NCBI GenBank assembly: GCA_029984855.1
Contig: JARQZL010000141.1
Span: 1 to 34,519 of the forward strand
Length of the DNA stretch: 34,519 nt
Direction of reading: 5' to 3'
From: Archaeoglobales archaeon
Lineage (GTDB): Archaea; Halobacteriota; Archaeoglobi; Archaeoglobales; Archaeoglobaceae
Under the pieces are notes generated by a model, which saw only the letters and a list, made by a program, of their open reading frames with translations, was not told the DNA's origin and did not search any database. This document shows, piece by piece, positions 1 to 34,519 of the stretch (within the stretch, counting starts at the first letter, position 1; each line of letters opens with the position of its first letter). The position numbers were made by a program, and so were the translations under genes.

Positions 1-109
1 GTACAAGGAGGTTTCGGAAATAAAGCTTGACATAAAGCCTGTGCTTTCCATCGACTTCGACGACCTTCTGATTGGCTCATCGAAGGGGCTTTACCTGGCG
101 GAGGTTTAG
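1..109 (+). CDS. C-terminal end of an unidentified protein (partial)
   Basis: The frame beginning at base 2 is open from the window edge to a TAG at 107-109 and encodes 35 residues ending in GSSKGLYLAEV. Alternating hydrophobic residues followed by a Gly/Ser-rich turn (LLIGSSKGLYLAEV) resemble the last strand of a beta-propeller blade, but that is only an impression. The gene starts outside the window, so no function can be assigned. The codon pattern is clean and no other reading of this stretch is better. Confidence 0.6.
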   Translation, partial: YKEVSEIKLDIKPVLSIDFDDLLIGSSKGLYLAEV

Positions 110-162
110 ATTTTTCAATTCGAAGCACGAAGGTTTATAGTAGAGAAATCAGGAGGTATGGA

Positions 163-509
163 ATGTGGGAGGGCTGCTGGAATTCTGATGGTGCGCTGGC
201 AATAAGTTGTAGTGGCAACGGCAGCAAATGGATAAAGGGTGGGTAGATGATATGGATCACAATGGTATAGCCTATCTGGACGGTCACTTTTCGGTGTGTG
301 CAGAAGCTCCAGCTTGGTGGTCTCTCAAGGCAAACTGGCCAGATGATAGCGTCGTTCAGCATGAACTTTCACACAACTTTGGTGCACTTGATCATTCAAC
401 CCCTGCTGAATGTATAATGGACTACTGGGATGCATTCTGGGGAACGGATAGCTGGTGTACGGACTGCTGGAGCGTCGTAAATGCAAACGTCTGGGGGCCA
501 AACGGATGA
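163..509 (+). pseudogene. Broken zinc metalloprotease (metzincin-like) fragment
   Basis: A strong ribosome-binding site (AGGAGGT, 151-157) precedes an ATG at 163 that opens a 27-codon frame closed by TAG at 244-246. A second frame, open from 213 and holding an ATG at 228, then carries the informative part. That part contains HELSHNFGALDH, the HExxHxxGxxH/D zinc site of metzincin-type metalloproteases, followed by IMDYWD, which could be the Met-turn. The first frame (ending KWIKGG) and the second (GWVDDMDHNGIAYLDG) read as one Trp/Gly-rich protein with a shift near 225-245. Even when joined, the product is only about 115 residues. It has no signal peptide and lacks the N-terminal half of a usual protease domain, so I call it a decayed or truncated gene. 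Its stop overlaps the next gene's start (ATGA at 506-509), which suggests the two were once one operon. Confidence 0.55.
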
Positions 510-1063
510 ACAGCAGGTATTTTTTAATTTTTTGTCTGTTCGCCATTCTCTCTGCGATCTCCACTTACTGCGGCGTGCCCTGGTATCTTACAGCCCCTCC
601 TGTACTGGTTCTGTTGGGTTTTGCGTCGCTCATATTGTATAGAAAACATAAGAAGAAATATGCGCTGTTTCTTGCGGTTCTCCTGGTGTCTGCTGGCTCA
701 ATCATAGCTCTGATAGACCTTCAGCTTTATTTCTCCTATGAACATAAACCAGCCAGACCCATGAGTGCACGTATCTGGAACATGGGTAACGCTCATAACG
801 TCAGACTCACCGTCATCGATTCTGCTGGAAACGAAATCTTCAACAAAAGCTACACTGTCAATGGCGGTGAAAGCATAGATACCGGGCCAGTAACAGGTAA
901 ACCGGGGAGGTATTCGGTAATAGCTGAGGTGGATGGAGAAAGAGTTAATCAGACAGTTGAACTGTGGGAATGCAGGTGTAAAACCACTATATGGATTACG
1001 ATAAGGGATGCTGGGCATGAAACTCTGGTGGATATGGAGAGCAAGGTGATTATGTTTGACTGA
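506..1063 (+). CDS. Membrane protein with C-terminal extracytoplasmic beta domain
   Basis: The product has 185 residues. Three hydrophobic segments near the N-terminus (about residues 4-22, 26-45 and 52-73) should cross the membrane. They are followed by a roughly 105-residue soluble domain rich in beta-strand patterns (NVRLTVIDSAGNEIF, GRYSVIAEVDG), reminiscent of CARDB or other Ig-like domains. I chose the ATG at 506 because it overlaps the upstream stop as ATGA; an in-frame start at 455 would read through most of the upstream coding end. I do not recognise the family. Its link to the metalloprotease remnant hints at a cell-surface role, which is inference only. Confidence 0.65.
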   Translation: MNSRYFLIFCLFAILSAISTYCGVPWYLTAPPVLVLLGFASLILYRKHKKKYALFLAVLLVSAGSIIALIDLQLYFSYEHKPARPMSARIWNMGNAHNVRLTVIDSAGNEIFNKSYTVNGGESIDTGPVTGKPGRYSVIAEVDGERVNQTVELWECRCKTTIWITIRDAGHETLVDMESKVIMFD

Positions 1064-1113
1064 ATATGAAAATATAAAATGTTTATATTCTGTAATCTCA
1101 GGCTAAGCAACTG

Positions 1114-1650
1114 CTATCTCAAACCCCTCGCGTGACTGATTACGTGCTTCAGGGAGTCCAGTATGAGCTCAGCTCCAAGCTTAACGGCCTTTGGCGAGCC
1201 CGGGAGGCAGAAGATAGCTTTTCCATCTCTAATGCCGGCAATTGCCCTTGAAAGGATTGCTGCACTTCCAACCTGCTGGTAGCTGAGCATTCTGAAAATC
1301 TCGCCAAATCCATCGAGTCTTTTCTCGATGAGCGGTTCAACGGCCTCAATTGTAACATCTCTGGGTGTTATGCCTGTACCGCCCGTCGTAACAACTGCAT
1401 CACTGATTTTGAGACATTCCTCGACAGCAGCTCTTATCTTTTCCATGTCATCTGGAGCGAGCCTGTAGGAAACAATCCTGAATTTCTCTCCAAGCATCCT
1501 CACGAGAGCCTTTCCTGACTCGTCATCGGTCTTTTCCAGCCCGTCGATGTACATATCGCCGTACTTCTGCCACTTCGATGTGGATATGGTTATTACTGAA
1601 ACGGTCACATCCACATCGGCAACATGACTGGCGTGACTCAGGAAAACCAC
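1114..1650 (-). CDS. moaB: Molybdenum cofactor biosynthesis protein MoaB (MogA/MoaB family)
   Basis: The protein has 178 residues, the usual size for the family. It adenylylates molybdopterin before molybdate or tungstate insertion; in archaea MoaB serves the tungsten and molybdenum cofactor pathways. The substrate-binding motif TTGGTGITPRD lies mid-protein, the later loop CLPGSPKAV is typical, and the first strand reads VSVITIS. The start is a GTG at 1650, inside the last codons of the FEN-1 gene (13-nt overlap), with GAGAGGTGG acting as ribosome-binding sequence, so the two genes are translationally coupled. The fen-moaB order matches what I recall from A. fulgidus. The call is secure for the family; the exact metal is unknown. 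Confidence 0.93.
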   Translation of the reverse strand: MVFLSHASHVADVDVTVSVITISTSKWQKYGDMYIDGLEKTDDESGKALVRMLGEKFRIVSYRLAPDDMEKIRAAVEECLKISDAVVTTGGTGITPRDVTIEAVEPLIEKRLDGFGEIFRMLSYQQVGSAAILSRAIAGIRDGKAIFCLPGSPKAVKLGAELILDSLKHVISHARGLR

Positions 1651-2654
1651 CTCTCAAGCGTTGATTGTGAGGCCTGCATTCCTGCTTTCAGCTTCTCAAC
1701 GGCCTTCTCTACTCTACCCCTACTGAAGTCGTGCTCCTCACACAGAAATTCGATTATCTTCTCCTCATCCGGCGTGCCAAAGCGGAGACTGTACTCATCC
1801 GTAACAGGCGGGTTAAGAAAGAAGTTTCTGATTTCCTCTATGTTCTCCTGTTCGACTTTGAGGGCGTTCATCGCTTTAAAAACATCTCCGTATGTTTTTA
1901 TGTGCTTATACGCTTTCTTTGCTCCAACTCCCTTTATTCCCTCGTTGTAGTCCGTTCCCACAAGCAATGCAATGTCAACGAGCTGCTCTCTCGTTATTCC
2001 AAGCCTTTTCAGGTTCGCATTCAGGTCAATAACCTCCGGTTTAACATCGATGTAAATGTTCTTTCCGGGCAGTTTTCTCTTTCCGGTGATTGCAAGATTT
2101 CTTGCGAGCTTTGGACTGCCAAAAAGTAAGGAATCGTAATCCTGACTGCCGGTAAAATCGACGTCGCCCTTTGCTGCCATGTAAGCAGCCTGCGCCTCCC
2201 CCTCACTCGGTGCCTGAACCCATGGAACTCCCATGTACTCAAGCAACCTCTTTGACGACTCGACGATGTATTCATCAATTCTTGCCGCTGCCTGAGCGTA
2301 CTTCTTTGCATATTTTTCTCCTCTCTCTATCGCAGCTATCCACTTCTCCTCGGCTTCAGCCCTTCTTTCCTTTCGTTCCTCTATCTCTCTGTGCTTGAAG
2401 ACAGGTGGTTCTCCATCGAAGGCGAAAACGGGCTTTATTCCCGCCTCTATCATGTTGGAAAGGCGATACAGGATGCCGGAGAGGTGGGAGGTTATCCTGC
2501 CCTGAGAATCCTTCAGAGGGGTGCCATCGGGCTGCCTTATGATGGATATGAACTGGTAAAGGGTGTTAAAAGCATCAACGGCTATTTTTCTACCAGAGAA
2601 ATGATCAAGTTTTACCTCTTCTCTCTCAAGCAGGTCACCTATGTCCGCACCCAT
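1638..2654 (-). CDS. fen: Flap endonuclease 1 (FEN-1)
   Basis: This 338-residue structure-specific nuclease removes 5' flaps during Okazaki-fragment maturation and repair. The N-terminal XPG domain shows KIAVDAFN (metal Asp near residue 27) and VFAFDGEPP (Asp near 80). The internal XPG domain shows APSEGEAQAAY and GSQDYDSLLFG, the paired acidic metal ligands, then VGTDYNEGIKGVG of the helix-hairpin-helix region. The C-terminus QSTLERWF is a PIP-box for binding PCNA. Start MGADIGDLL matches archaeal homologues. It is divergent from the flavin-reductase-like gene, with a 92-bp spacer, and overlaps moaB downstream. Nothing is missing. Confidence 0.97.
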   Translation of the reverse strand: MGADIGDLLEREEVKLDHFSGRKIAVDAFNTLYQFISIIRQPDGTPLKDSQGRITSHLSGILYRLSNMIEAGIKPVFAFDGEPPVFKHREIEERKERRAEAEEKWIAAIERGEKYAKKYAQAAARIDEYIVESSKRLLEYMGVPWVQAPSEGEAQAAYMAAKGDVDFTGSQDYDSLLFGSPKLARNLAITGKRKLPGKNIYIDVKPEVIDLNANLKRLGITREQLVDIALLVGTDYNEGIKGVGAKKAYKHIKTYGDVFKAMNALKVEQENIEEIRNFFLNPPVTDEYSLRFGTPDEEKIIEFLCEEHDFSRGRVEKAVEKLKAGMQASQSTLERWFS

Positions 2655-2746
2655 ATCACTGCCTTGTCATCATGGAAGATAAGTTTATTCTTACGGCATA
2701 TATCTCACATCGAAAACTACTTGAAACGCCCCGCCTAACTCCATCC

Positions 2747-3289
2747 ATGGAACTCGATGTGAAGAAGTACTATACGCTCCTGTTAAGGCCGGTTGTTATA
2801 GTAACAACGGTTTCAGCGGAAGGGAAGGTGAACGCAGCGCCTTTCAGCTTTAACACTCCCATAAGCTTCTCTCCCCCACTCTACGGCTTCTCATGCAATC
2901 CGAAGCATGACACCTGGGCGAACATACAGGAGACAGAGGAGTTCGTCGTCAACGTTGCTGGCTACGATCTTGGCGGTTCATTGCACATTCTCGAGCAGAA
3001 GTTCCCGAGGGGTGTAAACGAGCTGGAAAAAGCCGGATTAAAAGAGATGGCTTCAAAGACTGTAAAGCCACCAAGGGTTGAAAAGGCGATGGCCTGGATA
3101 GAGTGCAAGCTGCACTCCAGTTACGAGATTGGAGACCACGTCTGGGTTGTTGGTGAAGTCTGCTGCGTTGATGTTAAGGATGGCTGCTGGAAGGAAGTTA
3201 TTGATGCAGGCAAGGCTTTACTTCACATAAGTGGAGTATTCTTTGCTCAGGAGGCGAAAATAACAAAATACGAGAGGGCAAGGAAATAA
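2747..3289 (+). CDS. Flavin reductase-like FMN-binding split-barrel protein
   Basis: The protein has 180 residues. The pattern PVVIVTTVSAEGKVNAAPFSF followed by SPPLYGFSCNPKHDTWANI and EFVVNVAG is typical of the flavin reductase-like (DIM6/NTAB, flavoredoxin) fold, which binds FMN. Members include flavoredoxins, flavin reductases and, in Archaeoglobus, a ferric reductase of the same fold that is clearly different in sequence. I chose the ATG at 2747 (MELDVKKYY) because the 25 residues encoded upstream do not fit the family. It lies 8 bp upstream of the DIP-synthesis gene and probably shares its transcript. The electron-transfer substrate cannot be deduced. Confidence 0.85.
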   Translation: MELDVKKYYTLLLRPVVIVTTVSAEGKVNAAPFSFNTPISFSPPLYGFSCNPKHDTWANIQETEEFVVNVAGYDLGGSLHILEQKFPRGVNELEKAGLKEMASKTVKPPRVEKAMAWIECKLHSSYEIGDHVWVVGEVCCVDVKDGCWKEVIDAGKALLHISGVFFAQEAKITKYERARK

Positions 3290-3297
3290 GTTAGATA

Positions 3298-4587
3298 ATG
3301 AAAGCAGTAATCCTAGCTGCTGGAAGAGGGTCAAGGTTAGGAGGAGCAGTAAAACCCCTTCTGAAGGTGGCTGGGAGAGAGGTACTTGACAGAACTATTC
3401 TTCTCCTTTCTCCATACATTGACGGGTTCATAGTCGTTGCTCACGATGACAGAATAGTGGAGCACATGGAAAAGAACTGGAAGGGGAAGGTAGAGTATAG
3501 AGTTGTCCGGAATCCAGAACCTGAAAAAGGAAATGGCTACTCTCTGTATCTTGCGAAAGACTGCGTGGATGGCAGGTTTATCCTCGTGATGGGTGACCAC
3601 GTTTACTCGAAGGAGTTCGTTGATGCTGCAATCAGGGGGGAAGGCCTCATATGCGACAGCAACCCGAAATTCGTCAATGTTGATGAGGCAACCAAGGTAA
3701 GGTGCTGCAACGGGAGAGTCGGGGATATAGGGAAAAACCTCAGAAATTACGACTGCATAGATACTGGCTTCTTCATCCTGACACCTGAAATCTTCAAGTT
3801 TGCAGAAGAGGTTATCAGCAGGAGGGGGAGAGCAAATCTCTCAGAGATAGTAAAAAAGGCCAAGCCGAAGGTGACGCACCTTTCTGGATTCTTCTGGATG
3901 GACATAGACACCAGAGAAGAGTTAAAAAAGGCGCGAAAGCGGGTTGTCAGGCTGAGTGTTAAGGAATATGGAGATGGCTTTGTGTCGAGAAACATCAACA
4001 GGAGGATTTCTTTATTTATCTCAGAAAAAATTGTTGACATAGCTACTCCAACTCAGGCAACAATTTTTACTTTCCTGCTTGGGATCTTCTCTGCAGTTGC
4101 AGCACTGTCAAGCATTCAACTTGGTGGCGTGCTTTATCAGATAAGCTCGATTCTTGACGGGATAGACGGAGAGATAGCAAGAGCCTCACTGCAGGAGAGC
4201 AGATTTGGCGGATGGCTCGACTCAATACTTGACCGCTATGTTGATTTTGTATTCCTTGCTGTTCTCGCCATTATAAGCAAGGAGTGGATTCCGGCCATTT
4301 TTGCCATCTTCGGCACTGTTATGGTTAGCTACTCAACCGAACGCTATAAAGCAGCATACTTCGAAGACATATACAGGAAAATACCGTTTATGAGATACCT
4401 GCCGGGGAAGAGGGATGAGAGAATATTTGTGATAATGGTCTTCTGCCTTCTCGGCTATATCATCGAGTTACTCTGGCTGCTTGCCATGCTTACAAACCTG
4501 AGAGTTGTTGTAACGATACTGGCCGTGTGGAGGTACGGGAGACCTGGCCAACTGAAGTATGAGAGACAATCAAGCCAGAACAGCTAA
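3298..4587 (+). CDS. Bifunctional inositol-1-phosphate cytidylyltransferase / DIPP synthase
   Basis: This 429-residue fusion makes di-myo-inositol phosphate, a compatible solute of hyperthermophiles. Residues 1 to about 220 are a nucleotidyltransferase beginning with LAAGRGSRLG and followed by KPLLKV, which would make CDP-inositol from CTP and inositol-1-phosphate. From about residue 240 on lies a membrane CDP-alcohol phosphatidyltransferase domain. Its signature (D287 G..DG..AR.., then G..D...D ending near residue 316) is complete, and hydrophobic segments surround it. Known IPCT/DIPPS enzymes of Archaeoglobus have this same fused layout. The product DIPP is then dephosphorylated by a phosphatase not seen here. 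The gene follows the flavin-reductase-like gene closely. Confidence 0.93.
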   Translation: MKAVILAAGRGSRLGGAVKPLLKVAGREVLDRTILLLSPYIDGFIVVAHDDRIVEHMEKNWKGKVEYRVVRNPEPEKGNGYSLYLAKDCVDGRFILVMGDHVYSKEFVDAAIRGEGLICDSNPKFVNVDEATKVRCCNGRVGDIGKNLRNYDCIDTGFFILTPEIFKFAEEVISRRGRANLSEIVKKAKPKVTHLSGFFWMDIDTREELKKARKRVVRLSVKEYGDGFVSRNINRRISLFISEKIVDIATPTQATIFTFLLGIFSAVAALSSIQLGGVLYQISSILDGIDGEIARASLQESRFGGWLDSILDRYVDFVFLAVLAIISKEWIPAIFAIFGTVMVSYSTERYKAAYFEDIYRKIPFMRYLPGKRDERIFVIMVFCLLGYIIELLWLLAMLTNLRVVVTILAVWRYGRPGQLKYERQSSQNS

Positions 4588-4603
4588 AATTACAAGCAAT
4601 TTT

Positions 4604-4921
4604 TCAGCGGTAAATCCTCCTCTCAATCCTCTCAACTTTCTCTTCAAGTTCACGAATGTAAACATTGAACTTCTTTTCTATTCTATCCTCGAGATCATCC
4701 GTGTTAATGGCTATTGTTCTCTTCGTACTCTCGAACTCCTCCATAACTTTCTGCATCCTCAATTCCAGACTTATAATCAGGGCTCCAAGGGAGAGCGTTA
4801 ACAGGAAGGCAAAGAATATAACCGTAGCATCGACGTTGTTGTAGAGAGAGAGCCACTTGTATGTCAGCATAACAGCAGAAAAGACCATTATTGCCGTGAG
4901 AGCGATATCCTCTTTCAGCAT
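4604..4921 (-). CDS. Small membrane protein with coiled-coil tail
   Basis: The product has 105 residues. Two hydrophobic segments (about 7-24 and 30-51) form a hairpin in the membrane, with a long charged helix from about 52 to 105 whose heptad pattern (LEDRIEKKF, LEEKVERIERRI) predicts a coiled coil. The family is not recognised. It is convergent with the DIP-synthase gene (16 bp between stops) and lies upstream of, and on the same strand as, the downstream end of mch. The regular amino-acid pattern and good start (ATG, MLKEDIAL) support a real gene. Confidence 0.6.
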   Translation of the reverse strand: MLKEDIALTAIMVFSAVMLTYKWLSLYNNVDATVIFFAFLLTLSLGALIISLELRMQKVMEEFESTKRTIAINTDDLEDRIEKKFNVYIRELEEKVERIERRIYR

Positions 4922-4983
4922 TCAGACCACCGCTAAACTGGTTTCTCTAATACTATATATGTTTTTTGAATAATATTAGTGCA

Positions 4984-5937
4984 TTACATGATTTGATATG
5001 ATTGAAGCAGCACGTCCGCATTGAGCTTACCACATACATGCGTCTGCCCAGTATTCACGTCCGTTATTGCGGCATGAGCAGGAGCAAACAGCTTTGAATC
5101 TATCTTGTAGAAGTCATATTCTGCACTCCTGAATATTTCGTAGAATGGTCTTCCGTAGTCTGACGATTCACATGAGGCTATAGCATCAAGTTCCTCGCTG
5201 TATCCATCAACCGTCAGATAAACACTTCCGTAGTAGAGCAGGCTGTCGTTAGTTGCACCCATCGCTCTCAGACTATCACCGAATACCGGAGCAATGGGGC
5301 ATCTGCCAATGGCACTCAAAACCCTGTTGACATCATATCCGAGCTCCAGCATCCTGTACATTGCCGTCTCGATTATTCTGCCGGAAACCTGAATGCTGCC
5401 AACTATCGATGCCGTTGGAGCTACAAGAGCGTATACGTCCTCCGGCTCGACATCACACTCCTCTGCTATGTACTCAATAACCCTCTCATCAGGAAGTTTA
5501 TCCGACTCAAGGGCTATGATAGCATACTCAGCATCGTCCTCATAATCTATGAGCTCATACGTCTTCTTCGGCTTTAATGCAAGAGCTCTTGCCGGCCCAC
5601 TTCCAATAGCATGATAACCATCAACTTTTATCTGCCAGCCAGCCTTCTGACAGCCCAGGCATGCAAGGGATGGATGGTCTGTATACTCCCTTACAAAGGC
5701 GAGCGGAACGCCTTTGACAGTGTCAAGATAAACTTCAACATTTCCGAGTCCACCCATACAGAGTTCTGTGTAGAGGATGCCAGCTGTATATCCGCCAGGA
5801 GCGTTAATGCCACAATCAATAATCGTCGCTCCGTTATCAAGAGTTTCAATGTTTATCCTGTACTCTTTTTCGTAATCCTCCTCGTAGTCGAGGATTTCCT
5901 CTATGAGGTTAAATGCGAGCTCATTTACACTTACCAT
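4984..5937 (-). CDS. mch: Methenyltetrahydromethanopterin cyclohydrolase
   Basis: The 317-residue protein, the normal length, interconverts N5,N10-methenyl- and N5-formyl-tetrahydromethanopterin in the C1 branch of the archaeal acetyl-CoA (Wood-Ljungdahl) pathway. Archaeoglobales run this pathway oxidatively on lactate or acetate, or reductively for CO2 fixation. Typical blocks visible are [60 protein letters not shown] and [17 protein letters not shown]. The start ATG at 5937 (MVSVNELAF) fits the family. It is divergent from the ribonucleotide reductase gene and apparently monocistronic. It is the only gene of the H4MPT pathway in the window. Confidence 0.97.
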
Positions 5938-5973
5938 TCAACCACCATCTAGTGGAGGGCTGAGAAGTACTTC

Positions 5974-5993
5974 AACTTTATGTTTCTGTTTCC
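5974..5993 (-). promoter_or_regulatory. Possible mch promoter (BRE/TATA-like)
   Basis: Read on the minus strand this stretch gives a purine-rich GGAAACAGAAACATAAAGTT, resembling an archaeal BRE plus TATA box about 40 bp before the mch start. It is recognised only from base composition and spacing, so it is tentative. Confidence 0.3.
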
Positions 5994-6070
5994 TTGCTAA
6001 CAGCAATTAACGGTTATTCTGCTATCCGGCTCAAGGAAAAAGATAAGTTTCAGGTGATGAAAAATAGAGT

Positions 6071-7828
6071 ATGCTAACAAAAAACGCTAAAATTCTCCTT
6101 GAGAAGAGGTACCTAAGGAAGGATGAAAAAGGCAGGATTATAGAAACTCCCGATCAGATGTTCAGAAGAGTTGCCAAAGCTATTGCTAAGGTTGACGAAA
6201 GATATGGAAAAACAAAAGAAGAGGTGAAAGAAAGCGAGAGAAAATTCTACAGCATGATGAAAAATCTGGAGTTTTTGCCAAATTCTCCAACGCTGATGAA
6301 CGCAGGAACCGATATAAATCAGCTCTCTGCCTGCTTTGTCCTGCCAGTTGAGGATTCTATGGAAAGCATCTTTGATGCTGTCAAAAACATGGCAATAATC
6401 CAGAAGAGCGGTGGCGGGACGGGTATGGACTTCTCCAAAATAAGACCCAAGGGTGATGTCGTCAGATCCACAGGAGGTGTTGCTTCCGGCCCCGTCTCCT
6501 TCATGCGTGTATTTGACATAGCTACGGAAGTTACTAAGCAGGGGGGAAGGAGGAGGGGGGCAAATATGGGTGTGTTGAGGTATGACCATCCTGATATAAG
6601 GGAGTTCATAACGGCCAAATCTGAGAAGGAAATCCTGGAGAACTTCAATCTGTCAGTTGCAGTTGAGGACAGATTTATGGAGATGGTGAAAAATTCCGAA
6701 GACTACTGGCTGATAAACCCGAGAAATGGCAGTAAGGTGGAGAAAGTTAATGCAAGGGAGATTTTTGACCTAATAGTTGATTCAGCCTGGAAGAACGGCG
6801 ATCCGGGGTTGATATTTCTGGACGAAGTGAACAGGAAACATCCACTTCCGGAAAAAATAAGCACAACCAATCCGTGTGGTGAAGTACCACTCCTCCCGTA
6901 TGAATCCTGCAATCTCGGCTCGATAAACCTGACAAAAATGCTCAGGAAGTCTGGAGATGGCTGGGAAATCGATTATGACAGGCTGGAGGAAACTGTGAAA
7001 AACTCAGTGCACTTTCTTGACAACGTCATAGATGCCAATGAATATCCACTGCCGGAAATAGAGGAAATGACAAAGAAGAACAGAAAAATTGGCCTCGGAG
7101 TTATGGGCTGGGCTGAGATGCTGATAAGACTCCAAATAAAATACGACTCAGAAAAGGCGATCAGACTGGCAGAAGAGCTGATGTCATTCATAACCAGAAC
7201 AGCAAGAGAGAAGTCGGTTGAACTTGGAGAGGAAAGGGGTTCGTTTCCAAACTTCGAGAGGAGCATCTGGTCTAAAAATTACGAGTGCATGAGGAATGCA
7301 ACAGTCACCAGCATCGCCCCAACTGGAAGCATCTCCATCATAGCAGGATGTTCTTCAAGCATTGAGCCTCTGTTTGCAATTGCATACATAAGACACGTGC
7401 TGGATGGGGAGAGTCTGCTGGAGATAAATCCGGAATTTGAAGAAGTTGCGAGGGAGAGGGGTTTTTATTCGAGGGAGTTGATGGAGGAGATATCTAAGAA
7501 GGGTTCCTTGAAGGATGTGAACGTACCTGAGGACGTAAAGGAGCTTTTTGTGACTGCTCTGGACATTAAGCCAGAGTGGCACGTCAGAATGCAGGCCGCA
7601 TTTCAGAAGCATACTGATAACGCTGTTTCAAAGACGGTAAATCTGGCTGCGAGTGCAACGAGAAAGGATGTTGAAGATGTGTTCATGCTCGCATATGAAC
7701 TGAAGTGCAAGGGAATAACCATCTACAGGTATGGCAGCAGGGCGAAACAGGTACTCTACATTGAAGAAAAAGTGAGAGCAAAACCGGAATATTCTGGGGG
7801 ATGCATGTCAAGAGAGTGCACACTGTAA
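6071..7828 (+). CDS. nrdJ: Adenosylcobalamin-dependent (class II) ribonucleotide reductase
   Basis: The 585-residue enzyme reduces ribonucleotides to deoxyribonucleotides with a thiyl radical generated from coenzyme B12. Visible blocks are LPNSPTLMNAG, ACFVLPVEDS (one redox Cys), KSGGGTGMDFSKIRP, TTNPCGEVPL (active-site region), CNLGSINL, and TSIAPTGSISIIAGCSSSIEP. The C-terminus CMSRECTL carries the cysteine pair used for re-reduction. It is shorter than many NrdJ proteins and begins directly with the catalytic region, so no ATP-cone allosteric domain is present. A GGTGATG ribosome-binding sequence lies about 10 nt before the ATG. There is no activase or small subunit nearby, consistent with class II. 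Confidence 0.95.
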   Translation: MLTKNAKILLEKRYLRKDEKGRIIETPDQMFRRVAKAIAKVDERYGKTKEEVKESERKFYSMMKNLEFLPNSPTLMNAGTDINQLSACFVLPVEDSMESIFDAVKNMAIIQKSGGGTGMDFSKIRPKGDVVRSTGGVASGPVSFMRVFDIATEVTKQGGRRRGANMGVLRYDHPDIREFITAKSEKEILENFNLSVAVEDRFMEMVKNSEDYWLINPRNGSKVEKVNAREIFDLIVDSAWKNGDPGLIFLDEVNRKHPLPEKISTTNPCGEVPLLPYESCNLGSINLTKMLRKSGDGWEIDYDRLEETVKNSVHFLDNVIDANEYPLPEIEEMTKKNRKIGLGVMGWAEMLIRLQIKYDSEKAIRLAEELMSFITRTAREKSVELGEERGSFPNFERSIWSKNYECMRNATVTSIAPTGSISIIAGCSSSIEPLFAIAYIRHVLDGESLLEINPEFEEVARERGFYSRELMEEISKKGSLKDVNVPEDVKELFVTALDIKPEWHVRMQAAFQKHTDNAVSKTVNLAASATRKDVEDVFMLAYELKCKGITIYRYGSRAKQVLYIEEKVRAKPEYSGGCMSRECTL

Positions 7829-7906
7829 CACGTTATCCGAGAGAATTTGCATTTCAAATGAAACTGTTGACCACAAAACTTTAACATGGTACGGCTATTT
7901 TCAACA

Positions 7907-9040
7907 ATGCACCTCGGATTTCTTAAAAGAGGGCTCAAAAAAGAGAAGACTGAACTTGTTACCCTTGAAGATGCTGAAGCTAAACTTCTGGAGATAATTG
8001 AAGAGGGAGAGAGTTCTCTTTCCGAGTTTAAGTCTCAGAAGTTCCCTGAATTGAGGAGTGCTGTAAAAAAGCTGATTTTTGAACTTGAAGCTTTCGATTC
8101 TTTGAATCTTCACCCAAGACTGAGAAATGCTGCTAAAAACTTTGTCTCAGTGGCACTCGGTATGTGGAGTGACCTCAACGAAGCTGACAGAGACGGGTTC
8201 TTTGAAGAAGCGGCAAAGAACATGGAGAAGCTTGCTCTTATGAAGGTTAAACATTTTAGGATACTCTTTGCTGTTAACCCTCCGGAGATTGCACGGATAG
8301 ATCGGCAGTTCAGAGAAATTGCCGAAATAATTAGCATCATTGAGAACAAAAAATCTGAATTGAAGCTACTTTCTCTAAAAAATGCGTTAAGCACAGTTAA
8401 AGAAATTAAAGAACTCCAAAAAGAACGAGAGTTGCTGAGTAAAGAATGCAGTGAGGCCGACTCAGAGCTCAAGAAACTGAAAAGTTTGAAGGAGAGGAGA
8501 GATGGTGATGAACTGAGAGAACTGCTTGCTGAAATGGAGAGGATGGCAGAGGAAGTAAAAGAAAGTGAAAAAAAGGTCCAGAAAAAGATGGCCTATGCAA
8601 GAAAGCCCCTCAAGATCTACGCTCATATGATTGGAAGCAGGATTGATACCGGCTCTCCCCGTCTTCTTGATGAACCGGACATTGAGAAGCTTGCATCTAA
8701 AGCAGCGCTCGAAATCAGAAAGGGGAGCATAAAGCTGAAAGAGAAACGAATCGATGTTGTCCTTGCTTCTTTGAACGACATATCAAACGGGGAGCTGAAA
8801 AAGGAGTTTAAAAAAATCAGCAAGTTGAAAAATGAACTCGCTGACATCAAAAATCGGATAAAAATAGTCAAAGCCGAGATGGATGCAGGTAAACCCGGAA
8901 GGGAGAGAGTCCTTGAGAAAAGGCTTCAGTCAGTTAATGAGAGAATAAAGCAGGTGGATGCAAAGATTCTTGCAGCGAAAAAAGATCTTGAGAAAGAGTT
9001 GCACGATGTCCTCAACATAACTCTAAAACTGCAACTCTGA
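7907..9040 (+). CDS. Lys/Glu-rich coiled-coil protein of unknown function
   Basis: The product has 377 residues (384 if an in-frame ATG at 7886 is used; neither start has a clear ribosome-binding site). It is extremely rich in Lys, Glu and Leu. Two long heptad-repeat helices are evident, around residues 140-220 and 285-370, separated by a short Pro/Gly segment (GSRIDTGSPRLLDEPD). It has no signal peptide, membrane segment, Cys motif or nucleotide-binding loop. The arrangement suggests an elongated structural or scaffolding protein such as those linked to chromosome or cell-division functions, but no family is recognised. It lies between nrdJ and tRNA-Ser. Confidence 0.75.
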   Translation: MHLGFLKRGLKKEKTELVTLEDAEAKLLEIIEEGESSLSEFKSQKFPELRSAVKKLIFELEAFDSLNLHPRLRNAAKNFVSVALGMWSDLNEADRDGFFEEAAKNMEKLALMKVKHFRILFAVNPPEIARIDRQFREIAEIISIIENKKSELKLLSLKNALSTVKEIKELQKERELLSKECSEADSELKKLKSLKERRDGDELRELLAEMERMAEEVKESEKKVQKKMAYARKPLKIYAHMIGSRIDTGSPRLLDEPDIEKLASKAALEIRKGSIKLKEKRIDVVLASLNDISNGELKKEFKKISKLKNELADIKNRIKIVKAEMDAGKPGRERVLEKRLQSVNERIKQVDAKILAAKKDLEKELHDVLNITLKLQL

Positions 9041-9133
9041 TGTCTGTTAATCTCCTGGTGCTGTGTTACATCTACAAATGTCCTGCAACATCTGGGATGC
9101 AATCAAACCTCAAGCCGATGTCTCTTATAAAAA

Positions 9134-9214
9134 CGCCGGGGGTGGGATTTGAACCCACGCGGGCAGAGCCCACACGCTCTCCAGGCGTGCGCCTTACCTC
9201 TCGGCAACCCCGGC
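9134..9214 (-). tRNA. tRNA-Ser(GGA)
   Basis: On the minus strand a complete cloverleaf folds. The acceptor stem GCCGGGG pairs with CCCCGGC (discriminator G). The D-arm reads GCC...GGC. The anticodon stem-loop is CACGC-CTGGAGA-GCGTG with anticodon GGA, decoding UCC and UCU. The long variable arm is GGGC-TCT-GCCC and the T-arm GTGGG-TTCAAAT-CCCAC. The long variable arm confirms a type II serine tRNA. There is no intron, and CCA is not encoded. Protein frames read across this stretch are spurious. Confidence 0.97.
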
Positions 9215-9236
9215 CTTTAGTTCACATTGCTGCCAC

Positions 9237-9250
9237 GGTTATAAATGTTA
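9237..9250. promoter_or_regulatory. TATA-like element between tRNA-Ser and fumarase
   Basis: GGTTATAAATGTTA lies about 25-30 bp upstream of the tRNA 5' end when read on the minus strand (TTTATAACC), the expected archaeal TATA distance. The same AT-rich core could also serve the fumarase operon on the plus strand, since it is 40-50 bp before the ATG at 9288. It is supported by spacing only. Confidence 0.5.
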
Positions 9251-9287
9251 CCGGTAGGCATTTATTCAATACTTCAGGTTGCTGGCT

Positions 9288-10106
9288 ATGGTCAGCTATA
9301 ACGACGTCGTTAACACTGTTGTAGAGCTTTTCAGAAGGGCCGAAACCACTCTTAGTAGCGATGTTGTCAAGGCCCTGCACGATGCCCATCGCAGAGAGGA
9401 AGGTACTGCGAAGAGCATTCTCGAAGCGATTCTCAGAAACATTGAGATTGCCGGAAAGGAAAAAATCCCCATGTGTCAGGATACCGGACTGCCAGTAATC
9501 TTCGCAGAGGTAGGGAGAGACCTATATTTTGATTTCAGTCTGAGCAATGCGATTAGAGAGGGCGTTGTAAGAGCTACAAAAGAGATACCGCTCCGCCCGA
9601 ACACTGTTCATCCCCTGACAAGAGAGAATCCGGGAAATAACACAGGACTGCACATGCCTGTAATCCATTACGATGTTGTCGAGGGTAGAGAGCTTAAGCT
9701 GACAGTAATGCCAAAAGGGGCAGGAAGCGAGAATGTCTCAGCTTTAAAGATGGCACTGCCGGGAGATAGAGACAGTATCCCCCTTTTTGTTGCAGAAGTT
9801 GTTAAAAATGCTGGTGGTAAGCCATGTCCGCCTGTCATAGTTGGAGTGGGAATTGGCTCAACCTTCGATGGAGCGGCGAAGCTTGCCAAAAAAGCTCTGC
9901 TAAGAGATATAACAGAAATGAATGACTATGAAAGAGACATTCTTAAAAAAGTAAACTCGCTTGGTATAGGGCCGATGGGCTTTGGAGGAAAAACGACTGC
10001 TCTCTCTGTACTAGTGGAGATCGGCCATTGTCATACCGCTTCCCTACCCGTAGCGGTAAACATCCAGTGCTGGGCAAACAGACACGCAACAGCCACTCTG
10101 AGGTGA
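9288..10106 (+). CDS. Class I fumarate hydratase, alpha subunit (N-terminal domain)
   Basis: This 272-residue oxygen-sensitive Fe-S hydro-lyase subunit, with the beta subunit, hydrates fumarate to malate. The motif [12 protein letters not shown] carries one cluster Cys. It is followed by [45 protein letters not shown] and [14 protein letters not shown], all family hallmarks, and a late [12 protein letters not shown]. Class I two-subunit fumarases are usual in archaea. I use the ATG at 9288 (MVSYNDVV) rather than an in-frame TTG at 9279. The beta subunit follows after 4 bp. A related reading would be tartrate dehydratase alpha, which is less likely for a core archaeal operon. Confidence 0.92.
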
Positions 10107-10110
10107 TAGA

Positions 10111-10686
10111 ATGGAGCTGAGAATAAAAACTCCCCTGAGAAAAGATGGGGTTTTTAAGCTCAAAGCAGGAGACGTCGTCTACATAACCGGTGAGCTGATA
10201 ACTGCAAGGGATGAGGCTCATGAGAGAATGCTTGAGTTCATCAGAGCTGGTGAAAACCTGCCCTTCAGCCTTGAGGGTGCTGTCATATATCACTGCGGCC
10301 CTCTAATTAAAGACATGCGAGTGATTTCAGCCGGCCCCACAACCTCTGCGAGAATGAATCCCAGCACTCCTGAAATCCTGAAATCCGTTGAATGTATTGC
10401 AATAGTGGGCAAGGGTGGTATGAATGAAGAGGTCTGCAACGCTCTGAGAGGAAAGGGAATATATCTTGCGTATCCGGGTGGAGCAGGGGCACTGGCGGCC
10501 AAGGCAATAAAGAGAGTCAAAGCAGTTTACTGGGAAGACTTGGGCATGCCTGAAGCTGTGTGGGTTCTTGAGGTTGAAAATTTTGGGCCATGTATCGTCG
10601 CCATTGATTCCCATGGCAGAAATCTGTACAGGGAAGTGGAGACAAAAGTAGAAGCAAATTACAGATACCTGCGCTCAACAGCGTAA
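10111..10686 (+). CDS. Class I fumarate hydratase, beta subunit (C-terminal domain)
   Basis: The 191-residue partner of the upstream alpha subunit. It starts with the typical LKTP-like strand ([12 protein letters not shown]), followed by [45 protein letters not shown] and the C-terminal [21 protein letters not shown] block that contributes to the active site. Full length for the subunit. It lies 4 bp after the alpha gene in an evident two-gene operon. A 20-bp piece of its 3' end recurs just after the stop (see the repeat entry). Confidence 0.92.
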
Positions 10687-10720
10687 AAGGATTTCACTTT
10701 CCTGAAGCTGTGTGGGTTCT
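10549..10720. repeat. 20-bp direct repeat within and after fumarase beta
   Basis: The 20-mer CCTGAAGCTGTGTGGGTTCT occurs perfectly at 10549-10568 (coding for PEAVWVL of fumarase beta) and again at 10701-10720 in the spacer. In the second copy the following bases CCCAC let GTGGG-TTCT-CCCAC form a hairpin just after the operon, which could help end transcription. The copy probably arose by a short duplication. Confidence 0.75.
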
Positions 10721-10795
10721 CCCACGCCTGAATATTACCGGCAATCAAACAGATGAACAGAAATAAAATGTTACATTCTTATCCCCCTATATAAT

Positions 10796-11137
10796 TTATA
10801 TCCTTATCTCTGCCCACTTATCGGGGTTCTCATAAACCCTAACTCTCACTATGTTTATACCATCTGGAAGCACTTTTTTAACCCTTTCGAAAATAGCTAT
10901 GCAGAGGTTCTCGCACGTTGGATTTTCAATAAACTCATTAAGGACGTTGTGATCGTAGTCCTTAACTATCTTTCCAACAATTTCTTTGAGTTCAGCAAAA
11001 TCCATGACCATCCCGTTTTTTAGCCCTCCGCTGACAACCACTTCTACCCTGTACGTGTGTCCGTGCATCTTTCCGCATTTTTCATGGTTAGGAAGGTAGT
11101 GAGCAGCATCAAAGCACTCGCTTACTCCTATCTCCAT
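10796..11137 (-). CDS. queD: 6-carboxy-5,6,7,8-tetrahydropterin synthase (QueD)
   Basis: This 113-residue enzyme converts dihydroneopterin triphosphate to 6-carboxytetrahydropterin, an early step towards preQ0 and archaeosine in tRNA. The zinc site is visible as FDAAHYLPNHEKCGKMHGH: one His early, then the HGH pair with the catalytic Cys four residues before it. EVVVSG and a later DHNVLNE with a downstream Glu complete the pattern. I choose the ATG at 11137 because GGAGGTG lies 6 nt before it. A GTG at 11158 would overlap the queE stop but would put the ribosome-binding site inside the gene. It is the last gene of queC-queE-queD. Confidence 0.93.
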   Translation of the reverse strand: MEIGVSECFDAAHYLPNHEKCGKMHGHTYRVEVVVSGGLKNGMVMDFAELKEIVGKIVKDYDHNVLNEFIENPTCENLCIAIFERVKKVLPDGINIVRVRVYENPDKWAEIRI

Positions 11138-11154
11138 AACAACACCTCCAGCTA

Positions 11155-11862
11155 TCACAACACCCCCAGATACTTGTGAACTTGAGGAATTATTCTTGTA
11201 TCTCTGATATCCACCAGCTCTTTCTGGAGTTTTATCACTGCATCGAGTCTCCCTACACCAAACACTGGCTGAAGGACGAAGCAGCAGACGTAATCTTTTA
11301 TGCTCTCTGCACTGTTTATAACTTCTCCGCTGTCAAACTTCTCGGGAAGAACGAACTTGCAGAATGTCAGCCTATTCCTTTTGTTTTTCAACACTCTGAA
11401 GCACTTCACAGTATTCTCGAAAAGCTCTTCATAACTCTCTTCCACCAGCAAAGCCTCTCTCACTTTAAAGTCCCCTGCAACAAAGTCCACGTGCCTGAGC
11501 TTCTTTGCTTCTTCGGGCAGGCTCATGTTGGTTTCAAGGTAGAACGGTCTGATTTCTGGCAGTTCCGCAATAAAATCTGCGTAAAGCAAAGGCTCACCAC
11601 CTGTAAAGCATATCGAGTGAACCTTTGCGTTGAAGAAGGATGCAACATATTCCCCGCTCACGGGATTTCTAACTGTTTCCCCAGTAACATGGTTGATGCA
11701 GTTTTCAGCAACACCCGTTGGTGTATCGCAGTAAACACAGCTCAGATTACATCTCGCAAATCTCACAAACAGCTGTCTTATACCGATAAGGATGCCCTCT
11801 CCCTGTATTGACTCAAAGATTTCTCTTACCTCAGCTTGAACGCTCTCTGCCTTCGAACACAT
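11155..11862 (-). CDS. queE: 7-carboxy-7-deazaguanine synthase (QueE)
   Basis: This 235-residue radical SAM enzyme contracts the pterin ring of the QueD product to 7-carboxy-7-deazaguanine. Seen are IFESIQGEG, the cluster motif CNLSCVYCD (the Cx3Cx2C form) and FTGGEPLLYADF for SAM binding. The start at 11862 lies inside the 3' end of queC (37-nt overlap), so translation is coupled. The order with queC and queD leaves little doubt about its role. Confidence 0.94.
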   Translation of the reverse strand: MCSKAESVQAEVREIFESIQGEGILIGIRQLFVRFARCNLSCVYCDTPTGVAENCINHVTGETVRNPVSGEYVASFFNAKVHSICFTGGEPLLYADFIAELPEIRPFYLETNMSLPEEAKKLRHVDFVAGDFKVREALLVEESYEELFENTVKCFRVLKNKRNRLTFCKFVLPEKFDSGEVINSAESIKDYVCCFVLQPVFGVGRLDAVIKLQKELVDIRDTRIIPQVHKYLGVL

Positions 11863-12467
11863 GATTCACACTTCCCGCAAGGCTCATCGTAGCTGTAGTA
11901 GCAGCTCCACGTGAGCTCAAATGGGAAACCCATTATCTTCCCTAACTTTACAATTTCCGCCTTGTTCAGCTCTATAAGTGGCGCATATACTTTTATGCCG
12001 TTGACGATTTCCAGCGCTTTATTCATTGCGCTAACGAACTTCTTTGTGTTGTCCGGGAATGTCTCTGCTTCCTCGCTGTTGAATCCCACCACAACAGCAT
12101 CGCCCTTCATCGCTTCAGCGAAAGCAGCAGCAATCGATATGAAAATCATGTTCCTGTTTGGAATCCATACAGCCTTTGCTGTCTCCTCTGCAATGCTTTC
12201 AAGGACTTTCTCACTGACTTCTGGTATTTCGCCAGTTGTCAGCCCTCCTCCAAGCTCTCCAAGCCACGGGAGTTCTATGACTCTGTGTGGGATTCCGTAA
12301 TGGTTGCAGAGCTTTCCTGAATATTCTATCTCCTTTTTTGCAGCCATCTGGCCATAGTTGAAAGTTATCGCTAACTCCACCTTACCTTCCTGCATCGCCT
12401 TTGCCATCGCAACACCGGAATCCATACCACCGCTAAGCACGGCAACGAACCTCATTAACGAACTCAT
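11826..12467 (-). CDS. queC: 7-cyano-7-deazaguanine (preQ0) synthase (QueC)
   Basis: The 213-residue enzyme uses ATP and ammonia to turn 7-carboxy-7-deazaguanine into preQ0, which is then inserted into tRNA and made into archaeosine. The PP-loop AVLSGGMDSG lies near the N-terminus, FNYGQ follows, and the zinc-binding Cys set CYYSYDEPCGKCESC is at the C-terminus. The ATG at 12467 is preceded by GGTGG at proper spacing. An ATG four codons in (12455) lies about 29 nt from a TATA-like sequence and would fit leaderless initiation, so the start is uncertain by four codons. First gene of the preQ0 operon. Confidence 0.94.
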   Translation of the reverse strand: MSSLMRFVAVLSGGMDSGVAMAKAMQEGKVELAITFNYGQMAAKKEIEYSGKLCNHYGIPHRVIELPWLGELGGGLTTGEIPEVSEKVLESIAEETAKAVWIPNRNMIFISIAAAFAEAMKGDAVVVGFNSEEAETFPDNTKKFVSAMNKALEIVNGIKVYAPLIELNKAEIVKLGKIMGFPFELTWSCYYSYDEPCGKCESCVRRQRAFKLR

Positions 12468-12479
12468 TGAACCACCTAC

Positions 12480-12490
12480 TTTTTTATACC
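12480..12490. promoter_or_regulatory. TATA-like element in the queC / radical SAM spacer
   Basis: TTTTTTATACC lies in a spacer of only 40 bp between two divergent genes. Its centre is about 24 bp from the radical SAM ATG at 12508 and about 29 bp from a queC ATG at 12455, so both genes could be transcribed leaderless from one AT-rich core. The assignment rests on spacing. Confidence 0.4.
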
Positions 12491-12507
12491 ACGCCTGACT
12501 TTGAATC

Positions 12508-13560
12508 ATGCTTTACATAATTTTCCTCACTGCCCGCTGCAACCTAAGATGTAAGTACTGTGGGGGGAGTATTGATAAGTCGGTAATGCCTCCTGAGCTG
12601 ACTTACTCACTCCAGCAGCTTCGCAGTTTCATTGAAAGCGATCCAGAGCCTTCAATAGCGTTCTATGGTGGAGAACCCCTGCTCAGACTTGACCTGATGG
12701 AGAAGATCATGGATAGCATAAACGCAGAGCACTACATTCTGCAAACCAACGGACTTTTGCTTGACAGGGTTAAACCTAAATACCTGGAAAGGCTTTCAAC
12801 TGTTCTCGTGTCTATAGATGGCATCAAAGAGGTTACGGACTTCTACAAGGGTGAAGTTTACGACAGGGTGATGAGAAACGTTAAGGCTGTGAGGAAGCAT
12901 TGCAGGGAGATTATAGCCAGAATGGTCGCATGCGAGAAGACGGACATCTTCAGAGATGTTGCACACTTGCTCCAGCATTTTGACTATGTTCACTGGCAGC
13001 TAAACGCTGTGTGGAGTCCTCCCGAACTCTGGAGCAATTTTCCCGCATGGATTGAGCACTACAATAAGGGAGTATCAAGGCTTGCCGATTTCTGGATGAG
13101 GAGGATGAAAGAGGGGAGGGTGGAGGGCATAGTTCCCTTCTTGGGAGTTCTCAAGGCAATGATGTTTGAACCAAACACATCTCCTCCGTGTGGAGCTGGC
13201 ATCAACGCTTTCGCAATAACGACCGATGGCAGGGTTGTTGCCTGCCCGGTCTGTGCAGATTTTGAATGGAACGTTCTGGGTACAATCGAAGATCTTGCGG
13301 ATCTTCGCAGAGTGGAAATCAATGAACCATGTAGAAGCTGCGAGCTGAGAAGCATATGTGGCGGCAGGTGTCTCTTCTTCAACAGAGAGAGGCTGTGGGG
13401 TGAAGAGGGCTTCAACCTTATCTGTTCTGCAGCAAAACACCTTATAAATGAGATAGCAAGGCTCAAACCTGAAATAGAAGAGCTGGTTGAAAACGGGGTG
13501 GTTGAGAAAGAAATGCTGTGCTATCCGAGGTACAACAATACAACGGAGATAATTCCTTAG
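12508..13560 (+). CDS. Radical SAM/SPASM protein, probable peptide-modifying type
   Basis: The product has 350 residues. The radical SAM cluster motif is CNLRCKYCGG at residues 11-18 and the SAM-binding strand shows IAFYGGEPLLRLDL. The C-terminal third has a SPASM-like set of cysteines: CGAG, VVACPVC, then CRSCELRSICGGRCLFF. Similar archaeal proteins have been grouped as putative peptide-modifying enzymes, but the substrate is unknown. No short Cys-rich precursor gene is visible beside it. It is divergent from the queC operon and convergent with the UroD-like gene (14-bp gap). Confidence 0.85.
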   Translation: MLYIIFLTARCNLRCKYCGGSIDKSVMPPELTYSLQQLRSFIESDPEPSIAFYGGEPLLRLDLMEKIMDSINAEHYILQTNGLLLDRVKPKYLERLSTVLVSIDGIKEVTDFYKGEVYDRVMRNVKAVRKHCREIIARMVACEKTDIFRDVAHLLQHFDYVHWQLNAVWSPPELWSNFPAWIEHYNKGVSRLADFWMRRMKEGRVEGIVPFLGVLKAMMFEPNTSPPCGAGINAFAITTDGRVVACPVCADFEWNVLGTIEDLADLRRVEINEPCRSCELRSICGGRCLFFNRERLWGEEGFNLICSAAKHLINEIARLKPEIEELVENGVVEKEMLCYPRYNNTTEIIP

Positions 13561-13574
13561 CTTCTTGGCTATCC

Positions 13575-14378
13575 TCAATCAGGATATTCTCTGGCCACGC
13601 CCACTACAGCTCTCAGCGTGGTGATTCCCGTGTGATATGGAACTTCACCATCTGGTGAGAATACGAAGTTTCCAGCTTTAATTCCCTCTTCAATACACTT
13701 TCTTGCCTCCTCCTCCGCTCTTTCCTCACTCCAGTTTTCCATCCTTTTTGCACTCACATTTCCGATTAGCCTGAGCTTGCAGTTTTTTCTGACTTCAAGT
13801 ATACTTTCCTGACTGCTCACAAGCACCGCACCAAATCCCGCCTTCTCCAGCTCTTTCACTCTCTCCAAAACATTTCCATTAGCGTAGCACACGTTTCTGT
13901 CTGCGAACTCCCATGGGACGCTGTTACTGTCATCGTAAAGAACAACCATGTTAGCTCCCTCCTCAAACTGCCTCTCAATCCATTCGTGGCAGAATGGTGC
14001 AAGTCTCTTTTCGAGCCTCTTCTTCGCTTCTCCCTTGAGAGTTGAGAGTGCGGAAGCAAGTTTCGATGGAGAAAGGCACGCCCCAACGACAAAACCTTCA
14101 TCGGATAGCATTGATATTGCCATGAGCATTGCAGAGGCAAACTTTCCTTCCTCTTTGACTTCGAGCACATCTATGTCTTCCTCACTCATGACTGCTGGCC
14201 TGGAAAGAAAGAACTCCATCTCTACCTGCGGTACGGCGGCATAGAAGCAATCGTGCCCGAGCATCTGCTTTAATAACTTCTGTCCGGTGTATATATTGAG
14301 ACCTGATGAAAAATAATATTCCGTTCCCATACCAAGCGCTTTAGCTCCATGATATGGTGCGAAAACGTAAACCCCCAC
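13575..14378 (-). CDS. Uroporphyrinogen decarboxylase (URO-D) superfamily protein
   Basis: The product has 267 residues. The C-terminal half (GANMVVLYDDSNSVPWEF, LIGNVSAKRM, CIEEGIKAGNFVFSPDGEVPYHT, then LRAVVGVARE) follows the barrel pattern of URO-D-like proteins. These include methylcobamide:CoM methyltransferases (MtaA/MtbA) and corrinoid-linked methyltransferases. It is shorter than typical members (about 340), the missing part being at the N-terminus. The start is a GTG with no good ribosome-binding site, so the true start or integrity is uncertain. A heme or corrinoid methyl-transfer role is possible; neighbours give no clue. Confidence 0.55.
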   Translation of the reverse strand: MGVYVFAPYHGAKALGMGTEYYFSSGLNIYTGQKLLKQMLGHDCFYAAVPQVEMEFFLSRPAVMSEEDIDVLEVKEEGKFASAMLMAISMLSDEGFVVGACLSPSKLASALSTLKGEAKKRLEKRLAPFCHEWIERQFEEGANMVVLYDDSNSVPWEFADRNVCYANGNVLERVKELEKAGFGAVLVSSQESILEVRKNCKLRLIGNVSAKRMENWSEERAEEEARKCIEEGIKAGNFVFSPDGEVPYHTGITTLRAVVGVAREYPD

Positions 14379-14435
14379 ACAAGCGAAGTCTGCTGTCTGC
14401 TAATAAATTTTAGGGCTGAAAAATAATTAGTCCCA

Positions 14436-14987
14436 TTATTTCCTGCATATCTCGATAAAATTGAGGTAAAGGTCAGTGCCTTTCTCAGTATGGTATACCT
14501 CCGGATGCCACTGCACACCGTAAATCGCTTTTTCTTTATGTCTCATCGCCTCTACTTTGCAGACCTCTGACTCTGCGAGAAGCTTGAATGTTTCGGGCAA
14601 CTTTTTAACCTCGTCAGCATGACTCGCCCATACCTTCAATTCCTTTGGCAGATCCTTGAATATTTCATCTTCTTCCACTATTCTTACTATAACTTCAGCA
14701 TATCCACCAACCGAGCCTTTTCCAACCTCTCCTCCGAAGATCTTTGCGAGAAGCTGATGGCCGAGACAGACTCCAAGAATTGGAACATCAAGCTCTCTGA
14801 CGTAAAGCTCGCAGTTTCCCGTTCTGTCCAAGCTTGGGCCTCCTCCCAGCACAATCCCGTCTGCATCTTTGAGGTCTTCAACGGGTGTGGTATTCTCCAC
14901 CAGCTTTGACTCAACGCCCAGATCACGGAGGGTTCTGTGTATGAGGTGGTTGTACTGCCCGTAGTTGTAAACCACATATATCTTCAT
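14436..14987 (-). CDS. guaAA: GMP synthase, glutamine amidotransferase subunit
   Basis: This 183-residue class I amidotransferase supplies ammonia from glutamine to the separate ATP-pyrophosphatase subunit of archaeal GMP synthase. The nucleophile elbow GVCLGHQLLA holds the catalytic Cys, VQWHPEV holds the catalytic His and Glu, and GGGPSLDRTG forms the oxyanion region. In archaea the two domains are usually separate genes, as here; the synthetase subunit is not in the window. The ATG at 14987 gives MKIYVVYNYGQYNHLI, typical for the family. Confidence 0.95.
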   Translation of the reverse strand: MKIYVVYNYGQYNHLIHRTLRDLGVESKLVENTTPVEDLKDADGIVLGGGPSLDRTGNCELYVRELDVPILGVCLGHQLLAKIFGGEVGKGSVGGYAEVIVRIVEEDEIFKDLPKELKVWASHADEVKKLPETFKLLAESEVCKVEAMRHKEKAIYGVQWHPEVYHTEKGTDLYLNFIEICRK

Positions 14988-15100
14988 TGTCTGCCCGTCG
15001 TTGGAAGGAGATATTAACCTTTGCCTTTCAGCCTTTCAGTCTTTACAGCCAAAAGCAATCAAGAAGAGAGTGTTTCTTCTGCTTTCCTGTTCACTTACTC

Positions 15101-15352
15101 TCAGTAACCCACGCTCTGTCTCATTTCTACCTGCTCGCTATCGAATTTCTCGGCCTCTATTGCTGGTAAAAGTATGTAATCTGATTCTTTAATGTATGTT
15201 TTTACAAATTCTATAAGTGCAGATTCACTTTCAGTTTTTAAAATGATTACACTCTCAGGTCTGCCCGCAGTCACGAAGTGGTGCTCTATTTCCACATCTC
15301 CCGGTTGAACTGTGAAGTACTGCCTCCTATCAACCAGCAGCACAAACCTCAT
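15101..15352 (-). CDS. Small hypothetical protein (83 aa)
   Basis: A strong GGAGGTC ribosome-binding site precedes the ATG at 15352. The predicted fold alternates strands and helices (MRFVLLVDRR, ESVIILKTES, ALIEFVKTYI, YILLPAIEAEKF), like a small ferredoxin-like alpha/beta sandwich. The pattern is reminiscent of the DUF3303 or YCII-like families, but I cannot assign it. It has no catalytic motif. It lies upstream of guaAA on the same strand, about 110 bp away, and may be independent. Confidence 0.6.
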   Translation of the reverse strand: MRFVLLVDRRQYFTVQPGDVEIEHHFVTAGRPESVIILKTESESALIEFVKTYIKESDYILLPAIEAEKFDSEQVEMRQSVGY

Positions 15353-15554
15353 CCAAGACCTCCTAATTCTCTGGCCTCCCTACACCCCTTGTGTTATCTG
15401 TTTTATATAGATTGTGCTGCTGAACTGTTGAGATGCACTGGAGTTCCTGAGTTTGAAGAGCCACGGGCGGACATTAGCATCTAAGTTTCAAAGCCCAATC
15501 TCCATTTCCAAGACCTGAAGTAAAGTATATATTTGTTTTGAGCACTCTTATACA

Positions 15555-16429
15555 GTGAAGCTGCACGCAAACGGGAGTGTCGTGGGTGTAAGACCGTACA
15601 GGCACGGCAGAGGGCTGGAGGTGGCTGAGGATTTCATCCGGCTTTCCACAGGGGTGTTCACTCCTTCGAGCTGTGGAGTTCCGGAAAGGTAAAGCTTTTC
15701 GTTTGCTCCAGCGAACCCGAGGTTGAGCTGAGGAAGAAGATCGCCTCTTTCTACCCTGCAGCCGAGCTGTATTCGCCGGAGTATTCTCCAGAGAGTTTTC
15801 CTGCAACAGAGTGCGTCTGTGCTGCCGTAGTACATCTCAAAAAACCGCTCCACCCGATAAGGACTGACTTCGTTAAGGACCCCCTGAACGCGCTCGTCGC
15901 GTGCATGACCGGGCATGAAGCTGTTTACCAGGTGATGTTCACTCCAGCCCCACGAAAGTACACGAAGAAGCTGCTTGCAGCCTCCAGAGGTTATCAGGCC
16001 GGGAGGGTGGAGGGATGGATAAATCCGAGGATAGTTCCCCCAGGAAAGGCAGAACACGATATGGCGAGGGCTTTTGCAGAGAAGGCAAAATCGCCGTGCT
16101 ACCTGGTTGAGGTGCGGATCTGTGCGTTTGGCGAGGGTTGTGAAAAAGTTGTTGAAAGCCTCGGAAGTTTCTTCGAGCTCTTCAGGACGACAGAAGGACA
16201 GGGTTTCGAGGTGAAGGTTGCCAGAAGAGACAGGAGAAAGCAAGACCTGTTCGAAAAAATTACGGGAAGGAAACTGATAATTCCCTTGTTCGGAAAGAAA
16301 AGTGTGCTCTCTGCTGGAGAACTTGCGCTGCTAGCTCATCTGCCCGGGGAGGAAGTAACGGGAGACATGGAGTGGACGTTCGAGAGGAAGGACATATCAC
16401 CTCCGGCTGACGGTTTCCATGTCGAGTAG
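15555..16429 (+). pseudogene. Frameshifted N-terminal remnant of a VirB4/HerA-type ATPase
   Basis: Two frames join into one protein. The first runs from a GTG at 15555 and reads VKLHANGSVVGVRPYRHG up to RLSTGVF. The second, open from 15629, continues as HSFELWSSGKVKLFV. The shift lies at a GGGG run near 15651-15654; the first frame stops at 15690-15692. The joined product is about 290 residues and ends GLLAHLPGEEV-like (ALLAHLPGEEVTGDMEWT) before a TAG at 16427. From memory of archaeal plasmid and virus ATPases, a block like LAHLPGE marks the end of the N-terminal domain, just before the P-loop ATPase domain. That ATPase domain is absent here. I therefore call this a broken, truncated mobile-element gene. 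The family assignment is moderate; the frameshift reading is strong. Confidence 0.5.
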
Positions 16430-16961
16430 CTTTCAATCCTGCATCACTCTTTAAGCATCAGTCTTTAAAAAGGAGAATGCGAGAATCCTTTGCTGTGTTT
16501 TTGAATTTTGGAGATTCTCGTGAAGTGCCCTCTGGTATTTGGTTAAGCTGCTGGGAAACAGCTGGTAACCCCATCTCACCTGGCTATCGACCTCCAAGCA
16601 TGAGTTGCCGGATTATTTCGAGCTGCTTCATACCTTTTTAGGATTTTCACTCGCCGCTAATCCCCGCGACTTCAGTTAGCAAACAGCTTTGGACATGTGC
16701 CCTCTTATATCTGCCAAGCTGGAGAACTATTATTCTCAACATCATTCAAAGGTGTATCTTTTTGCTGTTAGGTATTAAAGGCCAAAATGAAGATGCACTC
16801 TGCAACCATGAGCGCAGAGGGGTAAAGCATCTCTCAAAACTCAAGTAGCACAAAGACCTCGAAATTATTAAATTTTCCAGTAAGTATGTATAGAATAAAG
16901 TCAAAAAATACCCACCTTGGTGAGATTCAAGGACGCAATATAATCAGCGAACAGAGATTTC
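16430..16961. other. Gene-free stretch with inverted repeats
   Basis: No convincing gene is seen on either strand. Two imperfect hairpins stand out: CGAGAATCC (16480-16488) facing GGAGATTCTCG (16510-16520), and GGTTAAGCTG facing CAGCTGGTAACC (16541-16570). A 29-bp sequence at 16639-16667 matches the left end of the IS200/IS605 remnant found at 26979. The stretch looks like mobile-element debris upstream of the Hdr/CODH cluster. Confidence 0.5.
16639..16667 (+). repeat. Direct repeat A: IS200/IS605 left-end-like sequence
   Basis: These 29 bp, with core ACTCGCCGCTAATCCCCGC, match 27 of 29 bases at 26979-27007, which is the left end of a tnpA-bearing element, in the same orientation. Here the hairpin partner arm is changed (GCTAA...TTAGC can still pair) and no transposase follows, so it may be a solitary or decayed element end. 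With its partner it brackets the Hdr/CODH cluster. Confidence 0.65.
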
Positions 16962-16997
16962 GTTCCTTTGCCGAACACGACATCTTTATTTGTTTCC
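16962..16997 (+). promoter_or_regulatory. Shared 36-bp promoter element, copy 1 (Hdr operon)
   Basis: The element starts with an inverted repeat GTTC-CTTTGCC-GAAC, continues ACGA..TCTTTATTT and ends near TTTCC. It matches the element at 23338-23373 at 30 of 36 positions. CTTTATTT resembles an archaeal TATA box, so the inverted repeat sits where BRE and upstream activators bind. The hdrA start lies about 70 bp downstream, giving a leader of roughly 50 nt. Its conservation before both operons suggests one regulator. Confidence 0.75.
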
Positions 16998-17065
16998 GCT
17001 TGAAGTAAATTTGTTCCTCCTTAGTACTGTATAGGCTTGTAGGAAGTGATGGAGTGTTAGAACGA

Positions 17066-19138
17066 ATGAAGAAGCCTAGAATCGGTGTCTATGTTTGTCA
17101 CTGTGGTGAGAACATTGCCGGAGCGGTAGATGTCAAGAAAGTAAGAGAATTTGCAGAAAAACTTCCCGATGTTGTGGTCGCGAGGGATTATTTATTCATG
17201 TGCTCAGACCCGGGTCAAGAGTTGATAAAAAAGGACATCAGAGATGGTTTGGTGGACAGGGTTGTCGTGGCATCCTGCACACCTAAAACCCATGAACCAA
17301 TTTTTAGGAGAGCATGCGAGGCAGAAGGATTAAACAAGTATTATCTCGAGATGGCAAATATAAGGGATCAATGCTCATGGCCACACTGGCATGAGAAAGA
17401 AAAAGCCACAGAAAAAGCCAAGCAGTTGGTGGCATCTGCTGTGGCAAAAGCAAGATTGCTCAAGCCTCTGGAAGACATGTTTGTTGAACTCAATCAAGAT
17501 GTTCTCGTCATAGGTGGAGGGATAGCAGGAATATTTGCTGCATTGGATATTGGAAATGCAGGTTACAGGGTTTATCTCGTGGAGAAAAATCCATCGATTG
17601 GGGGAAATATGGCCAAGCTGGATAAAACGTTTCCCACGAACGATTGTTCCTCCTGCATCCTGACTCCCCTCATGGTGGATGTGGCAAATCATCCAAACAT
17701 CGAGCTACTCACATATTCAGAGGTTGAATCAGTTGAGGGGACAGTTGGAAAATTCAGAGTGAAGGTTAGAAAGAAACAGACCTGGGTCGACTGGGAAAAA
17801 TGCACGGGATGCGGAGCTTGCTTAGATGCATGCCCTCCAAAAGCTATGGTTCCAAACGAGTTCAATGAGGGGTTGGATACAAGAGGGGCAATATATATCC
17901 CGTTTCCACAGGCTGTTCCCAGAAAGGCGGTCATCGATATTGATGCGTGCATAAAATGCGGAGGTAGAGAGTTCGGAGAAGCTCCGAGAATTACCAGAGA
18001 CGGAAAGGAGATCCTTGCTCCCTGCGAGAAGGCATGTCCAACTGGAGCATGTTCGAGAACAGAACCCAAGAATCCAGAAGGGGAGGTTGTGGAGCTTGAG
18101 GTTGGTGCTATAATTGTTGCGACGGGATACAGGGTAATGGAGAAGACCCATTTCAAGGAACTTGCAGCACACTCCCCCAACGTGATAACAGCACTCCAAA
18201 TGGAGAGACTCATATCTGCAACAGGACCAACGGAAGGAAAGTTGATCATACCTGCAGATATACCAAAATACAAAGCCTGGAAGAAGAAGGGGAGGGGTGA
18301 AGACATCGAGCTGAGATCCCCAGAGGTTATAACTTTCATATCCTGCGTGGGCTCAAGGAGCAGAAAATACCATACTTACTGTTCAAGAGTCTGTTGTATG
18401 TACATGTTAAAGCAGGCGATGCAGCTTAAAGAGAGCTATCCCGATCTGGAGATATACATTTCCTTCATAGATGTTAGAGCTGCGGGGAAGGATTTTGATG
18501 AATACTATATGCGCTGCAAGGAGCTTGGAGTCAAAATTATTAGGGGCAGGGCAGGGGGGATTCAGGAATTACCCGACGGAAGGCTGCTGGTAAGAAGTTA
18601 CGACTCAGATATCGGAAAACCTGTTGAAATAGTCTCCGATTTGGTGGTACTAGCAACAGCAATTGAGCCCTCATCCAGCGAGCTGGCGAGAAAGCTCGGG
18701 ATAAGTCTAGGCGTCGAAGGATTTCTCAGAGAAAAGCACACAAAGTTGTATCCGGTAGATACGCTGAGAGAAGGCATATTCATTTGCGGCTGTGCCCAAG
18801 GCCCGAAGGATATTCCTGACTCTGTAGCCCAGGCGAAAGCGGCGGCCTCTTCCGCAATGGCTCTACTATCTAAAGGTAAAATGAGGGTCGAACCACTGAT
18901 TGCGGAGGTTGACATGGAAAAATGCAGCGGATGCGGAATCTGCGCTCCGTTGTGTCCGTACAAGGCGATAACAATTGAACACGATGGTAAAAGAAGGGCC
19001 GAAATAAATGCAACGCTATGTAAGGGATGTGGCGTGTGTGCTGCTGAATGCCCGAGCAAAGCAATAGACCTACATGGCTTCACCTTCGAGCAGATTCTAT
19101 CCCAGATTGAGGTATTTGCGGAGTTCGAGGAGGCTTGA
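17066..19138 (+). CDS. hdrA: HdrA-like flavin-based electron-bifurcating subunit
   Basis: The 690-residue protein has the full HdrA plan. There is an N-terminal Fe-S domain with CHC near residues 11-13 and SCTPKTHEPIF, followed by the FAD-binding Rossmann loop VIGGGIAGIFAALD. The HdrA hallmark TFPTNDCSSCILTP is present. A ferredoxin insert CTGCGACLDACPPKA follows, then a further Cys set (CIKCGG...CEKACPTGACSR), CVGSRSRKYHTYCSRVCC, and two C-terminal 4Fe-4S motifs (CSGCGICAPLCP and CKGCGVCAAECP). HdrA carries the FAD that splits or merges electron pairs in Hdr complexes. The ATG at 17066 is preceded by GGAGTG; a GTG at 17054 is the alternative. It heads the operon after a shared promoter element. 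Confidence 0.93.
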   Translation: MKKPRIGVYVCHCGENIAGAVDVKKVREFAEKLPDVVVARDYLFMCSDPGQELIKKDIRDGLVDRVVVASCTPKTHEPIFRRACEAEGLNKYYLEMANIRDQCSWPHWHEKEKATEKAKQLVASAVAKARLLKPLEDMFVELNQDVLVIGGGIAGIFAALDIGNAGYRVYLVEKNPSIGGNMAKLDKTFPTNDCSSCILTPLMVDVANHPNIELLTYSEVESVEGTVGKFRVKVRKKQTWVDWEKCTGCGACLDACPPKAMVPNEFNEGLDTRGAIYIPFPQAVPRKAVIDIDACIKCGGREFGEAPRITRDGKEILAPCEKACPTGACSRTEPKNPEGEVVELEVGAIIVATGYRVMEKTHFKELAAHSPNVITALQMERLISATGPTEGKLIIPADIPKYKAWKKKGRGEDIELRSPEVITFISCVGSRSRKYHTYCSRVCCMYMLKQAMQLKESYPDLEIYISFIDVRAAGKDFDEYYMRCKELGVKIIRGRAGGIQELPDGRLLVRSYDSDIGKPVEIVSDLVVLATAIEPSSSELARKLGISLGVEGFLREKHTKLYPVDTLREGIFICGCAQGPKDIPDSVAQAKAAASSAMALLSKGKMRVEPLIAEVDMEKCSGCGICAPLCPYKAITIEHDGKRRAEINATLCKGCGVCAAECPSKAIDLHGFTFEQILSQIEVFAEFEEA

Positions 19139-19142
19139 TTCT

Positions 19143-19700
19143 GTGGAGGAGCATGTTCCGGCGGTTATAAACTTAACCTACTTATGGAAGAAAGAAAGAG
19201 AAGAACTTGGGGAAAAAGTTATCGAAACAATCAAAGGTTTTGGGGCGGAGGGTATAGAATATTGCATGCAGTGTGGTGCATGTTCGTCCATCTGTCCTCT
19301 CGCCACGACTGGATTCGAGTGGTACAACAGAAGGCTGATAAAAGCGATAGATTTTGGAATCAGAGATGAACTCTTTGATGATGTAACGCCTTGGGCGTGT
19401 GTGGCGTGCAACAGATGTGTTGAGGTCTGCCCAAGGAACGTGAATCCGTTTGAGGTTATGTTTGCGATGAGAAGACTGATGATTGAGGAGCTCGCAGTTC
19501 CAATGACAGCAGTTCAAGCACTAAAATCATTATATGATCATGGTCATGCAGTCTATACAACCGGCAGAGAAGCGAGAAAGAAAGTGGGATTGCCTGAGAA
19601 ACCTCCAACGACCGACTCTGACGAGAAAGCACTTGAGGAGCTGAGAGTTTTGCTTAGAAACACAAAACTGCCCGAACTCGGGTTGTTCCCGATGAGCTAA
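19143..19700 (+). CDS. hdrC: HdrC-like iron-sulfur subunit
   Basis: The 185-residue protein has two ferredoxin-type motifs, CMQCGACSSICP (residues 41-52) and CVACNRCVEVCP (86-97), the pattern of HdrC. HdrC wires electrons from HdrA to the active-site subunit HdrB. I chose the GTG at 19143, four bases after the hdrA stop, because GAGGAGG lies about 9 nt before it. The frame is open further upstream into hdrA but that part is not family-like. The hdrA-hdrC-hdrB order suggests one complex. Confidence 0.9.
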   Translation: MEEHVPAVINLTYLWKKEREELGEKVIETIKGFGAEGIEYCMQCGACSSICPLATTGFEWYNRRLIKAIDFGIRDELFDDVTPWACVACNRCVEVCPRNVNPFEVMFAMRRLMIEELAVPMTAVQALKSLYDHGHAVYTTGREARKKVGLPEKPPTTDSDEKALEELRVLLRNTKLPELGLFPMS

Positions 19701-19725
19701 AAGGTTATTAATATAGGTGGTTTTG

Positions 19726-20625
19726 ATGAAATACGGTTTGTTTTTAGGCTGCAACATATCATTCAACAGGCCAGATGTCGAGGCTGCAATTAGAAGCGTG
19801 TCCCCTCTTTTGGGTGTAGAGCTAGATGATTTAAATGGTCAGTCATGCTGCCCGACTTGGGGGACTGTGCCATCCGTAGATACCATTGCATGGTGCGCTG
19901 TTGGAGCGAGGAATTTGGCGTTAGGTGAAGAGAAGGGAATCGATCTGGTTACCGCATGCAACACGTGCTACAGCAGCCTCAGTGAAGCGAGATATAAGAT
20001 GCTGAACGATGCAGAGACGATGCGAGAGGTCAATGAAATTTTGAAAAAAATAGGCAAGGAATACAAAGGTAAATCGAAGTGCAGACATGTTGCATGGGTT
20101 CTTTACCGGGATGTCGGATTAGATCGAATAAAGAAGGCAGCAAAATACGAGCTGGATGATATTGTAATAGCTGTTCAGCCGGGATGTCACTTTCTATGGC
20201 CATCCAAAGTACTCCCGGACAGGGAGGAGGATCCTTTCAACCCTGTAGTCCTAAGAGAGCTTTGTAAAGTATTGGGCGCAGATGTGCGGCCTTACACGAG
20301 GATGATTGACTGCTGTGGTGCAGGTGCTTTAAAAAGCACCAACCAAGAGAAGTCGTACAAGCTTGCAAAGATGAAGCTCGAATGTATCAGGAAGGAAACT
20401 GATGCAGACCTTATAGTAACAACCTGTTCTTCCTGCCTAATCCAGCTCGATGAGGCACAGGAAATGCTCAGGAAGAGGGGGGAAATCGATTTTTCCATTC
20501 CGGTTCTGCATTACGTTCAATTGCTTGCTTTGTGCATGGGTTTCGATCCCGAGAGGGTTGCTGGAATTTGCGTCACTCCAAGAGATGAGATAATCAGCAA
20601 AATTGTGGAGAGTGGTAGGAAATGA
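19726..20625 (+). CDS. hdrB: HdrB-like subunit with two CCG (noncubane cluster) domains
   Basis: The 299-residue protein has two cysteine-rich CCG domains. The first spans FLGCN, GQSCCPTWG and ACNTCYSS. The second spans QPGCHF, DCCGAGA and TTCSSC. In methanogen HdrB such motifs hold the paired noncubane 4Fe-4S clusters that cleave a disulfide substrate; both sets look complete. The start is ATG 19726 with GGTGG at 6-nt spacing; a GTG at 19717 is less likely. The stop overlaps the mvhD-like start (ATGA). The natural substrate (CoM-S-S-CoB, DsrC-type disulfide or another thiol) is unknown. Confidence 0.9.
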   Translation: MKYGLFLGCNISFNRPDVEAAIRSVSPLLGVELDDLNGQSCCPTWGTVPSVDTIAWCAVGARNLALGEEKGIDLVTACNTCYSSLSEARYKMLNDAETMREVNEILKKIGKEYKGKSKCRHVAWVLYRDVGLDRIKKAAKYELDDIVIAVQPGCHFLWPSKVLPDREEDPFNPVVLRELCKVLGADVRPYTRMIDCCGAGALKSTNQEKSYKLAKMKLECIRKETDADLIVTTCSSCLIQLDEAQEMLRKRGEIDFSIPVLHYVQLLALCMGFDPERVAGICVTPRDEIISKIVESGRK

Positions 20626-21578
20626 TGAAAAAAGAGTTCGAGCCGCAGATAATTGTATTCTGCTGCAACTGGTGCTCTTATGGGGCTGCAGACTTGGCAG
20701 GCTCCCTCCGAATGAGTTATCCCCCAAATGTAAAGATAATAAGGGTGCCATGCTCGGGTCGTGTTGACCCCCTTCTCATCCTGACAGCCCTTGAACTGGG
20801 GATAGACGGAGTTCTGGTAACTGGATGCCGGAAGGGTGAGTGTCACTATGTGGATGGCAATTACAGGGCAGAAGAGAGAGTTAATTTCTTAAAGATGCTT
20901 ATCGAAAACTTAGAACTCGAGCCTGATAGGTTGGAGATTCATTTCATGTCTGCATCAGAGCCGGATGTATTTGCCGAATCTGCAGCGGCCTTTACTGAAA
21001 CCATAAGAAAGCTGGGGCCCAATCCTCTTAGAGGAAGACTGAAAAAGGCCAGAAAAGCCGGTGTGGACAAGAAAAGGAAGATGCTCGCAGAGATGGCCAG
21101 AACTGTTGCAAAGATCCGGCGGATTGAGCCACTGAATCTGGGCGAAATTGAGGCCATTGAGGAGTTCGCAGAGGTGTACGTCGATCCTGATAGATGTGAT
21201 GGTTGCGGGGCTTGTGGGATTGTATGCGATTACAACGCCATAGAATTCACTCAGCTTGATGGGAGGAAAATGCTCGAATACAAGCCCGAAGAGTGCGTGC
21301 TCTGCGGGGTTTGCATAGATAGCTGTCCCAACAAAGCCATGGCGATTAAGAACAGATTGAGTCTGGGATCGGTTGTCTCTGGAGAGGCGATTACACAGAC
21401 GACTCTGCAGATGAGGAAGTGCAGGCTGTGCGGAAAATACTTCATCCCGGACAGGCTTGCAGAATCACTGATGGAGAAGACAAAGGTTACGGAAGCTTTG
21501 GATTATTGCCCGAATTGCAGAGTATACTTGAGTGCTAAAAAACTCATAGGAGTGTTTGAGAAAAAACTTAAAAATTGA
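20622..21578 (+). CDS. mvhD: MvhD/FlpD-like protein fused to ferredoxin and zinc-ribbon-like domains
   Basis: The product has 318 residues. Residues 1-125 match MvhD, the 2Fe-2S adaptor that passes electrons to HdrA: CCNWC (14-18), VPCSGRVDP (Cys44) and TGCRKGECHY (69-76) are diagnostic. Near residues 190-240 are two 4Fe-4S motifs, CDGCGACGIVCDY and CVLCGVCIDSCP. A C-terminal CRLCGKYF with CPNCR forms a further two-pair Cys knuckle as in some ferredoxin-like hydrogenase subunits. The usual partners MvhA/MvhG are absent, so an electron donor other than a local hydrogenase must be used. CooF/CooS is the obvious candidate (inference). Confidence 0.88.
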   Translation: MMKKEFEPQIIVFCCNWCSYGAADLAGSLRMSYPPNVKIIRVPCSGRVDPLLILTALELGIDGVLVTGCRKGECHYVDGNYRAEERVNFLKMLIENLELEPDRLEIHFMSASEPDVFAESAAAFTETIRKLGPNPLRGRLKKARKAGVDKKRKMLAEMARTVAKIRRIEPLNLGEIEAIEEFAEVYVDPDRCDGCGACGIVCDYNAIEFTQLDGRKMLEYKPEECVLCGVCIDSCPNKAMAIKNRLSLGSVVSGEAITQTTLQMRKCRLCGKYFIPDRLAESLMEKTKVTEALDYCPNCRVYLSAKKLIGVFEKKLKN

Positions 21579-21583
21579 AAACT

Positions 21584-22216
21584 ATGGATTATATAAACCA
21601 AATATTAGATTGCCATAAGTATTTTAAGCAAAGTGTTGAGTTCAATACCATGCAAGAAGCTGAGTACTCCGAACTGATTAGAGAATGGAGAGGAGTGTAT
21701 AAATCAGAACTGAGAGACCGCAAGCAGCTGCGGAAAAAAGTTTGCAATACAGAATGGGATCCTGAAAGTTACTTCAATGTTAGGAGGCCATCATTCGTCA
21801 AAATATCTCCAGACGATCACAAGTATGTCCGAACTTTCAGGATGGTCTCCTACGGTATGTTGCATTATAGCCCCTCTCTCAGGACGCTAATCCTCAGAAA
21901 TGCCGGATATGATCTTGCCCATAGACTGGTGGAGAAAAAGGAAATAAAAGATGTCGATGATCTGCCTGTAGTTTTTCTAAATCAGAAAATTGGACTCTTA
22001 GATATAGTCAATGAGTCATTCAACAAAATGGAGATCAACCTCTACGAATGTATAAGCTGCTATAACGCTCCACCGATTGGAAGAACTTTGTGTGATTTTG
22101 AGGCGGGAATTATTCAGGGTGCCTTAGAGACCCTTATTGGAGCGAATGTGACTAAGGAGATATATTGTTTCGGCCTGGGAAATTCGTTCTGCGGGTTTGA
22201 GGTTGCATTCGAATAA
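21584..22216 (+). CDS. V4R-domain protein, putative small-molecule or redox sensor
   Basis: The product has 210 residues. The C-terminal part shows the V4R pattern: YECISCYNAPPIGRTLC (Cys156, 159, 170), then FEAGIIQGALETLIG and a final CFGLGNSFCGFEVAF. V4R domains occur in regulators such as XylR/DmpR and in bacteriochlorophyll-related proteins, binding small ligands; the conserved Cys may hold a metal. There is no DNA-binding domain of its own. A TTG at 21575 overlapping the mvhD stop is an alternative start. It sits between mvhD and the radical SAM-HTH gene (4-bp gap), so it likely works with the latter. Confidence 0.75.
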   Translation: MDYINQILDCHKYFKQSVEFNTMQEAEYSELIREWRGVYKSELRDRKQLRKKVCNTEWDPESYFNVRRPSFVKISPDDHKYVRTFRMVSYGMLHYSPSLRTLILRNAGYDLAHRLVEKKEIKDVDDLPVVFLNQKIGLLDIVNESFNKMEINLYECISCYNAPPIGRTLCDFEAGIIQGALETLIGANVTKEIYCFGLGNSFCGFEVAFE

Positions 22217-22220
22217 CAAC

Positions 22221-23327
22221 ATGCCGCTGCTTGTAGTTCAACCCTCCAGCAAATGCGATGGTGGTTGTTCCTCTTGTCGCTGGAATTTTGGACCAAGAAA
22301 TGAAAAAGAGGGTTTACCCATTGAGGCTTTGGATAGGCTGAAAGAACTGCTTAATAACTTTAAATTTGATGAGTGCATCTTACTCTGCCCAAATCCCTTA
22401 TTCCATCCTAAACTTGACATCATTATAGACCTGATCCATGAAATATGTGAGAAAACAACTATCTTCCTGCCGATCTCCATTACGAGAAATCTCCTTAATA
22501 GAAAGTCACTTGAGAAAGTTGATGTTATCTCCTTGCTCATCCCCTCTTACGATAGTGCAAAAGTAAACATTCAACTGGTGAAAACCCTAGTTTCTCAGGG
22601 CTTGGAGGATATTGAGGCATACGTCCTCTTAGATTCAAATCGTGGCTCTGCTGAGGTTCTTTCCACCATCGATTTGTGTAAAAGATACGGATTGAAAATA
22701 ACTGTCGGACCTATGTTTTATGATCCACCACGTACTAGTAAATTCATAGAGTATCTGGAAAAAAGGGAAGATGCCGAAATCGGGCTACGCTATGGTAAAA
22801 AGTACCTTTACAACGCAATCAAAGTATTTCTAAAAGATTATCCTGTAACAGTCCTAACATCAAACGGAATTGAGGACTGCAGAACACTTTACATTGACCC
22901 TTATGGATACTTCTCTAAGTGTCCAACATACGGAAAGAAGGTTCATTTTCAGAACCTCACTTCCGATGCACTTCGGAAAATGGTGTTCTCTCGGTGTCCG
23001 GTAGATAATTCCGTGATGCTGTCACCCCGCATACACATATCCCTTGTTGCAAAGAATGGTGTTGAGATACCGAGCGATGTTCTCGAGCTACTTGAATTGG
23101 TGTTTTGGCTTAAATCATTCAGGGGGGCGTGTAGAGCCATGGGCGTTCCCCCATCAACATTCTGGGAGAAAATCAAAACACTTGAGAAAGAACTGGGGAC
23201 AACCTTGCTGATATCTGTGAGAGGGGGAAGGAAAAGGGGCAAAACTGCACTAACAGAATTCGCTCAAAAACTTTTAAATGAGTACGCCAATGCCAAAAAG
23301 AATATTTTAACGGCTTTTTATAAGTAA
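22221..23327 (+). CDS. Radical SAM-like protein fused to a ModE-type helix-turn-helix
   Basis: The product has 368 residues. The N-terminus has CDGGCSSC (Cys12, 16, 19), a radical SAM cluster motif, then a barrel-like segment in which the usual GGE loop is replaced by LLCPNPLFHP. A SPASM/twitch-like part follows: Cys220 before LYIDPYGYF, KCPTYG (Cys234) and RCPVD (Cys259), able to ligand an auxiliary cluster. From about residue 286 the protein is a ModE/LysR-like winged helix: LKSFRGACRAMGVPPSTFWE (recognition region), then LEKELGTTLL, RGGRKRGKTALTEFAQKLL. ModE binds DNA in this way at its N-terminus; here the domain is C-terminal. It lies 4 bp after the V4R gene, and its stop is 10 bp before the cooF promoter element. 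It may be a cluster-based sensor or regulator (inference). Confidence 0.75.
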   Translation: MPLLVVQPSSKCDGGCSSCRWNFGPRNEKEGLPIEALDRLKELLNNFKFDECILLCPNPLFHPKLDIIIDLIHEICEKTTIFLPISITRNLLNRKSLEKVDVISLLIPSYDSAKVNIQLVKTLVSQGLEDIEAYVLLDSNRGSAEVLSTIDLCKRYGLKITVGPMFYDPPRTSKFIEYLEKREDAEIGLRYGKKYLYNAIKVFLKDYPVTVLTSNGIEDCRTLYIDPYGYFSKCPTYGKKVHFQNLTSDALRKMVFSRCPVDNSVMLSPRIHISLVAKNGVEIPSDVLELLELVFWLKSFRGACRAMGVPPSTFWEKIKTLEKELGTTLLISVRGGRKRGKTALTEFAQKLLNEYANAKKNILTAFYK

Positions 23328-23337
23328 GACTGCTTTT

Positions 23338-23373
23338 GTTCTTTTACCGAACACGAAGTCTTTATTTTGTTCC
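23338..23373 (+). promoter_or_regulatory. Shared 36-bp promoter element, copy 2 (cooFSC operon)
   Basis: This matches the element at 16962-16997 at 30 of 36 positions. It contains GTTC-TTTTACC-GAAC, then ACGAAGTCTTTATTTT. The TATA-like CTTTATTT centres about 37 bp before the cooF ATG (23400), so the leader should be only about 10 nt. The element begins 10 bp after the radical SAM-HTH stop, separating two transcription units that share a control site. Confidence 0.75.
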
Positions 23374-23399
23374 TAAATAGAGTTTTCCTGAGGGGTATC

Positions 23400-24005
23400 A
23401 TGCCGAGTAAGAACATTGTTTATGTTCACCCGGAAAAATGCACCGGGTGCAGATCATGTGAGATGGCCTGCGCAGTTGCGCACTCAAAAAGCAAAAATCT
23501 TTACGAGGCAATATTCGAAAAGCCAACACCAAAACCGAGGTTAAAAGTCGTTGCTGTAGATTTCTTCAATGTTCCAATGAGATGCCAGCACTGCGATGAG
23601 GCTCCGTGTTTGGATGCATGTCCCACAGGAGCGATCTCAAAAACGGAGGAGGGTTTTGTACTTCTCAATCAAAATAGTTGCATTGGCTGTCTGATGTGCG
23701 TTATGGTGTGTCCATTCGGGCACCCGAGATACGAGCCAGAGTACAGATCTGTCCTCAAGTGCGGTTTTTGTGTAGAGAGAGTTAGGGAGGGAAAAGAGCC
23801 GGCATGTGTTGAGGCGTGCCCAACTGGTGCATTGGAGTACGGGCCACAAGAAGAGATCTTGGATGAAATTAAGAGGGACAAAGCAGAGAAGTTTATATCG
23901 GGAATGAAGGTGAAAGGGTTGGTTTACACAACACCCGTTCCTGAAAAAGAAAAAAGTTTACTCACGGAGTTGAAGAAATCCTATTCAGAAATTGGATGGT
24001 ATTAG
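23400..24005 (+). CDS. cooF: CooF-like polyferredoxin
   Basis: The 201-residue protein has four 4Fe-4S motifs: CTGCRSCEMACAVAH, CQHCDEAPCLDACP, CIGCLMCVMVCPFGHP and CGFCVERVREGKEPACVEACP. The arrangement is that of CooF/HycB-type electron carriers that accept electrons from CO dehydrogenase. The ATG at 23400 has GAGGGGT just before it; an in-frame upstream start at 23367 would lie inside the promoter element and is rejected. cooS follows after 21 bp. Confidence 0.9.
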   Translation: MPSKNIVYVHPEKCTGCRSCEMACAVAHSKSKNLYEAIFEKPTPKPRLKVVAVDFFNVPMRCQHCDEAPCLDACPTGAISKTEEGFVLLNQNSCIGCLMCVMVCPFGHPRYEPEYRSVLKCGFCVERVREGKEPACVEACPTGALEYGPQEEILDEIKRDKAEKFISGMKVKGLVYTTPVPEKEKSLLTELKKSYSEIGWY

Positions 24006-24026
24006 ATTGGGGGTGGGGTGATATAT

Positions 24027-25940
24027 ATGGTGGGAGAATATCCAGGTTATATTAAGCATAAGCTTCCGGCAAAGCAAATGACCGTAACTAAAGGTGTTGC
24101 AGAGTTGATTGAAAAAGCTGAAGATGACGAAGTTGAACTGGCGTGGCACAGGTTCATAAAGCAACAACCTCAGTGCGCATTTGGGCAGCTGGGGGTGTGT
24201 TGCAGAAACTGTAACATGGGGCCGTGCAGAATCGATCCTTTTGGTTCGGGTGCGACAAGGGGCACATGCGGGGCTACCGCCGATACGATAGTGGCAAGGA
24301 ACCTTCTAAGAATGATTGCTGCTGGCGCAGCCGCACACAGCGATCATGCAAGGGACGTTGTACATGTATTTGAAGGGACGGCCAAAGGTAAATTCAAAGA
24401 TTATAAGCTCTCCGATACTGAGAAACTAAAGATAGTGGCCAAAGCCTTGGGTATAGAAATTGAGGGGAGGGGAACTGGTGAAATAGGAGTTGAAGTCGCC
24501 GAGGTACTGAAGAAGGACTTTGGTAAGGTAGATGAGGAGCCTATGGAGCTTGTAAAGGCACTGGCGCCAAAGAGAAGAACGGAAATTTGGAGAGAGTCAG
24601 GAGTTTTGCCGAGAGCGGCTGACAGAGAGATCTGCGAATGCATGCATAGGACCCATGTCGGTGTGGATGCAGACGCTGCAAGTCTACTTCTACACGGGAT
24701 CAGAACCTCTATATCCGATGGATGGGGAGGATCGATGGCGGCAACCTTGCTTAGCGATATACTCTTTGGTACACCAAGGCCAGTCAGCTCTAAAGCCAAC
24801 TTGGGAGTCCTGAGAAAGGACATGGTAAATATAATAGTTCACGGACATAATCCTATTCTCTCAACGAAGATCGTAGAAATAGCGCAAAGCGAGGAAATGC
24901 AGAAACTGGCTGAAGAAAACGGTGCAAAAGGTATCAATGTAGCTGGAATGTGCTGTACGGGCAATGAAGTTCTGATGCGATTAGGTGTCCCGGTAGCCGG
25001 AAACATGTTAATGCAGGAGCTGGCGATCGTAACGGGTGCGGTGGAGGCCATAATAGTGGATTACCAGTGTATATTGCCAGCCATAGTTGATGTTGCCCAA
25101 TGCTACCATACCAAAGTAATAACAACTGAACCAAAAGCCCATATACCCGGAGCGGTTCACATTGAGTTCGACCCTGAAAGGGCGGACGATACCGCCAGAA
25201 AGATCATCAGGATTGCCATTGAAAACTACAAAAACAGGATTTCCGAGAAGGTATATATCCCGGAAAATACAATGGAACTAGTTGCTGGATTCAGTGTAGA
25301 AGCTATCGTCGAGGCACTTGGCGGCTCACTCGAACCACTGATAAACGCACTAAAAGATGGGACAATAAAAGGAGTTATAGGAATTGTTGGCTGCGTGAAT
25401 CCAAAAGTTAAACATAATTACACTCACACAGTCCTGGCCAGAGAACTTATTAAGAGAGATGTGCTTGTTGTTGGAACTGGATGCTGGTCAATCGCGGTAG
25501 CAATGGATGGTCTGATGACTCCGGAAGCTGCTAACCTAGCCGGTCCGGGTCTTAAGAAAGTCTGTGAGACTTTGGGTATCCCGCCATGCTTGCATATGGG
25601 CTCTTGTGTGGATTGTTCAAGAATTCTACTGGCTTTAAGTGCGCTATCAGATGCATTGGGTGTTGACATACCCGATCTACCTGCTGCAGGCTCTGCACCA
25701 GAATGGATGAGTGAGAAAGCAGTATCCATCGGTACCTACTTTGTTGCCAGCGGAGTGTTTACTCACCTCGGAACCGTTCCGCCAGTACTCGGAAGTCAAA
25801 AAGTTACAAAGATACTCACAGAAGATGCAGAAAAGATTGTAGGTGGTAAATTCTATGTTGAACCGGATCCTGTGAAAGCCGCAGAGACGATTTATGGCGT
25901 TATAATGGAGAAAAGAAAGAAACTGGGACTTCCAGTATAA
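24027..25940 (+). CDS. cooS: Ni-containing carbon monoxide dehydrogenase catalytic subunit
   Basis: The 637-residue enzyme oxidises CO to CO2. The N-terminus has the D- and B-cluster ligands: Cys50, Cys58, Cys59, Cys62, Cys67 and Cys81 in CAFGQLGVCCRNCNMGPC plus RGTC. C-cluster and active-site elements are present: VHGHNPILS (His), GMCCTGNE, DYQCILP, GIVGCVNP, GTGCWSIA and HMGSCVDCSR, with KAVSIGTYFVASG near the C-terminus. All key residues appear intact, so it should be active. It is the monofunctional CooS type, not the archaeal CdhA of the acetyl-CoA synthase complex. The ATG at 24027 has GGGGTGAT at good spacing. It sits between cooF and cooC. Confidence 0.96.
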   Translation: MVGEYPGYIKHKLPAKQMTVTKGVAELIEKAEDDEVELAWHRFIKQQPQCAFGQLGVCCRNCNMGPCRIDPFGSGATRGTCGATADTIVARNLLRMIAAGAAAHSDHARDVVHVFEGTAKGKFKDYKLSDTEKLKIVAKALGIEIEGRGTGEIGVEVAEVLKKDFGKVDEEPMELVKALAPKRRTEIWRESGVLPRAADREICECMHRTHVGVDADAASLLLHGIRTSISDGWGGSMAATLLSDILFGTPRPVSSKANLGVLRKDMVNIIVHGHNPILSTKIVEIAQSEEMQKLAEENGAKGINVAGMCCTGNEVLMRLGVPVAGNMLMQELAIVTGAVEAIIVDYQCILPAIVDVAQCYHTKVITTEPKAHIPGAVHIEFDPERADDTARKIIRIAIENYKNRISEKVYIPENTMELVAGFSVEAIVEALGGSLEPLINALKDGTIKGVIGIVGCVNPKVKHNYTHTVLARELIKRDVLVVGTGCWSIAVAMDGLMTPEAANLAGPGLKKVCETLGIPPCLHMGSCVDCSRILLALSALSDALGVDIPDLPAAGSAPEWMSEKAVSIGTYFVASGVFTHLGTVPPVLGSQKVTKILTEDAEKIVGGKFYVEPDPVKAAETIYGVIMEKRKKLGLPV

Positions 25941-25972
25941 TCAACTTTCATTTTTTAAAAGGCGTGACCTTC

Positions 25973-26773
25973 ATGAGGGTGCTGGTAGCTGGAAAAGGGG
26001 GCGTAGGGAAAACAACGATTTCTGCTCTTCTATGTTTCATACTCTCTGAAAAAGGCTACAACGTTCTGGCATTGGATACAGACTCCGTACCAAATCTTGC
26101 TCAGAGTCTGGGAGTTCCTTACGAGGAGGCATTAGAGATAGTACCTCTCTCAAGAAATGAAGAGCTGGCAGAGAAGAGAACTGGTGCAAAACCCGGTAAA
26201 GGATGGGGTGTTCTTTTCTCGTTAACTCCCAAAGTCGATGATTTAGCAGAAAGGTATGGTATACGAATAAGAGATAATCTGAGGCTTGTGGTGGTAGGTA
26301 GCATCGAGCAAAGTAAGGAAGGCTGTCTGTGCCCATCAATCGCATTAGCCAGAGCCTTTCTTTTACACACCATGATCTCAAGAAAAGAAATTGTGGTAGT
26401 TGATTGTGAGGCCGGTGCTGAGGTTTTTGGAAGGGGTCTTGCCGAAAAATTTGAAATAATGCTTTGTGTCACGGAGCCAACCTTCAAATCTCTGATGATA
26501 GCAAGAAAGTTGATAGACATGAGCAAACAATTGGATATTCCCAATGTAATCTTGGCGATCAACAAAGTAAAAGACTCGATGAGAGCATCAGTCATGTATA
26601 AAAAAGTGTTCTCTGGCAGCATACAATACAACATAATAAGATTGGATGAAAACATAACTCTGTTAGATAACGAAGGCTTAGGTTTGAATAAAATCCCAAA
26701 AACTTCGCCGGTCTATAGGGATGTAGAAAACCTTTCAAAGAAACTTATATCAATCAAAAAACGATCAAAGTAG
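25973..26773 (+). CDS. cooC: CooC-type nickel-insertion ATPase
   Basis: The 266-residue P-loop protein has the deviant Walker A GKGGVGKTT near residue 8 of the MinD/CooC group. It also has VVDCEAG (switch II region) and the CLC motif, which in CooC binds Ni or Zn at the dimer interface. It matures the CODH C-cluster by ATP-driven nickel insertion. I prefer the ATG at 25973 to a GTG three codons upstream. It lies 32 bp after cooS and ends the operon. Confidence 0.92.
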   Translation: MRVLVAGKGGVGKTTISALLCFILSEKGYNVLALDTDSVPNLAQSLGVPYEEALEIVPLSRNEELAEKRTGAKPGKGWGVLFSLTPKVDDLAERYGIRIRDNLRLVVVGSIEQSKEGCLCPSIALARAFLLHTMISRKEIVVVDCEAGAEVFGRGLAEKFEIMLCVTEPTFKSLMIARKLIDMSKQLDIPNVILAINKVKDSMRASVMYKKVFSGSIQYNIIRLDENITLLDNEGLGLNKIPKTSPVYRDVENLSKKLISIKKRSK

Positions 26774-26978
26774 GTTTACAAGGGTTGTATCAAGATGACC
26801 ACCTCCAATAATTATAAAACGCTATAAGCTTCCTTTTCTTCTTTTCTGGTAGCATTATCACCTTCTTCAGCCTGTGATAGTAAATTCTTCCAGACTTGTT
26901 GTAGAGAAAATGTTGAAAGCTGCTTTGCCATTGATAAGCAGGTAGTTGGCTTGCGCTGAGTTTAATAAACTTAAAAAT
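26774..26978. other. Non-coding stretch after cooC
   Basis: No gene is recognised. On the minus strand about 55 codons read openly (including YNKSGRIYYHRLKKVIMLPE), which could be a tail of a lost gene but cannot be assigned. T-rich stretches on the plus strand (TTCCTTTTCTTCTTTTC, 26830-26846) could end cooFSC transcription. Confidence 0.35.
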
Positions 26979-27042
26979 TAGGATTTACACTCGCCGCTGA
27001 TCCCCGCAATCCCAGCAGGATACAGCGGCGAAAATAATATAC

Positions 27043-27481
27043 GTGGAAACCATCCGTAATTTAACGGTCAAAAAAGAACACTGGATTTCTGCAAGAGGAT
27101 GTGTGTACAACGTTAATTATCACTTTGTAAGGTCAACAAAATATCGGAAACCTGTATTGACGGGAGAAGTTGCAGAATACTTGAAGCAACTTCACGAGGA
27201 GATAGCTGAAGAAAGAGGGATAGTCCTGCACAGCCAGGAGGTTATGCCCGATCACGTTCACCTTTTTGTTAGCTCATCCCAAGTGGTCACCTGCTCAACT
27301 CGTCAAGATATTCAAGGGTATAACTGCGAAATTCCTGTTCGAAAAATTCCCGTGGCTGAAGCACCAGCTCTACAGGGGGCATTTGTGGAATCCCTCTTAC
27401 TACGTTGGGATTGCCGGTGATGTGACGAGGAATGTGCTTGCCTTAGTCTGGGGCCTTATTGAGATTTCTGTCTTCCTGTAA
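27043..27481 (+). pseudogene. tnpA: Broken IS200/IS605 TnpA (Y1 HUH transposase)
   Basis: The first frame (GTG at 27043) gives NYHFVRSTKYRKPVL and the HUH metal motif MPDHVHLFV. The normal continuation HPKWSPAQLVKIFKGI lies in the next frame, so there is a shift near 27268-27275. The second frame runs to WNPSYYVGIAGDV but then diverges and ends at 27481. It lacks the helix with the catalytic Tyr (usually V..YI..Q after this block). The gene is thus both frameshifted and 3'-truncated and should be inactive. Confidence 0.85.
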
Positions 27482-27562
27482 ACTTCTCTAAGGAACCCGA
27501 CACCTAAGCTTTTGACATCTTGGTAAGTTGAAACAATGTGCCCTCGTCGCCAACCCGTGAAA

Positions 27563-27580
27563 CCACGACTTTAGTCGTGG
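27563..27580 (+). repeat. Right-end hairpin of the IS200/IS605 element
   Basis: A perfect 7-bp stem with a TTTA loop: CCACGAC-TTTA-GTCGTGG. Similar hairpins sit at the right ends of many archaeal IS605-group elements, where they also form the 3' part of the TnpB guide RNA scaffold. No tnpB accompanies it here. Confidence 0.75.
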
Positions 27581-27594
27581 AGAGTGTCAAATGG

Positions 27595-28743
27595 TCACTT
27601 GAAAGGTTGACCTTTTCTGATGACAATTCTCCCGTCCGGAAGCGTTGCCACGTATTCCCACCCTGATTCAAGGTACGAATCGATCTCTTCTGGCCTGACA
27701 ACTTTCTGTCTCGGTTCCACGATCTCTTCGACTTTCACCTTTGTCTCGAGGAACATTTCTGCCGCCTGCTCGTACTTGAGCCTCATGTCCTCGATTAGCG
27801 TTTCGGGCAACCTGTTCTTATTCGTAGTGTACTGGTGCTCTATGTCTCCCTTGTGCCCCATCCAGAACACTCTGTAATCCTCCGGGATAATCCTGGAGGC
27901 TTCAGCCATCAGCATGTACGTGTCGAAGTAGTGTCTGAAGACGTAGGGTCTCCACGTGAAACCGGCAATTTCGATTGCGTTTTTGATCGTGCTGCTCACG
28001 CTCTTTGTCGTGAGGAATCCACCACCTCTCCGCGGGATAACTGGTGATGCCGGTGTAAGCTTTTCTCCACGCCGCAGTCTCGCATTGAGGTAGTCTACAA
28101 GGTATTCACAACCCTCTTCGCACAGAAACGTGAAGTACTGGTGTCTCGCCTTGCTGAGTGGAGAACGAACGATCACCATGGCGGGAGTGCTGGTAATCTC
28201 GACCCTGGGCCCGAGCACGAGTTCAGGGATGTCTCCGATTCTCAGCCCATCCGTTCCTCTGTAGTTTCCGAGGACCTCCAGCCTCACGCCAGAAAAAGCC
28301 ACGAGAGATATCGCCACTCTCACTCTCACGTCAGCAACCATCAAAGCTCGTCGCAACTCGTCCTTGCTCGGCACTTTTTCTACTTCAGACACTTTTGTCC
28401 TGTGAATGCCCTCTATCTTGACGTAGACGTTGAACTGTTGTCCGTGGAACCTGAACCAGTTTTTAAGTGCTTTAACGTATGAGCTGGCGTATGTGCCAGA
28501 CTTGCCCTCCAGGTTGGTGACGTAATCGAGCACAATTTTCCTGAGCTCTTCACCATCCATCTCCAGCAGTGCTTCTGGCTCGGTGCCCGTATCTGTGCAG
28601 AACTTTACAAGTCTTCTCAAGTAGAGGTCAGCCGTAGAAGGGGATCCCCTCTCCAGGTTCTTGTACCATCTGTAGATGTTCTCGTTTCTGTTCTCGTTTC
28701 CGGGGAGGTCTCTGTAGTTATAGTTGACAGCCTTCTTCGACAT
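27595..28743 (-). CDS. Tyrosine recombinase / integrase (archaeal mobile element type)
   Basis: The product has 382 residues. The N-terminal half resembles a core-binding domain (STADLYLRRLVKFC, ASSYVKALKNWFRFHG). Catalytic elements are SGVRLEVLG (Arg I), SPLSKARHQYF (Lys), FRHYFDTYM (Arg II with the following His), FWMGHKGD (His III) and EHQYTTNK (the likely Tyr nucleophile). The first position of the HxxR box is Tyr rather than His (YVFR), which some archaeal integrases share. ATG 28743 has GGTGGAG upstream and overlaps the preceding gene by 26 nt. It is the last gene of the minus-strand operon. Confidence 0.88.
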   Translation of the reverse strand: MSKKAVNYNYRDLPGNENRNENIYRWYKNLERGSPSTADLYLRRLVKFCTDTGTEPEALLEMDGEELRKIVLDYVTNLEGKSGTYASSYVKALKNWFRFHGQQFNVYVKIEGIHRTKVSEVEKVPSKDELRRALMVADVRVRVAISLVAFSGVRLEVLGNYRGTDGLRIGDIPELVLGPRVEITSTPAMVIVRSPLSKARHQYFTFLCEEGCEYLVDYLNARLRRGEKLTPASPVIPRRGGGFLTTKSVSSTIKNAIEIAGFTWRPYVFRHYFDTYMLMAEASRIIPEDYRVFWMGHKGDIEHQYTTNKNRLPETLIEDMRLKYEQAAEMFLETKVKVEEIVEPRQKVVRPEEIDSYLESGWEYVATLPDGRIVIRKGQPFK

Positions 28744-29380
28744 ACTCGAACTCCACCACATATTTTCTCAACAACTCCTTGACGGATTCTCCCATCTCGT
28801 AAATCTCCCTATCGAGCAGCGACACCGACTGGAAAAACATCCTCGCAGCGATGCCCCCACCGTCCGTAAGCGAGGCGAGCGTGGCATTCCTGAGGTAAGC
28901 TTCCTGCTTCCTTGCAATGCTGGTGAGCATGTCGACGGCCGTGTACTTGTAAAAGTCCGGGCAGTCGTATCCTCTCATACTGCTGACGCAGCGTCCTGTC
29001 CTAAGATTCGTGTGAATGCAGTTCTCGCAGCCTGAAATCCAGGAATCTCTGATCCAGACGTAATCTGCAGGATCGAAATCCACGGCTTTCCAGACTTCGT
29101 AAACAGTCACGGGACTCCTGGGCAGGATGATGCACCTGCTGAACTTGGCCTGTATTTCAGCAAGCATTTTCAGATCTTCGACGCGAGTGAGGGGACTCCA
29201 GTACTCGTTCCACTTTCTCAGGACGGTGAACGTGTTTTCCTCGTTAACGTCGAAGAACTGTCCGAGCTTCTTGAGCTTGCCCTTTATTCTCGAAATTTTG
29301 TACTTCTCGTACTTCTCGTCGAGCTCTCCTTTCTGCACCTCTTCCAGAACTACGACTGGTGGTGAGATAAAGTCAAGCAT
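28718..29380 (-). CDS. Cys-motif protein of unknown function in an integrated element
   Basis: The product has 220 residues. A mid-protein cysteine cluster (CENCIHTNLRTGRC, then RGYDCPDF) could bind zinc or an Fe-S cluster. The N-terminal 90 residues are Lys/Glu-rich and helical. No enzyme motif is recognised. ATG 29380 overlaps the upstream stop (ATGCTTGA); an in-frame start 18 codons upstream is possible but would lie within the previous gene. Position between a winged-helix protein and an integrase suggests a plasmid or virus function. Confidence 0.6.
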   Translation of the reverse strand: MLDFISPPVVVLEEVQKGELDEKYEKYKISRIKGKLKKLGQFFDVNEENTFTVLRKWNEYWSPLTRVEDLKMLAEIQAKFSRCIILPRSPVTVYEVWKAVDFDPADYVWIRDSWISGCENCIHTNLRTGRCVSSMRGYDCPDFYKYTAVDMLTSIARKQEAYLRNATLASLTDGGGIAARMFFQSVSLLDREIYEMGESVKELLRKYVVEFEYVEEGCQL

Positions 29381-29750
29381 TTTTACCAGCCCTTCCCACA
29401 ATTTTTTCCCAAATCTCCACAATTTTCTCCTCAAAATACGCTCCCAAAACGCGAAACTCGTTTTCGTCGATGTCCGGCCTGAACTTCTCGAATGTTCTCC
29501 TCACGAAACCGGGCAGGTCGGAGCGGTAATGGTAGCCGTCAGCCTTCCTCGCCCTCGTGACGAGGTCGAGCTTGACGAGCCTCGTCGGCGGGTTCTTCTC
29601 CAGCGTGTTTTCGGAGTAGTCAAGCCATGCTGCAATCCTGTCGAGAGAGTACTCGTTGGGATAACGGTCGACGAGGAACGCGAGGACTCTTCTCTCCAGA
29701 GGTTGCAGCTCTTTAATCACTCTCAGAATTCTTACAGCGTGCTTTTTCAC
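29373..29750 (-). CDS. Winged-helix-like DNA-binding protein
   Basis: The product has 125 residues. Residues 15-75 (LERRVLAFLVDRYPNEYSLDRIAAWL, NTLEKNPPTRLVKLDLVTRARKADGYHY, split here for length) follow a winged helix-turn-helix pattern ending in a beta wing. It probably regulates the element's operon, though this is inferred from the fold only. The GTG start at 29750 overlaps the HerA-like stop as GTGA, and its end overlaps the next gene by 8 nt, so the operon is translationally coupled. Confidence 0.65.
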   Translation of the reverse strand: MKKHAVRILRVIKELQPLERRVLAFLVDRYPNEYSLDRIAAWLDYSENTLEKNPPTRLVKLDLVTRARKADGYHYRSDLPGFVRRTFEKFRPDIDENEFRVLGAYFEEKIVEIWEKIVGRAGKNA

Positions 29751-30937
29751 GGGTTCGGGAGTTCTTCGAAGTCTGTGGTAGTGACTCTCTTCTCGGCCCT
29801 ATTGCCTTCGGGAGTCGACTCGGCTGAAGGCCGCTCTGTAATTTGTTCTGACGTAACACCTGAACTCTGCTCCAACATAACTCCCGAACTCTGCTGGACC
29901 GGCAATTCAGCACTCCTGACGACGAGCTTCTCCACATCCATCTTCGCCGGGAACTTCAGGTAACTGAGGGTCTTCAGGATACTCTCGAGCTCGTTTATCT
30001 TCTTTTCTCTCTCTGCGAGCTTCGCTTCGAGCTCCTTTACCTTCTCCTGCAGCCTCTCTGCTTCCGACTTGCCGCTTTTCTTGGCTCTCTTTATCGCTTC
30101 TAATATCTCGTCACTCACTTTTTTAAGTTCGGGTGTTTTGACGGGTTCCAGAGTCGGTGTGTAGCCAGCGTGAAACGTTTTTCTGAGCCTGATGTGCACT
30201 CTTCTCGCTTCGCTTCCCCTCACGAGAATACAGTCCCCTGGCTTGAGTGACAAAATTGTCTGCTTTACTTCCTTCCTGGGGAGAGGTATGAGGTCGTAAT
30301 AGATGTTCAGATCGTTTTCGAAGTTAACGTGGTGCAGGAACCTTATAGCAGTCTGAGTTAAAGCGTTTTTGTCGATCAGTGTTGTCCTCTGGCTCGCCAT
30401 AATCACGCTCAGACCCCTCTTCCTTCCTCTCCTTGCGATGAGTGTCAGCAGCTCCTTTAGATCAGTTCTCACACCCTGCGGGATGAACTCCTGCGCCTCC
30501 TCAATTGCAACGATGTATGGCTTTCTTAGCTTCCCTGAGAGGTTCCAGAGCCTCGTGAAGAAGTTAATGAGAAACCTGTACTGCTCCTCGCTGAGAAATC
30601 CGCTGATGTCCAGAATAACTGGTACATTCCTGCTCAGACTCACCTCTGCAATTACAGCTGCGTCATCGGGAGATACCTCAATGTCCGCGTTCTCGGACTT
30701 TCCCACAACCAGTACCTCGTACTTCTCTTTCAACCCCCAGTATTCCCCCTCCACGTCAACGACTGCAAGAGGCATTCCGTGCTCGAGGAGCTCTTCCAGG
30801 ATTACAGCGACGGTGTTCGTCTTTCCAGAACCTGTAATACCTATGACTGCTATGCTCTTCCCAACTATGTCTTCCAGCTTCAGGTCGAGGTCTTTACTGA
30901 TACTGATGTTCAGGTGTTTCAGGTGTGTATCAGACAC
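29747..30937 (-). CDS. HerA-like (DUF87) ATPase with coiled-coil tail
   Basis: The product has 396 residues. Walker A is GITGSGKT (33-40), VVDVEGEYWGL follows, and Walker B is YIVAIEEAQEF (141-151). ARRGRKRGLSVIMASQR continues the pattern of HerA/FtsK-type motors that pump DNA. The tail from about 290 is a coiled coil (LQEKVKELEAKLAEREKK) followed by a low-complexity Ser/Glu/Pro region. It is not accompanied by NurA, so it is more likely a plasmid or virus DNA-handling protein than the cellular repair HerA. The start is a GTG at 30937 with GGTGATC before it. Confidence 0.85.
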   Translation of the reverse strand: MSDTHLKHLNISISKDLDLKLEDIVGKSIAVIGITGSGKTNTVAVILEELLEHGMPLAVVDVEGEYWGLKEKYEVLVVGKSENADIEVSPDDAAVIAEVSLSRNVPVILDISGFLSEEQYRFLINFFTRLWNLSGKLRKPYIVAIEEAQEFIPQGVRTDLKELLTLIARRGRKRGLSVIMASQRTTLIDKNALTQTAIRFLHHVNFENDLNIYYDLIPLPRKEVKQTILSLKPGDCILVRGSEARRVHIRLRKTFHAGYTPTLEPVKTPELKKVSDEILEAIKRAKKSGKSEAERLQEKVKELEAKLAEREKKINELESILKTLSYLKFPAKMDVEKLVVRSAELPVQQSSGVMLEQSSGVTSEQITERPSAESTPEGNRAEKRVTTTDFEELPNP

Positions 30938-31005
30938 GGTCGATCACCAGCTCCAGCGCTTAGCCTCTCCAAAACCACATCCAAAACAGCTCTTTTGACC
31001 TCTTT
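30919..31005 (-). pseudogene. C-terminal remnant of a gene upstream of the HerA-like gene
   Basis: On the minus strand a frame reads LKEVKRAVLDVVLERLSAGA and a few further residues up to a TGA at 30919-30921, overlapping the HerA-like start by 19 nt, as the other genes of this operon overlap each other. It has no start codon, and upstream of about 31005 the sequence switches to glycosyltransferase coding on the plus strand. This suggests the operon's first gene was cut off at the junction. It is short, so the call is tentative. Confidence 0.35.
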
Positions 31006-32236
31006 AAGGATACTGCAATTTCAGCTTTACTGGCTTTGAGAGGTAGAGGAGATGTCCTTATTCTCGACGATTCTACGGATGAAGAGATAAGAAAAGGTGT
31101 AGATGAACTGGAGGAGCTGGGCGTTAAAGTTTTTAGGAGAGGAACGAGGAGAGGATACAAAGCTGGAGCAATCAACGACTTCCTAAAAGTTTATGGAAAA
31201 AATTACGACCTATTGGCGATATTTGACGCTGACCAGAGACCTGTTAATTCATTCTTTGATGAAGTCTTAGATTACTTTTCGGATGAAAAAGTTTCCTTCG
31301 TCCAAATTCCTCAGGCATATACTGAACTTGAGACAGGAGTCAGTGTAGGTTCTTACTGGCAACAGCAACCTTTTTTGAGGATAGTTATGAGGGGGAGGAA
31401 AGATTCTGCCTTCAGCTTAGGAAGTGGAACAGTTTTCAGAATCAAAGCCCTCGAAGATGTTGGAGAGTTGGATGAAAATACCGTTACGGAGGATGTAGCA
31501 ACATCTGTTGACCTTCATGCAAAGGGATGGAAAAGCGTTTACGTCGATAAACCCCTGATGTGGTACGGAGAACCTCCAAAAGATCTGAGGGCTTATTTAA
31601 TTCAGCAATCAAGGTGGTCGCTCGGCGGTTTTCAGCTCCTTTCAAAGCTTTTGAAATCAAATCTGAGCACTTCCGCTTTTCTGGACTACACAGCCGGATG
31701 GATGTACTGGTTCAAGGAGGGGGCGTTAACGGTGGTTGAGCTTTTAGCACCTGTTATCTTCCTGCTTCTAAACATATACTTCATAAAAATAGATGTAATT
31801 CTCTACTTATTGGCATATATTCCTTTTTTCCTCTCAACACTTATAGTCTTTGTAGTTGGTGCAAGAGAGTTTTATGGTTTAAAGGGGTTTGTTTATCATC
31901 AAACCGTAGAGCTTTTAGCTTTTCCAGCTATAACAGCGTCGTTTATAGCATGGATGTTGAAGAGGAAGAAACCCTTTGCCGTGACACCGAAAAAAAGCTG
32001 GAAAATTACCATTAAGAGTCGTTTTACCGCATCTCATCGTTTTAATCGCACTCGTAGCGTCGGTTATAAAAGGAGCTATTTACCTGCTTAAGTCTGATTA
32101 CTCTCACTTCTACTATGCAGTTTTAATAAACGTTTTCTGGGCAACATATTTTGTTCCATTCTTAGCTTTTGGCATTTACATTGCCATCAAGCACTATGAA
32201 GAAATTTCAAAGGTAAAGGTGCTTGAAAGAGTGTGA
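31006..32236 (+). pseudogene. 5'-truncated, frameshifted family 2 glycosyltransferase (cellulose-synthase-like)
   Basis: The sequence begins abruptly within a GT-A domain (TAISALLALRGRGDVLILDDS). It retains FRRGTRRGYKAGAIN, the DAD metal site (IFDADQRPV), GSGTVFRIKAL, TVTEDVATS and QQSRWSLGG, the QxxRW motif of processive enzymes. Several C-terminal membrane segments follow. The N-terminal signal, first membrane helices and first nucleotide-binding strand are missing, and the frame is closed by TAG at 30961. At an A7 run near 31990 the frame shifts; the natural continuation is LPLRVVLPHLIVLIALVASV in another frame, ending with TGA at 32234-32236. If the A7 shift is a sequencing error the 3' end would be intact, but the missing 5' end would remain. 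Confidence 0.8.
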
Positions 32237-32459
32237 CAGTTTTAAGATTAAGCCTTATTCATATGTATTTATAATCTAATCTAAATAAGTTTTTTTGGGA
32301 AATTAGGATAGATGAAATAAATAAAGAAGTATAATAAAAAAATGGTGCCTATCAGGGTTCGAAAGTTGACAAATTTGGACGCCAGTTGAGGGTGAAGTTA
32401 TTGCAATAGTAAGTCGAGGGATGAAATTTATGAGAAACAAAGAAAGATGAAAGAACCAC
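32237..32459. other. AT-rich gene-free stretch
   Basis: No gene is seen. A T7 run (32289-32295) after the glycosyltransferase remnant could act as an archaeal terminator. The rest is AT-rich with no repeats I can support. Confidence 0.4.
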
Positions 32460-32663
32460 GTAAAGCCAGACTGATGCATCCACCTCAACCTTTTCACCAT
32501 CGAATACTGCAAGAAGGCTTCCAAGCTCAGAATATGGAACGCTCCACTATTTTCCATCGCGATGCCATCTGTATCCTTTAACACTCTTAATTTTAGCAAT
32601 GTAGTCTGGATTGTACGGGAATTTGATTATGACGGCATCCTTGCCTGCCTCAACTCTCATCAT
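32460..32663 (-). pseudogene. Remnant of a recombinase N-terminal / HARP-like domain
   Basis: Starting at an ATG at 32663 the frame reads AVIIKFPYNPDYIAKIKSVK, then GYRWHRDGK, an amber TAG, WSVPYSELGSLLAVFDGEKV and DASVWL. The pattern of a hydrophobic strand, Y-P, I..IK...G.RW....K.W..P is seen at the N-termini of many archaeal tyrosine recombinases and in HARP domains. The Trp normally next to the stop suggests TGG became TAG. Past about 32460 the homology fades, and no catalytic domain follows. It lies 15 bp after the stop of the next upstream pseudogene and was probably co-transcribed with it. Confidence 0.6.
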
Positions 32664-32678
32664 TTATCATTCTACCCA

Positions 32679-33305
32679 TCAGTCGTATTTACCACCTTCA
32701 TACCCGCAAACACCGCATCTTGGCGAGTTAACGACTGGTAAAAGCATCTCATCTCCACACTCGTGCTCCCTTGGCACATTCATCGCAGAAATAGCAGTTC
32801 TCACCCTCGTCAAAACATATCGGGCAGACCCAGTTTGCCTTTTCATCGCATTTGCATCTTATATCTGGTGGTTCATTCCTTGCAAGAATCCTGACCTTTT
32901 CTTTTCTCTCTTTCCCATTCTTTCAGACACTACTTTAAGCCTCAGCTCTGTAGAAGAGCCAAAGTCGTAGATGTGGTAGAACTCCGTTCCTACACTTAGA
33001 ACTTTGTTCAGCTTGTAATGCATACCTCTTTCACCCTCAGGCATGGAATGATAGCTAACGCCATCGATCTCGAAAGCACTCAAATGCCCGCAGCACTCAA
33101 GCCATATATCCCTCAAAAACCTGTCCAGATCTTTAAGCTTTGCATCAGCCTTAATTTCAATGTGAAGCCAGTATTCTGGCCCAAAAGCATCAACCATGAT
33201 ATGGTAAAGCTTTGTATCTCCATCATCCTCTAAGTGCTTTTTAAGGTGCTTTGTCATTCCCGCTTTGCTGAAAGTTTTGTTGCAAATGTAGCATTTGCCC
33301 TGCAT
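32679..33305 (-). pseudogene. Frameshifted pRiA4b ORF-3-like protein with zinc fingers
   Basis: A GGAG ribosome-binding site precedes the ATG at 33305. The first frame has a CYICNKTFSKAGMTKHLKKH zinc-finger-like start, then WLHIEIKADAKLKDLDRFLR and FYHIYDFGSSTELRLKV, the core of the pRiA4b ORF-3 (IS1096 TnpR-like) family. Near 32905, in an A/G-rich run, the frame shifts and the true continuation reads VRILARNEPPDIRCKCDEKA and CFDEGENCYFCDECAKG. A second shift near 32775 leads to HECGDEMLLPVVNSPRCGVC with a stop at 32679. The full Cys-rich zinc-ribbon tail is visible once the frames are joined. Both shifts point to decay. Confidence 0.75.
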
Positions 33306-33504
33306 AGCAACTCCTTGCAATTTGAAAATAAATCTCTGTCGTTTTTTTTGCATTCAATCCAGCTTTCCAAATGAAGCGGACTTTAGCCTGAGAAAGTGCT
33401 AAGAAATCATCTTAGCTGTTAGCTGCAGATGATGCAAAACTATCCGGTCGAAAAAGCCCTATTTCTCTATATGTCGCTCAAAAATCTTGGAAAAAATTGG
33501 GAGG

Positions 33505-34305
33505 TCATTCACTTTTAAGAAACTCCAGTGCATCCTTCGCTGTAGAGTTGTTATGGACAATCATCGCAATTGCCTTTGTCATCTTCGTGGGGTTTTCAGC
33601 CTGAAAGACATTCCTTCCTATTGCAACACCTCTTGCTCCACCTTCTATTGCCATTTCGACCATTTTCAGTATGTCTTCTTCGCTCTTCATCTTCGGCCCG
33701 CCAGCAACAACAACAGGTACGGGACAGCCGGCAGTTACCCGCTTGAAGGACTCAACGCTGCCAGTAAAATTCGTTTTAACTATATCAGCACCAAGCTCTG
33801 CTCCAGCTCTTGCTGCAAGAGCAACAGCCTTTTCATCGAACTGGTTTATTCCATCTCCCCTTGGATACATCATCGCAAGGAGGGGCATACCCCACTCTTT
33901 ACACGCCTTGCTCACCTCTCCAAGCTTTGCAAGCTGTTCTGCTTCTGTTTTACTACCCACATTTATGTGCACACTGACAGCATCGGCTCCGAGCTTTATC
34001 GCTTCCTCCACAGTGCAGACAAGAACCTTTTCGTTCGGGTCTGGGCTCAGAGATGTAGAGCCGCTGAGGTGTACAATAAGCCCCACGTCTCTACCATAAC
34101 CTCTGTGACCGAACGGGACGATTCCCTTATGGATGACAACAGCATTTGCTCCCCCTTCCGCGACCGCGTTTATAGTCGCTGGCATGTCAACGATGCCATC
34201 TATCGGCCCCATGGACAGCCCGTGGTCCATTGGAACAATAACCGTATTTCCACTGCTCCTGTCCAGTATTCTCTCCATCCTCACCTTTTTCCCTATCTCG
34301 GTCAT
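33505..34305 (-). CDS. Class I aldolase, 2-amino-3,7-dideoxy-D-threo-hept-6-ulosonate synthase (or FBP aldolase) family
   Basis: The 266-residue barrel protein shows [59 protein letters not shown] (Schiff-base Lys), VVVAGGPK and [10 protein letters not shown]. It belongs to the DeoC/FbaB group; in archaea the close members start aromatic amino-acid synthesis (AroA') by joining 6-deoxy-5-ketofructose-1-phosphate with aspartate semialdehyde. Others are FBP aldolases, and the two are hard to separate by eye. I chose the ATG at 34305 ([13 protein letters not shown]) with GGTGAG before it. No aroB' partner is visible in the window. Confidence 0.88.
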
Positions 34306-34355
34306 GCACTCACCTTGACATATTGAATCTCTGGCACTAAGTGACATTGTATCAA

Positions 34356-34366
34356 GTATATATGCT
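34356..34366 (-). promoter_or_regulatory. Likely TATA box of the aldolase gene
   Basis: Read on the minus strand, CAAAGCATATATACTTG gives a BRE-like CAAAG followed by a TATATA core, about 55 bp before the ATG at 34305. This is a good archaeal promoter match by position and composition. Confidence 0.5.
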
Positions 34367-34394
34367 TTGCTGTACATTTATAATCAATGACAGG

Positions 34395-34434
34395 GGACAT
34401 GTCCACTTAACACAAACACCACCTCAACCGGTTG
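34395..34434. repeat. Two perfect 10-bp palindromes
   Basis: GGACATGTCC (34395-34404) and CAACCGGTTG (34425-34434) lie 20 bp apart in the spacer between the aldolase promoter and a possible next gene. They could be operator sites, but nothing else supports that. Confidence 0.4.
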
Positions 34435-34443
34435 TAGTAAAGC

Positions 34444-34519
34444 ATGAACAGCTTACAGAACATATTCCAATTCCTTACGGGATTTAAACAGCTAATTGAG
34501 CAAAAGAATATCTTGATTC
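34444..34519 (+). CDS. Possible start of a gene running off the window
   Basis: An ATG at 34444 opens a frame reading MNSLQNIFQFLTGFKQLIEQ that stays open to the window edge (25 codons). No clear ribosome-binding site is present. The amphipathic helical pattern is plausible for a real N-terminus, but too little is seen for a function. Confidence 0.3.
   Translation, partial: MNSLQNIFQFLTGFKQLIEQKNILI

Follow-up and report, generated by a model that had tools for sequence, protein, structure and literature searches.

A CorR family member with a predicted MoaA-like N-terminal half beside the CO dehydrogenase genes of an Archaeoglobales archaeon

The open reading frame at positions 22221-23327 of the window (the whole 34,519-nucleotide stretch of Archaeoglobales DNA that was analysed) adds a new member to CorR, a regulator family already known, and its product is, judging by sequence and gene order, almost certainly a CorR orthologue. 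Profile and model comparisons indicate that its N-terminal half is a worn-down radical-SAM (MoaA-like) fold, to which a ModE/LysR-type winged helix is joined at the C-terminus. The protein encoded just upstream has a V4R domain and is called CorQ here, as it reportedly is in the abstract of Kim et al. 2015 (AEM); the choice of names does not alter which two genes are meant. From the cysteines we infer that Cys56 takes over from the SAM-binding GGE and that the N-terminal domain may be a non-catalytic cluster holder acting as an Fe-S sensor. This sensor architecture of the CorR family appears to be unreported; no mention of a radical-SAM ancestry of CorR was found in the open-access literature, a scope that leaves out the original 2015 CorQR paper. 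Table 1 lists the features discussed.

Table 1. Features of the window around corR, with the evidence for each
Feature	Position	Strand	Evidence
hdrA-like, first gene of the operon ending in corQR	17054..19138	+	NCBIfam
hdrC-like, true start probably downstream of the ORF start	19074..19700	+	NCBIfam
hdrB-like	19717..20625	+	NCBIfam
mvhD/ferredoxin fusion	20622..21578	+	Pfam, NCBIfam
corQ orthologue, V4R-domain protein, partner of corR	21584..22216	+	Pfam, NCBIfam, synteny, alignment, Foldseek
corR orthologue (368 aa), radical-SAM/MoaA-like domain plus ModE/LysR-type winged helix	22221..23327	+	ORF, domain, family and model data
MoaA-like radical-SAM/twitch fold, residues 4-256	22230..22988	+	hhalign match to MoaA (E=3.5e-8); Foldseek 2fb2/1tv7
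C12-x3-C16-x2-C19, radical-SAM cluster motif	22254..22277	+	family alignment
C56-P-N-P, opposite GGEP of MoaA	22386..22397	+	C56 in 27/28
C220-x13-C234, opposite the last two MoaA cluster Cys	22878..22922	+	each in 27/28
C259, third C-terminal Cys	22995..22997	+	26/28
ModE/LysR-type winged helix, residues 286-360	23076..23300	+	HTH_1 and ModE_repress in 28/28 members
candidate CorQR operator upstream of cooF, TGTTC-N7-GAACACG	23337..23355	+	CCGAACACG in 17/17 Thermococci-type loci
second copy of the element upstream of hdrA, CGTTCCTTTGCCGAACACG	16961..16979	+	near-identical to the cooF element
cooF-like ferredoxin	23400..24005	+	Pfam, NCBIfam, synteny
cooS, Ni-CO dehydrogenase catalytic subunit	24027..25940	+	TIGR01702 above cut-off
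cooC-like P-loop ATPase	25973..26773	+	Pfam, NCBIfam, synteny

The CorR family and its genomic setting

The family was found by scanning genome contigs with the CooS encoded near corR and then reading the CooS flanks. Six archaeal loci carried the fusion there, and their alignment served as the query for wider searches, which returned the fusion in 16 of 115 Thermococci genomes and about 10 full-length fusions in 398 Thermoproteota genomes. Searches with the single CorR sequence had given no relative beyond its own genome (genome contigs and viral contigs, and by tblastn plasmids and 394 genomes of the phylum), and the orphan look of the N-terminal half came from these; the family in the CooS flanks overturned that reading. 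The fusion was found at 28 archaeal loci, the window and 27 others, and is full-length apart from one copy truncated by the end of its contig. Each of the 28 adjoins cooF/cooS, and cooC as well wherever the contig reaches far enough. A V4R gene is directly upstream of the fusion in 23; among the rest, L165 and L181 stand at a contig end, and for L175, L176 and L178 no V4R gene was detected at the search threshold. At L179, cooFSC is divergent from the V4R/fusion pair. The fusion, for which the first-pass annotation had proposed an HMM search, is thus a conserved architecture and not a one-off. HTH-only matches in Archaeoglobaceae proved to be ModE-type regulators of the ordinary kind, lacking the fusion, and were rejected as CorR relatives. 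At seven loci of other Archaeoglobaceae (L004-L008, L012 and L015) a ModE-type HTH is combined with a periplasmic-binding-protein-like C-terminal domain, in a separate regulator family.

A 36-bp EnfR site in the codh promoter of T. onnurineus has been published (PMC10570040), and L169 holds it letter for letter, immediately upstream of cooF. L169 is Thermococcus onnurineus NA1 and, as the match stands directly before cooF, its V4R and fusion genes are the published CorQR pair. This pair is described as a V4R protein and a LysR-HTH protein that together activate the CODH cluster in response to CO (PMC4791640, PMC6557876); the pair of strain NA1 is also cited in PMC13077300. In PMC6557876 the name CorQ is given to the LysR HTH protein and CorR to the V4R protein. 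The window ORF likewise encodes a LysR-type HTH beside a V4R gene and a CODH cluster, and the window proteins share 44% identity over the full length (CorR) and 63% (CorQ) with those of T. onnurineus. In phylogenetic trees, the CorR and CooS of the window group with Thermococci-type sequences (support 100/100 and 98/97). When the phylum of the window was searched with the 28-member alignment, the fusion was found in only one of 394 genomes, its own. This tree placement and the absence from the 393 other genomes sampled suggest that the corQR-cooFSC cassette arrived by lateral transfer. Just downstream of cooFSC lie an IS200-type transposase-like fragment (27043-27420) and a tyrosine-recombinase-like gene (27595-28761), which, taken with the Thermococci-like phylogeny, also suggest a transferred cassette.

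Domains and cysteines of CorR

The winged helix that the first-pass annotation had placed from about residue 286 was borne out by several comparisons. HTH_1 (Pfam) matched residues 288-349 above the cut-off (E=1e-8), ModE_repress (NCBIfam) matched residues 286-360 (E=3e-9), and the C-terminus matched the solved ModE structure 2ijl (PDB) and, by Foldseek of the AlphaFold model, ModE 1b9m/2ijl. The same annotation had considered that the predicted structure might lack this helix or that homologues might carry a substrate-binding domain in its place. Neither was found: the helix is predicted, the HTH is present in 28/28 members, and a substrate-binding domain in none. The Pfam matches of CorR were to HTH and Radical_SAM only, with none to the MOP/TOBE molybdate domain of ModE, and the LysR substrate-binding (periplasmic-binding-protein effector) domain was not found by Pfam in CorR or in the family.

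The radical-SAM-like character of the N-terminal half, also proposed at the outset, was weak from one sequence and became firm with the family. On the single sequence, Radical_SAM (Pfam) matched residues 7-164 below the gathering score (E=0.0013), and none of the 28 members reached the Pfam cut-off; this would account for the failure of routine annotation to pick up this half. An hhalign comparison with the two single canonical radical-SAM proteins of the window was uninformative, and a MoaA family profile was needed. The 28-member N-terminal profile matched archaeal MoaA over 249 columns with a probability of 95% and E=3.5e-8, while a reversed-MoaA control gave 0.15. The AlphaFold model of CorR has a pLDDT of 78.5 and a pTM of 0.63, with the CX3CX2C loop (residues 13-27) modelled at low confidence (pLDDT below 50); the top PDB match of its N-terminal part in Foldseek was MoaA (E=3.7e-10). 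Both hhalign and Foldseek therefore identify a radical-SAM fold. The features of MoaA were not all retained: the positions of the GTP-site arginines read T222 and Y224, and only the last two cysteines of the CxxC-x13-C second cluster align.

The cysteines listed initially, Cys12-x3-Cys16-x2-Cys19 and a twitch-like set at 220, 234 and 259, are correctly placed in the 368-aa translation, and C220 and C234 align with the MoaA cluster cysteines. Among the 26 members that have the region of the N-terminal triad, C12 is kept in 25, C16 in 23 and C19 in all, and the complete CX3CX2C is present in the target and in 22 of these 26. The GGE motif that binds SAM is absent. The LLCPNP that had been noticed instead of it occupies residues 54-59, and its CPNP (56-59) stands opposite MoaA GGEP in hhalign, in the target and nearly all members. 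Two members have lost opposite sets: L177 (G691, 7565-8659) is without Cys220/234/259 and keeps 12/16/19/56, whereas L179 (G399, 2-1018) is without Cys12/16/19/56 and keeps 220/234. This reciprocal loss groups Cys56 with the N-terminal triad and points to two separable metal sites, Cys56 being a probable part of the N-terminal one. It also indicates that neither cluster is essential in every member. The presence of His instead of C16 in three members and the loss of C12 in one count against the two-cluster reading.

A candidate operator and the operons it may control

The sequence CCGAACACG is invariant between corR and cooF in 17/17 Thermococci-type loci, including the window, at a similar position just before a TATA-like, AT-rich stretch, and the Desulfurococcales loci have related elements. 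In the window, CCGAACACG with an upstream inverted half is found before both cooF and hdrA, each time followed by similar TATA-like sequence. Within the window's own genome, the perfect pattern GTTC-N6-CGAACACG marks only three sites, the cooF promoter, the hdrA promoter and a contig-end duplicate of the latter; 54 other family genomes have 0 or 1 match each. Five other Archaeoglobaceae genomes, all lacking corR, have one match each, which speaks against the operator reading. The third perfect match was rejected as a separate site, being the contig-end copy of the hdrA promoter. That copy (G000:C70:1-262, L193) is 262 bp long and 99% identical to window positions 16889-17150, which hold the hdrA promoter and 5' end, and represents either a repeat in the assembly or a second copy of the start of the hdr operon. 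The EnfR site was rejected as the source of the conserved element, which in T. onnurineus lies directly upstream of the 36-bp site (9211). A location directly upstream of a repressor site is the one expected for an activator. On the strength of its conservation, the CCGAACACG element is predicted to be the CorQR operator, and as such it appears to be unreported.

The genes hdrA-hdrC-hdrB-mvhD-corQ-corR share one orientation and are separated by few bases or none, so a site before hdrA would also give auto-control of corQR. The early proposal that CorR regulates this operon as well as cooFSC is supported by its orthology and by the near-identical elements before hdrA and cooF. In the CorQR regions fetched from the other loci, a search for homologues of the hdr genes found none. 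The MvhD-ferredoxin fusion encoded within the hdrACB operon that ends in corQR is a possible CO-to-Hdr electron route.

Proposed mechanism, rival readings and known systems

The explanation that we consider probable on the whole is that CorR and CorQ form a heme-free CO-responsive activator, CorQR, in which the retired radical-SAM half of CorR would no longer be an enzyme and would hold one or two Fe-S clusters. Cys12/16/19 and Cys56 would ligate one cluster and Cys220/234/259 the other. These clusters, the cysteine-rich V4R pocket of CorQ, or both would receive CO, or a redox change driven by it, and the complex would change in response. The winged helix of CorR would bind CCGAACACG, immediately ahead of the BRE/TATA region, and bound CorQR would bring in the basal machinery at cooFSC as well as at the hdrACB-mvhD-corQR operon, the latter amounting to auto-activation. 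Electrons from CO may then pass from CooS to CooF and to the Hdr/MvhD module in place of the hydrogenase used by Thermococcus. A narrower version is that a [4Fe-4S] site is kept, with Cys56 or CO itself in the place of SAM, and that DNA binding is switched directly by CO or by a change in redox state at this cluster; this is doubtful.

CO might instead be sensed wholly by CorQ, the radical-SAM half of CorR being a dimerisation or CorQ-docking scaffold with structural cysteines. Cys156, 159 and 170 of the V4R protein are invariant, and Cys195/203 are kept in 22/23. Foldseek with the CorQ model (pLDDT 74.9, the five models disagreeing) matched V4R/TRAPP proteins, the phenol-sensor domains of PoxR/MopR/DmpR and, lower down, H-NOX gas sensors. 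In MsvR, V4R cysteines control DNA binding, a precedent for redox control (PMC3729527), and some CorR members have lost either cysteine set, yet V4R and cooS were kept. The conserved cysteines and the likeness of the model to phenol sensors and H-NOX thus make CorQ a serious rival seat of CO sensing. A mere scaffold poorly explains the 93-96% retention of Cys56, 220, 234 and 259 at identities down to 21%, and sensing by CorQ alone is, in our estimate, rather unlikely.

Another reading is that CorR responds to Fe-S supply or redox state and not to CO, turning on CODH and Hdr once the cell has clusters or reduced ferredoxin at its disposal. The two candidate cluster sites, the MsvR precedent and the Fe-S-rich products of the regulated operons fit such a role, whereas the linkage is invariably to cooS and not to Fe-S assembly genes, and CO-responsiveness of CorQR is reported in PMC4791640 and PMC6557876; we regard this reading as improbable. 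The radical-SAM half might also still be catalytic, its SAM pocket being altered, and might for example modify CorQ or produce a ligand while the HTH tethers it to DNA. Most members keep CX3CX2C, the twitch-type cysteines are kept, and SAM enzymes are the closest folds in Foldseek; against this, CPNP replaces GGEP in nearly all members, three have CX3HX2C, L179 lacks the triad, T222/Y224 stand at the MoaA GTP-site arginines, and no member attains the Pfam Radical_SAM cut-off. Retained catalysis seems highly improbable.

Recognition of a decayed MoaA-like fold and its two sets of conserved cysteines provides a direct hypothesis for heme-free CO sensing in archaea that lends itself to mutation and, if true, would be a rare instance of an enzyme fold turned transcriptional sensor. 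The invariant CCGAACACG element is a target for footprinting, and L177 and L179, natural variants with opposite cysteine losses, are useful for dissecting the clusters. In this genome the shared element would connect CO oxidation with an Hdr/MvhD module; such wiring was not seen in the other loci examined.

CorR shares with MoaA (GTP 3',8-cyclase, a radical SAM enzyme with twitch) the fold, CX3CX2C and the last two C-terminal cluster cysteines, and differs in having CPNP for GGEP, in the loss of the GTP-site arginines and of the first Cys of the C-terminal CxxC, and in the added winged helix. The winged-helix DNA-binding domain is common to ModE and archaeal ModE-type regulators, although it is C-terminal in CorR and N-terminal in ModE; with LysR-type regulators CorR shares the HTH_1 domain. 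MsvR is likewise an archaeal regulator with a V4R domain and conserved cysteines; it is a single protein with its own HTH, whereas the V4R neighbour in the window has none. CooA and RcoM are also CO-responsive activators of CODH genes (PMC6557876), but they are heme sensors from other protein families with a fold unrelated to CorR. The closest known system is the CorQR of T. onnurineus, with the same order V4R-fusion-cooF-cooS-cooC, the same domain layout and CCGAACACG upstream of cooF; in the window, corQR differs in ending an hdr/mvhD operon that bears the same element.
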